Source: Gemmatimonadota bacterium
Lineage (GTDB): Bacteria; Gemmatimonadota; Gemmatimonadetes; Gemmatimonadales; Gemmatimonadaceae
Assembly (NCBI GenBank): GCA_031127085.1
Contig: JARIEY010000002.1
Span: 1-61,055 of the forward strand
Length of the DNA: 61,055 nucleotides
Reading direction: 5' to 3'
Shown: piece by piece, positions 1 to 61,055 of the stretch
Layout: the number at the start of each line of letters is the position of its first letter
Numbering within the stretch: the stretch's first letter is position 1
Notes under the pieces: model-generated
The model's database searches: none
Told to the model about the DNA's origin: nothing
What the model saw: only the letters and a program-made list of their open reading frames with translations
Program-made: the position numbers and the translations under genes

Positions 1-344
1 CCACGGATGTCCCCCTCGCCGCCCACGGACCAGACGATGTCTGGGTTCGACTCGGCCACGGCCAGAGCGCCGATCGTGCCGCCGAAGTACTTGTCGGTGG
101 CCGGCTGCCAGCTCATCCCACCGTCTACGGTTTTGAAGACGCCACCGCCGGTGGTTCCCATCCAGTACTCGTACGGGCGCTTGGCTGAACCCGCCACGGC
201 CACCGAGCGGCCGCCGCGAAACGGACCAATCTCACGCCACCGAAGGGCGGCGAAGGCCGTGGTGTCGTAGCTCTGCGCGGCAGCGATGGCCGGCAACAGG
301 AGGAGGGCGCCTGCAGCGAACAGGCGACGGGCGATCGACAGCAT
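1..344 (-). CDS. secreted BNR/VPS10-type beta-propeller protein (N-terminal part, cut by window edge)
   Basis: Reading leftward from an ATG at 344, the frame stays open to the window edge, so only about the first 114 residues are present. They begin with a signal peptide (Arg-rich start, Leu/Ala core, end AAAQS), followed by WREIGPFRGGR, GGGVFKTVDGG and SNPDIVWSVGG. Such GGG(V/L)xKTxDGG repeats are typical of the BNR/sortilin-like (VPS10) beta-propeller proteins often annotated as glycosyl hydrolases. The enzyme activity of this family is not established. The product is probably exported. The rest of the gene lies to the left of the window, so total length and C-terminal domains are unknown. 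Confidence 0.75.
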   Translation of the reverse strand, partial: MLSIARRLFAAGALLLLPAIAAAQSYDTTAFAALRWREIGPFRGGRSVAVAGSAKRPYEYWMGTTGGGVFKTVDGGMSWQPATDKYFGGTIGALAVAESNPDIVWSVGGEGDIR

Positions 345-482
345 GATTACCTCTCGTGGGGCGGGCCACAGGGAGACCAGCGCCGACAGCACAGGTCGGC
401 AGGTCGTCGTACATTCACTAAAGTTGGTGACTCGCGCCCTCCACGGCGAGAGACCCCCCCCCACATTCCACCGCCCGCACCA

Positions 483-1427
483 ATGACCACTCGTCCTGCT
501 GTCTTCCCCCTGATTGCCGCCGCCGTCCTGTGGGCCTGTGGAACCTCGGAACAGAAGCCGGCCGCCGACACGGCTGCCGCCACGCCCGCTGGGGCCGAGC
601 GAATCTTCGAGGCGGGTGGAATGAAAACACCGGAGTCCGTGCGCTATGACGCCGCGCAGGATCTCTGGTTTGTCTCGAACATCAACGGCAATCCGTCGCA
701 GAAGGACGGCAACGGCTTCATTGTGCGGTTGACCGCTGACGGCGCGGCCATGGATTCCACGCCATTCATTGAGGGCGGCAAGAAAGGCGTGACGCTCCAC
801 GCACCCAAGGGTCTGGCGATCGTCGGCGATACCATCTGGGTCGCTGACATCGATGCCGTGCGTGCGTTCAACACCAAGACGGGCACTCCAGTCGCTTCCG
901 TCGACATCAAGGGCTCCACATTCCTCAACGATGTCGCCGCCGGGCCCGATGGATCGATCTACATCACCGATACCGGCATTCGCTTCGACGAGAAGGGACA
1001 GCTGTCGCATCCTGGCCCCGACCGCGTGGTGCAGGTGATCGGGCGGCAATTCAAGCAGGTGACGGCATTTGCAGGCCAGCAGGGGCCCAACGGCATCGCC
1101 TACGATTCAGCCGGCGGCCGCTTCCTCATCAACGCGTTCACCACGAAGGGTTTCTTCGCGTGGAAGGTGGGGCAGGCGACGCCGGACTCCATTGGTCTTG
1201 GCGCGGGCGATGCGGATGGCCTGGAGATACTCGCCGATGGACGCGCCGTGTACACCAGCTGGGTGGATTCGTCGTTGAGCGTGTTCGCCAATGGCACCTC
1301 GTCCACCCTGATGAAGGGCCTGCCCAATCCGGCGGACATCGGCGTGGACGCAAAGCGACAGCGGGTCGCGGTGCCATTGTTCAACGATGGCAAGGTCGTC
1401 TTCGTGAAGCTGGGGAGCACGCCATAG
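483..1427 (+). CDS. SMP-30/gluconolactonase-like beta-propeller lipoprotein
   Basis: The product has 314 residues. The first 20 form a lipoprotein-type signal with a cysteine at 19 (LWAC), followed by an Ala/Thr-rich linker. The rest reads as a six-bladed propeller of the SMP-30/gluconolactonase/NHL type: repeated short strands with TPESVRYD, APKGLAIVGDTIWVAD, LNDVAAGPDGSIYITD and GPNGIAYDSAGGRFLIN. Family members bind divalent metal and hydrolyse lactones, but many are simply sensory propellers, and I cannot assign a substrate. It lies 119 bases upstream of another propeller lipoprotein on the same strand and may be co-transcribed with it. Confidence 0.75.
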   Translation: MTTRPAVFPLIAAAVLWACGTSEQKPAADTAAATPAGAERIFEAGGMKTPESVRYDAAQDLWFVSNINGNPSQKDGNGFIVRLTADGAAMDSTPFIEGGKKGVTLHAPKGLAIVGDTIWVADIDAVRAFNTKTGTPVASVDIKGSTFLNDVAAGPDGSIYITDTGIRFDEKGQLSHPGPDRVVQVIGRQFKQVTAFAGQQGPNGIAYDSAGGRFLINAFTTKGFFAWKVGQATPDSIGLGAGDADGLEILADGRAVYTSWVDSSLSVFANGTSSTLMKGLPNPADIGVDAKRQRVAVPLFNDGKVVFVKLGSTP

Positions 1428-1546
1428 CGCATTGGAGTATGGGGGCCGCTGATGGGCGGCCCCTTCCTCGCGGAGGACGTCCTGTCGCTCCGCCAAACAC
1501 TGTCTGCTGCTGACCGTTCACCGACTACCGCTCACCGCCTCTTTTC

Positions 1547-4009
1547 ATGCGCCTCGCTCTTGCCACTGTCCTTCTTGTCGCGGCCTGCGGCACGAATACG
1601 TCATCCAAGCCGACAGCGGCTTCACTCGACGAAGGTCCCAAGCGCCTCCCCACAGGTCGCACCCTCGACCCAGCGGGAACGGTTTGGCCGGTCGGCTCGA
1701 TGCCGTTGGCCATGACGCTCTCGCCGAGCGGCCGTGAGGTGGTGGTGCTGCTGAACGGATGGCGAGAGCAGGGGGTGCAGGTCGTCGACCGCGCCACGGG
1801 ACGCATTGTGCAGACGCTGCCACAGGCGGCGGCCTTCCTCGGGCTCGCGTTCTCGCCCGATGGCCGTACGCTCTACACGAGCGGCGGCAATCAGGATGTG
1901 GTCTATCGCTACGCCTGGTCGGACGGGCGCGCAACGCTCACCGACTCAATCATCATCGAACCGAAAGCGGTGGGGAAGAACGGGAAGCGCTATCCGGCGG
2001 GGCTTGCCCTCTCCCCCGACGGGGCGCGGATGTATGTCGCCGAGAATCTCACCGACTCGCTCGCCGTGGTCGACCTGGCCACGGCGCGCGTGATTCAGCG
2101 GTTTGGTGTCGAGCGGTATCCCTATGGCGTGGTGGCGGACGCTCAGGGCGGAGTCTACGTGTCGTCGTGGGGCGGCTCGACGGTCGCGGCTTTCACCGCT
2201 ACCGCATCGGGCCTCACCCGCGCCGGGCGGATGCCGGCCGGACGCCACCCGTCCGCGATGGTGCTGAACCGCGATGGCTCGCGGCTCTTCGTCACCTCCG
2301 GATCCACTGATCGCATCGCCGTGCTTGATCCACGCCGGCGGCGCGTCATCACCAGCATCGTCGTCACCCCGCCCGGCGGCCCGGGAGAAGGGTCGACCCC
2401 CAACGCGATGTCGCTCTCCGAGGACGGTCGCCGGCTGTTCGTCGCCGAGGCCGACAACAACGCGGTGGCCATTATCGACCTCGCGGCGGCCACGGCCAAC
2501 GTTCCCGGTGCGGCTGGTGCCGACACCGTAGCTGGGCGTGTTCCGGTGGAGTGGTACCCCACGGCGGTGATCGCGCGCGGAGATACGATCCTCACGCTCA
2601 CTGGCAAGGGAAGCGGCACGGGACCCAACCTCGGCGGCCCAACGCCCGGGCGCGGCCGCAACGACGAAGGCTTTGATGACCGGCAGTACACACTGGGACA
2701 GACCACCGGCTCGCTGGTGACCACGCTGGTGGCCAAGGCCGGCGGCGGAGAGCTCGCGCCACTGACGGCGCGTGTTGCGCGGGCGAACCGCTGGGGACAG
2801 GCGCGGACGGCCTTCGCCTATCCGCCCATCGAGCACGTCATCTACATCATCAAGGAGAATCGCACCTACGATCAGGTGCTGGGCGATCTCCCGCAGGGCG
2901 ACGGCGACACCTCGCTGGTCTTCTTTCCGCGCGCTGTCTCGCCCAATCACCACGCGCTCGCCGAACGATTCGGCCTTTTCGACCGCTTCTTCGTGAACGC
3001 CGAGGTCAGCCCCGACGGCCATAACTGGTCGATGGCGGCCTACACGACGGACTACCTGCAGAAGACGGTGCCGTCCAACTACTCGGGGCGAGGGCGCACT
3101 TACGACTGGGAAGGAACCAACCGCGGCCGCGAGCCGGAGAACGACGATGACGTGGCCGAGCCGGCCAACGGGTACCTGTGGAATCTCGCGCAGCGCGCGG
3201 GGATCTCATTCCGCAATTTTGGCGAGTTCGTCATTCCCGCCGACGTCGACCGCGACGATCCAATGCCTGCCGGCTACAAGGGCAACAAGCCGTTCCTGCG
3301 CGCGCATACGAACCCGAACTATCCGTCCTACGACCTCAAGATCCGCGACCAGAAGCGTGCCGATGTCTGGCTCGCCGAGTTCGGGCAATGGGTGCAGCGG
3401 GGAAGCATGCCGCGCCTGCAGATCATGCGGTTGCCCAACGACCATACGTCGGGCGCGCGCGCCGATGCACCCACGCCGCGCGCGCATATGGCAGACAATG
3501 ATCTGGCGTTGGGTCGCGTGATTGAGGCGCTGTCGCGCTCGCCGTTCTGGAAGAACACCGCCGTGTTCGTGCTGGAAGATGACGCGCAGAACGGTCCCGA
3601 TCATGTCGATTCGCATCGGTCACCGTTCTACGTGATCTCCCCGTGGGCCGCCGGCGGTGTCTTTCATCGGTTCACAAATACCACCGACGCGCTGCTGACG
3701 ATCGAGGAGATTCTTGGCCTGGGGTCGTTGTCACAGTTCGACCATTTCGGACGTCCGCTCCGCGAGATCTGGCGTAGCACCCCTGACCTGCGCCCCTACA
3801 CCGCCCTCGTGCCGGCGGTGAATCTCGATGAGGTCAATCCGCACGGCACCCGCGACGCGCGGGAGTCGGCGCTGCTCGACCTGCGCTTCGAGGATGTGGC
3901 GGAAGAGGAACCCTTTAACCGCATTCTCTGGCGCACCATCAAGGGCCCCACGGTACCGTACCCGGGAACTCGGCGCATCCCGTTGCTCGAGCTCGCTCGC
4001 ACCAAGTGA
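1547..4009 (+). CDS. YncE-like beta-propeller fused to phosphoesterase domain, lipoprotein
   Basis: The product has 820 residues. The signal peptide ends in a clear lipobox (LVAAC, cysteine 14). Residues about 40-370 are a YncE/YVTN-type propeller with repeated LSPDGxRxY units. From about residue 425 a phosphoesterase-family (PF04185, alkaline/acid phosphatase superfamily) domain begins, with HVIYIIKENRTYDQVLGD near 437 and NDHTSG and EDDAQNGPDHVDSHR further on, which are the metal-binding segments of this fold. The architecture is known as bifunctional YncE family/alkaline phosphatase family protein; the natural substrate is unknown. It should sit on a membrane facing the periplasm. The stop codon overlaps the next gene's GTG start (GTGA), so translation is probably coupled. 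Confidence 0.85.
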   Translation: MRLALATVLLVAACGTNTSSKPTAASLDEGPKRLPTGRTLDPAGTVWPVGSMPLAMTLSPSGREVVVLLNGWREQGVQVVDRATGRIVQTLPQAAAFLGLAFSPDGRTLYTSGGNQDVVYRYAWSDGRATLTDSIIIEPKAVGKNGKRYPAGLALSPDGARMYVAENLTDSLAVVDLATARVIQRFGVERYPYGVVADAQGGVYVSSWGGSTVAAFTATASGLTRAGRMPAGRHPSAMVLNRDGSRLFVTSGSTDRIAVLDPRRRRVITSIVVTPPGGPGEGSTPNAMSLSEDGRRLFVAEADNNAVAIIDLAAATANVPGAAGADTVAGRVPVEWYPTAVIARGDTILTLTGKGSGTGPNLGGPTPGRGRNDEGFDDRQYTLGQTTGSLVTTLVAKAGGGELAPLTARVARANRWGQARTAFAYPPIEHVIYIIKENRTYDQVLGDLPQGDGDTSLVFFPRAVSPNHHALAERFGLFDRFFVNAEVSPDGHNWSMAAYTTDYLQKTVPSNYSGRGRTYDWEGTNRGREPENDDDVAEPANGYLWNLAQRAGISFRNFGEFVIPADVDRDDPMPAGYKGNKPFLRAHTNPNYPSYDLKIRDQKRADVWLAEFGQWVQRGSMPRLQIMRLPNDHTSGARADAPTPRAHMADNDLALGRVIEALSRSPFWKNTAVFVLEDDAQNGPDHVDSHRSPFYVISPWAAGGVFHRFTNTTDALLTIEEILGLGSLSQFDHFGRPLREIWRSTPDLRPYTALVPAVNLDEVNPHGTRDARESALLDLRFEDVAEEEPFNRILWRTIKGPTVPYPGTRRIPLLELARTK

Positions 4010-5037
4010 TCCTACGCCGCTGGGCGTTGGTTGCCCTGTCGTTTCTCGCGGCCATCGCGATTTCCACGTGGATGGCGTGGCGCGGCTGGCAGCACGACGG
4101 CACCGCTCCCGGCTTGCCGTGGCGTGCGCATCTGCTCGCTTTGCTGGTCTTTGCCCTGGAAACCGCCACACGCGCCACGAAAGTGCAATGGGGCGCCAAG
4201 GCGCTGCGCATTCCGCTCAAGTGGTTCACCGCCCTGCGCGTCAGCTTGGGCGGCGACTTCGGCGCGTCCATTACCCCCGCGCGCGCGGGGGCTGAACCCG
4301 CTCGTTTTCTGGTGCTCGCCGAAGCGGGGGTCGCCACGGCCCCGGCGCTCCTGATTCTCTTCTTTGAACTCGCGCTCGAGCTCGTGTCGCTGGTGCTCGT
4401 CTGCGGCGTACTCGCGGTCTTTACCGACGGCGGCGCGCTCGCCGGTGGAATGATCGGCGTCATTGGCGGCTACGCGATGTTCGTCATCGGCTTGGCAGCG
4501 GTGGCCTTCGCGCTGGCGGGGCGACGCCCGGTCGGACCACCGCCGCGCTGGCTGCGCGCCCTGGGCATCCACGCCGGACGCTGGCGGGCCATTCGCCGCG
4601 CATTGCGCCACATCCGTAGTGGGATGGAGGGCGTGCGTGATGCGCGCGCCGGTGCGATGACGGTTGCCTTTGGGCTCTCGCTCGCGCACGTGGCTCTTCG
4701 ACTCGCCGTGCTTCCCGCCCTGATCTATGGGGCGGGGCTCACCGCGCCGTGGATGCCACTCGTGGTCTGGCCGCTGTTGTTGCTGTACGGCGGCGCGGTC
4801 GCGCCGGCCCCTGGGGGCGGCGGAGCGATGGAAGTGGGATTCTCACTGGGCCTGCGCCACGTGCTCGACCCATCCGCGCTTGCCGGTGCCCTGATCTGGT
4901 GGCGATTCTACTCGTTCTACATCTATCTCATCGCGGGCGCGATCGTCGCAGGCAGCACCGTCGTACGCGCCATCACCGGAACCCGACGCTCCTCCCCCCG
5001 TGACTCCTCTCCGCCCGTTCACCGCCCCGTGGGCTGA
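4006..5037 (+). CDS. flippase-like (UPF0104 / LPG synthase TM) integral membrane protein
   Basis: The product has 343 residues with about eight hydrophobic segments from the N-terminus to residue 325. The motif FGASITPARAGAEPARF near residue 85 is the signature of the UPF0104/lysylphosphatidylglycerol synthase transmembrane family (PF03706, also called flippase-like domain). The catalytic acyl-transferase half of MprF is absent, so this is a membrane-only member; such proteins are suspected of lipid or lipid-linked sugar translocation, without proof for most. The GTG start overlaps the stop of the phosphoesterase gene, and its own 3' end overlaps the following gene by 38 bases, so the three are one transcription unit. 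Confidence 0.8.
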   Translation: MILRRWALVALSFLAAIAISTWMAWRGWQHDGTAPGLPWRAHLLALLVFALETATRATKVQWGAKALRIPLKWFTALRVSLGGDFGASITPARAGAEPARFLVLAEAGVATAPALLILFFELALELVSLVLVCGVLAVFTDGGALAGGMIGVIGGYAMFVIGLAAVAFALAGRRPVGPPPRWLRALGIHAGRWRAIRRALRHIRSGMEGVRDARAGAMTVAFGLSLAHVALRLAVLPALIYGAGLTAPWMPLVVWPLLLLYGGAVAPAPGGGGAMEVGFSLGLRHVLDPSALAGALIWWRFYSFYIYLIAGAIVAGSTVVRAITGTRRSSPRDSSPPVHRPVG

Positions 5038-5425
5038 CGCGCTCCGCGCGGCCATCTCCGCTGACGCAGGGTATCGCGCGGTCGCTGCCAACTGGACGTG
5101 GCCGGTCGCGCTCGTGCTCGAAGCAGCCCCCGAGTTGGGCTACGCCTCCGACGTGGCCGTCGAGTTTGACCTGGATCGCGGCGACTGCACGGCGGTGCGC
5201 GTCTCGGAACCGCAGGCGGTTACGGCACCGTTCGTACTGCGCGCGCCGTACACGGTGTGGAAACGGATCGTGCGCGGCACGCTCGATCCGGTGATGGCCG
5301 TCGCCCTGCGGCAGGTGGCGCTGCAGGGTTCGCTCAGTACGCTCATGATGCATGCCGCATCCGCCAAGGCGTTGGTCGCCTGCGCGCGCGGCGTGCCCAC
5401 CCGTTTCCCAGACGAGAGCGACTGA
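5000..5425 (+). CDS. SCP-2 sterol transfer family-like protein
   Basis: A 141-residue product from a GTG start inside the end of the flippase-like gene. The pattern fits the SCP-2 fold: an N-terminal helix (WADALRAAISAD), strands around VALVLEAAPELGYASDVAVEFDL, then VWKRIVRGTLDPVMAVALRQVALQGSLSTLMMH, which resembles the usual SCP-2 ending where a W...G..dP...l..g...l.G..s.l helix closes the lipid-binding pocket. SCP-2 proteins bind lipids or acyl-CoA. No signal peptide is seen, so it is cytosolic. The pairing with a membrane lipid-handling protein is suggestive but functionally unproven. Confidence 0.65.
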   Translation: MTPLRPFTAPWADALRAAISADAGYRAVAANWTWPVALVLEAAPELGYASDVAVEFDLDRGDCTAVRVSEPQAVTAPFVLRAPYTVWKRIVRGTLDPVMAVALRQVALQGSLSTLMMHAASAKALVACARGVPTRFPDESD

Positions 5426-5431
5426 CGTCGC

Positions 5432-6472
5432 CTAGGGTGCAGGACACGGCGCGACCGTCGCAACGACCGCGACCGCGCCGCTTCCGTCGGCCGCCGACGT
5501 CATTGCCCCACGCCGGGTGCCATCGTGCACAATCACCCAGGCGCGCAACGTTGATGTCCCTTGCGTTGACGTCCCCTGCACCGCCTGCAACCGCAGCGTG
5601 TCACCGTCCGCACGCACGGCACGCATGATGACCACGGCGTTCGGCGTCTGCACCGCACGAACCTCATAACAGCCGCCCGAGACGGCCGGCGGTGCCAGGC
5701 CCACGGCTCCAACGCGCAACGCACTCACCGCGCTCTTCGCGCTGTTCGCGCTGTTCGCGCTGTTCGCGCTGTTCGCGCTCGTCTCACGACGCGCCCCTCC
5801 GTCGGTCGGCTCGAGCATCGTCCGGGCCTGCGGAACCGCGGCATCGGCAGTCGGGGGAGCGGATGCAAATGCCCGCACCGCGCCCTGCGACGCCTCTCGC
5901 GTCTCGGCAGGTGGCGGCGGTGCTGGCGCGGGCGACGCCAGAGGATCCGGACTCACTGCCTTTGGCGCGGCAGCAGCCATAGGCGTCGGACGAGGAACGT
6001 TCGCGGCAATCGCAGCGGGCGCCACCGTCGTAGCAGGCGCGGCAGGCAGCGCTTCGGGCAGCGCTTCGGGCAGCGCTTCGGGCAGCGCTTCGGGCAGCGC
6101 TTCGGGTAACGCTTCGGGTAACGCTTCGGGCAACGCCTGTTCAACACGCGGCGGGCTCGCCACGGGCAGAGGCGCGCGCTGCAACACCAGTGCACTGCCG
6201 CCCGCCACCAAAACGATCGCCGCGGCCGCCTTGGTCCACCACGGCATCCGCCGACGCGACGGCGCGGTCGCGCGCGGCGGAATCACACCCGTCGGTACCT
6301 GATCGAGCGCCGAAAGAATGCGCGACGACGCCGCCACCAGCCCGCGCGCTTCCGCCACCGCAGCCCCCCACTCCGCATCAGTCGTCGCCAACTGCTCGAT
6401 CCGTGCCGCCTCTTCGGGCGTCAACTGACCGTCGAGCCAAGCGTGAATCAGCCCTTCATCAGGACGCGGCAT
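5432..6472 (-). CDS. anti-sigma factor-like transmembrane protein with in-frame tandem repeats
   Basis: Start chosen at the ATG at 6472, which overlaps the end of the sigma-factor gene by 14 bases; a longer upstream frame only shadows that gene. The 346-residue product opens with an anti-sigma-type helix (HAWLDGQLTPEEAARIEQ) but lacks the Cys/His zinc site. One membrane segment spans about 79-98. The outer part is Pro/Ala-rich, with seven ALPE repeats (about residues 113-140) and a SAN repeat block (about 233-250). The C-terminal 100 residues form a compact domain (GGCYEVRAVQTPNAVVIMRAV). Role inferred from position and topology: membrane tether that holds the adjacent ECF sigma factor. Confidence 0.7.
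   Translation of the reverse strand: MPRPDEGLIHAWLDGQLTPEEAARIEQLATTDAEWGAAVAEARGLVAASSRILSALDQVPTGVIPPRATAPSRRRMPWWTKAAAAIVLVAGGSALVLQRAPLPVASPPRVEQALPEALPEALPEALPEALPEALPEALPEALPAAPATTVAPAAIAANVPRPTPMAAAAPKAVSPDPLASPAPAPPPPAETREASQGAVRAFASAPPTADAAVPQARTMLEPTDGGARRETSANSANSANSANSAKSAVSALRVGAVGLAPPAVSGGCYEVRAVQTPNAVVIMRAVRADGDTLRLQAVQGTSTQGTSTLRAWVIVHDGTRRGAMTSAADGSGAVAVVATVAPCPAP
5735..5779 (-). repeat. 9-bp tandem repeat encoding (SAN)n
   Basis: Four identical copies of gttcgcgct at 5744-5779 preceded by one variant (cttcgcgct) at 5735-5743. In the anti-sigma gene on the other strand they encode Ser-Ala-Asn repeats. The unit is a multiple of three, so copy-number change would keep the frame. 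Confidence 0.9.
6045..6128 (-). repeat. 12-bp tandem repeat encoding (ALPE)7
   Basis: Seven head-to-tail 12-base units: five identical ggcagcgcttcg followed by two ggtaacgcttcg, grading into a diverged eighth. They encode seven ALPE units just after the membrane span of the anti-sigma-like protein. Near-identity at the DNA level points to recent slippage expansion. The frame is preserved at any copy number. Confidence 0.9.
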
Positions 6473-6977
6473 GATTCCCCCGCTGCGCGCGCACCGCCAC
6501 CTGCGCCTCGTACAACTCAGCCAGGCGACGGCGCGCGCGTGAAAGTGTCGTTCCCACCGATCCCACGGCGATGCCCAGGATCTCCGCGATCTCCGGATAA
6601 TCGAGCCCTTCCTCGCGCAGCAGCAGCGCCTGTCGGTCCCGCTCGGCCAGCGCATCGAGCGCGCGCCGCGCGTCGGCCGCATCGAGCGTGCGCTCCATTG
6701 CCACGTCCGGCCCTTCCACCTGCGCCTCGCGCTGCTCCGCGGCCAACAGTTCCAGGTGCCGGCGGCGGCGAATGTCTTTGCGTGCCTCGTCCCGCACCAG
6801 ATTGGTGGCCACCGCAAAGAGCCACGAACGCTCGTTCACGATCGTCTCCTGCCGCAGCGCCCGCACGAACGTCTCTTGGGCAATCTCTTCCGCCCAATCG
6901 CGATCTCCCAGCCGGCGCGTGAGGTAGCGCACGAGGGCCGCGTGGTACGTCAGAAAGAGGCGTTCGGTGTCGGACAT
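6459..6977 (-). CDS. ECF RNA polymerase sigma factor
   Basis: The 172-residue product has both conserved halves of an ECF sigma factor. Region 2 includes RDWAEEIAQETFVRALR and WLFAVATNLVRDEARKDIRRRR (core binding and -10 recognition). Region 4 includes ALAERDRQALLLREEGLDYPEIAEILGIAVGSVGTTLSRARRRL, a helix-turn-helix for the -35 element. The ATG at 6977 is used here; an in-frame GTG nine bases upstream is possible. The start is only five bases from the stop of the VIT/VWA gene, and the 3' end overlaps the anti-sigma gene, so the three form an operon and the downstream protein is the likely partner. Confidence 0.9.
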   Translation of the reverse strand: MSDTERLFLTYHAALVRYLTRRLGDRDWAEEIAQETFVRALRQETIVNERSWLFAVATNLVRDEARKDIRRRRHLELLAAEQREAQVEGPDVAMERTLDAADARRALDALAERDRQALLLREEGLDYPEIAEILGIAVGSVGTTLSRARRRLAELYEAQVAVRAQRGNHAAS

Positions 6978-6982
6978 TGTGA

Positions 6983-9226
6983 TCACCAATCTCGCACGAT
7001 CAGTTCCAGCACGCTGGCGCTGACCGTCACGTCGCCCGCTGGGTCCAGGACCAGGATGACGTGGCGCCCGTGCGCCTGCACGCGCTCGCCCAACGCGAAG
7101 ACCTCCTGCAGCGCCGGCACGCGCGCCAGAATCGCAAAGTACGCATCCGAATACGGCTTCACCCGCACCGTGCGCGGCAGCGACGCCGGCACCGGGCCGG
7201 CCACGGGTGCATCCTGCCACACGCTGTCTTTCAGGGTGAACATCCGACCCATCGCATATCGCGTGGCTTCGTGCCGCGCACGCGAGGCCTCGTCCAGCTG
7301 CGCCGTCGTACGCATCGCCCGCTGATCAGCCGCCGCTTTCGCGGCTTCGAAGAGCTGCGCCGGAGGCGGCGCGGCCATAGGCATCACGCGACCGAGTACA
7401 CCCCCAGGCGCCGTGCGCCGAGCCAGATCGGCCGCCGGCAGGTTGGCCGGCTGGTTGGCCGGCAGACTTGTCTGTAGGCCGGCCTGCATCGACGGTTCCA
7501 CCACCAGGTACGACGTCAGTTCGGTTGGAATCCCATACGTGGTCCCCAGCGCGCGCAGTTCGTCGTCCAGTTCACTCGTTGCGCCGTTGCGGCGACGCTC
7601 GGCACTCAACCAACCGACCCGCTGCACCGCCCACAGGCGCGCAATGAATGCGTTCTCTGCGGCACGTCCCGCAAAGTCGGCCGTCGTCGTCCAACGCACG
7701 CGACCGTCCACACCACTGCCTTCGACCGTCACCGTCGCGGCGCGAGGCGTCCCGCGGTAGCGGGCAAACACCGTCAGTTCCTGCCCGGCAAACAGATCCA
7801 GCGCGCCGCCAGGTTGCACGCGGTCGAGGCGCACGCCATCGACTCGGACGCGGAGATCGGTGGCCACGGGATTCGTGAGCCGCTGCGCCACCACGCTCAC
7901 GGCGCGTTCGACGTCTTCCTCCGGGCGAACGAACTGCGCCGTGCCGTGACCACTCAGGGCCAACTGCTCGAGCAGCGCCGCGTTCACATCTACCCCCACC
8001 CCAAAGGTGAAGACGCGCTGACGCCCACGCAGACGCTCGGCGAGCGCCGCAATGCGGTCTGGATTCCGTTCACCAACGGTTGGTGCGCCATCCGTGAGAA
8101 AGAGCACCAAGGGGAGCCTCTCGGACGAGCGCTCACCCTGCAGCGCGGCTTCCAGCGCCCCCGAAATGTTCGTTGATCCTTGGGCTCGCCGTTCGTCAAG
8201 AAACGCCCGTGCGGCCCGGAGATTGGGACCAGTGGCTGCCTGCCACCCGTCGCGGAAGATCGTGACGTCCGTGCTGAAGGCGATCACACGGAAGCGATCC
8301 ATCGGGTGCAGCGCGTTGAGCAGCGCGCGCCCCGCCTGGCGTGCCTGGGCCATCTTCTCGCCACTCATCGAACCCGACACGTCGAGCACGAACGTCACGT
8401 CACGCGGCGTCACCGTACGACTCGCCGGCGGCGGTGCGATGGTGATCATCGCGAAACCGTCGCCGCCCGATGCGCTGTGCGTCAGCACGTGTACCGAACC
8501 AGTCCGTTCGGCACGCACCGGCAGCAGCACCGTCGCCACGCCGCGCACCGCGTCCGCGCGGGCGGTGCGCCACCGGCCCTGATCGTCCGTCGTCAGGCTG
8601 TGCGTCGGCGAGAAGGCGCGCCCAAACTCCCCCGCCGACGGATAGCGCACCTCAAGCGTGCTGCGCGCCGCGTCATCGCCGCGCCGCATCGGCGGACGGT
8701 AGTCGATGCGCACCGCATCGCCCTCGCGGTCGGCAATCGCACGGAACCGCACAATGACGACCTTTTCTTCCCCCGGGGCGATCGGAAAGATCCGGGTGCG
8801 CAGCATCCCCTGCCCCATCCATTCAACGAGCGCCGGATCACGCTGGCGCCGGACAATCTCTTCGTAGATTGCGCGCGCGCGGTCCGCACGCATCGTCTCG
8901 CCGGTCACCATCTCCCCGTCGATGGAGAGCGCCAGGTCTTCAAACGCCGCGCGCGGCGGCAACGGAAGCACATACTCCGTCTCGCCTGGAGTACCACCGA
9001 AATTCACGAACGTCTCGGTGATTTCGTAGCGAAGCACGCGTCCTTGGATGGTCAGCACCGCACGGCTGGAGGTGCGCTGCACCTGCGCCGGGCCGGAGCA
9101 CGGCCGGCGCACCGCGCAGTCGATGCACGGTTCGCAGGGGAGTGGACGCGGCGGAAAACCCGGGCGTGACTGGGCCGACGCAACCACGGGCAGCAGCAGG
9201 GCAAGCAGAATTTCGGGACGACGCAT
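6983..9226 (-). CDS. VIT and von Willebrand factor type A domain protein, exported
   Basis: Start set at the ATG at 9226, which follows a GGAGG ribosome site and opens a clear signal peptide ending in ASAQ; the longer open frame upstream has no such start. The 747-residue product has a VIT domain (about 70-190: EITETFVNFGGTPGETEYVLPLP and an IYEEIVRRQRDPALVEW helix) and a VWA domain (about 290-470) whose metal-ion site DVSGSMSG is intact. A Cys-rich stretch (PCEPCIDC) follows the signal peptide. Such VIT-VWA proteins are exported and of unknown function in bacteria. It heads an operon with an ECF sigma factor, so it may belong to an envelope-stress circuit. Confidence 0.88.
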   Translation of the reverse strand: MRRPEILLALLLPVVASAQSRPGFPPRPLPCEPCIDCAVRRPCSGPAQVQRTSSRAVLTIQGRVLRYEITETFVNFGGTPGETEYVLPLPPRAAFEDLALSIDGEMVTGETMRADRARAIYEEIVRRQRDPALVEWMGQGMLRTRIFPIAPGEEKVVIVRFRAIADREGDAVRIDYRPPMRRGDDAARSTLEVRYPSAGEFGRAFSPTHSLTTDDQGRWRTARADAVRGVATVLLPVRAERTGSVHVLTHSASGGDGFAMITIAPPPASRTVTPRDVTFVLDVSGSMSGEKMAQARQAGRALLNALHPMDRFRVIAFSTDVTIFRDGWQAATGPNLRAARAFLDERRAQGSTNISGALEAALQGERSSERLPLVLFLTDGAPTVGERNPDRIAALAERLRGRQRVFTFGVGVDVNAALLEQLALSGHGTAQFVRPEEDVERAVSVVAQRLTNPVATDLRVRVDGVRLDRVQPGGALDLFAGQELTVFARYRGTPRAATVTVEGSGVDGRVRWTTTADFAGRAAENAFIARLWAVQRVGWLSAERRRNGATSELDDELRALGTTYGIPTELTSYLVVEPSMQAGLQTSLPANQPANLPAADLARRTAPGGVLGRVMPMAAPPPAQLFEAAKAAADQRAMRTTAQLDEASRARHEATRYAMGRMFTLKDSVWQDAPVAGPVPASLPRTVRVKPYSDAYFAILARVPALQEVFALGERVQAHGRHVILVLDPAGDVTVSASVLELIVRDW

Positions 9227-9345
9227 GCACTCCTCCGGTTGGCTTCTGCCGGGGAGACGTCCGAGATCGCATTTCTTGCACACGGCCCCATTGCACCCTG
9301 TGAACCGGCGCGTGAACCGCCGAGTGAGCCGGCCCGCGAGAACCG

Positions 9346-10230
9346 CTATTCCGGCGGGGCCGGACTCCGCTTGACCGAGCGCTCGAGCACGCGCACCGAC
9401 AGCAGGTTCTGGTCGGCGCGGTTCACGGTCTCCTGCACCGATTCTCCCGGACGACGCGCACTCCATCCCAGCGAGAAGGGCACCGGCGCTGTCCGGATCG
9501 CTGCCAGTTGAAGGCGCCGGGCAACCATCTCGACCGCGTCCTCATCGGCGGGATTGAGCACCAACAGGAACTCGTCACCCCCCAGCCGGATCACCGGCTC
9601 TTCCGCGCGCACCTGCCGCATCAGGAACCGGCTCATGCGCACCAGGGTCGTGTCGCCCATCGCATGCCCGTGCTGGTCGTTGTACTGCTTGAAGTGATCA
9701 ATGTCGATGAAGATGCAGCCAAACGGGGACTCGGCACTCTCGAGTTCCGGTTCGATCTGCTCGAGATACCGCCGGTTGTAGCAGCCGGTCAGCGGATCAC
9801 GGACGCTCTGTTCCCGCAGCGCGTCTTCCTGGCGCTTGCGGTCGGTGATGTCCACCAGAATGCCGTGATAGAACACCTCCCCTGTCTCCGGGTCGGTGCA
9901 CGAATAGCTGCTGTCGAGGACCGTGCGCACGGCGCCGTCGGGGCGCACGATCTCAATCTCGAAATCCCGCACAAAGCCGGAGGCATCGAGAATGTCGAGT
10001 TCCTCCATGCGCCGCTTGGGATCGGCAATCATATCGGACAGCGAGTAGCTGCGCAGATCCTCCATCGTGCGAACCCCAAGCATCGCCAAGAACGCGGGGT
10101 TCGCATCCACCACCTCACCACGCGCGTTCGTGATGTAGAACGATTCGCGCAACTGTTCGACGAGCGCACCGAGCATTTCAGCGCTCCGGAGCGACCGGTA
10201 GCGAAGGGCGGCAGGCGTAAGAGAGGTCAT
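9346..10230 (-). CDS. PAS-GGDEF diguanylate cyclase
   Basis: The 294-residue product has a PAS domain with PAC tail (about 25-140: ESFYITNARGEVVDANPAFLAMLG; ending GILVDITDRKRQEDALRE) and a GGDEF domain (about 145-285) with an intact GGDEF at 217-221 and FIDIDHFKQYNDQHGH for metal and substrate binding. These synthesise cyclic di-GMP from GTP. The inhibitory RxxD site expected five residues before GGDEF reads RAEE, so product inhibition may be weak. No membrane segment is seen. Its start overlaps the HD-GYP gene's stop by four bases, pairing synthesis and breakdown enzymes in one operon. Confidence 0.93.
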   Translation of the reverse strand: MTSLTPAALRYRSLRSAEMLGALVEQLRESFYITNARGEVVDANPAFLAMLGVRTMEDLRSYSLSDMIADPKRRMEELDILDASGFVRDFEIEIVRPDGAVRTVLDSSYSCTDPETGEVFYHGILVDITDRKRQEDALREQSVRDPLTGCYNRRYLEQIEPELESAESPFGCIFIDIDHFKQYNDQHGHAMGDTTLVRMSRFLMRQVRAEEPVIRLGGDEFLLVLNPADEDAVEMVARRLQLAAIRTAPVPFSLGWSARRPGESVQETVNRADQNLLSVRVLERSVKRSPAPPE

Positions 10231-11522
10231 GGCGACGGCACCGGAGATGATTCGGTCGATCCAGTCGAAGGCCCGTTCGCGGCTCCACCACTTGGGGCGG
10301 CCTCGCCGGGGGCTGGCGCGGATGCCGCGGCGGCGGCCGCCGCCTCGGTGTACTGCGGGAGCGGCGTCTTGTCATCCACCACCGCAACGCGCCGTTCCCA
10401 CTGGCCCATCATCTGGATGAAGGCGCGTGCAATGTCTTCCTCGAAGTCCCAGCCGATTCCCTTTTCGATCTGCGCTAGGATGCGGTCAGCTTCCCACGCC
10501 TCGCGATAGGGCCGGTTGGTGCGCAGCGCATCGTACACGTCGCAGATATGCACCAGCTTGCTGGCTTTGTGGCAGTCGCGCTGGAAGTGCCGGTGGGGAT
10601 ACCCACCGCCATTGATCATGATGTGATGCTCGTAGGCCACGGCGGACGCGAGGTCGAGCTGGCGGTCGCTCTCATAGATGATCTTGGCGCCATCCACGGG
10701 ATGCCGGCGCATGATCGCCCATTCATCGTCCGTCAACTTGCCCGGCTTCGTCAGCACTTCCTTGGGAATGCGCACCTTGCCCAGGTCGTGCAGCAACCCG
10801 GCCACGCCGAATCCGCGCACGTCTTTCGGTCCCATGCCCATGTATTCCGACAGCGCCATCGCCAGGACCGACACATTCAGCGAATGGGTGGTGGTGTACT
10901 GGTCGAATTCCTTCAGCTGCAGCAGCGGGATGATGATCTCCTTGTCGCCGTGCATCGCCACCGACAGCGACTTCACCACCGACTCCGCCTCCAGCAGCGG
11001 CAGTTCGCCGCGCACTTCCACCTCATCGTGCAGCCAGCGAATCGTGTCGGCCTCTTCCTGCAGCGAGTAGGCAATGGTCGCCGTGGGCAGCAGCTCGTCA
11101 GGGCGCATCACGCCCTCGGCGCCGCGCACCCCGATCGCCCCGAACTTGATGCTGGTCTTCCGCTCCTGATTGCGCGTCGCTGAGTCGATGAATTGCAGCG
11201 TCAGGCGCGCCAGACACTCGTCGAGGAAGTACTCAAAGTCGTCGCGCGTCACATCGTAGCCGAACTCGAGACGCTGAATCCCTGCGTTGGCCAGCCGCGC
11301 CCCCCAGTCCCACTCCTTCAACTCGCGCAGCGCGATGTTGCCGTACACCACGTCGTATCCCAGAAACGAGAACTGGGGATGCGCATCCGTGGACTGCAGC
11401 GACCGCAGGTGCTCAAACGCACTGTCGATCGCCTTCGTGCGCGCCGGATGGCCGTCCGCGTACAGTGTCATCGTCGACAGCGCCTGGGCGAGTGACGTCA
11501 GAAAACGTGCCGGTTCGCTCAA
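10227..11522 (-). CDS. HD-GYP domain phosphohydrolase
   Basis: The 431-residue product has an N-terminal domain (about 1-110) carrying YADGHPAR at 21-28, a linker, and an HD-GYP domain (about 205-370) with HDLGK at 245-249, EHH at 298-300 and GGYP at 306-309. HD-GYP enzymes hydrolyse cyclic di-GMP. The last 50 residues are Ala/Pro/Ser-rich and probably disordered. The N-terminal domain resembles the start of the HEAT-repeat protein encoded just upstream. Four-base overlaps on both sides (with the HEAT gene and the GGDEF gene) indicate a single coupled operon. Confidence 0.92.
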   Translation of the reverse strand: MSEPARFLTSLAQALSTMTLYADGHPARTKAIDSAFEHLRSLQSTDAHPQFSFLGYDVVYGNIALRELKEWDWGARLANAGIQRLEFGYDVTRDDFEYFLDECLARLTLQFIDSATRNQERKTSIKFGAIGVRGAEGVMRPDELLPTATIAYSLQEEADTIRWLHDEVEVRGELPLLEAESVVKSLSVAMHGDKEIIIPLLQLKEFDQYTTTHSLNVSVLAMALSEYMGMGPKDVRGFGVAGLLHDLGKVRIPKEVLTKPGKLTDDEWAIMRRHPVDGAKIIYESDRQLDLASAVAYEHHIMINGGGYPHRHFQRDCHKASKLVHICDVYDALRTNRPYREAWEADRILAQIEKGIGWDFEEDIARAFIQMMGQWERRVAVVDDKTPLPQYTEAAAAAAASAPAPGEAAPSGGAANGPSTGSTESSPVPSP

Positions 11523-13594
11523 CGCGCGCCCCCGCGCCGCGTCGCCGCGTCGCTGATTTCGGGATCAGAACTCTTGCTGGCCTGCGTCAACACTTCTTTC
11601 GCGGCCGGTTCGGTGCTCCAGTGCGCGGCCAGTCCGGTCAGCGCCGCGAGCATTTCTGGTGACTTCGACGCCAGACTTCGGCGGAACAGCAGCATCTTGC
11701 TGCCGGCCACGCGATTCAACAGCCAATTGAGCGTTTCCATGGATCGATGCCCGGCCAGCGCACGAATCCCAAGCGCGCGCAAGTCGGGCGAAAGCGCCTC
11801 GTCGTTGGCGCGCGCCATCAACACATTGGCCTGCGAAGCGGTGCATCCCTGCATCACCGCCCCAAGCGCCAAACGCACATTCTTCTCTTCGGGATCGGCA
11901 AGCGCGGTCGTGATGGCCTGTTCACGGAACTGCGGCACCTTGATCAGGAGACGCACGGCCTCGCGCCGCACGGCAGCATCCGGATGCCGCGCGAACTCGC
12001 GCGCGTCAAAGCCTTCCGGCCATTGCTCCATGCGGTTGATCGCCGCCAGCAGGTGCTGCACCAGGTTCCAGCGCGATGTGCCGAGTCGTGCGATCAGCAG
12101 CGGCCCCACCTCAGCGCCGATCGACGCGAGCTGCTCCAGCAGCGGTCCGGCCAGCGTATCGCTGGAGCGCGCCAGCGCGGCAATCAGCGGCTCCGATGCC
12201 GCCAGTTTCATGCGCGCCACCATGCGCCCCACGGCGCGCATGTTCACCGGCGCCATCGCCAGCTGCTCCTCCAGCCGCTCCGGCGTCGCCACATGCCGCC
12301 ACAGCGCGTCTTTCATCCACCCGTCGTTCGCCGCATCCAGCAGGTCGAACAGGGGGTTCAGGTCGGGGCGCGCCGTCATCTGGTCCACGGACCGCCAGAC
12401 GGGCTCCCCCAGAACCTCGATCTCAAATCCCATCGCGAGCAACCGCTCCGGCTCGGCCGGAAAACTGTCCTCGCCACGGAACGCCGGCGCCTCCAGCGAC
12501 ATCTTCTCGAGCGCCTTCCGGTAGTTGTCCGGATTCGGATCCTCGAGGTTCCACCCGCTCACCAAGCGATGCACCTGATCGCGCAGCGCGCTGTCGGCCG
12601 CCGGCCGCGCGAGCGGCGCGCCGTCGTCGGCGTGCACCGCCAGTTTCGACAACATACGCACCAGCGAATGCGAGATGGTCTGGTCGGAGGAATCGGCCGC
12701 CGCCTGCACGAGGTCGACCACCGCTTCTACCGCCATACCCTGCGTGGCATCAAGCACGAACTTGCGGCGCTGCGCCACGTCGCCGCCCATCTCCATCAGG
12801 TTGTGCAGGGTATCTGGCTGCAGCGTGGAGACCAGGCGCGAGATGCGCTTCTGCAGCGCCGCCGCTTCCTTCCCTCCCTTCGACTTGAGCTCCTCGGCGA
12901 TCTGCAGGAGATAACCCACCACGACTTGGTCATAGGCCGCGTCGCGCTTGTGATCGTCAATCGCCTTGGCGACCACCACGGGGTCGGCCGAGTCGGCCTG
13001 CTCCAGGGTGTCGTCGTCCAGATCGCTGGCCAGTGCGGCGCGCGCCAACCCGATCCACAGCTGGGCCGCGCGGCTGCGGCTGCCGCGCATCTCGGCCTTG
13101 CCTTCCGCCTCCTCTTCCTCTTCCTCCAGCAACTGCAGCTGCTCAAACGTCAGCGGATACAACCGAATGTGCGGCCATTGCGCCAACACATCGTCATCCT
13201 CGAGCCCCAGCGGACGCGGCCGGCGGCCGGCTTCCACCGCCACCGTGGCCAGCACGTCGGTGACTTCCTCTGCCGAGACGCCCTGGCTGAATTTCACTGC
13301 CCCCAGGTGATGCCGATGCAGACGCAGCGCGAGGTCGCGCAGCACCGGGTTGTTCTCCTCGGTCGCTACGCCCTCGATGATCAACTGGTGTCGCGCCACG
13401 CCCAACGAGAGCGTCGACCGCTCCTGCAACAGCGCGTTGAGCCGGCGCGTGATGAGATCCGCGGCCGAATCCCGCAACGGATGGCCGGACGGATAGATCG
13501 CGTTCTTGTGCAGACCGATCGAAAATTCGATCAGGAAGTCTGACAACTCGCGGGAAAGGGCGGCGGATTCGCCAACCGTCGTGACGCGGCTCAT
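11519..13594 (-). CDS. HEAT-repeat protein with YxxGHPxR N-terminal domain
   Basis: Start placed at the ATG at 13594 (MSRVTTVGES); the open frame extends further upstream without a convincing start. The 691-residue product has an N-terminal domain with YPSGHPLR at 34-41, an acidic segment (LLEEEEEEAEGK), and a long helical C-terminal half with HEAT-like repeats (FARHPDAAVRREAVRLLIKV, LADPEEKNVRLALGAV). No signal peptide or membrane span is seen. It is first in an operon with HD-GYP and GGDEF enzymes and shares the N-terminal motif with the HD-GYP protein, so it is a candidate scaffold for that cyclic-di-GMP module. No defined function is known to me. Confidence 0.8.
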   Translation of the reverse strand: MSRVTTVGESAALSRELSDFLIEFSIGLHKNAIYPSGHPLRDSAADLITRRLNALLQERSTLSLGVARHQLIIEGVATEENNPVLRDLALRLHRHHLGAVKFSQGVSAEEVTDVLATVAVEAGRRPRPLGLEDDDVLAQWPHIRLYPLTFEQLQLLEEEEEEAEGKAEMRGSRSRAAQLWIGLARAALASDLDDDTLEQADSADPVVVAKAIDDHKRDAAYDQVVVGYLLQIAEELKSKGGKEAAALQKRISRLVSTLQPDTLHNLMEMGGDVAQRRKFVLDATQGMAVEAVVDLVQAAADSSDQTISHSLVRMLSKLAVHADDGAPLARPAADSALRDQVHRLVSGWNLEDPNPDNYRKALEKMSLEAPAFRGEDSFPAEPERLLAMGFEIEVLGEPVWRSVDQMTARPDLNPLFDLLDAANDGWMKDALWRHVATPERLEEQLAMAPVNMRAVGRMVARMKLAASEPLIAALARSSDTLAGPLLEQLASIGAEVGPLLIARLGTSRWNLVQHLLAAINRMEQWPEGFDAREFARHPDAAVRREAVRLLIKVPQFREQAITTALADPEEKNVRLALGAVMQGCTASQANVLMARANDEALSPDLRALGIRALAGHRSMETLNWLLNRVAGSKMLLFRRSLASKSPEMLAALTGLAAHWSTEPAAKEVLTQASKSSDPEISDAATRRGGAR

Positions 13595-13728
13595 CACAGC
13601 GGAATATGTGCCCCGGCCAGAGAGCGTGGAAGGACTCGCGGCGTCGCACCCCCGTCGCCGCCCGGCTAGCTTTAGCGACGTCGCCCCATTTTGCGCATCA
13701 CCCACCCCAGTAGCCGGAGTCTCGGCCC

Positions 13729-15741
13729 GTGGCCGCTTCCGACGTCCTCGATCTGCTCGCCATCAATACCGTTCGCACGCTCGCCATGGATGCGGTGCAA
13801 GCCGCCGACTCGGGGCACCCCGGGACTCCCATGGCGCTGGCCCCGCTGACCTACGCGCTCTTCACGCGCCATCTGCGGCATGCGCCGTCCAATCCCCAGT
13901 GGCAGGATCGCGATCGGTTCGTGCTCTCCGCCGGCCACGCCTCCATGCTGCTCTACGGCACGCTCTTCATGTCGGGGTATGAGCTCACGCTCGACGACCT
14001 GAAGCAGTTCCGGCAGTGGAATAGCAAGACCCCCGGACATCCCGAGGTGGGACATACCCCCGGCGTCGAAACAACCACCGGCCCGCTGGGGCAGGGCATC
14101 GCCAACGCCGTGGGCCTCGCGCTCGCCGAGCGGTCACTGGCCGCAGCCTTCAACCAGCCCGGACACGAGGTCATCAACCACTACACGTGGTTCGTTGCCG
14201 GTGATGGGTGCCTGATGGAAGGCATTTCGCATGAAGCCGCGTCGTTTGCCGGGCACCAAAAGCTCGGGAAGCTCATCGGCTTCTTCGACGACAACAGCAT
14301 CACCATTGACGGCCGCACCGACCTGACCTGCAGCGACGATACCGCCCGCCGCTTCGAAGCGTACGGCTGGCAGGTGCTGCACATCGCCGATGTGAACGAT
14401 CTCGCCGCCATCGACGCGGCCGTCGCCGCCGCCAAGGCCGACACGCAGCGCCCCACGCTGGTGATCACCAAGAGCATCATCGGATTCGGCGCCCCAAATC
14501 GCGCCGGCACCTCCAAGGCCCACGGCGAGCCGCTGGGCAAGGACGAGATCGCCCTCGCCAAGCAGGCGCTCGGCTGGCCGCACACCGAACCGTTCGTCGT
14601 TCCCGAGGACGGGCTCGCGCATTGGCGCGCGCAGATCGCCGCGCACGGCGAGGCTGCGCAGCGGGAGTGGATGCAGCGCTTCGCCGCCTTCGCCAAAGCG
14701 CACCCCGCTGCGGCCAAGGAACTCGGCCGACGCTGGCACGGCGACCTGCCCGTCAACTGGAGCAGCCACCTCCCGATCTTTGATGCGACCAGCGGGAGCG
14801 TCGCCAGCCGCGCGGCGAGCGGTACCGTGATCAACGCCATCGCGCCGCACGTCCCCGAACTGCTGGGCGGCTCGGCCGACCTCGCGGGCTCAAACCTCAC
14901 CGTTGTGAAGGGCGCCGCCGGTGTGAGCGCGGAACATCCCGAAGGACGCAACCTGTTCTTCGGCATCCGCGAACACGCCATGGGGGCCATCATGAACGGG
15001 ATGGCGCTTCATGGCGGCTTCATCCCATACGGCGGCACCTTCCTGGTCTTTGCCGACTATATGCGCCCCGCCATACGTCTGGCGGCCCTGATGAAGCAGC
15101 GCGTGATCTACGTCTTTACGCACGATTCGATCGGTTTGGGCGAAGACGGCCCCACCCATCAGCCCATCGAACACGTGACGTCTCTGCGGTGCATTCCCAA
15201 CGTGTTGGTGTTGCGCCCGGCCGATGCTGGTGAGGTTACCGAGGCGTGGCGCGTCGCGCTGGAACACAAGACGGGACCAGTGGCACTCGTCCTCTCGCGT
15301 CAGAAGCTGCCGTTCATCGATCGCACCGCACGCGCGGCCGCCGCCCACGTGGCGCGCGGCGCCTACGTGCTCGGCGATACGCTCGATGGCACCGCGCCCA
15401 AGGCGATGATTCTCGCCACGGGATCTGAGGTCGCCATTGCGCTTGCCGCGCAGCAGCAGCTCGCCACCGCCGGCGTCCCCACGCGGGTGGTCAGCGTGCC
15501 GTCGCTCGAACTGTTCGCCGCCCAAACGCGCGAATGGCAGGACACCGTACTGCCGGCCGGCATTCCACGCGTCGCCATTGAGGCCGGCCATCCGATGAGT
15601 TGGTACCGGTGGGTCGGATCGAACGGCACGGTTATCGGCATCGAGAGCTTCGGGGCCTCGGCGCCAGCCCCAAAGCTCTATACGGAGTTCGGACTGACCG
15701 CGGAGAAAGTCAGCGAAGCCGTCAAAGCGTTGCTGGCCTAG
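13729..15741 (+). CDS. tkt: transketolase
   Basis: The 670-residue product matches transketolase along its length: DSGHPGTPMALAP near the start, the thiamine-diphosphate motif GDGCLMEG...DDNSI (about 160-190), ITKSIIGFGAPNRAGTSKAHGEPLG, FFGIREHAMGAIMNGMALHGG, DSIGLGEDGPTHQPIEH and the C-terminal ATGSEVAIAL. It interconverts sugar phosphates in the pentose phosphate pathway by two-carbon transfer. The start is GTG, with a GGAG about ten bases upstream. It is transcribed away from the HEAT operon and ends before a strong hairpin, so it is probably monocistronic. Confidence 0.97.
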   Translation: MAASDVLDLLAINTVRTLAMDAVQAADSGHPGTPMALAPLTYALFTRHLRHAPSNPQWQDRDRFVLSAGHASMLLYGTLFMSGYELTLDDLKQFRQWNSKTPGHPEVGHTPGVETTTGPLGQGIANAVGLALAERSLAAAFNQPGHEVINHYTWFVAGDGCLMEGISHEAASFAGHQKLGKLIGFFDDNSITIDGRTDLTCSDDTARRFEAYGWQVLHIADVNDLAAIDAAVAAAKADTQRPTLVITKSIIGFGAPNRAGTSKAHGEPLGKDEIALAKQALGWPHTEPFVVPEDGLAHWRAQIAAHGEAAQREWMQRFAAFAKAHPAAAKELGRRWHGDLPVNWSSHLPIFDATSGSVASRAASGTVINAIAPHVPELLGGSADLAGSNLTVVKGAAGVSAEHPEGRNLFFGIREHAMGAIMNGMALHGGFIPYGGTFLVFADYMRPAIRLAALMKQRVIYVFTHDSIGLGEDGPTHQPIEHVTSLRCIPNVLVLRPADAGEVTEAWRVALEHKTGPVALVLSRQKLPFIDRTARAAAAHVARGAYVLGDTLDGTAPKAMILATGSEVAIALAAQQQLATAGVPTRVVSVPSLELFAAQTREWQDTVLPAGIPRVAIEAGHPMSWYRWVGSNGTVIGIESFGASAPAPKLYTEFGLTAEKVSEAVKALLA

Positions 15742-15773
15742 CCAAACGGCCGGCGCGGTGCGCGGCGCAGACA

Positions 15774-15808
15774 CGACAGCGGGCCCCGGAACTCGGGGCC
15801 CGCTGTCG
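15774..15808 (+). terminator. strong hairpin terminator after tkt
   Basis: A perfect 14-bp stem (15774-15787 with 15795-15808) and a 7-base loop, followed by TTTCCC. It lies between the convergent tkt and plug-domain genes and could stop transcription from both sides. Confidence 0.8.
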
Positions 15809-15867
15809 TTTCCCCCGGGCACGCCGGCCTCGCGGTCACCCGCACACGAGTCGGCGCTCCGCCCGGT

Positions 15868-16701
15868 CTACCGAATCGTTCCGTCCTTCGTCCAGATGAT
15901 CACCATCCCGCACTGCCGGTTCGTGCCGCTGAACTGCGCCGGCACCCCCGACGGTCCCGCATACACCTCGATGCCGGCAATCTCGGACGGACGCGGCAAC
16001 AGTTCGACATCCACCTCGGCTGGCATCGGCACATGGTCGACCACCACCTGCGTGGCACACGCGCCAGCCCCCGTGGCGGTCAGCATGTTGCCCTGATCGC
16101 GACGGTTCTGCAGCGACGTCACACCGGTCGCGTCGTTGCGCACCACCGACAGTTCCGTAAACGTCCGCAGGAGCGTCCCCACGTCGATGGACCCCCGCCG
16201 TTCGATCTCGGCCAGGGTCATAAAACGCCCAACGCCCAGTTGGCGACGACGCTCGAACTCCATCATCGTCCGTGACTCGCGCCGTTCGGTGATGCGCACC
16301 GTGTCCAGCTTGCCGGCCGTCAGGCGCTGGAGCGAGTACATGAGCTTCGTCGTGTCCCCAGCCGTCACCGATACCACTGACGCGATGGGACTGTATCCGA
16401 ATTTCCGAAGCATGAGGATGTACGTCCCCATCTTCACATCGGTGATCCGGAACCGCCCCTGTCCGTTGGTGGTGATCTTGACGGGCGTCCGCAGGATCCC
16501 GATCTCCGCAGCCGCCATAGGCGCCAGGGCGGAGTCAGTGACCAGTCCGTCGATCACCCCCAGTTGCGCCGCCACAGGATCTGCTGGCTTGGACTTGGCG
16601 GCGCCGGAGGGGAGCGTGCGCGCGCGCTGCTGCGCCGTCGCTGGGACAGCGACGCCGAGCAATGCGGCAAAAAGAACGAGTTGTCTGATGGCAGGACGCA
16701 T
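15868..16701 (-). CDS. carboxypeptidase-regulatory / TonB-plug domain protein without barrel
   Basis: The 277-residue exported product (signal peptide ending ATAQ) has a carboxypeptidase-regulatory-like beta-sandwich (about 48-130: IDGLVTDSALAPMAAAEIGI, GRFRITDVKMGTYILMLRKFGY) and then a segment like a TonB-dependent receptor plug (RRGSIDVGTLLRTF..., CATQVVVDHVPMP, IAGIEVYAGPSGVPAQF), ending CGMVIIWTKDG. The beta-barrel of a true receptor is missing, and the clean stop suggests this is the normal form rather than a truncation. I know such short proteins mainly from Gemmatimonadota-like genomes. Function unknown; it is likely periplasmic. Confidence 0.7.
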   Translation of the reverse strand: MRPAIRQLVLFAALLGVAVPATAQQRARTLPSGAAKSKPADPVAAQLGVIDGLVTDSALAPMAAAEIGILRTPVKITTNGQGRFRITDVKMGTYILMLRKFGYSPIASVVSVTAGDTTKLMYSLQRLTAGKLDTVRITERRESRTMMEFERRRQLGVGRFMTLAEIERRGSIDVGTLLRTFTELSVVRNDATGVTSLQNRRDQGNMLTATGAGACATQVVVDHVPMPAEVDVELLPRPSEIAGIEVYAGPSGVPAQFSGTNRQCGMVIIWTKDGTIR

Positions 16702-16795
16702 GATCAGGAAATCTCTCTCATGTCGCCTCTACCGTCCACGGGGCGCGCAAGTTCCCCCGTGGCGAATCACGCGGCGGGAAACCGCCCACCCGGAG

Positions 16796-17323
16796 CTACT
16801 GGAGGTGATCCACCAAACGCCCGCTCGTCATCCGCAGGCGTTGCGACAGGAGCCGGGCCAGTACCCGCAGGATCTTCGCCGCCAGCGCGGGATGCTGGTC
16901 CTCCATGTCGTTGAACGAATCCTCATCCAGGATCAGCAGCGTGCTGTACACCTTGGCGACCGCGGTTGAGGAGCGTGGACCGCCGTCCATCAGAGACAGT
17001 TCACCAAACGTCTTGCCGCGATTGAGCGTGACCACGACGTGCCGGTCGCCGTGGGTGTCTTCCTTGAGAATGTCGATCTTCCCATCGGCGAGGATGGTCA
17101 GGAAGTGCTCGTGCTCTCCCTCGGAGAAGATCCGCACGTCCTTGTCCGCGTACATGACGCGGATATACCGGGCCAGGAGCGACAAGTTGCGCTGGTCCAA
17201 ATCGTTCGCCCACGACGTCTCCTCCAGCATCTGGAGGATCATCGTCTGTGCGGGATCCGGCGCCGCCGGCGGGGCCGGGGCGACCGAATCGGCCGTCGTT
17301 GTTGCCTGGATCTTCGGGACCAT
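16796..17323 (-). CDS. cyclic nucleotide-binding domain protein
   Basis: Start set at the ATG at 17323, preceded by a GGAGG site; the open frame continues upstream without support. The 175-residue product has an Ala/Pro-rich start, then a cNMP-binding fold (about 40-165) with DVRIFSEGEHEHFLTILADGKIDIL and the phosphate-binding cassette GKTFGELSLMDGGPRSSTAVA. The last helix (ALAAKILRVLARLLSQRLR) follows directly. There is no DNA-binding helix-turn-helix, so it is not a Crp-type regulator; it may act as a stand-alone sensor or bind another protein. The ligand cannot be told from sequence. Confidence 0.85.
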   Translation of the reverse strand: MVPKIQATTTADSVAPAPPAAPDPAQTMILQMLEETSWANDLDQRNLSLLARYIRVMYADKDVRIFSEGEHEHFLTILADGKIDILKEDTHGDRHVVVTLNRGKTFGELSLMDGGPRSSTAVAKVYSTLLILDEDSFNDMEDQHPALAAKILRVLARLLSQRLRMTSGRLVDHLQ

Positions 17324-17364
17324 GAACCCTCCAATTCTTGAGGATCGGCCCCTGACGGCCCGCA

Positions 17365-18618
17365 CTACAATTGCCGCAGCTCGTGAATGCGACCCAGTGT
17401 CCGCAGCGCGGTGTTTCTGGCGAAGATCACCGCCACCACAACCAGCGTCGCGCATCCGCCAAACACAACGGATGGGACGGTGCCAAAGACCTGCGCCGTC
17501 ACCCCCGACTCAAACATGCCAATCTCGTTGGACGACCCAACGAACACGCTGTTGACCGATGAGACGCGGCCATACAGGTGCTGCGGCGTGAGGGTCTGGA
17601 GCAGGTTCGAGCGTATCGACACACTCACCATATCGGAGGCGCCGGCCAGCGCCAACATGGCCACCGACAGCCAGAACGACGTCGAGAGGCCAAAACCGAT
17701 CGTGAAGATCCCGAACCCGCAGACGGCCAACGCCAGCGTGCGCCCAGCGCGCTGAAAGGGCGGTCGGTGCACGATGATCATCGACGTCACCACGGCGCCG
17801 ACGGCCGGCGCCGCGCGCAGGAGGCCAAGCCCTTGCGGCCCCACCTTCAGGATCTCGTCGGCGAACACGGGCAACAACGCCGTGGCGCCGCCAAAGAAGA
17901 CAGAAAAGAGATCCAGCGAGAGCGCGCTCAACAGAATGGGCTCGCGAAAAACGAACCGGATGCCACTGGCCAAGCTCTCACCCAGATCGTTGGTGTGATC
18001 GCGGTCAATGACGCTGCGATGCCGAATCGAGGCGATCGCCAGAAAGCCGATCACGATCAGCGCCACGTCGCCGGAATAGGCCGCCGTGGTCCCGCCCACG
18101 GCGTACAGCACGCCACCGACCGCCGGGCCAATGACCGACGCCAGCTGCCAGGCGCCGCTGCGCCACGTCACCGCGTTGTGAAAGAGCTCCCGCGGCACCA
18201 GTTCCTGGCTGAGCGCCTGCCGCGCGGGCTGCAGGAAGCTGCGCGCCACGCCGCTCACCACGATCGTCACGTAGATCAACGTGGTCACTCGGCGAGGGGC
18301 GTTCGGCAGCGCCAGCGGGAGCAGCAACAGGGCCACCGAGCAGGCCACCAACACCGACAGGGCAATCAGGGCCACCTGGCGACGGTCGTGCCGGTCCGCC
18401 ACGTGCCCAGCATACAGGGCGAACGTGATGAACGGCAGCGCCTCCGCCAAGCCAATGAGTCCCAACGCCAGCTTGTCGTGGGTCAGCTCGTAGATCTGCC
18501 ACCCCACCACGGTCCCCTGGATCTGCACCGCCATCGTGAACGCCAGCAGCGCCACCATATAGCGGCGGAAGTTCGGGTGCTGCAGCGCGGCGTAGGGGCC
18601 CGTGGGCGTGGAAGCCAT
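17365..18618 (-). CDS. MFS transporter (MFS_3/EntS-like exporter family)
   Basis: Start set at the ATG at 18618 (MASTPTGPYAALQHPNFRRY); the upstream extension of the frame has no membrane or start features. The 417-residue product has about twelve hydrophobic segments, with the family motif GHVADRHDRRQVA between the second and third. Family resemblance is to the MFS_3 group (enterobactin exporter EntS, macrolide-efflux-like proteins). Substrate unknown. A TATTCT hexamer ends seven bases upstream of the ATG, so the transcript may be leaderless. It is separate from the cNMP gene by 41 bases and divergent from the zinc peptidase gene. Confidence 0.85.
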   Translation of the reverse strand: MASTPTGPYAALQHPNFRRYMVALLAFTMAVQIQGTVVGWQIYELTHDKLALGLIGLAEALPFITFALYAGHVADRHDRRQVALIALSVLVACSVALLLLPLALPNAPRRVTTLIYVTIVVSGVARSFLQPARQALSQELVPRELFHNAVTWRSGAWQLASVIGPAVGGVLYAVGGTTAAYSGDVALIVIGFLAIASIRHRSVIDRDHTNDLGESLASGIRFVFREPILLSALSLDLFSVFFGGATALLPVFADEILKVGPQGLGLLRAAPAVGAVVTSMIIVHRPPFQRAGRTLALAVCGFGIFTIGFGLSTSFWLSVAMLALAGASDMVSVSIRSNLLQTLTPQHLYGRVSSVNSVFVGSSNEIGMFESGVTAQVFGTVPSVVFGGCATLVVVAVIFARNTALRTLGRIHELRQL

Positions 18619-18625
18619 GCGGGGA

Positions 18626-18631
18626 AGAATA
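18626..18631 (-). promoter_or_regulatory. -10-like element close to the MFS start
   Basis: TATTCT (on the minus strand) ends seven bases before the ATG at 18618 and no Shine-Dalgarno sequence lies between. Spacing is what a leaderless mRNA would show. The -35 is not convincing. Confidence 0.4.
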
Positions 18632-18725
18632 GCAGGAGCTTCTTTCCCGGCGCACACCGTCCGGGTGCCCCCTCGCGGGCGCTTCCCTTGCACTTGGCCG
18701 AGTGAGGCCGTACCCTCTGACCCCA

Positions 18726-19757
18726 ATGCCCTCCTCTCGCCGCTTCCCTTGGGCCATCTGGCCCACCAAGGAACTGCTGCAGCTCCGCATTAAGGACCTC
18801 GGAGTCGGCATCGAGGGGACCTGGCTCGAGGGCTGCGTCAACGACCTCTACGCCGAGCTCGACGCGCGCGCACTCCGTATCCATCCGCACGTCTGGATCA
18901 GCGACGAATGGTTCTCGCCAGGCAACGTGCCGGGGATCGCCATCCCCTTCTATCTCACGCATCCGCGCCTGATGAAGCTCGAGCGCTCCCAGCTGCTCGA
19001 GGTCGAAGGCGGCACCTACACGGAGTGCATGCAGATCCTGCGGCACGAGTGCGGCCACGCTGTGCAGCACGCCTTCCAGCTGCACCGTCGGCGCGAGTGG
19101 CAGCGCCTGTTCGGCAAGTCGTCCACCAAGTATCCGGAGTCCTACCGCCCCAACCCGGCGAGCAAGAAGTTCGTGCAGCATCTGCGCCGCTGGTACGCGC
19201 AAAGTCATCCGGACGAGGATTTTGCCGAAACGTTCGCCGTCTGGCTTGCCCCGCGCGCCGACTGGAAGCGTCGCTACGCAGGATGGCCCGCCCTGCAGAA
19301 GCTGCAGTACGTCGACGGACTGATGGCGGAACTCGCCGGCCAGAAGCCCCGCGTCACCACGCGCGTGGTCATCGACCCGGCACGCTCGCTCACGCGTACC
19401 CTCTTCGAGCACTATACCTACCGGCGCGCGCTGTACTCCGTCGAGCATCCGACCACGTGGGACGAGGACCTGCTGCGCCTGTTCTCCGACGCGCCCAAGC
19501 ACCGCGACCACGAGGCCGCTGGGCTCTTTCTGCGGCGCCACCGCCGCGAGATTCGCCGCGTCGTCTCCCGATGGACCGGCGAATACCAGTTCACGCTTGA
19601 TCAGGTCCTGTCCGATATGATCGGCCGCTGCCGCGAGCTGAAACTCCGGGTCGTGGGCCGCGAACGGCAGCTGTTGATGGACTTCATGGTCCTGCTGACG
19701 GCCCGCACCATGGAGTTCCTCTCCAAGCACGGCCGCCGGGAGTGGATTGCCGTATGA
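18726..19757 (+). CDS. putative gluzincin-type zinc metallopeptidase
   Basis: The 343-residue product (ATG at 18726; a GTG at 18702 is an alternative) carries RHECGHAVQH near residue 110, an HExxH zinc site, and DEDFAETFAVWLAP about 60 residues later, which supplies the third ligand as in gluzincins. Between them lie basic helices. No signal peptide is seen, so it is cytosolic. The layout recalls the putative zinc-binding metallopeptidase families, but I do not recognise an exact one. The stop overlaps the ATG of the ATP-grasp gene (ATGA), so the two are translated together: a peptide-bond breaker paired with a peptide-bond maker. Confidence 0.7.
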   Translation: MPSSRRFPWAIWPTKELLQLRIKDLGVGIEGTWLEGCVNDLYAELDARALRIHPHVWISDEWFSPGNVPGIAIPFYLTHPRLMKLERSQLLEVEGGTYTECMQILRHECGHAVQHAFQLHRRREWQRLFGKSSTKYPESYRPNPASKKFVQHLRRWYAQSHPDEDFAETFAVWLAPRADWKRRYAGWPALQKLQYVDGLMAELAGQKPRVTTRVVIDPARSLTRTLFEHYTYRRALYSVEHPTTWDEDLLRLFSDAPKHRDHEAAGLFLRRHRREIRRVVSRWTGEYQFTLDQVLSDMIGRCRELKLRVVGRERQLLMDFMVLLTARTMEFLSKHGRREWIAV

Positions 19758-20764
19758 GAAAGCTCCGAGTGCTCGCCCTCATGCATCCGCAGCTGGTTCC
19801 CCCCGACTCGCTCGACGGACAGAGCGAGAAGGACATCAACCGCTGGAAGACGGAGTTCGACGTCGTCTCACATCTGCGCGCGCGCGGTCACGAGGTGAGT
19901 CCGCTCGGCGTGCAGTACGAACTGGCCCCCGTGCGCGAGGCCGCCGAGCAGTTCCAGCCGCATCTCGTCTTCAACCTGCTCGAGGAGTTTCACGGCGAAG
20001 TCGTCTTTGACCACAACGTCGTCAGCTATCTCGAACTGCTCAAGATTCCCTACACGGGGTGCAATCCGCGCGGCATGATGCTCTCGCGCGGCAAGGCGCT
20101 GTCCAAGAAGCTCTGCGCCTATCACCGTATTCGCGTCCCGGAGTTCGCGGTCTTCCCGATGGGTCGCAAGGTGCGCCGGCCGTCGCACCTCACGTACCCG
20201 CTGATCGTCAAATCGCTCATCGAGCATTCCTCGGTCGGCATCGCCAAGGCCTCCATCGTCGACTCTGACGAAAAGCTCGCCGAACGGGTGCGCTTTGTGC
20301 ACGAACGCATTCGCACCGACGCCATCGCCGAACAGTTCATCGACGGCCGCGAACTGTATGTGAGCGTCATGGGCAACCAACGCCTCGTCGCCTTTCCGGC
20401 GTTTGAGCTGGTGGCCGAGAAGCGCGCGGCCGACGAGCCGCTCATTGCCACCGCGCGCGCCAAGCACGACCTCGAGTATCAGGAGCGCCACGGGATCGAC
20501 ATCCGGCCGGCCGACCTGCCGCCGGAGCTCGCCAGCGAGGCCGCGCATATCAGCAAGCGCATCTATCGCATTCTCGAACTCAGCGGCTTCGCCCGCCTCG
20601 ACTTCCGCCTCGACGCCCGCGGCGACCTCTACTTCCTCGAGGCGAATCCGAATCCGGAAATCGCCGAGCGCGAGGAGTTTGCGGCGTCGGCGCGCCACGC
20701 GGGGGTCGCATACTCCGACCTGCTCGAGCGCATCCTGCGCCTGGGGCTCAGGCAGCGCGACTGA
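19754..20764 (+). CDS. ATP-grasp ligase related to D-Ala-D-Ala ligase
   Basis: The 336-residue product has a D-Ala-D-Ala-ligase-like layout: an N-terminal Rossmann-type part (RVLALMHPQLVPPDS; LVFNLLEEFHGE), a central IPYTGCNPRGMMLSRGKALSK, an ATP-grasp core (PLIVKSLIEHSSVGIAKAS; EQFIDGRELYVSVMG) and the metal site RLDFRLDARGDLYFLEANPNPE. It should ligate a carboxylate to an amine using ATP. The window contains a separate, canonical Ddl, so this one probably acts on something else. The ATG overlaps the stop of the zinc peptidase gene by four bases. Substrate unknown. Confidence 0.8.
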   Translation: MRKLRVLALMHPQLVPPDSLDGQSEKDINRWKTEFDVVSHLRARGHEVSPLGVQYELAPVREAAEQFQPHLVFNLLEEFHGEVVFDHNVVSYLELLKIPYTGCNPRGMMLSRGKALSKKLCAYHRIRVPEFAVFPMGRKVRRPSHLTYPLIVKSLIEHSSVGIAKASIVDSDEKLAERVRFVHERIRTDAIAEQFIDGRELYVSVMGNQRLVAFPAFELVAEKRAADEPLIATARAKHDLEYQERHGIDIRPADLPPELASEAAHISKRIYRILELSGFARLDFRLDARGDLYFLEANPNPEIAEREEFAASARHAGVAYSDLLERILRLGLRQRD

Positions 20765-20837
20765 TGCGTCATGTGGGTGGCGGCGCGCATAAGTTTCCGT
20801 GGCCCACCGGTTCCCGTCACACCTCCGTCCGACGCTG

Positions 20838-22127
20838 ATGCGCTTCTTTCCCACGGTGCGCGCGCTGTACGCCGCCCTCGTTGTCTTGCTCCCGGCCGCG
20901 TTGCCGGCGCAGGACCCTCCGCGTCCCGCCGACGCCCAGATGCTGCGCGTCTACCTGGATTGCCGCACGTGGGGCTGCGACCGCGACCTCTTCCTCACCG
21001 AAGTGCGATTTGTGTCGCTCACGCGCGACCGTGCCGACGCCGATGTGCATCTGCTGGTCACGGCGCTCAATAACGGCGCCGGGGGACGGCAGATCACGCT
21101 GCGCTTCATCGGCGCCGGCGCGTTCGAAGGACGCGCCGACACCGTCGTGACCGCGCTCCCCCCCAACGTCGCCGATGACCGCACGCGACGCGAGATCATC
21201 CGCGTCGCCAAGCTCGGCCTCGTTCGCTACGCGATGCAGACCGCCACCGCCGCAGGGCTCCGCCTCGATGATGGCGGCGTCCCCGCCGCGCAACGCACCG
21301 CGCAACTGCGCGCCGCCGATCCGTGGAACTTCTGGGTCATCTCCGTGGGAGCAAACGGCGGAGCCAACGCCGAGAGCCGCTCCTCGCGCGGCAACGCCGG
21401 CGCGTCGCTGAATGCCCGACGCGTGACCGACGCGTGGAAGATCAACGTCGCCGCCAACGGCAACTACCGGCAGTCTACCTACCAGCTGAGCGACAGCACG
21501 CGCTCCACGTACATCCTGCGCGACTACGGCGGCCGCGGGCGCATCGTGCGCAACTCGGGCGCCCACTGGTCCACCGGCGTGATCGGCAACATCGGACACA
21601 CGGACTACGCCAATCAGGACACCTACGCACGACTTGGCGCGACGGTCGAGTACAGCATTTTCCCGTGGAGCCAGGCCACCACCCGCCAGTTGGTCGCCGC
21701 CTGGCAGCTGGCCGTCCAGCATTTCGAGTACCAGCAGACCACCATCTATCTCAAGGACCACGAGACGCGCCCGCACCACTCGGCGATCATCGCTGGCAGC
21801 ACGCGACAGCCGTGGGGCAATATCGACCTCTCGGCCAACTGGTCGCAGTACCTGAACGACCTGTCCAAGAGCCATATGGGCATCAACGGCAATGCCTCGC
21901 TGCGCATCACACGCGGCCTGTCGTTGAATTTTGGGGGCTTCGCCAGCCGCGTGCGCGATCAGCTCTACCTGCCGGCAGGCGACGCCACCGACGAGCAGAT
22001 TCTCACTCAGCAGCGCGCCCTTGCCACCAGTTTTGTGCGCGGCGGGTCGCTGAGCGTCTCGTACACGTTCGGCTCCATCTACAACACGATCGTCAATCCA
22101 CGGCTCGACGTAATGGGAGGGTTCTAG
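20838..22127 (+). CDS. outer-membrane protein of the DCxxWGCDRD family (copy 1)
   Basis: Start set at the ATG at 20838, which opens a signal peptide ending LPAQ. The 429-residue product has two parts. The first (about 25-155) begins YLDCRTWGCDRDLFLTEVRF and continues as a mixed alpha/beta domain (DADVHLLVTALNNGAGGRQITLRFIG). The second (about 165-429) is built of alternating amphipathic strands ending in FGSIYNTIVNPRLDVMGGF, which looks like a beta-barrel. A full-length paralogue lies at 26493-27821. I know no function for the family. It sits 73 bases after the ATP-grasp gene and two bases before the dehydrogenase gene. Confidence 0.7.
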   Translation: MRFFPTVRALYAALVVLLPAALPAQDPPRPADAQMLRVYLDCRTWGCDRDLFLTEVRFVSLTRDRADADVHLLVTALNNGAGGRQITLRFIGAGAFEGRADTVVTALPPNVADDRTRREIIRVAKLGLVRYAMQTATAAGLRLDDGGVPAAQRTAQLRAADPWNFWVISVGANGGANAESRSSRGNAGASLNARRVTDAWKINVAANGNYRQSTYQLSDSTRSTYILRDYGGRGRIVRNSGAHWSTGVIGNIGHTDYANQDTYARLGATVEYSIFPWSQATTRQLVAAWQLAVQHFEYQQTTIYLKDHETRPHHSAIIAGSTRQPWGNIDLSANWSQYLNDLSKSHMGINGNASLRITRGLSLNFGGFASRVRDQLYLPAGDATDEQILTQQRALATSFVRGGSLSVSYTFGSIYNTIVNPRLDVMGGF

Positions 22128-22129
22128 CA

Positions 22130-23626
22130 ATGACGCCGCCCCTGCTCGGACATTTCGCCGGCGGCGCGCGCGTCGCACCGCGCAGCGCGCGCAGTGCCCC
22201 GGTGTACGATCCCGCCACCGGGCGACAGGCCGCCACTGTCGCGCTCGCCGACCTCGCCGATATTGAGCACGTCATCGCCGATGCGCAGGGCGCCGCTGCC
22301 GCCTGGGGCGAGCGTTCCGCGCTCGATCGCGCGCGTGTCCTCTTTCGCTTCCGCGAACTGTGCCTCGCGCACGCCGCCGAGCTGGCCGCGCTGATCAGCG
22401 GCGAGCACGGCAAGGTGCTCGCCGACGCGCGCGGCGAGCTGCAGCGCGGGCTCGAGGTGGTCGAGTTCGCCGTGGGCATTCCGCACCTGATGAAGGGCGA
22501 GTTCAGTGACGGCGTTTCCACCGGCATCGATATGCACGCGCTGCGGCAGCCGCTCGGTGTCGTCGCCTGCATTACGCCGTTCAACTTTCCGGCGATGGTT
22601 CCGCTGTGGATGATCGCCCCGGCCCTCGCCTGCGGAAACACTGTCGTGCTCAAGCCGTCGGAGCGCGACCCGTCCTGTCCGCTGCGGCTCGCGGAACTGT
22701 TCGCTGAGGCCGGCGGTCCGCCCGGCGTGTTCAACGTGCTCAATGGCGATGCCGAAGCCGTCAATGCGCTCCTCACGGACTCGCGTATTCAGGCGGTCAG
22801 TTTCGTCGGCTCCACCCCGGTGGCACGCCACGTGTACCAGACCGCCGCGCGGCACGGCAAACGCGTGCAGGCGATGGGCGGCGCCAAGAACCATCTCGTC
22901 GTACTGCCAGATGCCGACCTGGATCAGGTCGTCGAGTCGCTGATGGGCGCGGCGTACGGATCGGCCGGCGAACGGTGTATGGCCATCTCGGTGGCGGTCG
23001 TCGTGGGCACCGCAACGGCCGATGCCCTGGTGCCGCGACTCGCCGAGCGTGTGCGCACTCTGCGGGTTGGCCTTCCCAGTGATTCCACCAGCGAGATGGG
23101 GCCACTCGTGACGGCGGCCCACCGCGATCGCGTGCGCGGCTTCGTGGAACAGGGCGCGCACGAAGGGGCCACACTGGTGGTCGACGGCCGCGCGCACGCC
23201 GCCGCGCAGGGTGACGGATTCTTTCTTGGCGGCTCGCTCTTCGATCACGTCACGCCGGCCATGCAGATCTACCAGGAAGAGATCTTCGGCCCGGTGTTGT
23301 GCGTGGTTCGGGTCGACTCAGCGGACGCGGCGCTCGATCTGTGCAACACCCACCGCTACGGCAACGGGGTCGCGATTTTCACGCGCAGCGGGGGCGCCGC
23401 GCGCGAATTTGCGCACCGCGTGCAATGCGGGATGGTGGGCATCAATGTCCCCATCCCCGTGCCGCTCGCCTTCTATTCGTTCGGTGGATGGAAGGAGTCG
23501 GCCTTTGGCGACCAGAACCAGCACGGTATGGATGGCGTGCGCTTCTTCACCCGCGTGAAGACCGTCACCACCCGCTGGCCCGCCAGCGCCGACGCGGCCT
23601 CGTTCACGATGCCACTGCTCAAGTAG
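22130..23626 (+). CDS. mmsA: (methyl)malonate-semialdehyde dehydrogenase, CoA-acylating
   Basis: Start set at the ATG at 22130, two bases after the preceding stop; the frame's further upstream extension overlaps the outer-membrane gene. The 498-residue product is an aldehyde dehydrogenase of the MMSDH class: QPLGVVACITPFNFPAMVPLW, VVLKPSERDPSCP, and the catalytic Cys about 283 in GSAGERCMAIS. Members convert methylmalonate or malonate semialdehyde plus CoA to propionyl- or acetyl-CoA with NAD, in valine, inositol and beta-alanine breakdown. It faces an S58 peptidase and an omega-aminotransferase gene on the other strand, which would fit beta-alanine use. Confidence 0.92.
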   Translation: MTPPLLGHFAGGARVAPRSARSAPVYDPATGRQAATVALADLADIEHVIADAQGAAAAWGERSALDRARVLFRFRELCLAHAAELAALISGEHGKVLADARGELQRGLEVVEFAVGIPHLMKGEFSDGVSTGIDMHALRQPLGVVACITPFNFPAMVPLWMIAPALACGNTVVLKPSERDPSCPLRLAELFAEAGGPPGVFNVLNGDAEAVNALLTDSRIQAVSFVGSTPVARHVYQTAARHGKRVQAMGGAKNHLVVLPDADLDQVVESLMGAAYGSAGERCMAISVAVVVGTATADALVPRLAERVRTLRVGLPSDSTSEMGPLVTAAHRDRVRGFVEQGAHEGATLVVDGRAHAAAQGDGFFLGGSLFDHVTPAMQIYQEEIFGPVLCVVRVDSADAALDLCNTHRYGNGVAIFTRSGGAAREFAHRVQCGMVGINVPIPVPLAFYSFGGWKESAFGDQNQHGMDGVRFFTRVKTVTTRWPASADAASFTMPLLK

Positions 23627-23631
23627 ACGCG

Positions 23632-24858
23632 CTACGGCGACCGACCGTACTTCGTGAGGATCGCCATCAGGCGGTCTGCCGGAAGCGCGTGCACGCGCAG
23701 GTTGTTCGCCCCTGTCATCGTGTCGGCGGCCAGCATGGCGTTGAGGATCGCTTCCTCCGTCGCCTGAATGGTCGCGGCGAAGAGCGGCGAGATGGCCTCA
23801 TTCGAGAGCATCGTCACCCGTGCCGTGTCGCGTGGAACGGCGGCTCGCGCGTTTGCGGTGGAGAACGCCACGAAAATGTCCCCTGAGCCGTTTCCGCCCG
23901 TTCCACCGGTGCGCCCCACTCCCAGCGACACGCGCGTGGCGATGCGCTTGAGTTGATGCGGCAGCAGCGGCGCGTCCGTCGCAACCACGACGATAATCGA
24001 CCCGAGCTCGGTCTCGTCTTCGGATGCGCCCGATGGCCGCGCGGCGCCGCACGCGCGGCGCGGCGATCCGGGCGGCACTTCGCCCGCGATGCAGGGGGCC
24101 AAGTCGCTGAGTTCGGCCCCCACCGGCACACCGGCCACCCGCATATCACGCATCGAACCGAAGTTGCACTGCACGAGCACGCCAACGGTGTAGCCGCCCT
24201 GTGCAGCCGGCAGCGTGCGCGACGCCGTGCCGATGCCACCCTTGAACCCCTCGCACACCATGCCGGTGCCGCCGCCCACGGCGCCCTCCGCCGGCACTGT
24301 TCCACCACGCGCGCCGTTCAGCGCGGCCACCGCATGCTCCGGCGTCACGTGAAAGCCGTTGATGTCATTCAGTCCGCCGTCGTACGTCTCGGCGACCATC
24401 GGGAGACCCCAGGGCTGCATCCCCGGCCTACCCACCTGCCACTGCAGAATCGCGTCGCGCACCACTCCCACGCTGTGCGTGTTGGTGATGCCAATCGGTC
24501 CCTCCAGATAGCCGCCTTCCTGCAGCCACGTGGTCCCGGTCATTTCGCCGTTGCCGTTCAGCGTGAACCAGGCGCCGAACACCGGGTCGGCGCTCGCGCG
24601 ACCGCGCGGATGCACAATCGTCACCCCGGTGCGCACCGGGCCGGTGCCCACGCGCAACGGGCCGGCGTCACCGCGGATGATCGTGGTCTGCCCCACCTCC
24701 ACACCCGCGACGTCGGTGATGGCGTCCAGCGGCCCCGGCGTGCCGCCAATCAGGGACGAGATGCCCAGATCGCGCGCGCGCGGCTTCTGGGCGTCCACCG
24801 CCACAGGGGCGAGGAGCGTGATGACCAGCACCATCGCGAGCGGCATGGTACGACGCAT
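23632..24858 (-). CDS. S58 (DmpA/BapA-type) aminopeptidase, exported
   Basis: Start set at the ATG at 24858, after a GGAGG site. The 408-residue product begins with a signal peptide ending VDAQ, followed by the P1/S58 fold: ITDVAGVEVGQTTI, GFKGGIGTASR, and the self-cleavage site Gly286-Ser287 in LGSIIVVVATDAPLLP, where the serine becomes the N-terminal nucleophile. Family members are L-aminopeptidase/D-esterase (DmpA) and beta-peptidyl aminopeptidases (BapA), some of which release beta-alanine from peptides such as carnosine. The signal sequence puts it in the periplasm. It lies convergent with mmsA (stops five bases apart) and downstream of an omega-aminotransferase. Confidence 0.9.
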   Translation of the reverse strand: MRRTMPLAMVLVITLLAPVAVDAQKPRARDLGISSLIGGTPGPLDAITDVAGVEVGQTTIIRGDAGPLRVGTGPVRTGVTIVHPRGRASADPVFGAWFTLNGNGEMTGTTWLQEGGYLEGPIGITNTHSVGVVRDAILQWQVGRPGMQPWGLPMVAETYDGGLNDINGFHVTPEHAVAALNGARGGTVPAEGAVGGGTGMVCEGFKGGIGTASRTLPAAQGGYTVGVLVQCNFGSMRDMRVAGVPVGAELSDLAPCIAGEVPPGSPRRACGAARPSGASEDETELGSIIVVVATDAPLLPHQLKRIATRVSLGVGRTGGTGGNGSGDIFVAFSTANARAAVPRDTARVTMLSNEAISPLFAATIQATEEAILNAMLAADTMTGANNLRVHALPADRLMAILTKYGRSP

Positions 24859-24922
24859 GCGTCCTCCGGAGGGGGCGTGTCCAGCGCGAACAACCCGGCG
24901 GTCTATTAGTAGCGAATTGATA

Positions 24923-26257
24923 CTATGTCGTGGCGTCCAGCGCGCGCCGCAGCTTGCCCACCAGCTCATCGATCTGCGCCCGACTGATGATCAGCGGCGG
25001 CGACAGCGCAATGATGTCGCCCGTGACCCGCACCAGCAGGTTTTGGTTGAAGAAGCAATCCACGAACACATCGTACGCTCGCGACCCGGGCCGCCCGGCG
25101 CGTGCCTCGAGTTCGACGCCGGCCACGATCCCCAGGTTGCGCACGTCAATCACGTGCGGCGCGCCACACAGGGAATGCACCGCCGCCTCCCAGTACGGCG
25201 CCATCGCCGCCGCACGCGCAAACGTATCCTCGGCGGCATACAGATCCAGTGTCGCCAGCCCGGCCGCCGCCGCCAGCGGATGCCCGCTGTACGTATAGCC
25301 GTGGAAGAACTCGATCCCCTGTTCCGTCGCGTTGATCACCGTGTCGTAGATCTTTCCCTGAACGCAGGTCGCGCCCATCGGCACGGCCGCGTTGGTCACG
25401 CCCTTGGCCAGCGTGATCATGTCGGGAATCACGTTGAAGGCCTGAGCCGCGAACGGCGTCCCTAGACGGCCAAACCCCGTGATCACCTCGTCGAAGATCA
25501 GCAGGATGCCGTGCGCATCGCACAGCGCGCGCAACCGCTCCAGATAGCCCGCCGGCGGAATCAGCACGCCGGTCGATCCCGCCATCGGCTCCACGATCAC
25601 CGCGGCAATCGTGTCGGCGCCGCGCGTTGCCACGATCTCCTCCAGCGCATCCGCCAGGTGCGCTCCCCAGGCGGGCTGGCCCTTGGAGAACGCGTTCTGC
25701 GACAGGTCGTGCGTGTGCGGCAGGTGGTCTACGCCGGGCAGCAGCTGCGCGGCGAAGGGCTTCTTGTTGGGCTCGATGCCCCCCACGGAGATGCCGCCGA
25801 ATCCCACGCCGTGATAACCGCGCAGCCGCCCCACGAAGCGCGAACGCTGCGGTTCACCGCGAGCGATGTGGTAGGCCATCGCAATCTTCAGCGCGCTGTC
25901 CACCGCCTCCGAGCCCGAGTTGGAGAAGAAGACGTGGTCGATGCCAGCCGGCAGAATGCCCTTCAGCTTGGTTGCCAGCTGAAAGCTTCCCGGGTGTCCC
26001 ATCTGAAAGGCGGGAGCAAAGTCGAGCGTCGCCGCCGCCTTGCTGATCGCCTCCACAATGGGCGCGCGGGAGTGCCCCGCGTTCACGCACCACAGCCCGG
26101 CGGTGCCGTCCAGAATCTGGCGGCCATCATCGGACTGGTAGTGCATGTCCTTGGCGCTCACCAGCAGGCGCGGGCGCGCCTTGAACGCCTTGTTGGCGGT
26201 GAACGGCATCCACAGCGCGTCGAGCGCCGGGTCGTGGGCAATCGTCGGAGTCGTCAT
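24923..26257 (-). CDS. omega-amino acid--pyruvate aminotransferase (class III)
   Basis: Start set at the ATG at 26257 (MTTPTIAHDPALDALWMPF), preceded by GAGG. The 444-residue product is a class III PLP aminotransferase: LWMPFTANKAFKARPRLL, HVFFSNSGSEAVDSALKIA, YHGVGFGGISVGG, IFDEVITGFGRLG, and the PLP lysine about 285 in ITLAKGVTNAAVPMG. The N-terminal pattern is that of beta-alanine/omega-amino acid:pyruvate transaminases, which yield malonate semialdehyde from beta-alanine. The product of that reaction is a substrate for the nearby mmsA enzyme. It is 64 bases upstream of the S58 peptidase on the same strand. Confidence 0.88.
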   Translation of the reverse strand: MTTPTIAHDPALDALWMPFTANKAFKARPRLLVSAKDMHYQSDDGRQILDGTAGLWCVNAGHSRAPIVEAISKAAATLDFAPAFQMGHPGSFQLATKLKGILPAGIDHVFFSNSGSEAVDSALKIAMAYHIARGEPQRSRFVGRLRGYHGVGFGGISVGGIEPNKKPFAAQLLPGVDHLPHTHDLSQNAFSKGQPAWGAHLADALEEIVATRGADTIAAVIVEPMAGSTGVLIPPAGYLERLRALCDAHGILLIFDEVITGFGRLGTPFAAQAFNVIPDMITLAKGVTNAAVPMGATCVQGKIYDTVINATEQGIEFFHGYTYSGHPLAAAAGLATLDLYAAEDTFARAAAMAPYWEAAVHSLCGAPHVIDVRNLGIVAGVELEARAGRPGSRAYDVFVDCFFNQNLLVRVTGDIIALSPPLIISRAQIDELVGKLRRALDATT

Positions 26258-26420
26258 GGTCGAAATCCTCGTGCGCGGAACGTGCCAGCAGGAGAGCGCC
26301 GAGGCAACCCCGCCTGCGGTGTACTCCGGCGCGTGTCGGACCACGCAAGGTGCGTCAGCTGGTCGAGTTCCCGCTGCAGGTTCAGCTGCATCGATAAGCC
26401 ACGATCAACTCCCATCCGCA

Positions 26421-26450
26421 CACAGGGGGCGCCACTCGGCGCCCCCTGTG
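26421..26450 (-). terminator. hairpin between outer-membrane gene and aminotransferase
   Basis: A perfect 13-bp GC-rich stem (26421-26433 with 26438-26450), 4-base loop. It follows the stop of the leftward outer-membrane gene. The T-tract is poor on that strand. The rest of the 26258-26492 gap shows nothing I recognise. Confidence 0.6.
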
Positions 26451-26492
26451 TTCTCCCATCTGCGCCGTAAGCGCGCCGCGAAGGCGGCCGAG

Positions 26493-27821
26493 CTAGAAGC
26501 TCATCGAAATCGTCTGCCCGCCGCCACCCATGCTGCCAAAGCGGGGATTCACCACCGAGTTGAATATCGACCCGAACTGATAGCGCAATCCCGCGAAGAC
26601 GAAGTACCGAAAATTGGTCGACAGCGCCTGCTGGCGCGCAATCACTTCCTCGTCCGACGCTTCACCGCGCGGCAGGTAGAGCTGGTCGCGCACCCGTGAC
26701 ACACTGCCTGACAGGTTGACGCTGAACCCCTTGCCGACGCGCACATCCACGCCGCCATGCACGCCGGCGTTGTAGTACTTGAGGGCGTTGAGATACTGCG
26801 AGCCGTTGATCGACACGTTGGCCGATCCCCAGGGCTGGCGTCGGGCAATGCCAACGCTCAGTGAGTGCACAGGCCGCGTCTCGGTGTCCTTGTCGTAGAT
26901 CGATGTCTCGCGGTACCGATAGTGCTGCGCCCCGAGGGAGTACAGCACCGTGAACTTCCGGCGGGTGAAATCCTTGTACGGGTAGTAGTCCCACTCGACA
27001 GCCCCGCTTACGGTGGCGTCCAGATCGGTGTTGAAATAGTCCGACCGCTCGGCGTTCGCGCGCGCGCCTACCGACCAGTGCGCATTGACGCTCTTCACCG
27101 TCAGCGCATTCAACCCGAAGCTGCGCTGCAGCGACGTGTACGTGGTGCCGTCGCTGAACGAGTACTTGCTCTGATCGTAATTGAAGTTTCCGCTCAGGCG
27201 GATCTTCCACGCTTCGGTGGTCCGGTTTGCGTCAATACTGCTGTAGTAGTTGCCCGACGACTGCCGTTTTTCGCCGTTGGCAAAGCCGTTGGCCGAAATG
27301 CTGTACGTCCAGAAATTCCACTTGTCGCGCGCCGCCGCGTTGGCGGGAGCGGCCCCAGTGGGGGCGGCAAAGCTGACGTTCAGCTGCGACGCCAGCGGCG
27401 TCTTGGCGGCATAGGGCAGCAGCACCTGACTGATGACACGCAACAGCCCCTTGCGTCGCGTATCGTCGGAATCGTTGGAGTTGGCCGTCCAGGAGAGCGT
27501 ATCCGCCCGCCCGGTGTACTGCTTCTGCCCGATCGCCGTGACGGCGTACCGCCGCCCGCCGGAGCCGGTCGCTTCCGACGTCACCAACAGGTGAATCTCG
27601 GCGTCCAGCCGCTCGCGCATCCAGTTGACCCATTTCATCTCGGTCACAAAGTAGTCGCGGTCGCATCCCCACTCGTGGCAATCGAGGTACGCCCGCACCG
27701 CCGAGTTTTGCGCGGTGTCAGCCGCGGCCGGTCCACTTCCCTGCGCGCGAAGCGGCGTCCCCGCCGCAGCCAGTGAGCAACAGAGCACGGCAAGGCGCAG
27801 CAGAGCGCGGCCGATGAGCAT
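26493..27821 (-). CDS. outer-membrane protein of the DCxxWGCDRD family (copy 2)
   Basis: Start set at the ATG at 27821, which opens a signal peptide ending LRAQ. The 442-residue product parallels the gene at 20838 along its length: YLDCHEWGCDRDYFVTEMKW near residue 45, then AEIHLLVTSEATGSGGRRYAV, a WNFWTYSISANG boundary, beta-strand repeats and FGSIFNSVVNPRFGSMGGG near the end. Many barrel strands match (TRPVHSLSVGIARRQPWGS against TRPHHSAIIAGSTRQPWGN). The aromatic-rich C-terminus ISMSF fits an outer-membrane barrel. Function unknown. It is alone between a hairpin and tRNA-Phe, unlike copy 1, which is in an operon. Confidence 0.7.
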   Translation of the reverse strand: MLIGRALLRLAVLCCSLAAAGTPLRAQGSGPAAADTAQNSAVRAYLDCHEWGCDRDYFVTEMKWVNWMRERLDAEIHLLVTSEATGSGGRRYAVTAIGQKQYTGRADTLSWTANSNDSDDTRRKGLLRVISQVLLPYAAKTPLASQLNVSFAAPTGAAPANAAARDKWNFWTYSISANGFANGEKRQSSGNYYSSIDANRTTEAWKIRLSGNFNYDQSKYSFSDGTTYTSLQRSFGLNALTVKSVNAHWSVGARANAERSDYFNTDLDATVSGAVEWDYYPYKDFTRRKFTVLYSLGAQHYRYRETSIYDKDTETRPVHSLSVGIARRQPWGSANVSINGSQYLNALKYYNAGVHGGVDVRVGKGFSVNLSGSVSRVRDQLYLPRGEASDEEVIARQQALSTNFRYFVFAGLRYQFGSIFNSVVNPRFGSMGGGGQTISMSF

Positions 27822-28052
27822 AGGACACCCGGGGTGGAAGATGACGCGCGGCAGCTTCGGCGCCCTGTGAGAACGCCGGCGGAACGAGGAGCAAGGAAAA
27901 CGGACCTTCGGCACGAGGTCGGCCCGGTCTCGGCGCCACTCCGGCTTTGTCACCGAACAACGATTTATGGTTGCCGCAGGTCACCGGAGGGGGGCTGTCG
28001 GCGGCGCGATCGTCGCGCTTCGCTGCGAATAGCCCACCGCCTTCACGCACAA

Positions 28053-28080
28053 AGCGCCCGGGCGTCGCTGCCCGGGCGCT
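28053..28080 (-). terminator. hairpin terminator for tRNA-Phe
   Basis: An 11-bp perfect GC-rich stem (28053-28063 with 28070-28080) and a 6-base loop, followed on the minus strand by TTTGTG. It lies 34 bases past the tRNA 3' end. Nothing else is recognised between 27822 and 28052. Confidence 0.65.
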
Positions 28081-28114
28081 TCATGCTTGTCTCCTATCTC
28101 CCATCTGCACTTAA

Positions 28115-28187
28115 TGGCCAGGGGCAGAATCGAACTGCCGACACGCAGATTTTCAGTCTGCTGCTCTACCAACTGAGCTACCTGGCC
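28115..28187 (-). tRNA. tRNA-Phe (GAA)
   Basis: The 73-base minus-strand sequence folds as a full cloverleaf: acceptor GGCCAGG/CCTGGCC, D arm GCTC/GAGC, anticodon stem GCAGA/TCTGC around loop CTGAAAA (anticodon GAA), T arm GGCAG-TTCGATT-CTGCC and discriminator A. The CCA end is not encoded. Confidence 0.95.
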
Positions 28188-28294
28188 GCAGTCCGTAATT
28201 GTAGTCGGGCCAAGGCCTTGGGCCAAGGGGGACCAACAGGTTGCCTGCGGAAACTCCGTCCCGGAAAGCCCGTGCCTCTTCCCCTTCCAGCCCG

Positions 28295-28300
28295 TATTAT
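28295..28300 (+). promoter_or_regulatory. -10-like TATTAT close to the M16 start
   Basis: TATTAT ends six bases before the ATG at 28307. This spacing would place the transcription start at the start codon, as in leaderless mRNAs. No clear -35 element. Confidence 0.5.
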
Positions 28301-28306
28301 CCAAGG

Positions 28307-29662
28307 ATGCGCCACTTTATCCCAGCTCTCGCACTCGCCTTCGCGCCGGCCATCGCCGCTGCGCAGGGGGCCCCGCTGCGTGTCCCGGCCACGGTCGACA
28401 CGCTTCCAAATGGACTGACCCTCATCATCCACGAGGATCACTCCGTTCCCATCGTCACCGCGAACGTCTGGTTCCACGTCGGATCCGGCGATGAGAAGCC
28501 CGGGCGTACCGGCTTCGCCCATCTGTTCGAGCACCTGATGTTCATGGGCTCGCAGAACGCCCCTTATCCGCAGTTCGACCGCCTCCTCGAGGCCGCCGGC
28601 GCCAACAACAATGGCTCCACCACCGAGGACCGGACCAACTATTACGAGGACGGCCCCAGCTCGGCACTGCCGCTGATGCTGTGGCTGGAAGCTGACCGTA
28701 TGGGATGGCTTCTCCCGCCGATGGACAAGGACAAGGTCGATCTGCAGCGCGACGTCGTGAAGAACGAACGACGCCAGAGCTACGAGAACCAGCCGTACGG
28801 AATGGTCAGCGACCACCTTCCCAAGCTGCTTTATCCCGCATCGCACCCGTACTCCTGGCCCGTCATCGGGTCGATGGCCGACCTCTCGGCGGCCTCTCTC
28901 GAAGACGTGAAGGATTTCTTCCGCCGCTACTACGCGCCCAACAACGCCACGCTGGTTGTCGCCGGCGACGTGAAGCCGGATGACGTGCGCGCCCTGGTCA
29001 GGAAGTACTTCTCCGACATTCCCCGCGGCCCGGCCATCGACCGCCCCACGCCGGCGCCGTTTGTGGTGAAGGACACGGCCATTGTGCTCGAGGATCGCGT
29101 GCAGTTGCCGCGCCTCTATCTCAACTGGCACACGGTCAAGGCGTGGCACACCGATGACGCCGCGCTCGATCTGGCGTCCTATGTACTCGCCGGGTCACGC
29201 ACCAGCCGGCTCACACAGGCGCTGGTCTACACGGGCGAGATTGCCACCAACGTACAGGCCTATCAGGACGGCAAGCGGCTCGATGGGGACTTCTCCATCG
29301 TCACCACCGCTCGTCCCGGACGCGGGCTCGACACGTTGCGCGCAGTGGTGGACGCCGAAATCGCCCGCCTCGCCAAGGACGGTCCGACCGCCCGTGAGCT
29401 CGATGAAGCCAAGAACGCCGCCGAAGCAGCGTTCCTGCGCGGCATTCAGCAGGTGGCCGGAAAGGCGGACCGCCTCAACGCCTACTTCTACCAGACCGGC
29501 ACCCCCGATTCGTTCCAGGCCGACCTCGATCGCTACAAGGCGGTCACCGCCGCCGACATCCAGCGCGTGGTCCGGCAGTACCTGCGCGCCAACCGCGTGA
29601 TGGCCTCCGTCGTCCCGCAGGGCAAGCCAGAACTCGCGGCCAAGAAGGGAGTGATCCAGTAA
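28307..29662 (+). CDS. secreted M16 zinc peptidase, catalytic subunit
   Basis: Start set at the ATG at 28307, which opens a signal peptide (residues 1-20, ending AAAQ). The 451-residue product is a pitrilysin/insulinase-family peptidase with the inverted zinc motif HLFEH at 72-76 and the downstream glutamate region RDVVKNERRQSYENQPYG. Bacterial M16B peptidases work as pairs of an active and an inactive subunit; the next gene (one-base overlap, TAATG) encodes the inactive partner. The signal peptide indicates periplasmic action, probably on short peptides or misfolded envelope proteins. Confidence 0.92.
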   Translation: MRHFIPALALAFAPAIAAAQGAPLRVPATVDTLPNGLTLIIHEDHSVPIVTANVWFHVGSGDEKPGRTGFAHLFEHLMFMGSQNAPYPQFDRLLEAAGANNNGSTTEDRTNYYEDGPSSALPLMLWLEADRMGWLLPPMDKDKVDLQRDVVKNERRQSYENQPYGMVSDHLPKLLYPASHPYSWPVIGSMADLSAASLEDVKDFFRRYYAPNNATLVVAGDVKPDDVRALVRKYFSDIPRGPAIDRPTPAPFVVKDTAIVLEDRVQLPRLYLNWHTVKAWHTDDAALDLASYVLAGSRTSRLTQALVYTGEIATNVQAYQDGKRLDGDFSIVTTARPGRGLDTLRAVVDAEIARLAKDGPTARELDEAKNAAEAAFLRGIQQVAGKADRLNAYFYQTGTPDSFQADLDRYKAVTAADIQRVVRQYLRANRVMASVVPQGKPELAAKKGVIQ

Positions 29663-31092
29663 TGAAACTCCGCACACATCTCCTGATCCTGCTCGCCCCG
29701 GTCATCGCCGGGGCCCAGCAGTTTGACCGCACGCAGGTGCCGGCGCTCGATAAGCCGCCCGCCCTCAAGCTCCCATCGCTCGAACGCGTGTCGCTTCCCA
29801 ACGGCGTTACGGTGCAACTCGTGCAGCAGCACGAACTCCCGCTGGTGCAGCTCACGCTCGTCATCGCCGGCGGAACCAAGCTCGATGCGGCTCAGCCGGG
29901 ACTCGCCTCATTCATGACGCGGATGCTGACCGAAGGGGCCGGCACGCGCGATGCCAATGCCCTTCAGGGCGAGCTGGCATTTCTCGGCGCGCAACTTGGC
30001 GCCAGCGCCGGCACCGATGCGTTCACGATTTCGCTGAACGTACCCAAGCGCACGCTGGGCGAAGCGCTGGATCTGCTGGGCGATGTCATCCTGCGTCCAA
30101 CCTTCCGCGCCGCCGATGTGCGCCGCCAGCGCGACTTGCGCCTGGCCAGCATTCTCCAGCGGCGCGATAACGCCAATCTTCTGGCCGCGCTCGCCTTCAA
30201 CCAACTCGTCTTTCCTGCGGGGCATCCGTATCACCGCCCCTCCGACGGCGACTCCTCCACCACCGCCGCGCTCGACTCGGCGATGGTGCGGGCGTTCTAC
30301 GACCAGACGTTCGTCCCCGAACGGGCGCGCTTCGTCGTCGTGGGCGACGTCACCGCGCCCGAGATGCGCGCGCTGCTGGCCAAGCGCTTTGGCTCCTGGA
30401 CCCGCGGCACGAGCGCACGCACGATGGCCGCGGTGACCGCCAAGCCGGTCGCCAACAGTGCCGTGAAGATCTACCTGGTCGACAAGCCCAACGCGGCGCA
30501 GTCCGTCATCTACCTCGGCGCGCCAGGGGCTGATCGCCTGCATCCCGACTATCCCGCGTTGATGGTGATGAACACCATTCTGGGCGGATCGTTCTCATCG
30601 CGACTCAACTCCAATCTCCGTGAAACCAAGGGCTACACGTACGGCATCAGCTCGCGCTTTACGTGGGCCCCGCTCGCCGGTCCCTTTACTATCTCCAGCG
30701 GCGTGCGCACCAACGTCACCGACAGCGCGCTCGTCGAGATCTTCAAGGAAATGAAGATGCTCCGCGATCTGGCCGTCGACGCCGCGGAACTGGAACGCGC
30801 CAAGGCATACGTCGCGCTCGGCGTGCCGCAGCGCTTCGAGACCAACTCCCAGGTGGCCGCGCAGCTCGTCGACCTCGGCCAGTACAGCCTCCCGCTCACG
30901 TCGCTCGGCGACTTCGTGGCCAAGGTCGGACTCGTGACGGCCGCCGATGTGCAGCGGGTTGCCCGCCAGTATCTACCGGCAAGTTCGGCCACGCTCGTCG
31001 TGGTCGGTGACGTCGCGAAGATCCGCGCCGCCATCGAGACGCTCAAGCTTGGCGACATCACGCTGCTGGACGCACAGCAGGTCGCCCGCTGA
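29662..31092 (+). CDS. secreted M16 family protein, non-catalytic subunit
   Basis: The 476-residue product has a signal peptide (ending AGAQQ) and the M16 fold (LPNGVTVQLVQQHELPLVQLTLVIAGG; NLRETKGYTYGISSRF), but the zinc motif is lost: GLASFMTRMLTEGAG stands where HxxEH should be. The RETKGYTYG segment is the substrate-binding R/Y motif typical of the non-catalytic partner. It overlaps the catalytic gene by one base. Together they should form the heterodimeric periplasmic peptidase. Confidence 0.92.
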   Translation: MKLRTHLLILLAPVIAGAQQFDRTQVPALDKPPALKLPSLERVSLPNGVTVQLVQQHELPLVQLTLVIAGGTKLDAAQPGLASFMTRMLTEGAGTRDANALQGELAFLGAQLGASAGTDAFTISLNVPKRTLGEALDLLGDVILRPTFRAADVRRQRDLRLASILQRRDNANLLAALAFNQLVFPAGHPYHRPSDGDSSTTAALDSAMVRAFYDQTFVPERARFVVVGDVTAPEMRALLAKRFGSWTRGTSARTMAAVTAKPVANSAVKIYLVDKPNAAQSVIYLGAPGADRLHPDYPALMVMNTILGGSFSSRLNSNLRETKGYTYGISSRFTWAPLAGPFTISSGVRTNVTDSALVEIFKEMKMLRDLAVDAAELERAKAYVALGVPQRFETNSQVAAQLVDLGQYSLPLTSLGDFVAKVGLVTAADVQRVARQYLPASSATLVVVGDVAKIRAAIETLKLGDITLLDAQQVAR

Positions 31093-31093
31093 A

Positions 31094-31984
31094 ATGACCG
31101 ACGGTACGCTGCGCGTCGCCTTCCAGGGTGAGCTGGGGGCCTTCTCGGAGGAGGCCATCCAGCAACTCTGGTTGGGACAGGCGGAACCGATGCCGCACCG
31201 AGACTTCAGCGATGTCATCGCGGCGGTGCAGTCGGGGGCAGCGGATCGTGGCGTGATTCCCATCGAGAACACCATCGTAGGCGGTATTGCCGCCGCCCAC
31301 GACGCGATCATCGCCGCCCCTGATGTGCACGTCACGGCGGAAACCGTGGTCAACGTGCATCACTGCCTGCTCGGCCCGCCGGGCGCCACGTTTGACAGCG
31401 TGAAGATGGTGCTCAGCCATCCCGTGGCGCTTGCGCAATGCGGCGCATTCTTCGCGCGCTTCCCGCGCCTGGAAGTGCACGCCGTCTACGACACCGGCGG
31501 TGCGGCACTCGACGTATCCAACGTGGGAGATCCCGAGATCGCCGCCGTCGCCAGCCGCAACGCAGCCCAGCGATACAAACTGCAGGTCCTGATGCCCGAC
31601 ATTGAGGACCGGCCCGACAACCAGACCCGTTTTCTCGTCGTCGCCCGCGCGCCCGAGCCGCACCCCGAGGGGACGCCCGTGCGCACGGCCGTCATCATCA
31701 CGCACGAGGATCGCCCGGGATCACTGCTGCGCGTGCTCGAGCCGTTGGCCCGGCATGGTATGGATATTCGCCGGCTCGAATCGCGCCCCACCGGCGATCC
31801 GTGGAGCTACCTGTTTTTCCTGGAGTTTGATCACTCGCTGGGCGAGCCCATCGTGCAACGCGTCCTCAGCGAAATGACCGCCGCCGCGCGCAAGTTGCGC
31901 GTCCTGGGCACGTTCCCCCGCTGGAATCCCGGGCGCCGCGGGTCTATCGGGTGGCGCGTCGGATCACCAACCCCGACACACTAG
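31094..31984 (+). CDS. pheA: prephenate dehydratase
   Basis: Start set at the ATG at 31094, directly after the M16 stop. The 296-residue product has the prephenate dehydratase domain (VAFQGELGAFSEEA; ADRGVIPIENTIVGGIAAAHD; LSHPVALAQCGAFF; and NQTRFLVVAR with the catalytic TRF motif) and a C-terminal ACT domain (AVIITHEDRPGSLLRVLEPLA; RRLESRPTGDPWSYLFFLEF), which binds phenylalanine for feedback control. It converts prephenate to phenylpyruvate. No chorismate mutase domain is fused. Its TAG stop and that of the convergent queF gene share one CTAG. Confidence 0.95.
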   Translation: MTDGTLRVAFQGELGAFSEEAIQQLWLGQAEPMPHRDFSDVIAAVQSGAADRGVIPIENTIVGGIAAAHDAIIAAPDVHVTAETVVNVHHCLLGPPGATFDSVKMVLSHPVALAQCGAFFARFPRLEVHAVYDTGGAALDVSNVGDPEIAAVASRNAAQRYKLQVLMPDIEDRPDNQTRFLVVARAPEPHPEGTPVRTAVIITHEDRPGSLLRVLEPLARHGMDIRRLESRPTGDPWSYLFFLEFDHSLGEPIVQRVLSEMTAAARKLRVLGTFPRWNPGRRGSIGWRVGSPTPTH

Positions 31985-32370
31985 CGCGCGTATCGTGCGG
32001 TGATCACGGACTTGATGCCGCCCCGCACATTGAAGTCGCCCACGACTCGCATCGACACGGGCGCACACGCGGCCGACAGATCATCGAGAATGCGGTTCAC
32101 CGCGCGCTCGTAGAAGATGCCGTCGTTGCGGAAGCTCCAGAGATAGAGCTTCAGGCTCTTCAGCTCGAGGCACGCCGCCGCAGGCGTGTACGTGACGTGG
32201 ATGGTGCCGAAATCCGGCGCGCCGCCCTTGAGCAGCTCCAGTTCCGCAGCGTCGGTTTCGACCCCGCCCAGCGGGCAGAGCGACGTGAACTCGTCGCAGG
32301 TCATCGTGATTTCGTAATCGCGACCCGGATACGGATTCGCAAACGTCTCGAGCAGGTCAGTACGCGGCAT
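31981..32370 (-). CDS. queF: NADPH-dependent 7-cyano-7-deazaguanine (preQ0) reductase
   Basis: The 129-residue product fits the short QueF class: catalytic Cys32 in FTSLCP, Asp53 in APDFGTI, NADPH-binding ELKSLK at 69-74, and FNVRGG near the end. It reduces preQ0 to preQ1 for queuosine. Between the Cys and the Asp there are about 20 residues (GGVETDAAELELLKGG) where Bacillus QueF has about six, and the histidine of the usual FHE is tyrosine (Y87). I believe FYE occurs in other QueF groups, so activity is likely kept. It is the last gene of a five-gene leftward operon that includes a QueE-like protein. Confidence 0.92.
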   Translation of the reverse strand: MPRTDLLETFANPYPGRDYEITMTCDEFTSLCPLGGVETDAAELELLKGGAPDFGTIHVTYTPAAACLELKSLKLYLWSFRNDGIFYERAVNRILDDLSAACAPVSMRVVGDFNVRGGIKSVITARYAR

Positions 32371-32371
32371 A

Positions 32372-33304
32372 TCAGTCCTGGCGGCGCCGCTTCGACGCAG
32401 CGTCGAGCAGCTGGAGTTCTTCGGGCGACAGGCTTCCCAGCCCAGTCGCGGAAATCTTGTCGAGCACCCGGTTTAGCGTTGCTGCATCGGGATCAACGCC
32501 CGGCGTGGGCGCCGCGGGGCGTTGCGGCTTGGTCGCCGTGTTCCGCCGCGCAGTCATCGCCTTGCTGCGGGCCACGGCATCATCGGCATCGTGCCCGCGC
32601 GGCGGGCGGTGCGACTTGGGCACCGCGCGCGGCAGGTCTTCCTCAGGAAGATCGGGCACCGGTTCCACGTGCCGGCGCACGCCGGCCAGGCTCATACGCG
32701 CCGAGGTGCGCAGATACAGCCACCCAGCGCCGAGCCCGCCGAGGTGGGCGAGGTAGGCAATGCCACCGCTCGGCGACGCCGAGATGCCGCCCAGCAGGTT
32801 CATCAACACCACCAGCAGCATCAGCCAGCGAACCGACATCGGCACCAGGCCAAACAGGTACACCGTGTCGTGCGGCCAGAGCGTGGCATAGGCCAGCATC
32901 ACGCCCATCACGGCCGCCGAGGCGCCAATCAGCACCGAATCGCCGGCCATGAAGAGATGCAGGAACCAGCCGCCGATGCCGCAGAACAGGTAGAAACGCG
33001 CAAACTCGCCTGCTGACCACGCCGCTTCGACGCGCGGCCCAAAGAGCCAGAGTGTGTACATGTTCAAGACGAGGTGCCAAAAGCCCCCGTGCACGAACAT
33101 GTAGGTGCCAATCGTCCACCACGCGCGGCCGAGCGCCCCCAGATCGCGGGAGTGGAACCCCAGTACCGCAAACATGTCGTCCGGGCTGGCCACCGTGACC
33201 TGCAGGAAGTACACGGCGACATTCAGGCCCAACAGCCAAGCGACCGCCGCGCCCACGCGGCGCGACGGTTGCAAACTCATGGCTGGCGGTTCGTGGGGGG
33301 ACAT
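32372..33304 (-). CDS. rhomboid-family intramembrane serine protease
   Basis: The 310-residue product (ATG at 33304; ATG at 33280 is an alternative) has six membrane segments between about 18 and 200 and an intact rhomboid site: HGGFWHLVLNM (His72, His77, Asn81), GASAAVMG with Ser129, and YLAHLGGLGAG with His187. The C-terminal 110 residues are a charged, Pro-rich cytosolic tail ending in a short helix (LNRVLDKISATGLGSLSPEELQLL), a feature seen in many bacterial rhomboids. Substrates unknown. It lies 13 bases after the QueE-like gene and one base before queF. Confidence 0.9.
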   Translation of the reverse strand: MSPHEPPAMSLQPSRRVGAAVAWLLGLNVAVYFLQVTVASPDDMFAVLGFHSRDLGALGRAWWTIGTYMFVHGGFWHLVLNMYTLWLFGPRVEAAWSAGEFARFYLFCGIGGWFLHLFMAGDSVLIGASAAVMGVMLAYATLWPHDTVYLFGLVPMSVRWLMLLVVLMNLLGGISASPSGGIAYLAHLGGLGAGWLYLRTSARMSLAGVRRHVEPVPDLPEEDLPRAVPKSHRPPRGHDADDAVARSKAMTARRNTATKPQRPAAPTPGVDPDAATLNRVLDKISATGLGSLSPEELQLLDAASKRRRQD

Positions 33305-33317
33305 ACTCGGAATATCG

Positions 33318-33977
33318 TCAGCGCAGTCCGGTCGGTGGAGGGAGGCGCAAGGCCAGCCTCGTGTCGGCGTGCAACGCCACCGCCTGCTCGAGCAGCGTCG
33401 ACCAGCGACGATCGAGCGAAAGCGGCTCCCCTGTGAGCAACGGGTGAACAACGATTTGAGTTTCCGCGCTCACCGCGTGGGCCTGTTCGATGAGCCGCAG
33501 CAGCTGGCTGTCGCTCGTGTCGCCCTGCGGGCAAAGCACGAGCGCGTGGGCACAGCCCGCGCCCGACGCCGCCGCGAGGGTTTCTATCGCGCTCGCCCGC
33601 ATTCCGTCGGGTCCCACGAAATCCACCGTCACCTGCGCCATCGCCAAGTGCGGAGCCAGCAGCGCCAGTGCCTCAGGGCGCTGACCGTCACTGTCGAGCA
33701 TCAGAGGAAGCGCCATCGGCGCAGTACCGAATGCCGCCGTGAGGAACTCGAGGTTGCCCAACGGATCGCGTCCGCCGATGGCGATCGAGTGGAACTTCGT
33801 GCGCCCCAGTTGGCGATCGATCTCCCGGAGCAGCGCCGTCGACGTGTACATCGTCGCCGTTTCCGCCTCGCCCGCAAACCGGACAAAGAGCTGTCGGCGG
33901 CCCATCCACACGCCTTGCGCCTGCACGCCCGCGGGAACTCCGGCGAGTGCGGCAGCAGCCATTCGCGGTGACGTCAT
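33318..33977 (-). CDS. QueE-like protein lacking the radical-SAM cysteines
   Basis: The 219-residue product aligns by eye with 7-carboxy-7-deazaguanine synthase (QueE): GVQAQGVWMGRRQLFVRFAG (17-36) corresponds to SxQGEGxxxGxxxvFVRlAG, but where QueE continues CNLxC..C it has EAETATMYTS, so the iron-sulfur site is gone. IGGRDPLG (67-74) replaces TGGEPLLQ, and LDSDGQRPEAL (94-104) replaces ETNGxxPEAL. The tail RLALRLPPPTGLR mimics QueE's RVxPQxHKxxGxR. The N-terminus carries an Ala-rich stretch instead of a substrate-binding start. It cannot perform SAM chemistry, so it probably has a structural or regulatory role. It overlaps the ddl stop by one base and precedes rhomboid and queF. Confidence 0.65.
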   Translation of the reverse strand: MTSPRMAAAALAGVPAGVQAQGVWMGRRQLFVRFAGEAETATMYTSTALLREIDRQLGRTKFHSIAIGGRDPLGNLEFLTAAFGTAPMALPLMLDSDGQRPEALALLAPHLAMAQVTVDFVGPDGMRASAIETLAAASGAGCAHALVLCPQGDTSDSQLLRLIEQAHAVSAETQIVVHPLLTGEPLSLDRRWSTLLEQAVALHADTRLALRLPPPTGLR

Positions 33978-34993
33978 CAGGACTTTCCTCCGTGTGTACG
34001 CAGCGCCTGCTGCACGATCCGTTCGCAGAGCGACGCAAAGTCTATCCCCGCCGCCGCGGCCGCCTGCGGAATGAGGCTGAGTTCCGTCATCCCCGGCAGC
34101 GTGTTTGCCTCGAGACAGTAGAATGTACCGTCTTCTGTCATCCGAAAGTCAATGCGCGCGTATCCGTCGAGCTTCAGCGACCGGAAGGCGCGACGCGCCT
34201 GCGCCTGCACCGTCGACACCTGCGACTTGGTCAGCTTCGCCGGAAACTCCTCGCGCGCCATACCGGCCGTGTACTTGCACTCGTAGTCGTACAGCTCGTG
34301 CTTCGGAATGATTTCGCCCACCGGCAGGGCGTCGTCGCCAAGTATCCCGACCGTGAGCTCGCGTCCGGGAATGAACCGCTCGATCATCACTTCGTCGTCG
34401 TACAGAAACGCTTCCTGCACGGCGGCGGCGAGTTCCGACGGCTTGTCCACCTTGGTGAGTCCCACCGTGGAGCCCTGCTTGGAGGGCTTCACGATCACCG
34501 GCCAGCCCATCACCGCCTCCACCTGCTCCTCGGTCGCCGGGGCCATCAGCCAGTCGGCGGTCGTCACCCCCGCCGAACGGAAGAGCGTCTTGGAGAGATC
34601 CTTGTCCATCGCCAGCGCGCTCGCCAGATGCCCGCTCCCCGTGTAGCACACGTGAATGGCATCGAGCATCGCCTGGATCGTGCCGTCCTCCCCGTGCCCG
34701 CCGTGCAGGGCGAGGAACACTACGTCGGCCTCGCGCACCACCGGCAGCGTGGTGAGAATGGGGCTCAGTTCGGTGCGCTCGAGCTTGCGCAGCTGTTCCA
34801 GGGTCGGAGGCTCACGCTTCATCGCGCCGTGCAGCAATGCGGCAAACGCCGGTTCGCTCAACACGCCGGCCGCCGGATCCATAGGCGTCACCACGTGTCC
34901 GCGCGCGCGCAGCGCCTGCACCACCCGCACGCCCGACGCCAGCGAGACGTCGCGCTCGGCGGATGTGCCGCCCATCATCACCGTGATTTGCAT
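33977..34993 (-). CDS. ddl: D-alanine--D-alanine ligase
   Basis: The 338-residue product is a canonical Ddl: MMGGTSAERDVSLASG (first substrate site), ALHGGHGEDGTIQAMLD, YTGSGHLASALAMDK, KPSKQGSTVGL, ERFIPGRELTVGILG and the metal site RIDFRMTEDGTFYCLEANTLPGMT. It makes the D-Ala-D-Ala dipeptide for peptidoglycan. It lies four bases after the cystathionine beta-synthase gene and its stop overlaps the QueE-like gene's ATG by one base. Confidence 0.96.
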   Translation of the reverse strand: MQITVMMGGTSAERDVSLASGVRVVQALRARGHVVTPMDPAAGVLSEPAFAALLHGAMKREPPTLEQLRKLERTELSPILTTLPVVREADVVFLALHGGHGEDGTIQAMLDAIHVCYTGSGHLASALAMDKDLSKTLFRSAGVTTADWLMAPATEEQVEAVMGWPVIVKPSKQGSTVGLTKVDKPSELAAAVQEAFLYDDEVMIERFIPGRELTVGILGDDALPVGEIIPKHELYDYECKYTAGMAREEFPAKLTKSQVSTVQAQARRAFRSLKLDGYARIDFRMTEDGTFYCLEANTLPGMTELSLIPQAAAAAGIDFASLCERIVQQALRTHGGKS

Positions 34994-34997
34994 GCCG

Positions 34998-36395
34998 TTA
35001 CCGCGCCATCAGGAAATGCAGCAAATCCGACCGCGTGAGAATGCCGGCAATCGTTCCGCCACGCCGCACCAGCACGGCCGGGTTGTTCTTGGTGACCAGC
35101 TTCACCACCTGATCGATCGGCAGTCCGTCGTCGACCACCGGGAACGGCGCATCCATCACGTCGCCGACGGTGCGGTCGAGCACCTTGGAGTCCTCGAGCC
35201 CGCGCGAGGCGAGGACGCTCTCGCTCACCGAGCCTACGCAGTTCGCGCCATCGAGCACCGGCAGTTGCGACACATCGTGCTGGCTCATCAGGCGCAGCGC
35301 CTGACGCACGGTGGCGCCGGCCGCCGTGCTCACCACCATTGGCGTGTCACCCGTCTTGGCGCCCAGCAGTTGCCCAAGCGTCGCCTTCTCGCTGTCGAGC
35401 ATCTGGTTTTCACGCATCCACTCGTCGTTGTACAGCTTGGAGAGATACCGTTCGCCCGTGTCGCAGAGGAAGGTCACCACCAGGGCGTCCGGATCGTTGA
35501 CGCGGCGCGCGACGTTCAGCGCCACGTGCGTGATGAGCCCGGCCGACCCGCCCACGAACATCCCTTCCTCGCGCGTCAACCGGCGCGCCATCGCAAAGGC
35601 GTCACGGTCGCTGACTGTCTGCCACTCGTCGATGACACTCATATCGAGTGTCCCCGGCACCTTGTCCTGCCCGATCCCTTCCACCTTGTAGGGCGCACCT
35701 TCGCCGTGCGAAGCACCCTGGCTGCGCCAGTGTTCGGCGAGAATCGAGCCGGCCGGATCGCCGCCGACGATCTGCACCTTGGGATTCTTCGACTTCAGGT
35801 AGCGCCCCGTGCCGGTCAGCGTGCCGCCCGTGCCGGCGGCACCAACGAAATGCGTGATGCGCCCCGACGTCTGCTCCCACAACTCCGGCCCCGTCGTCGC
35901 AAAGTGTGCGTCCGGATTGGCGTCGTTGTAGAACTGATTGGCGAAGACCGCGTTGGGCGTCTCTTTGGCGAGGCGCTTGGCCATCACCACGTAGTTGTCC
36001 GGATGGTCCGGCGCCACGGCCGTTGGCGTGATGATCACCTCGGCACCGAACGCCTTCAGCAGCCGAACTTTCTCCTGCGACATTTTGTCGGGCATCGTGA
36101 AGATGCACCGATAGCCCTTCAGCGCCGCCGCAATGGCCAGGCCGACGCCGGTGTTGCCGCTGGTCCCCTCAACGATGGTTCCACCCGGCTTCAGCGCACC
36201 CGAACGTTCTGCTGCCTCGATGATCGGCAGGCCGATGCGGTCTTTGACGGAACCGCCCGGATTGAAGAACTCCGCCTTGCCGTAGACCGGCGTCACGATC
36301 CCCTTGGTGACGCGCGTGAGGCGAATGAGCGGCGTCCATCCGATGGTATCGAGGACGTTGTCGTATGGCTGGCGGTGGCGTTCGTGTTCAGTCAT
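34998..36395 (-). CDS. cystathionine beta-synthase with CBS domains
   Basis: The 465-residue product has a PLP-dependent beta-synthase domain (about 10-325) with lysine 51 in GGSVKDR, the phosphate loop TSGNTG, and GAAGTGGTLTGTGRYL, followed by two CBS motifs (about 345-460: ATVRQALRLMSQHDVSQLPVL; LPIDQVVKLVTKNNPAVLVR). Domain order matches cystathionine beta-synthase rather than CBS-less cysteine synthase. It condenses serine (or O-acetylserine) with homocysteine or sulfide. CBS domains usually bind adenosyl ligands for control. First gene of the ddl - QueE-like - rhomboid - queF operon. Confidence 0.92.
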   Translation of the reverse strand: MTEHERHRQPYDNVLDTIGWTPLIRLTRVTKGIVTPVYGKAEFFNPGGSVKDRIGLPIIEAAERSGALKPGGTIVEGTSGNTGVGLAIAAALKGYRCIFTMPDKMSQEKVRLLKAFGAEVIITPTAVAPDHPDNYVVMAKRLAKETPNAVFANQFYNDANPDAHFATTGPELWEQTSGRITHFVGAAGTGGTLTGTGRYLKSKNPKVQIVGGDPAGSILAEHWRSQGASHGEGAPYKVEGIGQDKVPGTLDMSVIDEWQTVSDRDAFAMARRLTREEGMFVGGSAGLITHVALNVARRVNDPDALVVTFLCDTGERYLSKLYNDEWMRENQMLDSEKATLGQLLGAKTGDTPMVVSTAAGATVRQALRLMSQHDVSQLPVLDGANCVGSVSESVLASRGLEDSKVLDRTVGDVMDAPFPVVDDGLPIDQVVKLVTKNNPAVLVRRGGTIAGILTRSDLLHFLMAR

Positions 36396-36497
36396 GGATT
36401 GAAGCCCGGGGTGGGAAGGCGCGTGGGGGCCGTGCCGGAGTCGTCCGGGACCGCTGTAATCTGGCGAGGCGGCGCATATCGTGCGCTGTGGCGGACG

Positions 36498-36907
36498 TCA
36501 TGGTGTCGGAGGCCGGAACTGTACCGGCAACAGCACCGACACCGGCACCGGGCGCCCCTGTTGCATGGCGGGTGAGAATCGCAGTTGGCCCGCGCCCGCC
36601 AGCGCCGCACTGTCGAATGCCGCAAGCGCTGCATGTTCCTGCACGGTGGTCGAATCACCAACCGGCGCTCCGCTGGTATCGATCCACAGGCGCAGCAGCA
36701 CATCGCCGCTCTGTCGCGCATCAAAGGCGGCGCGCGGATATACGAACGGCGACACCCGGTTGAGCAGGCGCGGCATCACCTCGGGGCGCGCCCCGCCGGG
36801 CAGGATGGCGTCAATCGCCTTCTGCGCGCCCGACTGATCGATGCACGCCGTCAGCAGCAGCGCGCCAACCGCAGCCGTGCTCCATCCGTTCATTCGCCGC
36901 GCGCTCA

Positions 36908-36911
<4 letters not shown>
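36498..36911 (-). CDS. TonB C-terminal domain lipoprotein
   Basis: The 137-residue product has a lipobox (LLTAC) and a single TonB-C domain: SPFVYPRAAFDARQSGDVLLRLWIDTSGAPVGDSTTVQEHAALAAFDSAAL and a closing strand with GRPVPVSVLLPVQF. The usual N-terminal membrane helix and proline linker of TonB are replaced by a lipid anchor. The role is unclear; such TonB-C proteins may bind receptor TonB boxes or peptidoglycan. Its start overlaps the mutS stop by four bases, an odd neighbour for a repair gene. Confidence 0.75.
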
Positions 36912-39555
<2,644 letters not shown>

Positions 39556-39559
<4 letters not shown>

Positions 39560-40410
39560 CGCCCCTCCGCTTCCACCACCAGCGCCTTCGACTTCTTGGT
39601 GCTGAACTCGCGCGCCACCTCGGCCGCCTCGGCCCGCGTTGCAAACCGTCCCACGCGCACGCGCCACGGCTTCTCGGGTGTCACGCGCGCGTCGTGCCCG
39701 CGCTTCTTCAGCTTCTTCACGAGCGCCAGCGCTTCGTCACGGCTCCCGTACGCGGCCAGCTGCACCGACCAGCGTCCTTTCTTCGCTGCCGGTGCCGGCT
39801 TTTCCTCGGCCGGCGCGCGCAGCGAATCCGCCGCCACCGAATCGGCCACTGCCTTGGCATTCAGTTCGACGGCGTCGCACGGGCGCGCGTAGTACTCGAT
39901 TTGGTTGATCAGTTCCACGTCGCCGGCGACAACCAGCCGCCGCGCATCGCGCAGCGCCACGCAGGCGTCGAGCGGGCGCGAATCCTCCAGGAGCAGGCGC
40001 CCCATCCAGTAGCGGCCCGCTGCGCGCGACGGCGCATCAGGATGCTCGCGCGCCAGACGTTCGAGGTGGCGCTGCGCGGCCACCCGATCGCCGCGCGTGA
40101 ACTCCAGCTGCGCAAGCCGAAGCAACGCTTCGCTCGCGCGCGGCGACAGCGGGAACTCAATCGCCACCCGGAGCAGATCGGTGCGCGCCCCGTCGCCGTT
40201 CTCGGCCAGCACCCCGCGCCAGTAGAGCGCTTCCGCATACGCTGGCGACCCCGCAGGCGCCGCCGCGAGCGCCGAGTCAACGAGCGCGCGCCCCGCCGCC
40301 GCGTTGCCGTCGTTGACCAGGCGCCGCGCCCGCGCAATAACATCGCCCCCCTGCGCCGACCCGGAGGCCGCGCAGACAAGGAGCAAAAGGAAAGCTCGAA
40401 AGATTCGCAT
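39556..40410 (-). CDS. exported TPR/SPOR-domain protein
   Basis: Start set at the ATG at 40410, which opens a signal peptide (MRIFRAFLLLLVCAASGSAQ). The 284-residue product has helical TPR-like repeats (about 25-170: AEALYWRGVLAENGDGARTD; ASEALLRLAQLEFTRGDRVAAQRHLERLA) and a C-terminal SPOR domain (about 205-280: RWSVQLAAYGSRDEALALVKKLKKRG...WRVRVGRFATRAEAAEVAREF), which binds denuded peptidoglycan at division sites. It is likely a periplasmic envelope or division factor. It overlaps mutS by four bases. Confidence 0.85.
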
Positions 40411-40446
40411 CAACCCCGCGTGTCCCAGTTTCTCGCCTGAATGGTT

Positions 40447-40494
40447 CCCTGTTCCCTTCCCCTTCCTACACCCTGTTCCCTTCCCCTTCCTACA
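40447..40494. repeat. 24-bp pyrimidine-rich tandem duplication
   Basis: Two exact adjacent copies of a 24-base unit beginning ccctgttcccttcc and ending ttcctaca (40447-40470 and 40471-40494). The second copy runs into the last codons of holA. Similar CTGTT-rich pyrimidine tracts lie at about 49731-49790 and 53790-53825. Confidence 0.9.
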
Positions 40495-41521
40495 CACAGA
40501 GTGCCAAAACCAGTGTCTCCAACACCTGCTCCTCACTCGACGTGCGTGTGTCCTTCAGCGCAAGATCGGTCGTGAGCAACAGGTCGAGCGCCCGATCACA
40601 GCGCGTCGCATCCCACTGGGGAAGCGCCTTCATCCACCCTTGGATCGCCTCGCCCCACGGACGGCCCACAAATGCGCCGCCCTCCTTGAGCAGATCGAAA
40701 TAGGCACGACTCAGCGTTCCCGTGGACATGCCGCCGGCGCGCGCCGCCGACCCCCACGCCAGCGCAAAGGTCTGTGCCGTGAGCGCAATCACCACGGAGA
40801 CGCCGGTCGTCTTCGGCTGCGCCATCACGCGAGGCAACATCGCCAGCGCGCGCTTGGCATCGCGCACCGCTACGCAATCGAGCAGGTCGGCCAGTGTTTC
40901 ACCGTGGCGGATGCCCACCACGGCTTGCACGGCATCGGCATCGATCTCCGCGCCGTTCGTGTAGCTCATCAGCTTGTCCAGCTCGCCCGACAGCTGCGCC
41001 AGATCGTTGCCCACGTGATTCACCAGCAATGCCGCCGCCGATGGGGTGATGCTCCCCCGCAGCGTCTCCTTCATCTGGTGCGCAATCCACTTCAACACAC
41101 TGTCTTCGCTCAGCGGCTTGCACTCGCACACGGTGCAACGCGCCGGCCACGACTTCTCCGGCTCTTCGCCGGCGGGAAGCGCCAGCACGAGCACGGTGTC
41201 GGTAGACGGCTTGGCGAGATACTTGTCGATCACCGCCAGCGGCGCCTTCTTGAGCGCGTGAGCATCGCGAATCACCACCACGCGACGTTCGGCCATCATC
41301 GGCAGCTGCTCCAGGAGTCCGCGCAGGGTCGCCGCATCCAGTTCGCCGCCGCGCCGGATATCGAGGTTGAAGTCCCGCATCGACGCCTCCACGGCGCGCG
41401 CGAGCAGCAACCGCAGGACTTCTTCCTTGATGAAGTCTTCGTCGCCAAACAGCAGGTACACCGGGTCGAACGACCCGGCGTCAAATGCGGTTCTCAGGGC
41501 GCGGGGATTGGAGGCCGGCAT
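40490..41521 (-). CDS. holA: DNA polymerase III delta subunit
   Basis: The 343-residue product has the delta-subunit layout: VYLLFGDEDFIKEEVLRLLLARAV (degenerate nucleotide site), the beta-clamp contact region LLEQLPMMAERRVVVIRDAH, CKPLSEDSVLKWIAHQM, and GNDLAQLSGELDKLMSYT. It opens the sliding clamp in the clamp loader. A perfect TATAAT ends eight bases before the ATG, so the gene appears to have its own promoter and a leaderless mRNA. The stop lies inside the 24-bp duplication. Confidence 0.93.
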   Translation of the reverse strand: MPASNPRALRTAFDAGSFDPVYLLFGDEDFIKEEVLRLLLARAVEASMRDFNLDIRRGGELDAATLRGLLEQLPMMAERRVVVIRDAHALKKAPLAVIDKYLAKPSTDTVLVLALPAGEEPEKSWPARCTVCECKPLSEDSVLKWIAHQMKETLRGSITPSAAALLVNHVGNDLAQLSGELDKLMSYTNGAEIDADAVQAVVGIRHGETLADLLDCVAVRDAKRALAMLPRVMAQPKTTGVSVVIALTAQTFALAWGSAARAGGMSTGTLSRAYFDLLKEGGAFVGRPWGEAIQGWMKALPQWDATRCDRALDLLLTTDLALKDTRTSSEEQVLETLVLALCV

Positions 41522-41529
41522 CGGGGAGA

Positions 41530-41535
41530 ATTATA
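41530..41535 (-). promoter_or_regulatory. consensus -10 (TATAAT) at holA start
   Basis: A perfect TATAAT on the minus strand followed by eight bases (TCTCCCCG) and the holA ATG at 41521. Transcription would begin at or within two bases of the start codon. The -35 is not convincing (GC-rich). Confidence 0.6.
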
Positions 41536-41560
41536 CCCCGCCGACGCCTCCCCTGCCGAC

Positions 41561-42124
41561 CTATTGTCCGGGGAAACTCACCGTCTGCAGGCGTATGGAC
41601 GAAGCGCGCATCGGCATTGACGGGGTGCGCAGTGGCGCCTCGCCCGGCAGGGCCTCGAACCGGGCGCCGGAACCCGCGACCACCGCCGTCATCGTGGGGG
41701 CAGGACGTATGGGTGTCGGTGCGGCGCGTTCCGGCGCGCGCGCCAACACCGGGATCATCCGCACCGGCTCCGTGCGCCGCACGCGCCCCGACGCCATCAC
41801 CATCAGGGTCACGGAAGCGGCCAGGATCATGGCCGCCATCCCCCAGCGTGCCGTTGGCGCTCGACGCGCCGCCATCGACGCGAGGCGGTCGTCAGCAATC
41901 CGTGCGGCCAGGCGCGTGCGAAAGTCTCCGGACGGCGCGATCTCACGCAACGCCTGCAGTGCCAGCAGCGACCGACGGATCTGTACATCGTGCCGTGCGC
42001 AGGCGGGGCAGGATTCCACGTGTGCTTCGCAATCGCTCACGGCGGCGGCGGAGAGGTAACCGTCCAGATACTCCGCGTGCTGACGGCGGAACTGACGGCA
42101 GGAAAGCGAAGAGCGGCGAGGCAT
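41561..42124 (-). CDS. zinc-finger anti-sigma factor, membrane-anchored
   Basis: The 187-residue product has a zf-HC2 zinc site (CEAHVESCPAC, the HxxxCxxC signature) near residues 32-42, helices of the anti-sigma domain (RQFRRQHAEYLDGYLSAAAVSD), a membrane segment at about 92-110 (WGMAAMILAASVTLMVMASG) and a Pro/Ala/Arg-rich outer tail. Such ZAS-domain proteins hold ECF sigma factors and release them on redox or envelope signals. It lies 88 bases downstream of an ECF sigma gene on the same strand. Confidence 0.88.
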   Translation of the reverse strand: MPRRSSLSCRQFRRQHAEYLDGYLSAAAVSDCEAHVESCPACARHDVQIRRSLLALQALREIAPSGDFRTRLAARIADDRLASMAARRAPTARWGMAAMILAASVTLMVMASGRVRRTEPVRMIPVLARAPERAAPTPIRPAPTMTAVVAGSGARFEALPGEAPLRTPSMPMRASSIRLQTVSFPGQ

Positions 42125-42212
42125 CGACCTTCGATACCCGCCGCCCTTCTGGGGGTTCCACCCCGCCCATCAACCGGCGCTGCCATCCGTGGTACTGCGG
42201 GTCGCGCCTCGC

Positions 42213-42842
42213 TTAGAGCACAGGACCTACGAGGTCCGCAAAGGCCGCGCGCGCGCGATTCAGGCGTGATTTCACCGTGCCCAAGTTGCACTGCGTCATC
42301 TCAGCGATCTCTTCGTACGAACGCCCCTCGAGCTCGCGCAACACAAACACCTGACGGTGGTGCGCGGGCAGCCGCTTGACGGCCGCATCCACCAGTTCGC
42401 GCAGGTGACGCCGGTCAAAGGCGTCGTCAGGGCGCGCCGCGGTATCCTCGAACTCCAGCGGACGATCCTCGTCCTCCCACCCAGACGTCATGGTCTGGAA
42501 GAGCACCAGCGGATTGCGCGCGCGGTTGCGCAGTTCATTCTTGGCCAGATTGGAGGCAATCGTGTAGATCCACGTCGAGAACTTCTTCGACCGGTCAAAT
42601 CGCGCCAGGTGACGATAGACGCGCACGAACGCTTCCTGCACCAGGTCTTCCGCACGCTCGCGATCGCCAACCGTCCGATAGACGAAGTTCAGCAACCGCG
42701 TCTGATAGCGGTCCACGAGCACATCGAACGCCAAGCTGGCGCCGTCGAGGTAGGCCGAGACAAGACCATTGTCGTCGAGCGTCTGCAGATCCGCACGTCG
42801 AAATGGATTGAGGGGCTGGACCTTGAGAGCCGTCTGTCGCAT
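42213..42842 (-). CDS. ECF RNA polymerase sigma factor (RpoE/SigW-like)
   Basis: The 209-residue product has region 2 (FDVLVDRYQTRLLNFVYRTVGDRERAEDLVQEAFVRVYRHL; FSTWIYTIASNLAKNELRNR) and region 4 (RLPAHHRQVFVLRELEGRSYEEIAEMTQCNLGTVKSRLNRAR). Typical length for an ECF factor. A strong ribosome site (GGAGGAGCAG) precedes the ATG at 42842. Its likely partner is the zinc-finger anti-sigma factor encoded downstream. Confidence 0.95.
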   Translation of the reverse strand: MRQTALKVQPLNPFRRADLQTLDDNGLVSAYLDGASLAFDVLVDRYQTRLLNFVYRTVGDRERAEDLVQEAFVRVYRHLARFDRSKKFSTWIYTIASNLAKNELRNRARNPLVLFQTMTSGWEDEDRPLEFEDTAARPDDAFDRRHLRELVDAAVKRLPAHHRQVFVLRELEGRSYEEIAEMTQCNLGTVKSRLNRARAAFADLVGPVL

Positions 42843-42924
42843 CTGCTCCTCCTGGGGGACGAATGCTGCGTCTACCCCGAGTAATGAGCAGGGACCGTAC
42901 CACGATTTTGTAGTCCAAAGAAAG

Positions 42925-42957
42925 ACGGCAAGTCATTATCCATAAATGACTTGCCGT
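42925..42957 (-). terminator. hairpin downstream of the Nudix gene
   Basis: A perfect 13-bp stem (42925-42937 with 42945-42957) with a 7-base loop, followed on the minus strand by CTTTCTTTGG. It lies 100 bases past the Nudix stop in an AT-richer stretch (about 42880-43060) that also precedes the ECF sigma gene. The rest of this 215-base gap shows no gene. Confidence 0.65.
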
Positions 42958-43057
42958 TTCACTATCATCGCAAGAATGTCTGGTTGTCTGGAACTTTATG
43001 TCCTCCAAAAAGGACACTACCCCTGCGAGGCCTCGCCTTCATCGAAACGGCGGTGCA

Positions 43058-43612
43058 TTACCCTCGACAATAAAAACCGGCTACAAATAGGATGCCAAGC
43101 GATGTCTTCAGGTCCTCAATTTCCCCGCTGCGTACCATCTCCAGTGCCCGCGACATCGTCACGGGATAAGCCTCGACGAACTCGTCGGGATCGAACTGCG
43201 TTTCATGACGCGAAATGCCGTGCGCCGCAAAGAGGTGGAGCTTCTCGTCGGTGAACCCCGGCGTCGTATAACCGGAGAGCAGTGGCTCCAGATGCTCAGC
43301 CACACATCCGGTCTCTTCGCGCAACTCGCGCGCCGCGCATTCCGCTGGCGTCTCGCCCGGATTGGGGCGACCGGCGGGAAGTTCGTAGAGGTACCCATCG
43401 GCCGCATAGCGATACTGTCGCACGAGCAGCAGTTGGGGATCCCCACCGTGCGGGTCGCTCAAAAACGGAACGACGACGCTCGCGCCGGAGTGCCGGATGA
43501 TCTCCTGCGTCCCCACACGACCGTCGGGAAAGCGGACCTGATCGACATTGAGCGTCACCACACGCCCTTCGAAGATGCGCTCGCTGCTCACCGTTCCTGT
43601 GGCTTCGCTCAT
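43058..43612 (-). CDS. Nudix hydrolase, ADP-ribose pyrophosphatase-like
   Basis: The 184-residue product has a complete Nudix box: G-RPNPG-E-TPAECAA-RELREETGC (about residues 81-103), preceded by the NudF-type YELPAG and followed by YTTPGFTDEKLHLF, the pattern of ADP-sugar pyrophosphatases. It splits ADP-ribose or similar NDP-X compounds with Mg2+. Its start overlaps the stop of the upstream M16 gene by four bases, so it is in a three-gene operon. Confidence 0.9.
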   Translation of the reverse strand: MSEATGTVSSERIFEGRVVTLNVDQVRFPDGRVGTQEIIRHSGASVVVPFLSDPHGGDPQLLLVRQYRYAADGYLYELPAGRPNPGETPAECAARELREETGCVAEHLEPLLSGYTTPGFTDEKLHLFAAHGISRHETQFDPDEFVEAYPVTMSRALEMVRSGEIEDLKTSLGILFVAGFYCRG

Positions 43613-44973
43613 TGTCCCGCTCCTTCGTCGGCACTGGTCACGGTAGGGGTGCCAATATCCAGGGCGGCAAGCTGCCCCTCAACGGCACTGGAATCGCCAA
43701 CCGCCAGCACCTGCAGCGATGACGGATGCAAATGCGTGCGCGCGGCCGCGTGCACGTCGGCACGAGTGACCGCAGTGATCCGCTCGCGGTACGTGCTGAA
43801 ATAGTCGTCCGGCAACTCATACACACGGGCAACGGCCAGCGCCGATGCGACCGCACCGGTGGTTTCGTAGCGAATCGGAAAGACCCCGGCGAGGTAGCGT
43901 GTGGCCAGGCCGAGCTCGTCGGCGGTGATCTCCGACTCACGCATCCGGTCGATCTCGAGCAGTATTTCGCGGACCGCTGCGCCGGTCACTTCGGTCTTCA
44001 CGGCGGTGCCCACCACAAACGGACCAGCCGATCGCCGCCAATCAAACGCGGAATGCGCCCCATACGTGTAGGCGTGCACTTCCCGAAGATTCAGGTTGAT
44101 GCGCGACGAAAAGAGGCCGCCGAGTGCCGCATTCATCACGACAGCCTGGAAGTAGTCCGCGTGCGTGCGCGGCAATCCCACGTGCCCGACACGAAGTTCC
44201 GACTGCGGCGCATCGGGCTTCGCCACCACGTGCACCCCTCGTGATGCGCTGCGTGCGATCGTCTGCACCGTGAGGGCCGGCGACACCGGACGGGTCCAGT
44301 CGCCGAGGCGCCGCTCCACCGACGCCAACGCCTGCTCCGGCGTGACGTCACCCGCCACGATGATCGTCGTCGTCGCCCCGCTGTATCGCGCCGTGTGCCA
44401 TGCGTGCAGGTGCGCCGGATCCAGCGCGCGCACCGACGCGGGCGTGCCGCCAGCCGGACGCGCGTAGCGACTCGATGGATCATACACCGCGCGCGCGAAG
44501 CGCTCATCGGCCAGGCCGCGCGGCTCCACCTGTTGCTGCAGGAGTTCGGCGAGACGCTCCGCCTTGAGGCGCTCGACGTCCGCCGCAGCAAAGCGCGGGG
44601 CCATCAGCACCTCCGAGAGCAACGCCATCGCCTCGTCGAATCGGCCGGGCGTCACCGTCAGTCGAATGCTTGCGTCGTCCCAATCGGCACCGCTCTCGAT
44701 GGCCGTGCCAAGGCGTTCAAAGGCATCGGCCAGTGCGGGCCCATCGCGATGGGCCGCCCCTTCCGCCAGCGCGGCGGCCGCGAGCATCGCGGTCCCCTCC
44801 TGTCCCGGCGCGTCACCGGCGGCGCCAGCATCGACAACTGCGAGTATAGTCACCAGCGGAAGGCGACGCATCGGCGCGACCACCAGGCGCAGGCCCCCGG
44901 GCAACACCACGCGCGTGGCCTGCGGAAACTCATACGGCCGCGGCGTACCCGGCGTCGGGCGCGATGCCTTCAT
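43609..44973 (-). CDS. M16 family protein, non-catalytic subunit (cytosolic pair)
   Basis: The 454-residue product has the M16 fold (LPGGLRLVVAPMRRLPLVTILAVVDAGA; NLREVHAYTYGAHSAFDW with the R/Y substrate motif) but no zinc site: QEGTAMLAAAALAEGA stands in place of HxxEH. Unlike the pair at 28307-31092, no signal peptide precedes it. It overlaps the catalytic gene and the Nudix gene by four bases each. It should be the partner of the peptidase encoded at 44970. Confidence 0.9.
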   Translation of the reverse strand: MKASRPTPGTPRPYEFPQATRVVLPGGLRLVVAPMRRLPLVTILAVVDAGAAGDAPGQEGTAMLAAAALAEGAAHRDGPALADAFERLGTAIESGADWDDASIRLTVTPGRFDEAMALLSEVLMAPRFAAADVERLKAERLAELLQQQVEPRGLADERFARAVYDPSSRYARPAGGTPASVRALDPAHLHAWHTARYSGATTTIIVAGDVTPEQALASVERRLGDWTRPVSPALTVQTIARSASRGVHVVAKPDAPQSELRVGHVGLPRTHADYFQAVVMNAALGGLFSSRINLNLREVHAYTYGAHSAFDWRRSAGPFVVGTAVKTEVTGAAVREILLEIDRMRESEITADELGLATRYLAGVFPIRYETTGAVASALAVARVYELPDDYFSTYRERITAVTRADVHAAARTHLHPSSLQVLAVGDSSAVEGQLAALDIGTPTVTSADEGAGQ

Positions 44974-46253
44974 GACACCACCTCCGTCTGGACGCGTGGG
45001 ACATACAAGAGCGAGGCACGGTTCTCCGCACCAAGCACGTCCCGGGCGAACGCAGTGACATCGGCGGCGGTGACGGCGCGATACTGCGCCACCTGGCGAT
45101 TCACAACCGTAGGGTCACCCAGCAAGGTTGCAAACTTTGAAATCGCATCGGCGCGGTCACCGGCGGACTGCATCGACGACACGTAATCGGTTTCGATCAG
45201 CGCGAGGGCGCGCTCCAGTTCGTCGGGGCTCACCCCCTCGGTGCGCAGTCGGTCGATTTCCCCAACCACGGCGCTCTCGAGCGTGGCGGCATCAATACCG
45301 GGGCGCGCGGTGGCGTCGGCGACAAAGAGGTCGGCGCCTTTGGCCAGATCCCAGGTGAACGCGCTCACATCGCTCGCCACTTCACGCTCGCGCACGAGCG
45401 CACGATAAAGCCGGCTGCCACGGCGCTGACCAAGCACGGCAGCGCACACACTCCCGGCGTAGTAGGCCGGCGAACCAAACACGGGCGCACGAAAAGCCAG
45501 AAACAACCGGGGAACCATCACGTCGTCTTCCACCACCTCGCGTTTCCATTCGCCGAACGTCGACGGCAGCGCCATCGGTGGCAGCGCCGGACGTCCGGTA
45601 CCGCGCGGAATCGCGCCAAAGTGGCGTTCGACCAACGTGCGCGCGAGTGCCGCATCGAAATCACCGGCAATCGTCAGCACGGCATTGTCCGGTGTATAGA
45701 ACGTGCGGAAGAACTCGGCCACATCATCCAGGCTCGCCTCGCTCAGATCTTCCATCGATCCAATGAGCGAATGGTGAAACGGATGCTCCCGGGGGTAGCA
45801 GAGCGCCGGCAGGCGCTCCCACCAGGTGCCGTACGGCTGGTTGTCCACCGACCAGCGCCGTTCGTTCTTCACGACATCGCGCTGCGTATCCAGCTTCTCC
45901 TGTGTCATCGCCGGCAACAGCGCGCCCATCCGGTCAGCCTCGAGCCAGAGCGCCAACTCCAGATGGTGCGACGGAACGGTCTCGAAGTAGTTGGTCCGCT
46001 CGAGCCACGTCGAACCGTTCAGTGTGCCGCCGGCACGCTGCACCAGTTCAAAGTGCTCATTGGCGCCCACGTTGGCCGATCCCTGAAACAGCATGTGTTC
46101 GAACAGATGCGCAAAGCCCGTGCGCCCCGACCGTTCGTTGGCCGATCCCACGTGATACCAGAGATTGACGGCGACGACAGGGGCGGAGTGGTCCTCCGAC
46201 AGCGTGACCAAGAGTCCGTTGGGCAGACGGTACGACGCGAGCGGTAGTTGCAT
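44970..46253 (-). CDS. M16 zinc peptidase, catalytic subunit (cytosolic pair)
   Basis: The 427-residue product starts directly at the mature fold (MQLPLASYRLPNGLLVTLSEDHSAP) with a GGAG site before the ATG and no signal peptide. Zinc motif HLFEH at 49-53, with RDVVKNERRWSVDNQPYG downstream. This is the active half of a second M16 heterodimer in the window; its lack of an export signal suggests processing or degradation of peptides in the cytosol. Forms an operon with the inactive subunit and a Nudix hydrolase. Confidence 0.9.
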   Translation of the reverse strand: MQLPLASYRLPNGLLVTLSEDHSAPVVAVNLWYHVGSANERSGRTGFAHLFEHMLFQGSANVGANEHFELVQRAGGTLNGSTWLERTNYFETVPSHHLELALWLEADRMGALLPAMTQEKLDTQRDVVKNERRWSVDNQPYGTWWERLPALCYPREHPFHHSLIGSMEDLSEASLDDVAEFFRTFYTPDNAVLTIAGDFDAALARTLVERHFGAIPRGTGRPALPPMALPSTFGEWKREVVEDDVMVPRLFLAFRAPVFGSPAYYAGSVCAAVLGQRRGSRLYRALVREREVASDVSAFTWDLAKGADLFVADATARPGIDAATLESAVVGEIDRLRTEGVSPDELERALALIETDYVSSMQSAGDRADAISKFATLLGDPTVVNRQVAQYRAVTAADVTAFARDVLGAENRASLLYVPRVQTEVVS

Positions 46254-46301
46254 GACTCCATATGTGAGAGGGTCGCCGGCCAGGCCGACGCCCTTGATAG
46301 T

Positions 46302-47693
46302 CTAGCCCAGCGAGATTCGTTCGCCCGCCGTGGGGATATGCGCCCGATAGCCGCGATCGCGCAGCTGCTGCGCAAACGCTTCCTGCGCCTCAGGCTCGCC
46401 GTGCACCAAAAAGACGTCCTTGAGCCGCGGGGATTTGGCGCGCACCGCGTGCAACCACTTGCTGAGCTCGGTGCGGTCGGCGTGCGCGCTATACCCGTTG
46501 AGCACCGCTACCTGTGCCCGCAACGGGATGTCTACACCGAAGGTCTTGATCGTGTCGCGCCGTTCGACAATGCGCCGCCCCAGCGTGTGCTGCCCCTGGA
46601 AACCAACAATCAGGATCGTGTTGCGCGGATTGCTCGCCCCGAGTTGCAGGTGGTGCACGATGCGCCCCGACTCGCACATCCCCGACGCCGAGATGATTAC
46701 CATGGGCCCCGTCGCCCGTGACAGTGCTTTGGAGTCTTCGCGGTCCGGCGTGTACTGCAACAGTGGAAACTGAAACAGCGACGAGCCGTTGTGGCTGCGG
46801 ACAAACCCTTCGGTCTGGTCAAACACGTCCGCGTTACGCTCAAAGACCTCGGTCGCTTTGGTGGCCAGCGGGCTGTCGATGTAAATGGGGAGGCGCGGAA
46901 TCTCCCCCGACTCCGCCATTTGATGCAGGTCGTACACGAGCTCCTGGGTGCGTCCCACCGCAAACGCCGGCACGAGCACGCGCCCGCCACGGGCGGCCGT
47001 CTCACGCACCACACGCGCCAGTTCCTCGCGCGCCCCTTCCGTCGATCCGTGGTCGCGGTTCCCGTACGTCGACTCCATAAGCACCCAGTCGGCATCGGCC
47101 GGGGGCTCGGGATCACGAATGATTGGCAGCCCGTCCCGCCCGAGATCGCCGGAAAAGACGAGCTTCTTCGTGCGCCCGCCGTTCTCCACCTCCAGCGAGA
47201 TCGACGCCGATCCCAGAATGTGGCCGGCTTCGGAAAACGTGGCGAAGACGCCGGGAGCCACCTCGAACCGCGCGTTGTAATAGTGCGGAACCATCAGGTC
47301 GATCGTGCGCGCCGCCTCGCGGCGTCCGTACAGCGGCTCAAAATGCTCGCGCTTGTGCCAGGCCAGATGCTCCGCGTTTTCCTCTTGGATATGCGCCGAG
47401 TCGGCCAGCATCGGTTCGCAGAGGTCGCGCGTGGCGTGCGTCGCGTGAATCGCCTTGGCGTAGCCCGACTTCACCAGAAACGGAATTCGCCCGGCGTGGT
47501 CGATGTGCGCGTGCGACAGGATCACGGCGTCGATCTGCGACACCGGCACGGGGAGCGCGAGGTTCTTGCGCTGCACTTCGCTGCGCCGTCCCTGAAACAG
47601 GCCGCAGTCGAGCAAAATCGTCTTGCCGTGCGCCTGCACCACGTGGCACGACCCCGTGACCTCGCGCGCAGCCCCCTGGACGGTCAACTGCAT
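46302..47693 (-). CDS. MBL-fold / beta-CASP ribonuclease
   Basis: The 463-residue product has the metallo-beta-lactamase motif SHAHIDHAG near residue 60, further ligand segments ([23 protein letters not shown]), the beta-CASP insert ([21 protein letters not shown]) and the C-terminal RNA-specificity part ([46 protein letters not shown]). This is the CPSF73-like bacterial group, which cuts RNA. No KH domain, so it is unlike the archaeal CPSF proteins. Preceded by a GGAG site. Confidence 0.92.
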
Positions 47694-47708
47694 GGCGGCG
47701 CTCCGATC

Positions 47709-47888
47709 TCAGGATGCGTCGCTGGTCGCCTGCCGCTGGAATACCACGGTGATGCGCTGTTCGTCCTGCGTCATCATGGTGGGTTCCCAGCCGGCTCGGC
47801 TGCGCTCGTTCAGGAGATCGGTCAACGCGTCTTCGTCGTCGCGGACATGGCGCGCGATGCGCAGGATCACGGCTTGGTATTCTTTCAT
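47709..47888 (-). CDS. small DUF4177-like protein
   Basis: The 59-residue product (start [14 protein letters not shown]) has two strands and a central helix ([23 protein letters not shown]), the pattern of DUF4177 proteins, whose function is unknown. The longer open frame upstream crosses into the divergent upp gene and is not used here. Only 28 bases separate its ATG from that of upp, with no ribosome site on either side. The beta-CASP gene starts 15 bases downstream, so both may be one transcript. Confidence 0.65.
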
Positions 47889-47898
47889 GTCCGCGAAG

Positions 47899-47908
47899 AT
47901 ACTAGCTT
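47899..47908. promoter_or_regulatory. overlapping divergent -10 elements of upp and the DUF4177-like gene
   Basis: In the 28-base gap between divergent start codons, TAGTAT (minus strand, 47899-47904) lies 10 bases before the ATG at 47888 and TAGCTT (plus strand, 47903-47908) lies 8 bases before the ATG at 47917. They share two bases. Both transcripts would have almost no leader, and RNA polymerase could not occupy both at once. Confidence 0.45.
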
Positions 47909-47916
47909 TGCCGCCT

Positions 47917-48564
47917 ATGGTCACCACCCCGACGCCCCCAAGCTTCACCGTCATCGAGCACCCCCTCATCCAGCACAAGCTGTCGATTCTGCGCGATCAG
48001 GGGACGCCCACCAAGGTCTTCAAGGAACTCGTCGACGAAATCGCGATGCTGATGGCGTTCGAGGCGACGCGTACGCTGCCGCTCGAAGCCGTCACGATCC
48101 AAACGCCACTCGAGTCCATGGAGGCGCGCCGGCTGAGCGGCCACGAGCCCGTGCTCGTCCCCATTCTGCGCGCCGGCCTCGGAATGGTGGACGGCATCCG
48201 CGCGCTGATGCCCTCGGCGCGGGTCGGACATATTGGCCTGTATCGCAATCACGACACCCTCGAACCGGTCGAGTACTACTTCAAGGTGCCGCCTGACCTG
48301 GCGCAGCGGGACGTCTTCGTGCTCGACCCGATGCTGGCCACAGGTGGCTCCGCCGTGGATGCGCTGACGCAGCTCAAGAAGGCCGGCGCGCGGCGGCTTC
48401 GGTTCATGTGTCTTGTAGCCGCTCCCGAAGGCGCCGCTCGGCTGTGCGATGCGCATCCCGACGTCCCGGTCTTCGCCGCCGCACTCGACCGTGAGCTCAA
48501 CGCGAACGGATACATCCTGCCCGGCCTCGGCGACGCCGGCGATCGGTTGTTCGGAACCAAATAG
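47917..48564 (+). CDS. upp: uracil phosphoribosyltransferase
   Basis: Start set at the ATG at 47917; the frame extends upstream only as a shadow. The 215-residue product is a full [32 protein letters not shown], the PRPP loop [18 protein letters not shown] and the C-terminal uracil-binding [19 protein letters not shown]. It salvages uracil to UMP. It starts with no ribosome site, close to a -10-like TAGCTT. Confidence 0.96.
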
Positions 48565-48709
48565 CAAGGCCCGTGACCTGACGGCGCCTTTGCGCGTCAT
48601 TTGCGTGCAGTCAAGTGCTCTTGTTCGCAATCACGTGCGGTTCTAACTTCACCGCACGTCGCGACGATCCGTTCTGCTCGTCACCCGCGACGCGCCGCCA
48701 CCCCAGTCG

Positions 48710-49654
48710 ATGCTCATTAATCTCGTCCCGGACTTTTTCACGGTCCTGCAAAGCACCGATCCGGTGGCGGCTTACCAGCGCTACTTCGAGACGCATCGCC
48801 CGCTCCTCGAGGCGTACTGGCATAACTACGTGCTCGACCCGAGCGGCCCGCACTTTCTGGACGTCGTGCGCGAGGCCGTCTACGCCGATCGCGATGACCT
48901 GCGCGCGATGCTCGATCGCGTGGATGTGGCCGCGCTGGCCCGCTCTGCGGAAGAGCAGTGCGCCGCGCTGTTCGACGTCGATTCGCGCGTCGACGTCGTG
49001 TTGATGGTCGGCGTCGGCGGCGCCAACGCCGGCGAACTGGTCGTCAACGGCAAGGGAATTGCCTTCGCCTGTCTCGAACATTTCACCGGCGTCGCCAATC
49101 CGTCCACGCGCGGCCTCGGCCTCGAGCCGGAACTGCTGCCGATGTGGCTGTCGCACGAACTGGCGCACGCCGTGCGCTACACCTCGCCACGCAGCCGCAG
49201 TGCCCTGCGCCAGTTCATCGCCGATCAGGGCGGCTACTACTCGTACTGGGAAACGGGCCGCCACGTGGCGCTCCGTGAGCATCTCGTCAACGAAGGGCTC
49301 GCCGTACAGGCGGCCCGCTTGCTCAGCCCCGGCCACGCGCCGTGGGAATACTTCGGCTTCCAGCGGCGCCAGTACGTGCGCACGCGTGAGATGGAGCCGA
49401 TCCTCTTCCGCTCCGTCGCCGAGGAACTCGACCGCGCGGCGCTCGGCCTGCGGCTGCGTTGGCTCTCGGGCGGTATGAGCGATGACGCACGCACGGTCGA
49501 TCGCTATGTCATTCCCGAACGCGCCGGCTATTTCCTCGGCGCGCGCCTGGTGGAAGACGCCATCACCGAACACGGCATCGCCAAGTGCCTGCGCCTCTCG
49601 GCGCAGGAACTGCTGGGGATGGCGCCCGAAGAGATGGTCGCGAAACTGGCCTGA
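48710..49654 (+). CDS. predicted zinc-dependent protease (DUF2268-like)
   Basis: The 314-residue product carries the zinc motif SHELAHAVRY at about residue 148, preceded by GKGIAFACLEHF and LGLEPELLPMWL and followed by HLVNEGLAVQAARLL, where the glutamate would be the third ligand (gluzincin pattern). The N-terminal half is helical. There is no signal peptide. The layout resembles DUF2268 predicted Zn-dependent proteases. Substrate unknown. A clear hairpin terminator follows. Confidence 0.7.
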   Translation: MLINLVPDFFTVLQSTDPVAAYQRYFETHRPLLEAYWHNYVLDPSGPHFLDVVREAVYADRDDLRAMLDRVDVAALARSAEEQCAALFDVDSRVDVVLMVGVGGANAGELVVNGKGIAFACLEHFTGVANPSTRGLGLEPELLPMWLSHELAHAVRYTSPRSRSALRQFIADQGGYYSYWETGRHVALREHLVNEGLAVQAARLLSPGHAPWEYFGFQRRQYVRTREMEPILFRSVAEELDRAALGLRLRWLSGGMSDDARTVDRYVIPERAGYFLGARLVEDAITEHGIAKCLRLSAQELLGMAPEEMVAKLA

Positions 49655-49702
49655 CGCGGAAGCCGAGCAGCGAACAGACGTGGCGCAGGAGCCACACGCA
49701 AG

Positions 49703-49728
49703 AAGGCGCGGGGATCCCCCCGCGCCTT
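49703..49728 (+). terminator. rho-independent terminator after the zinc protease gene
   Basis: An 11-bp perfect stem (49703-49713 with 49718-49728), 4-base loop, ending in TTTT. It separates this gene from the convergent mnmE. Confidence 0.85.
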
Positions 49729-49730
49729 TT

Positions 49731-49790
49731 CTGTTGTCTCTCTGCTTTTTCTCTGTTGTCTCTCTGTTGTCTCTCTATTTCCCTATACAG
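49731..49790. repeat. CTGTTGTCTCT pyrimidine-rich repeats
   Basis: After the terminator lie several imperfect repeats of ctgttgtctctct, interrupted by ctttttct, reaching into the 3' end of mnmE. Composition is almost pure C/T/G with no A on the plus strand. Confidence 0.8.
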
Positions 49791-51148
49791 AAGGTCCTGA
49801 ACACCCGCTCCAACACATCCTCAACGTCCACGGCGCCTATCAGTGACTCCAGGGCGGTCACGGCAGCGCGCAGGTGCGTCGCGGCGACCGGCGCCGGCAG
49901 CGCGCCGGCCGCCCACGCCGCACGAAATGCACGCAACTCGTCACCGGCGCGGCGCAGCGCCGCTTCATGACGCGCGCGGGTGATCACTGGCGTGTCGTCG
50001 TCCGGTGTCGCGACCTGTTCCTTCATCGCCACGCGAATCGCTGCGCGCAGCGCCGCCAGTCCGTCGCCCGTTACCGCACTCACCGCCACCTGCGCCGTCT
50101 GTTCAGGGTGTTCGACGGCGCCATCGTGCGCCGTGGCGTGTAGATCGGACTTCGTTCGCACGGCAATCACGACCCCCCGCGTGCGCGCACCAACCGCGGC
50201 GCACGTCGACGCCAGCGCCGCGTCGGTCTCGGCGCACGCCAGCACCACGTGAGCCTGCGCCACGAACCGTTCGCTGACTTCGATGCCCATCCGCTCCAGC
50301 ACATCGTCGCTCGCGCGCAGCCCCGCCGTGTCCACCAGTCGGAGCGGAAACGGTTCATCATCGACGAGCACTTCCACGGCGTCGCGTGTCGTGCCGGGCT
50401 GGTCGCTCACCAGCACGCGCGCCTCACCAACCAGCGCGTTGAGGAGTGCGCTCTTTCCCGCGTTCGGCGGCCCGGCCAGCACCACCAATGCGCCGTCGCG
50501 TCCCAGGGCGGCGGCCGGAAGGGTCGCCAGCAGACGATCTACCTGCGCCAGCGCGTCATCGCAGGCGGCCAGCACGCGCGCCAGGCTTGGCGGCGCGTCG
50601 TCTTCCTCGGGGAAATCGATGTCATAGGCCAGCAATGCGTCCACGTGCAGCAGCATCTCGCGCATGGCCGCGAGCCGGTGCGACAGGGCGCCGTCGAGCT
50701 GCCGTAGCGCGGCGCGATGCGCGGCGCGCGAGCGTGCGTCAATGAGATCGGCCACCGCTTCGGCTTGCACGAGGTCCATCTTGCCGTGCAGCACGGCGCG
50801 CTCTGTAAACTCCCCGGGCTGCGCCGGCCGCGCCCCCGCCGTGATGCAGGCCTCGACGACGAGGGCACCCAACAGCGGCCCGCCGTGGACGGCGAACTCC
50901 ACGGCATCTTCGCCCGTGTACGAGGCCGGCCCCGCAAACGCCGTGATCAACGCGTGATCGATGGGACGGGAAGGATCGTCCGGCGCGTGCACCGTGCCGC
51001 GCGACACCACGCGCGGCGCGGCGGGGAACGGCGTGGCGACGCGACGCGCCACCGTGTACGCCGCAGGCCCGCTCAGCCGCACGATCGCGATCGCCCCGCG
51101 CCCGGCGCCGGTGGCGATCGCGACGATCGTGTCGTCGTGCGGCGTCAT
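49775..51148 (-). CDS. mnmE: tRNA uridine-5-carboxymethylaminomethyl modification GTPase
   Basis: The 457-residue product has the N-terminal folate-binding domain (DTIVAIATGAGRGAIAIVRLSGP), a helical domain, and an inserted G domain with GPPNAGKSALLNAL, DTAGLR and TKSD, and ends in CIGK, the C(I/V)GK signature holding the catalytic cysteine. With MnmG it modifies U34 of certain tRNAs. First of the genes read away from dnaA on the left, in the usual mnmE-yidC-yidD-rnpA-rpmH order. Confidence 0.97.
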   Translation of the reverse strand: MTPHDDTIVAIATGAGRGAIAIVRLSGPAAYTVARRVATPFPAAPRVVSRGTVHAPDDPSRPIDHALITAFAGPASYTGEDAVEFAVHGGPLLGALVVEACITAGARPAQPGEFTERAVLHGKMDLVQAEAVADLIDARSRAAHRAALRQLDGALSHRLAAMREMLLHVDALLAYDIDFPEEDDAPPSLARVLAACDDALAQVDRLLATLPAAALGRDGALVVLAGPPNAGKSALLNALVGEARVLVSDQPGTTRDAVEVLVDDEPFPLRLVDTAGLRASDDVLERMGIEVSERFVAQAHVVLACAETDAALASTCAAVGARTRGVVIAVRTKSDLHATAHDGAVEHPEQTAQVAVSAVTGDGLAALRAAIRVAMKEQVATPDDDTPVITRARHEAALRRAGDELRAFRAAWAAGALPAPVAATHLRAAVTALESLIGAVDVEDVLERVFRTFCIGK

Positions 51149-51152
51149 GCCG

Positions 51153-52859
51153 CTAGCTCTTGGTCTTCTTCGCCCGCTCGTTGGCGATCAGCCACTGCTG
51201 CGGCAGCGCCGCCAGGTTCTGCACCGTGTAGTACAGGTTCAGTCCCGAGGCGAAGTTGATGAGGAAGAACGTCATCATCGCCGGCATCAGGTACGCCATC
51301 ATCTTCGCCTGCGGATTGGGCGGCGCGTTGCGAATGCCGATCCAGCTCAGCACGTACATCGACGCGCCCATCAGCAGCGGCAGGATGTAGAACGGATCCT
51401 TGAGTGAGATGTCCGGCAGCCACATGAAGGCCACGCCGCGGAATTCGATCGTGTTCTGGAACACGAAGAAGAGCGCGAAGAGCACCGGCATCGGCAAGAG
51501 CATTGGCAGACAACCCAGCAGCGGACTGAGCGGGCTCATCCCGTGCTCGTTGTACAGCTTCATGATTTCCGCCTGCTGCTTCTGCGGATCGCTCTTGTAC
51601 TTGGCCTGCAGCGCCTGCAACTCCGGCTGCAGCACCTGCAGCTTGAGCGAGGCGCGCATGGCCTTTTGGTTCAGCGGCCACATCAGCAGACGAATGACCA
51701 CACCGAAGATGACCAGCACCCAGCCGTAGTTGAGCTGTGTGGTGCGCTTCATCCACAGCAGTGCGCGCATGACGATCGTCGCGAACGGCTGCACCATGCC
51801 CTGCATGAAGCCGCCGTACGGATTGGCGTTCTCGAAGTCACGCCCAAGCGCGCGCATGCGCTCCCACTCCTGCGGCCCGGCGTAGAGCTCAAACGACGTG
51901 CTTCCATCGGCGGCAATCGGCAGCACCGCCGTGGCGTGGCCGCGCGTGGCCGTTTTTGCGGTGCGCACTCCACCCTCGAAGTGCGCCTCGGCGATCGTCG
52001 GCGTCTTTTCCGGCGCCAGCATGCCGACCATGAAGTACTTGTTCTTCGCCACCGCCCAGTACAGCGGCCCCGCTTCCAGGCGCTTCTCACCGGGATCCAG
52101 GCTGCGGAACGGAATCCCCTTCGAGCTGCCGCGCTGCGGCTTTACGGCGTACGCCAGCGACGTGATGTCACCGACGGTGTCCCCTTCCTGTGAGATGAAC
52201 CCCGTGGGGAGGTCGACGAGCAGGAAGGTAGGCGCTGCCGCCCCGCGCACGGTGGCCTGCACCGCCGCGAGATAATTGTCGGGCGACATCGTGTACTGCA
52301 GCGTCACTTCCACGGCGCCACTGACCCCGCGGAATGCCACGGACTGCCCGCCCGTCGCCACTGTGCTGCGTGTCGCGGTGAAATGCACCTTGGACAGATC
52401 GATCGTGTCGCGGCCGGTCAGCAGGCGATACGCGAGCAACGGTTCGTTCTTTTGGACAATGGACACGACGCCTTTGGAGGCGCCCAGGCTCTTGAATCCC
52501 GGCAGTTCGACATCGAGCGGCGCCGCGCCGAGCGTGGAGAACCGCGTATGCGCCATTGCCGTGTTCACCGTCACCGTCTCGGCGGCGGCAACCAGCGCGG
52601 GTGCCACTGCGGCCGTGGGCGCGCCAGTCGTGGGCGCGTCAGCCGTGGCGGCCGGTGCAGCGCCAACCTGCGGGCCTGCCGTCGCCGCGGCTACCGCAGG
52701 CGTCGCGGTCGGCGCTGCGGGGGTCGTCGCGGCAGAACCCGACACGCTATCCGTTTGCGCCGCGGGAACCGGCGGCACGCTCTGGCGGGGAAACAGGAAG
52801 GGCGTCAGAACGACGACCACCCCGGACAGGGCGAAGGCAAGAAAGAGTCGCTTATCCAT
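51153..52859 (-). CDS. yidC: membrane protein insertase YidC
   Basis: The 568-residue product has an N-terminal membrane anchor (MDKRLFLAFALSGVVVVLTP), an Ala/Thr/Pro-rich linker (about 30-95), a periplasmic beta-sandwich (about 100-340) and the conserved insertase core with five membrane segments (YGWVLVIFGVVIRLLMWPLNQKAM; PLLGCLPMLLPMPVLFALFFV; NLYYTVQNLAALPQQW). The conserved Arg sits in VVIRLLMWPL. Inserts proteins into the inner membrane with or without Sec. The linker is unusually long and of low complexity. Confidence 0.96.
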   Translation of the reverse strand: MDKRLFLAFALSGVVVVLTPFLFPRQSVPPVPAAQTDSVSGSAATTPAAPTATPAVAAATAGPQVGAAPAATADAPTTGAPTAAVAPALVAAAETVTVNTAMAHTRFSTLGAAPLDVELPGFKSLGASKGVVSIVQKNEPLLAYRLLTGRDTIDLSKVHFTATRSTVATGGQSVAFRGVSGAVEVTLQYTMSPDNYLAAVQATVRGAAAPTFLLVDLPTGFISQEGDTVGDITSLAYAVKPQRGSSKGIPFRSLDPGEKRLEAGPLYWAVAKNKYFMVGMLAPEKTPTIAEAHFEGGVRTAKTATRGHATAVLPIAADGSTSFELYAGPQEWERMRALGRDFENANPYGGFMQGMVQPFATIVMRALLWMKRTTQLNYGWVLVIFGVVIRLLMWPLNQKAMRASLKLQVLQPELQALQAKYKSDPQKQQAEIMKLYNEHGMSPLSPLLGCLPMLLPMPVLFALFFVFQNTIEFRGVAFMWLPDISLKDPFYILPLLMGASMYVLSWIGIRNAPPNPQAKMMAYLMPAMMTFFLINFASGLNLYYTVQNLAALPQQWLIANERAKKTKS

Positions 52860-52877
52860 CAGTACTCGGTATCCGCG

Positions 52878-53087
52878 TCAGGGCACCGGGTCATAACCGC
52901 CCGGCCGGAACGGATGACACCGCGCAATGCGCTTCAGCGCGAGCCACCCTCCACGCAAAGCGCCGTGCTTCTCGAGCGCTTCGATGGCATAGTGGGAACA
53001 GGTTGGATAATAGCGGCAGGAGGCGGGGAGCATGGGGGACAGCACCACCTGATAGGCACGAACGAACAGCACGAGGAACAGTTTCAC
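52878..53087 (-). CDS. yidD: membrane protein insertion efficiency factor YidD
   Basis: The 69-residue product reads [18 protein letters not shown], then [15 protein letters not shown] and [17 protein letters not shown], the full YidD pattern with three conserved cysteines. It assists YidC at the inner face of the membrane. It overlaps the end of rnpA by four bases. Confidence 0.95.
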
Positions 53088-53416
53088 GTCGTCGCCTCCC
53101 CGGCGTTCGTCGGCAGCTGTCGCGCGGCCGTTCGGACCGCAGCGCGCAACGTCTCGAACGTTGCACCGTACGCGCGCGGCGACGCACGAATCACCACGTC
53201 GATCGCGGCCAGAGTCGGCAGCAATTCGGTGCGGGCAATTTCACGCAACCGTCGCTTGACGCCGTTGCGGTCCACCGCCGTATGCCCGAACCGAGGCACG
53301 ATCACGCCAACCCGAGGGCGATGCAGAGGGGAAGCGATGTATCGCACCTCAAGCTGCGTGGTGCGAATTCGCTTCCCCTGGACACGTGCGGCCTCGAGGT
53401 CTCCCTCACGCGTCAC
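53084..53416 (-). CDS. rnpA: ribonuclease P protein component
   Basis: The 110-residue product from the GTG at 53416 has the conserved RnpA core: [26 protein letters not shown], the RNR-type motif for RNase P RNA binding. Homology seems to continue upstream of that GTG: the open frame reads RLRFSHASR before VTREGD, as RnpA proteins normally begin, up to an in-frame stop 18 codons before the GTG. No ATG, GTG or TTG lies in that stretch; a CTG at 53440 would give a normal-length start. Located between yidD and rpmH. Confidence 0.88.
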
Positions 53417-53444
53417 ACGCGACGCGTGAGAGAATCGCAGGCGA

Positions 53445-53609
53445 TTAGGCGCCGGCGTACTTCGACGGGAGCTTCACAGTGAGGCTCTTCCGCCCCTTCT
53501 TGCGGCGGCGGCTGAGCACTTCGCGCCCCCACTTGGTTTCCATCCGCGCACGGAACCCGTGCGTCTTGATGCGGCGCTTGTTCCGAGGACGGTACGTCGG
53601 CTTGCCCAT
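53445..53609 (-). CDS. rpmH: 50S ribosomal protein L34
   Basis: A 54-residue protein: [19 protein letters not shown], then [28 protein letters not shown] and PSKYAGA. The [11 protein letters not shown] start and KTHGFRARM are the L34 signature; the C-terminus is about eight residues longer than the common 44-46-residue form. A GGAG lies five bases before the ATG. It is the first gene of the leftward operon and faces dnaA. Confidence 0.96.
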
Positions 53610-53651
53610 ATTTGCTCCAAAATGCGTGACGGCTTATTAGACAGACCGCTA

Positions 53652-53680
53652 AACGTAGTAGCGCGATGGAGATAGGTCAA
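53652..53680 (-). promoter_or_regulatory. promoter of rpmH operon
   Basis: On the minus strand TTGACC (53675-53680), a 17-base spacer and TACGTT (53652-53657), 42 bases before the rpmH ATG. Good -35, moderate -10. Confidence 0.6.
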
Positions 53681-53710
53681 GTCAGTGAATTTGGTTTGCA
53701 CTCACGATCG

Positions 53711-53739
53711 TTGACTTTTCCACATTGCGTACGTAACCT
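53711..53739 (+). promoter_or_regulatory. dnaA promoter with embedded DnaA box
   Basis: TTGACT (53711-53716), a 17-base spacer and TAACCT (53734-53739). A perfect DnaA box TTTTCCACA lies at 53716-53724, in the spacer. DnaA bound there would block RNA polymerase, so this looks like autorepression. The remaining leader to the ATG at 53826 is pyrimidine-rich. Confidence 0.65.
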
Positions 53740-53825
53740 CGCCCCCCGCCACAGAACACGCCCGGAAACCCCCCCTTCCCATTCTTCCGGTCTGTTTCTT
53801 CTCTGTTGTTTCTCTGTTCTTTCTT

Positions 53826-55220
53826 ATGTCACTCTCTCCCACCGACGCCTGGTCCCGCATTCTCGACCGCGCGCGCGATCACCTGCCGGCGCATACGATC
53901 GACCAGTGGCTCGCTCCGTTGGCGGCGCTCGAGTTCGATGGGCAGCGTCTCACCCTCACCGCCCCTGATCAGTTTGCGGTCGACTGGGTGCTATCCAAGC
54001 ACGCTTCGCACCTGGAAAGCCTGGCCCCCATCTGCCTGGGACATCCGGTCAAGTTGCTGCTTAAGGTCCAAGAGGAACGCAGGACGCGTTCGCAAATGGA
54101 CCTGTTTGTGCCTCAAAATGAAGCCACTATAGAGCCAGTATCGGTAGACAATTCGATTGTTTTAAGCCAGTTGAACGACAGGTACTCGTTCGACCACTTC
54201 GTAATAGGCAAGTCGAATGAGCTCGCCGCTGCCGCTGCCAGCGCGGTTGCCGAAGCCCCTGGAACATCATACAACCCGCTGTTCATCTACGGATCCACCG
54301 GACTCGGCAAGACCCACCTGATGCAGGCCATCGCGCACCGCATCCTGCAGCGCGACCCCGCTGTTCGGGTCACCTATATCACCGCCGAGCAGTTCTTGAA
54401 TGACGTCATCAACTCGATCGAAAACCGGTCGATGAACGAGTTCAAGCGACGCTACCGGCAGTCTGATCTGCTGCTCGTCGATGATGTCCACGTCCTCGCC
54501 GGCAAGCAGCAAACGCAGGAAGAGTTCTTTCACACCTTCAACGCCCTGTATGAAGCAGGGCGACAGATCGTGCTGACGTCAGATCGGCCGCCGTCAGAGA
54601 TTCCGCGTCTCGAAGACCGCCTCAAGAGCCGTTTCGAATGGGGAATGGTCGCCGATGTGTCGGCCCCTGACCTGGAGCACCGCATCGCCATTTTGCGCCG
54701 CAAGGCGCAGATGGATCACCTCGAGCACACCATCCCGGATGAAGTCCTGCACTTCATCGCCGATCACGTCCAGGCCAACGTACGGGAGCTCGAGGGCTCA
54801 ATCATCAAGTTGCTCGCGTTTTCGTCGCTCCGGCACCGGGTGGTCACCGTGGATTTGGCCCGCGAGGCCCTGCGCGACAAGCTCCGCGCGGCCGATGCGG
54901 CTGCCCCGCCACGCACCACGCGGCAGGACAAGGTCCATCAGGTCCAGCAGGCAGTTGCCGCCGAATGGGGGGTGACGGTGGACGGCCTGACGTCGAAGAC
55001 ACGGACGAAGGTGCTTACCGTCCCTCGTCAGGTCGCGATGTACCTGACCCGCGAAATCCACGGCCTGCAGCTCGTCGAGATTGGAGCCGCCTTTGGCGGA
55101 CGCGACCACTCCACCGTTATTCACTCGCTCGAACGTGTCGCCGAGATGGTGAAGGAAGATGCGGTCTTCCGGGGACGTGTGGAAAAAGTGAGGGAAACTG
55201 TCCGCCATACCCAGTGGTGA
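53826..55220 (+). CDS. dnaA: chromosomal replication initiator protein DnaA
   Basis: The 464-residue product has all four DnaA domains: an N-terminal helical domain (WSRILDRARDHLPAHTIDQWLAPL), a variable linker (about 85-120), the AAA+ domain with GSTGLGKTHLMQAI at about 156, LLVDDVHVLAGKQQTQEEFFHTF at about 217 and RLKSRFEWGM, and the DNA-binding domain with GGRDHSTVIHS at about 425. It opens the origin and loads the helicase. It is divergent from rpmH, and its last codons contain a perfect DnaA box on the minus strand (55178-55186). Confidence 0.98.
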   Translation: MSLSPTDAWSRILDRARDHLPAHTIDQWLAPLAALEFDGQRLTLTAPDQFAVDWVLSKHASHLESLAPICLGHPVKLLLKVQEERRTRSQMDLFVPQNEATIEPVSVDNSIVLSQLNDRYSFDHFVIGKSNELAAAAASAVAEAPGTSYNPLFIYGSTGLGKTHLMQAIAHRILQRDPAVRVTYITAEQFLNDVINSIENRSMNEFKRRYRQSDLLLVDDVHVLAGKQQTQEEFFHTFNALYEAGRQIVLTSDRPPSEIPRLEDRLKSRFEWGMVADVSAPDLEHRIAILRRKAQMDHLEHTIPDEVLHFIADHVQANVRELEGSIIKLLAFSSLRHRVVTVDLAREALRDKLRAADAAAPPRTTRQDKVHQVQQAVAAEWGVTVDGLTSKTRTKVLTVPRQVAMYLTREIHGLQLVEIGAAFGGRDHSTVIHSLERVAEMVKEDAVFRGRVEKVRETVRHTQW

Positions 55221-55408
55221 ACATCACCAGGAACCGTCCCTGGAGCCCACAAGAGTTACTCCCACGGGTCCTGTGACAATCCACAGGGTTTCAACGTCAG
55301 TAAAGGGTAGGAAAGTGCAAGCAAATGAACCACTTGTATTGCTTTTCCACTTTCCACACGCTACTACTACTACCGCCACGTTTATCTAATTCTCTTGGAT
55401 TGGTTAAG
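55178..55408 (+). other. replication origin (oriC), dnaA-dnaN region
   Basis: DnaA boxes: TGTGGAAAA (55178-55186, minus, perfect, inside dnaA), CAATCCACA (55277-55285, two mismatches), TTTTCCACT (55343-55351) and CTTTCCACA (55350-55358), both one mismatch and overlapping. Directly after the last pair and a CG lies CTACTACTACTAC (55361-55373), the form of the DnaA-trio element, and then an AT-rich stretch from 55381 that would be the unwinding region. This order (boxes, trio, AT-rich) matches the Bacillus-type core origin. Unwinding would proceed toward dnaN. Confidence 0.75.
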
Positions 55409-55428
55409 AGCGCCAAGCCAATCCCCAC

Positions 55429-56562
55429 GTGACCCTCAGCACACCGATTGGCATGCGGTTCACGATCTCGCGCGAAAAGCTTCAGGAAGGGCTGAATGCC
55501 GTGGCCTCGTCGGTTCCATCCAAGACGACGCTTCCGGTACTTGCCAACCTGCTTGTCCAGACCACGGACAAGGGCATCCGCATTTCCGGCACCGATCTCG
55601 ATATCGCGGTGTCCACGGAAGTGACAGCTGATGTGGAATCGGCTGGTGCCATCACGATTCCCGCCAAGAAGCTCTCTGAGATCGCTCGTGAGCTTCCTGC
55701 TGCCCCGGTCAGGATCTCGTCGTCCGGCGACCAGCGGATCTCCCTGGAGTGCGGCCGCTCGCGCTTCAAGCTGCTCGGACTCCCAAAATCGGAGTTCCCC
55801 AGCTTCCCGGCGGTCAACTTTGAAAAGAGCATCCGGATCCCGTCCGGAGAACTCCAGAAACTGATCGCGCACACCGCATTCGCCGCATCGACCGAAGAAA
55901 GCCGGCCGATTCTCAATGGTGTCTTATGGGAACTTCGCGCTGACGTGATGCGCATGGTGGCCACCAACGGACACCGTCTGGCCAAGATGGAAGTTCCGGT
56001 GCGCGGAACGGGCGATCAGGCCGATCTGATTATCCCACCCAAGGCGCTCGAGCAGATTCGCCGCCTCTTTCCCGCGGAAGAAGAACTCGAAGTCGCGCAG
56101 GGTGAAAACCACCTGGGCTTCCGTTCGCCGTTTACGGCCGTCTTTACGCGCCTCATCGAAGGACCGTATCCGAGCTACGACCAGGTCATTCCCAAGGACA
56201 ACGACAAGGTCGTCACCATCGATAAGGCCGCTTTCATCAGCGCGCTCAAGCGTATGTCGGTGGTGGCATCCGATCAGACGCATCGCATTCGCCTGTCGTT
56301 CAACGCGGGAATGCTGAAGTTCAATGTCTCCACGCCGGATCTTGGCGAAGCGCAGGACGAGATGGCGATCCGCTACAATGGCGATCCCCTCGAGATTGGC
56401 TTCAATGCGGCGTACCTCTTGGAGATCCTTCGCTTCCTGCCCACCGATGAAGTGAAGGTGAGCTTCAAGGCGCCGGAACGTGCGGCGACGATCGAACCTG
56501 AAGGATGGAACGATCCGGCAAAGTACCTTTGCCTGTTGATGCCGCTGCGTCTCGTCGACTAA
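55429..56562 (+). CDS. dnaN: DNA polymerase III beta subunit (sliding clamp)
   Basis: The 377-residue product (GTG at 55429; an in-frame ATG at 55453 gives the more usual start MRFTISREKLQEGL) shows three repeated clamp domains: VASSVPSKTTLPVLANLLVQ, FPSFPAVNFEKSIRIPSGELQKLI and DQVIPKDNDKVVTIDKAAFISALKRMSVVA. It ends PEGWNDPAKYLCLLMPLRLVD, the clamp's typical PMRL-like tail. It forms the ring that holds the polymerase on DNA. It follows the origin region in the standard dnaA-dnaN order. Confidence 0.97.
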   Translation: MTLSTPIGMRFTISREKLQEGLNAVASSVPSKTTLPVLANLLVQTTDKGIRISGTDLDIAVSTEVTADVESAGAITIPAKKLSEIARELPAAPVRISSSGDQRISLECGRSRFKLLGLPKSEFPSFPAVNFEKSIRIPSGELQKLIAHTAFAASTEESRPILNGVLWELRADVMRMVATNGHRLAKMEVPVRGTGDQADLIIPPKALEQIRRLFPAEEELEVAQGENHLGFRSPFTAVFTRLIEGPYPSYDQVIPKDNDKVVTIDKAAFISALKRMSVVASDQTHRIRLSFNAGMLKFNVSTPDLGEAQDEMAIRYNGDPLEIGFNAAYLLEILRFLPTDEVKVSFKAPERAATIEPEGWNDPAKYLCLLMPLRLVD

Positions 56563-56597
56563 CCGCTGTTGCCGGCTCCCTCGGCACCTGAAAATCA

Positions 56598-56629
56598 AAC
56601 GGGCCACACACGAAAGTGCGTGGCCCGTT
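56598..56629 (+). terminator. hairpin terminator after dnaN
   Basis: A 14-bp stem with one mismatch (56598-56611 with 56616-56629) closed by a GAAA loop, followed by CTCCTTTCC. Between the convergent dnaN and lipoprotein genes. Confidence 0.75.
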
Positions 56630-56651
56630 CTCCTTTCCGGTCGGTCACACC

Positions 56652-57515
56652 TTATGGGTTCCAGGTCAGCACAATCTGACTTTCCTGACGGACGTGCTGC
56701 TTACGCCGGCTACTCGTGAGCGCGAGCGTCAGCACGTTCGTTCCGGCCGCCCGAAGCACCTGACCGGTTGCCGGATCTACCGCATACCGCAGTGTGCCAC
56801 TGGATTCTCCGGAGAGGGCGACGAGTTCACCAAACTGCTCCCCATCGCCTACTGTCCGCCCACGCGCGAAACGATCGATCAGCACCACGACCCGGCCGTT
56901 CGCCTCCAACTCGCCACGGACGACGCGAAAGCGCCGAGTGGCGATGCCGCGTAGCGGAATGCGGTCGCGACACGAGAGTGTGCGCACCGTGTCGCTCCAT
57001 TCAGCGCCGGTCTTCAACGTATCAGGGAGACGAATCCAGGCTTCGTGGAGGCCTTGCATTGCGCTGAAGGCCGGATCGGTGCACGCCGAACTCTCTGCGG
57101 GAAGCTGAAAAGCCAGAGATTCCGATGTCTTGGCAGCCTGCGCCGTAAAGGCACGGGGGAGTTGCAGTCCAGAGGGCATTGCCGGCGGTTGGGTGCCGAA
57201 CGCGACGCGATAGTCGGTGAGTGATCCATCCAAACGCAGACGGCTTCGCGAGGCCCACGCGTACGATGCGCCCAGCACCGCCTGTACCGTGTCGACACGA
57301 GTCGTTCCATCGGTGGTGATCGTCACGGTGGCCTGTGTTGTCAGCGCAATCCGGTGCGAGGCCGGAAAGGCCTGCAGGGCCCACGGGCCGGCCACATTGG
57401 GGGCCTTGGGGCCTGTGGTGGCGGTGGGCGCTGGAGCGGGCGCCTGTCGCGCGCTGGGGGTAACGCAGGCGGCGGCGGCGACAACAGTGAAGGCAGAGAA
57501 AAGACGGTGTCGCAT
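56652..57515 (-). CDS. lipoprotein of unknown function
   Basis: Start set at the ATG at 57515 (MRHRLFSAFTVVAAAACVTP), which gives a signal peptide with lipobox AAAAC; the frame upstream overlaps the RNase P RNA and is not coding. The 287-residue product has a Pro/Ala/Thr linker and a beta-rich domain with VDTVQAVLGASYAWASRSRLRLDGSLTDYRV and, later, GRVVVLIDRFARGRTVGDGEQFGELVALSGESSGTLRYAVDPATGQVLRA. I do not recognise the family. It may be anchored in the outer membrane. Confidence 0.75.
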   Translation of the reverse strand: MRHRLFSAFTVVAAAACVTPSARQAPAPAPTATTGPKAPNVAGPWALQAFPASHRIALTTQATVTITTDGTTRVDTVQAVLGASYAWASRSRLRLDGSLTDYRVAFGTQPPAMPSGLQLPRAFTAQAAKTSESLAFQLPAESSACTDPAFSAMQGLHEAWIRLPDTLKTGAEWSDTVRTLSCRDRIPLRGIATRRFRVVRGELEANGRVVVLIDRFARGRTVGDGEQFGELVALSGESSGTLRYAVDPATGQVLRAAGTNVLTLALTSSRRKQHVRQESQIVLTWNP

Positions 57516-57607
57516 AGGGGTACCGGAAGATGCTCTCGGCCACCGGTCACCGAAAGCGACTCGCCGTAAAGCGAGCGCCCCGTTGACGCTGACGCGTGCA
57601 ACGGGGC

Positions 57608-57982
57608 GGGATGACGGCCGGCCTATAAGCCGGGTTCTGTCGGAACCGAAGTTCCGGACGGTCATTTCTCTCGGTCCGTGGTCGCCCACGTACTCTAGCA
57701 GCCAACCCGCGGCGTCTTGATCGCAGAGGACTGCTGCTCGCCGCCTATTTGGCCTTGCTCCAGCTGGGGTTTGCCTTGCCACGCGTGTTGCCACGCGCGC
57801 GGTGGGCTCTTACCCCACCATTTCACCCTTACCTCTGCTTGCGCAAAGGCGGTGTCTTTTCTGTTGCACTGTCCGTCACGCTTTGCAGCGTGCCCAGGCG
57901 TTACCTGGCAGCTTGCCCATGGAGCCCGGACTTTCCTCGGCGCGCTTTCACGCGACGCGACCGTCCGGCCGACCGACATCCC
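57608..57982 (-). ncRNA. rnpB: RNase P RNA (bacterial type A-like)
   Basis: On the minus strand the RNA contains GAGGAAAGTCCGGGCTC (57922-57938) near the 5' end and ACAGAACCCGGCTTAT (57625-57640) near the 3' end, the two hallmark segments of RNase P RNA. The ends pair as P1: GGGATG with CATCCC and CGGCCGG with CCGGCCG. About 375 bases, as expected. It is the catalytic RNA that trims tRNA 5' leaders with RnpA. Confidence 0.94.
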
Positions 57983-57987
57983 TTGGA

Positions 57988-57993
57988 AAGATA
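57988..57993 (-). promoter_or_regulatory. -10 element of rnpB
   Basis: TATCTT on the minus strand ends five bases before the inferred RNA 5' end at 57982. The -35 is weak. Confidence 0.5.
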
Positions 57994-58127
57994 GCACGCG
58001 CCGAGGAAAGTGAGCGATGTGGGCCCTGTCGATGCGTGACGTGGTGGGCGAGCGTGCTGGGCGGATGTGACGATCAGGTGACGCGCGTGCAGAGCGTTCA
58101 TGGCAGACACTCTACCCGGAGGCTGCT

Positions 58128-59003
58128 ATGACCGATCGTTTCGCGCCCCCGTCCGCCGCTGCCGTGTTCACGTGGGTCGATCCCTCGGATCGACCGCGCG
58201 TCGACGCGGCGGGGAGCGGCGTCTACCGTGCCGTGCACCACGACTCGGTCGATGCATTGCGCCGTGAGGTGCGTCGTGCCGCCCCGGCCGCCGTGCTGAT
58301 GTCGATTGGGCGTCCGCTCGCCGACCACGCGCCTGGCGTCGCTCGATTGGTCCGCGAGTTTCCCCGCGTGCCAATGGTCGGGTTGCTCGCGCGCGTCGAC
58401 CAGACAACCCCGCACGCGGTGCTGAATCTGGGCAACTGCGGCATCCGCAACCTGGTGGATGTGCGCGATTCCTCGGGATGGCACCGCCTGCGGGAGTTCG
58501 TGGCGCACGAAGCGGTGGCGGAGATTGACCGGCAGGCGTTGGCCATCATGCGCGAAGAACTGTCCGGGGTGTCCGACGATTGCTGGCGATTCTTCGAGGC
58601 GCTCTTCCAATCACAACCCACCATCACCACGGTTCGGGCCCTGGCGAAGGCGCTCGGCGTACAGCCCAGCACGATGATGTGTCGTTTCTTCCGCGCGCAG
58701 CTGCCGGCGCCCAAGCGATATCTCGCCTGGGTGCGCCTGATTCGCGCGGCGCGCTTGATGGAGAACCCGGGGCTCAGCATCGCGGCGGCATCGCTGCAGC
58801 TCGAGTACTCGTCGGCGCAGAGTTTTGGTCGGCACGTCAAGACCGCACTGGGCATCACCGCGGGCCAGTTCCGGCGCGCGCACGACGGCCGCGCCATGCT
58901 GCAGCGTTTTCGCGATGAACTGTTGCGGCCGCACCGCGAAGCGCTGCTCGAGTTGCGTCCTTTGAGTGGCCGTCCCAATGGACGCCGCAAGAAAGTGCGG
59001 TGA
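58128..59003 (+). CDS. AraC-type helix-turn-helix regulator with atypical N-terminal domain
   Basis: Start ATG at 58128, six bases after a GGAGG site. The 291-residue product has an N-terminal part (about 10-125) that alternates strands and helices (AAPAAVLMSIGRPLAD, VPMVGLLARVD, LGNCGIRNLVDVRDSSGW) like a degenerate response-regulator receiver, without the phospho-acceptor pattern. The C-terminus (about 165-260) is an AraC-type pair of helix-turn-helix motifs (TVRALAKALGVQPSTMMCRFF; SIAAASLQLEYSSAQSFGRHVKTALGITAGQFRR). Targets unknown. Three bases separate it from the following gene. Confidence 0.75.
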   Translation: MTDRFAPPSAAAVFTWVDPSDRPRVDAAGSGVYRAVHHDSVDALRREVRRAAPAAVLMSIGRPLADHAPGVARLVREFPRVPMVGLLARVDQTTPHAVLNLGNCGIRNLVDVRDSSGWHRLREFVAHEAVAEIDRQALAIMREELSGVSDDCWRFFEALFQSQPTITTVRALAKALGVQPSTMMCRFFRAQLPAPKRYLAWVRLIRAARLMENPGLSIAAASLQLEYSSAQSFGRHVKTALGITAGQFRRAHDGRAMLQRFRDELLRPHREALLELRPLSGRPNGRRKKVR

Positions 59004-59006
59004 CCG

Positions 59007-59432
59007 GTGGGCGCGCACCATGACCTGTCGTTCGTGGTTCGCACCCCACTGGGCGTCCGTGAGCACGTGGACGTGCTCGCGGAGCGGGTCATGGGGGCTG
59101 CCATTGAGGTGCACCGGCACCTCGGCCCGGGGCTGGTCGAGTCCGTCTATCTCGCGGCGATGGAGCACGAGCTGCTCGCGCGCGGCATCGCCTACGAGAG
59201 CGACGTCCACCTTCCGCTCTGGTACAAGGGGGCCACGTTGGATGGCACCCTCCACATGGACCTCATCATCGAGCGTGAGGTGGCGGTGGCCCTCAAGTCG
59301 CTCGACATCGTCCTTCCCATGCACTGCGCGCCGCTGCTAACCTACCTGAAGGTTGGCGACTACCGGCGCGGATTGCTGATCAACTTCAACGTGGCAACGC
59401 TGATGAGCGGCGTCCGCCGTTTTTCGCGATGA
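59007..59432 (+). CDS. GxxExxY family protein
   Basis: The 141-residue product (GTG start) has the family signature GPGLVESVYLAAMEHEL and the closing LLTYLKVGDYRRGLLINFNVATLMSGVRR. GxxExxY proteins are small PD-(D/E)xK-fold proteins of unknown function. The fold's usual ELK is ALK here (AVALKSLD), so the acidic residue of the (D/E)xK motif is missing, while the preceding Asp of MDLIIE remains. It may therefore bind rather than cut DNA. It is probably in an operon with the AraC-type regulator. Confidence 0.82.
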   Translation: MGAHHDLSFVVRTPLGVREHVDVLAERVMGAAIEVHRHLGPGLVESVYLAAMEHELLARGIAYESDVHLPLWYKGATLDGTLHMDLIIEREVAVALKSLDIVLPMHCAPLLTYLKVGDYRRGLLINFNVATLMSGVRRFSR

Positions 59433-59486
59433 CGGACGTGGCCGGCGAACCCTGCCTCGGGGCCTCGCGCGTGGTGAAACGGGCGG

Positions 59487-60044
59487 CTAGTTGCCCATCA
59501 CGGCGACGATCTGTCGCGCCGTGGCCAGCGATTCCACAGCGAGTCCGGCCGCTTCCAGCGCTTCGCGGCCTCCCTCTTCCCGGTCGACCACGGCCAGGAC
59601 ACCGATGATGACGCCGCCCGCGGCGCGAATGGCATCGGTGGCCTTGAGCGCCGAGCCGCCGGTGGTGATCACGTCCTCGATCACCACCACACGGTCTCCC
59701 GCCTGAAACGGCCCTTCAATCAACTTGCCGGTGCCGTGCGCCTTGGTTTCCTTCCGCACGGTGAATGCGCGGACGGGAGTCTTGGCGAGCGCGCTCGCGT
59801 GGGCGATCGCGTATGATACAGGGTCCGCGCCGAGGGTCAGGCCGCCGACGGCATCTGGTGTCCAGCCCCGCGCGCGCATGCGCTCGAGGGCAAGCGGGCC
59901 AATGATGGCCAGGCCATCGGGACTCATCGTGGTGAGCCGGCAGTCGATATACAGGTCAGACTGGCGGCCCGAGGCGAGCGTGAACGATCCGCGGCGCGCC
60001 GAGCGCTCCGCGAGCATATGGACGAGCGTCGTGTGGGAATCCAT
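59487..60044 (-). CDS. pyrE: orotate phosphoribosyltransferase
   Basis: The 185-residue product is a standard OPRTase: GSFTLASGRQSDLYIDCRLTT, VGGLTLGADPVSYAIA, RKETKAHGTGKLIEG (the flexible loop with catalytic Lys) and the PRPP motif VVVIEDVITTGGSALKA. It makes orotidine 5'-phosphate in pyrimidine synthesis. It is divergent from the histidine kinase gene with only 36 bases between start codons. Confidence 0.96.
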   Translation of the reverse strand: MDSHTTLVHMLAERSARRGSFTLASGRQSDLYIDCRLTTMSPDGLAIIGPLALERMRARGWTPDAVGGLTLGADPVSYAIAHASALAKTPVRAFTVRKETKAHGTGKLIEGPFQAGDRVVVIEDVITTGGSALKATDAIRAAGGVIIGVLAVVDREEGGREALEAAGLAVESLATARQIVAVMGN

Positions 60045-60080
60045 GAAGGCGGAGGTTACCGGGGAGTGAACGAGCGGTCA

Positions 60081-61055
60081 ATGCCGGAGCGGCGAGCGCG
60101 CCAGCGCCTGTCATTGTTTGCCCTCGCCCTCGTGGTGGTGTGCGTGGTCGCTGGACTGGTCGTGGGTGACCATCTGGCGCGGCACGCCTCCGATCCCGTG
60201 CTTGCCGCGGCTTCGCCGTCCGAGTTGCTGCGCGACCGCATCATTCTGTGGGCCTGCGCCTTGGGCGCGCTCTCCGCGCTGGTCATCGCGCTGGTGCACG
60301 AGCGCTCGCAGGCCCGGCGCATCGCCGACCGTTCCGACGAACTCGAGCGGCTCTCGGCCGAACTCCTGCGCGCCAATCGTGCCAAGAGCGAGTTTCTGGC
60401 CAACGTGTCACACGAACTGCGTACCCCGCTCGCCGCAGTCGTCGGCTTTATCGACCTGTTGCGCGACGGAGCGTACGGCGAGTTGAATCCACGGCAGGTG
60501 GGACCGGTGGAGCGCATCGAGTCGTCTGCCAATCACCTGCGCGAACTCGTTGACCAGATTCTCGATCTCTCCAAGCTGGCCGCTGGCCGCCTGGAAGTGT
60601 CCACGGAGTCGCTGAGCTTGCGCGCCTTCGTCATCGACGTGGCCAGTGAAGTCGAGTCGCTCCTCAACGAAAAAGGACTCACCTTCAGCATCGCCGTACC
60701 GGCCTCACTTCCAAAGGTCGACACCGATCCAACGCATCTCCGCCAGATTCTGGTGAACCTGCTGGGAAACGCCATCAAGTTCACGCCATCCGGCACGATC
60801 ACGGTGCGCGCGGTGCAGGTGCCCGATGGTTCCGTGGCGCAACTCGTCGGGAAGTCCCGCCGTCGGCCGTTGCTCGCCGAAGGCGGTTCGTTCATTGCGC
60901 TTCAGGTCAGCGACACGGGCACCGGTATCGCGGAGAAGGACCACGACCGGATCTTTGAGGAGTTCGAGCAGGTGAACGCGGCGGCGCGCGGGGACTCGAT
61001 GCGCCGCGGTACGGGACTCGGTCTCTCCATCTCGCGGCGGCTGGCGCGTCTGCTG
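60081..61055 (+). CDS. membrane sensor histidine kinase (3' end beyond window)
   Basis: Start ATG at 60081 (an in-frame GTG at 60066 is an alternative). The 325 residues present have two membrane segments (about 10-30 and 55-75), a coiled helix, the H box SEFLANVSHELRTPLAAVVGF, the N box LVNLLGNAIKF, the G1 box VSDTGTGIAEKD, the F box RIFEEFEQV and the G2 box GTGLGLSISRRL. All catalytic motifs are present; the frame remains open to the window edge. No large sensor domain between the membrane segments, so the signal is unclear. A partner response regulator may lie to the right. Confidence 0.92.
   Translation, partial: MPERRARQRLSLFALALVVVCVVAGLVVGDHLARHASDPVLAAASPSELLRDRIILWACALGALSALVIALVHERSQARRIADRSDELERLSAELLRANRAKSEFLANVSHELRTPLAAVVGFIDLLRDGAYGELNPRQVGPVERIESSANHLRELVDQILDLSKLAAGRLEVSTESLSLRAFVIDVASEVESLLNEKGLTFSIAVPASLPKVDTDPTHLRQILVNLLGNAIKFTPSGTITVRAVQVPDGSVAQLVGKSRRRPLLAEGGSFIALQVSDTGTGIAEKDHDRIFEEFEQVNAAARGDSMRRGTGLGLSISRRLARLL

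Follow-up and report, generated by a model that had tools for sequence, protein, structure and literature searches.

A cluster-less QueE homologue under purifying selection is encoded beside ddl in Gemmatimonadaceae

Some Gemmatimonadaceae encode a protein, here called dQueE, whose descent from QueE is well supported and which has lost the loop that holds the iron–sulphur cluster. QueE, or 7-carboxy-7-deazaguanine synthase, converts CPH4 to CDG. We rate dQueE as a pseudoenzyme-like branch of QueE, and consider it somewhat probable that it is a neofunctionalised QueE-derived protein that works without radical chemistry. In the window (the whole 61,055-nucleotide stretch of Gemmatimonadota DNA that was analysed), dQueE and its neighbors are arranged as follows:

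34998–36395, minus strand: cystathionine beta-synthase/cysteine synthase gene, upstream of ddl
33977–34993, minus strand: ddl, D-alanine--D-alanine ligase, directly upstream of dQueE (Pfam and NCBIfam)
33975–33979, minus strand: TGATG, ddl stop codon overlapping the dQueE start codon (sequence)
33318–33977, minus strand: dQueE, cluster-less QueE homologue, 219 amino acids plus stop (open reading frame and translation)
32372–33280, minus strand: rhomboid intramembrane protease gene, directly downstream of dQueE, start at 33280 or 33304 (PF01694, E 8e-28)
31981–32370, minus strand: queF, preQ0 reductase type II (TIGR03139, 144 bits, above cut-off)

An earlier sequence-only reading had described this open reading frame, its coordinates and its missing cysteine motif as we find them, but placed queF three genes away; it lies two genes downstream of dQueE. 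The window dQueE protein was assigned to no family by Pfam (at cut-off), NCBIfam or PHROGs, and the NCBIfam scan returned zero matches, so that no score exceeded the curated QueE cut-off.

To place dQueE among known folds, we combined structure prediction with profile comparison. A template-free AlphaFold2 model computed from an alignment of dQueE family members only (model 1, pLDDT 89.9) matched Bacillus subtilis QueE (5TH5) best by VIA-align (Z 18.3, rmsd 3.0, 203 residues). A further model (model 2, pLDDT 86.6), for which only the most divergent family members were used, likewise had QueE as its top match by VIA-align (Z 17.6) and at rank 1 by Foldseek (E 6e-6). Alignment of the dQueE family to QueE profiles with hhalign scored 38.4–40.9 over nearly the full length, above the maximum of 22.6 among 200 column-shuffled control profiles and the 13.5 of a reversed profile. 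Two models, two structure aligners and the profile comparison thus bear out the proposed QueE likeness and retained fold.

Pairwise BLAST of dQueE against the QueE of the same genome yielded no usable match, and the dQueE profile found only a short local match to one QueE type alone, a mixed QueE profile being needed. In agreement with QueE descent, Pfam Radical_SAM matched weakly in 11 of 23 members (best E 3.3e-4). Against single sequences, the dQueE profile scored 25–33 for the QueE type that Gemmatimonadaceae themselves carry, 14–28 for a second QueE type, 20.7 for Escherichia coli QueE and 16.5 for E. coli PflA (PFL activase). The first of these, the highest among those compared, only suggests that the family's own QueE type may be the parent; in a QueE tree the dQueE branch is long (3.6 changes per column), and the parent is not settled by the tree.

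Compared with the QueE structures of B. subtilis (5TH5/5TGS), Burkholderia multivorans (4NJG) and E. coli (6NHL), dQueE shares the fold, the length, the order of barrel elements, the N-terminal QxxG...FVR segment and the C-terminal end of the chain. It differs in lacking the cluster loop, the cysteines, the Mg-binding Thr and the C-terminal HK, in having GRDP instead of GGEP, and in being coupled to ddl rather than to queC/queD. The genome's own QueE (G000:C155, L043) has a homologous fold but, unlike dQueE, has both GGEP and an intact CX14CX2C motif, and adjoins queC and queD. Three segments of dQueE record these relationships:

33879–33923, minus strand: N-terminal QueE-like motif, Q19 to FVR33 (family alignment, hhalign to QueE)
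33846–33869, minus strand: EAETATMY, bridging the deleted [4Fe-4S]-cluster loop (family alignment)
33762–33773, minus strand: GRDP, replacing the SAM-binding GGEP (family alignment)

Relative to QueE, a gap of at least 13 residues follows RFAGEA in hhalign and other alignments, and the loop is absent in all members compared. The deleted stretch is the site of QueE's three [4Fe-4S] cysteines (CX3CX2C or CX14CX2C) and of the Mg-binding Thr. The earlier view that EAETATMYTS replaces CxxxCxxC therefore stands as to the missing cysteines but not as a residue-for-residue substitution, the loop having been excised. Within the bridging segment, every member compared has the same residue at A38, E39, T40, A41, M43 and Y44; some basal members differ at E37 (Pro or Ala) and at T42 (Gln). 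Likewise, GGEP is lost as had been noticed, but its counterpart is GRDP rather than GGRDP, since residue 68 is variable while G69, R70 and D71 are invariant. Q19 and R33 align with Q13 and R27 (E. coli numbers), two substrate residues of QueE; R33 is Lys in L061, the position corresponding to E15 is variable, and the C-terminal HK gives way to Pro-Pro or Gly-Pro-like residues. The roles of Q13, E15 and R27 in substrate binding are described for E. coli QueE (PMC11142719). E. coli QueE remained able to support Q-tRNA formation when mutated to C31A or C35A (PMC11142719), so loss of cysteines by itself does not prove an enzyme dead; in dQueE, the entire loop is missing. With the cluster loop and Mg-binding Thr deleted and GGE lost across the family in favor of GRD(P), radical-SAM catalysis by dQueE is very unlikely, in agreement with the sequence-only reading. 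That reading knew of no described case, and we too found no cysteine-less QueE family in the literature searched, a search outside which most subscription journals lay.

Several measures suggest that dQueE is nonetheless maintained. Against its five closest relatives, dQueE has a dN/dS of 0.10–0.13, similar to that of ddl (0.09–0.17) and lower than that of the rhomboid gene (0.12–0.25) in the same comparison, indicating that it is under strong purifying selection. The best-conserved loops are those at the C-terminal ends of barrel strands: their entropy averages 1.05, compared with 1.57 for loops on the opposite side (p 0.02 by permutation, 0.13 once loop 35–45 is omitted), and in the model most conserved polar residues lie in them. 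The C-terminal ends of barrel strands are the usual active-site face.

The gene neighborhood points to ddl as the closest partner. In 33 of 38 loci dQueE begins before the ddl stop codon has ended, with an overlap of 4 nt in 24 and of 1 nt in 9, and wherever the contig permits the check, no locus has dQueE separated from ddl. The earlier claim of tight linkage to ddl and the rhomboid gene is thus upheld, and these are the stable partners. For queF, also named in that claim, the picture differs: it lies close downstream of dQueE in most loci, yet is an inconstant partner, and in genome G056 ddl, dQueE and the rhomboid gene stay together without queF, which has moved into a queC-E-D-F operon. 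The cystathionine beta-synthase/cysteine synthase gene belongs to the row often but not always, and runs opposite to ddl in L035, L166 and L170.

To determine how widespread this arrangement is, we scanned one genome per species across 84,980 species and recovered 41 dQueE-related loci, almost all titled Gemmatimonadota; no relative was found in the viral contigs searched. Among 150 genomes of the phylum, dQueE is confined to Gemmatimonadaceae, where 27 of the 59 genomes sampled carry it. In the outgroup families f2, f4, f6 and f7, a rhomboid-like gene comes next after ddl (gaps of 9–116 bp), in f5 and f9 there is no rhomboid near ddl, and in none of these six does dQueE stand beside ddl. Carriers have a gene-length insertion separating the two genes. 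The ddl tree requires five changes in dQueE presence, three of them forced by well-supported branches. These data fit a single gain at the base of Gemmatimonadaceae, between ddl and the rhomboid gene, followed by several losses; by eye, the ddl–rhomboid gaps of five lineages without dQueE hold no remnant.

Cysteine-bearing intermediates were also sought in other Gemmatimonadota, where the active QueE proved to be of a different type and its gene has no ddl, rhomboid gene or queF within about 1.5 kb. The QueE of other classes of the phylum is of type CX3CX2C (L106–L135), and that of Gemmatimonadaceae of type CX14CX2C (L043, L077–L105), with B. multivorans QueE as its closest solved relative. 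This distribution suggests that queE was replaced by another type within the phylum.

These observations show that a QueE copy lost its Fe-S-cluster loop, exchanged GGEP for GRDP and came to lie between ddl and the rhomboid gene. We propose that its barrel would still bind a small polar ligand at the face that once held the active site, with the conserved Q19, R33, E39, T40, Y44, R70, D71, D97, R100, H178 and R190/R191 as predicted contacts, and that it would be made in proportion to Ddl. It would have its link to cell-envelope metabolism, not deazaguanine synthesis, and might either regulate or assist Ddl or the supply of cell-wall precursors, or catalyze a new, non-radical reaction. We put forward tentatively that dQueE binds a ligand and acts as a regulator or partner of Ddl or of cell-envelope metabolism; it is gene coupling from which we infer a functional link to Ddl, and this coupling may mirror merely the spot where dQueE landed. 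Since about half of Gemmatimonadaceae genomes are without dQueE, Ddl in general does not need it. The full proposal, in which a cluster-stripped radical-SAM fold has become a non-radical ligand sensor or enzyme translationally coupled to, and acting with, the Ddl of Gemmatimonadaceae, is more speculative.

The second branch of this proposal, in which the QueE fold would carry a non-radical enzyme with a new active site formed by EAETATMY, GRD, DGQR and HP, is possible though on the unlikely side; the sequence-only reading had named a new activity on this fold as its alternative. The many invariant polar residues at the C-termini of the barrel strands and the strong purifying selection speak for it, and beta-alpha barrels are frequently recruited to new reactions. 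On the other hand, dQueE has no recognizable catalytic signature, and no neighboring metabolic gene hints at a substrate.

By contrast, the role first suggested for dQueE, as a regulator or scaffold of deazaguanine synthesis, or an allosteric subunit partnering QueF or the active QueE, is doubtful. Its QueE ancestry, the closeness of queF in most loci and the retention of Q19 and R33 at substrate-residue positions would suit such a role, as would the reduced genome G049, from which queC, queE and dQueE are absent alike (1.8 Mb, rated 100% complete; queF and TGT are kept). However, counting QueE matches that reach the N-terminal half and adding a follow-up search, we detected an active queE in 25 of 27 dQueE carriers and 28 of 32 non-carriers among Gemmatimonadaceae; in the window genome it forms part of a complete queC-queE-queD operon elsewhere (G000:C155, L043). 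Most carriers thus do have a separate active queE beside this conserved family, but because the presence of dQueE makes no difference to how common active queE is, dQueE does not track the pathway. The proposed test of co-occurrence with queF was uninformative overall, because nearly all Gemmatimonadaceae genomes have queF, and the discriminating cases go against a tie. One is G056, which retains ddl-dQueE-rhomboid although its queF has joined queC-E-D. The other is G034, rated 100% complete, which carries dQueE and in which TGT only was detected, with no QueC, QueE or QueF; its queF might lie past the contig end beside the rhomboid gene, but the absence of queC and queE would still call for another explanation.

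Some further features of these pathway genes were recorded. In the window QueF (31981–32370), about 13 additional residues follow the CP motif (CPLGGVETDAAELELLKGGAPDF); we considered this insert as a co-adaptation to dQueE and rejected the idea, as the insert is conserved across Gemmatimonadaceae with and without dQueE. The window genome has a second queF above the family cut-off (G000:C224:4545-4925), possibly a duplication or contamination, where other Gemmatimonadaceae genomes show one. Of 59 Gemmatimonadaceae genomes, 11 have two complete TGT copies; 10 of these 11 are without dQueE, for which shared ancestry may account.

E. coli QueE inhibits septation without needing catalysis, as its R27A mutant shows, and this effect requires E45-W67 and C31/C35 (PMC11142719). 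By analogy with this moonlighting at the FtsZ ring, dQueE might be a regulator of cell division or envelope stress, and its coupling to the peptidoglycan gene ddl supplies a similar envelope and division context. We nevertheless hold this to be quite unlikely: the E45-W67 helical insert and C31/C35 are all absent from dQueE, and since these determinants lie in the deleted region, the E. coli mechanism in its known form is not to be expected.

Descent from a radical-SAM or barrel family other than QueE, such as PFL activase, NifB or the pterin-binding domain of methionine synthase, is improbable. For model 1, PFL activase came next by VIA-align (Z 16.6), with NifB at Z 14.8, and by Foldseek alone NifB and KDO8P synthase head the list. 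The best weak sequence match was to the pterin-binding (MeTr) domain of methionine synthase, over dQueE residues 48–151, but it was non-significant and of partial coverage (E 0.096 for the profile, 0.011 for a single sequence). Against these stand the first rank of QueE in both models by VIA-align and in model 2 by Foldseek, the PflA profile score, which falls within shuffle noise while those of Gemmatimonadaceae QueE rise above it, and the QueE-like QxxG..G....FVR motif. The methionine synthase pterin-binding domain also appears in the Foldseek results for model 2.

Finally, that dQueE is merely a decaying queE pseudogene is contradicted by a dN/dS of about 0.1, the lack of internal stops in the members found and a motif fixed family-wide, making it highly improbable despite the loss of the gene in several lineages and an internally deleted copy in L041. 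The latter (L041:5976-6201) comes from a low-coverage MAG and has an in-frame deletion that leaves ~45 residues at the start and ~30 at the end, reflecting either ongoing loss or an assembly artefact.

To our knowledge, conserved families of radical-SAM enzymes without a cluster have been little described. In dQueE, selection has retained a radical-SAM fold after its cluster loop was excised, and the active QueE in the same cells offers a natural comparison, which makes dQueE a tractable case for how radical-SAM barrels get re-used. Gemmatimonadaceae are an environmentally common and poorly studied family, and dQueE points to an unrecognized component beside one of their cell-wall genes.
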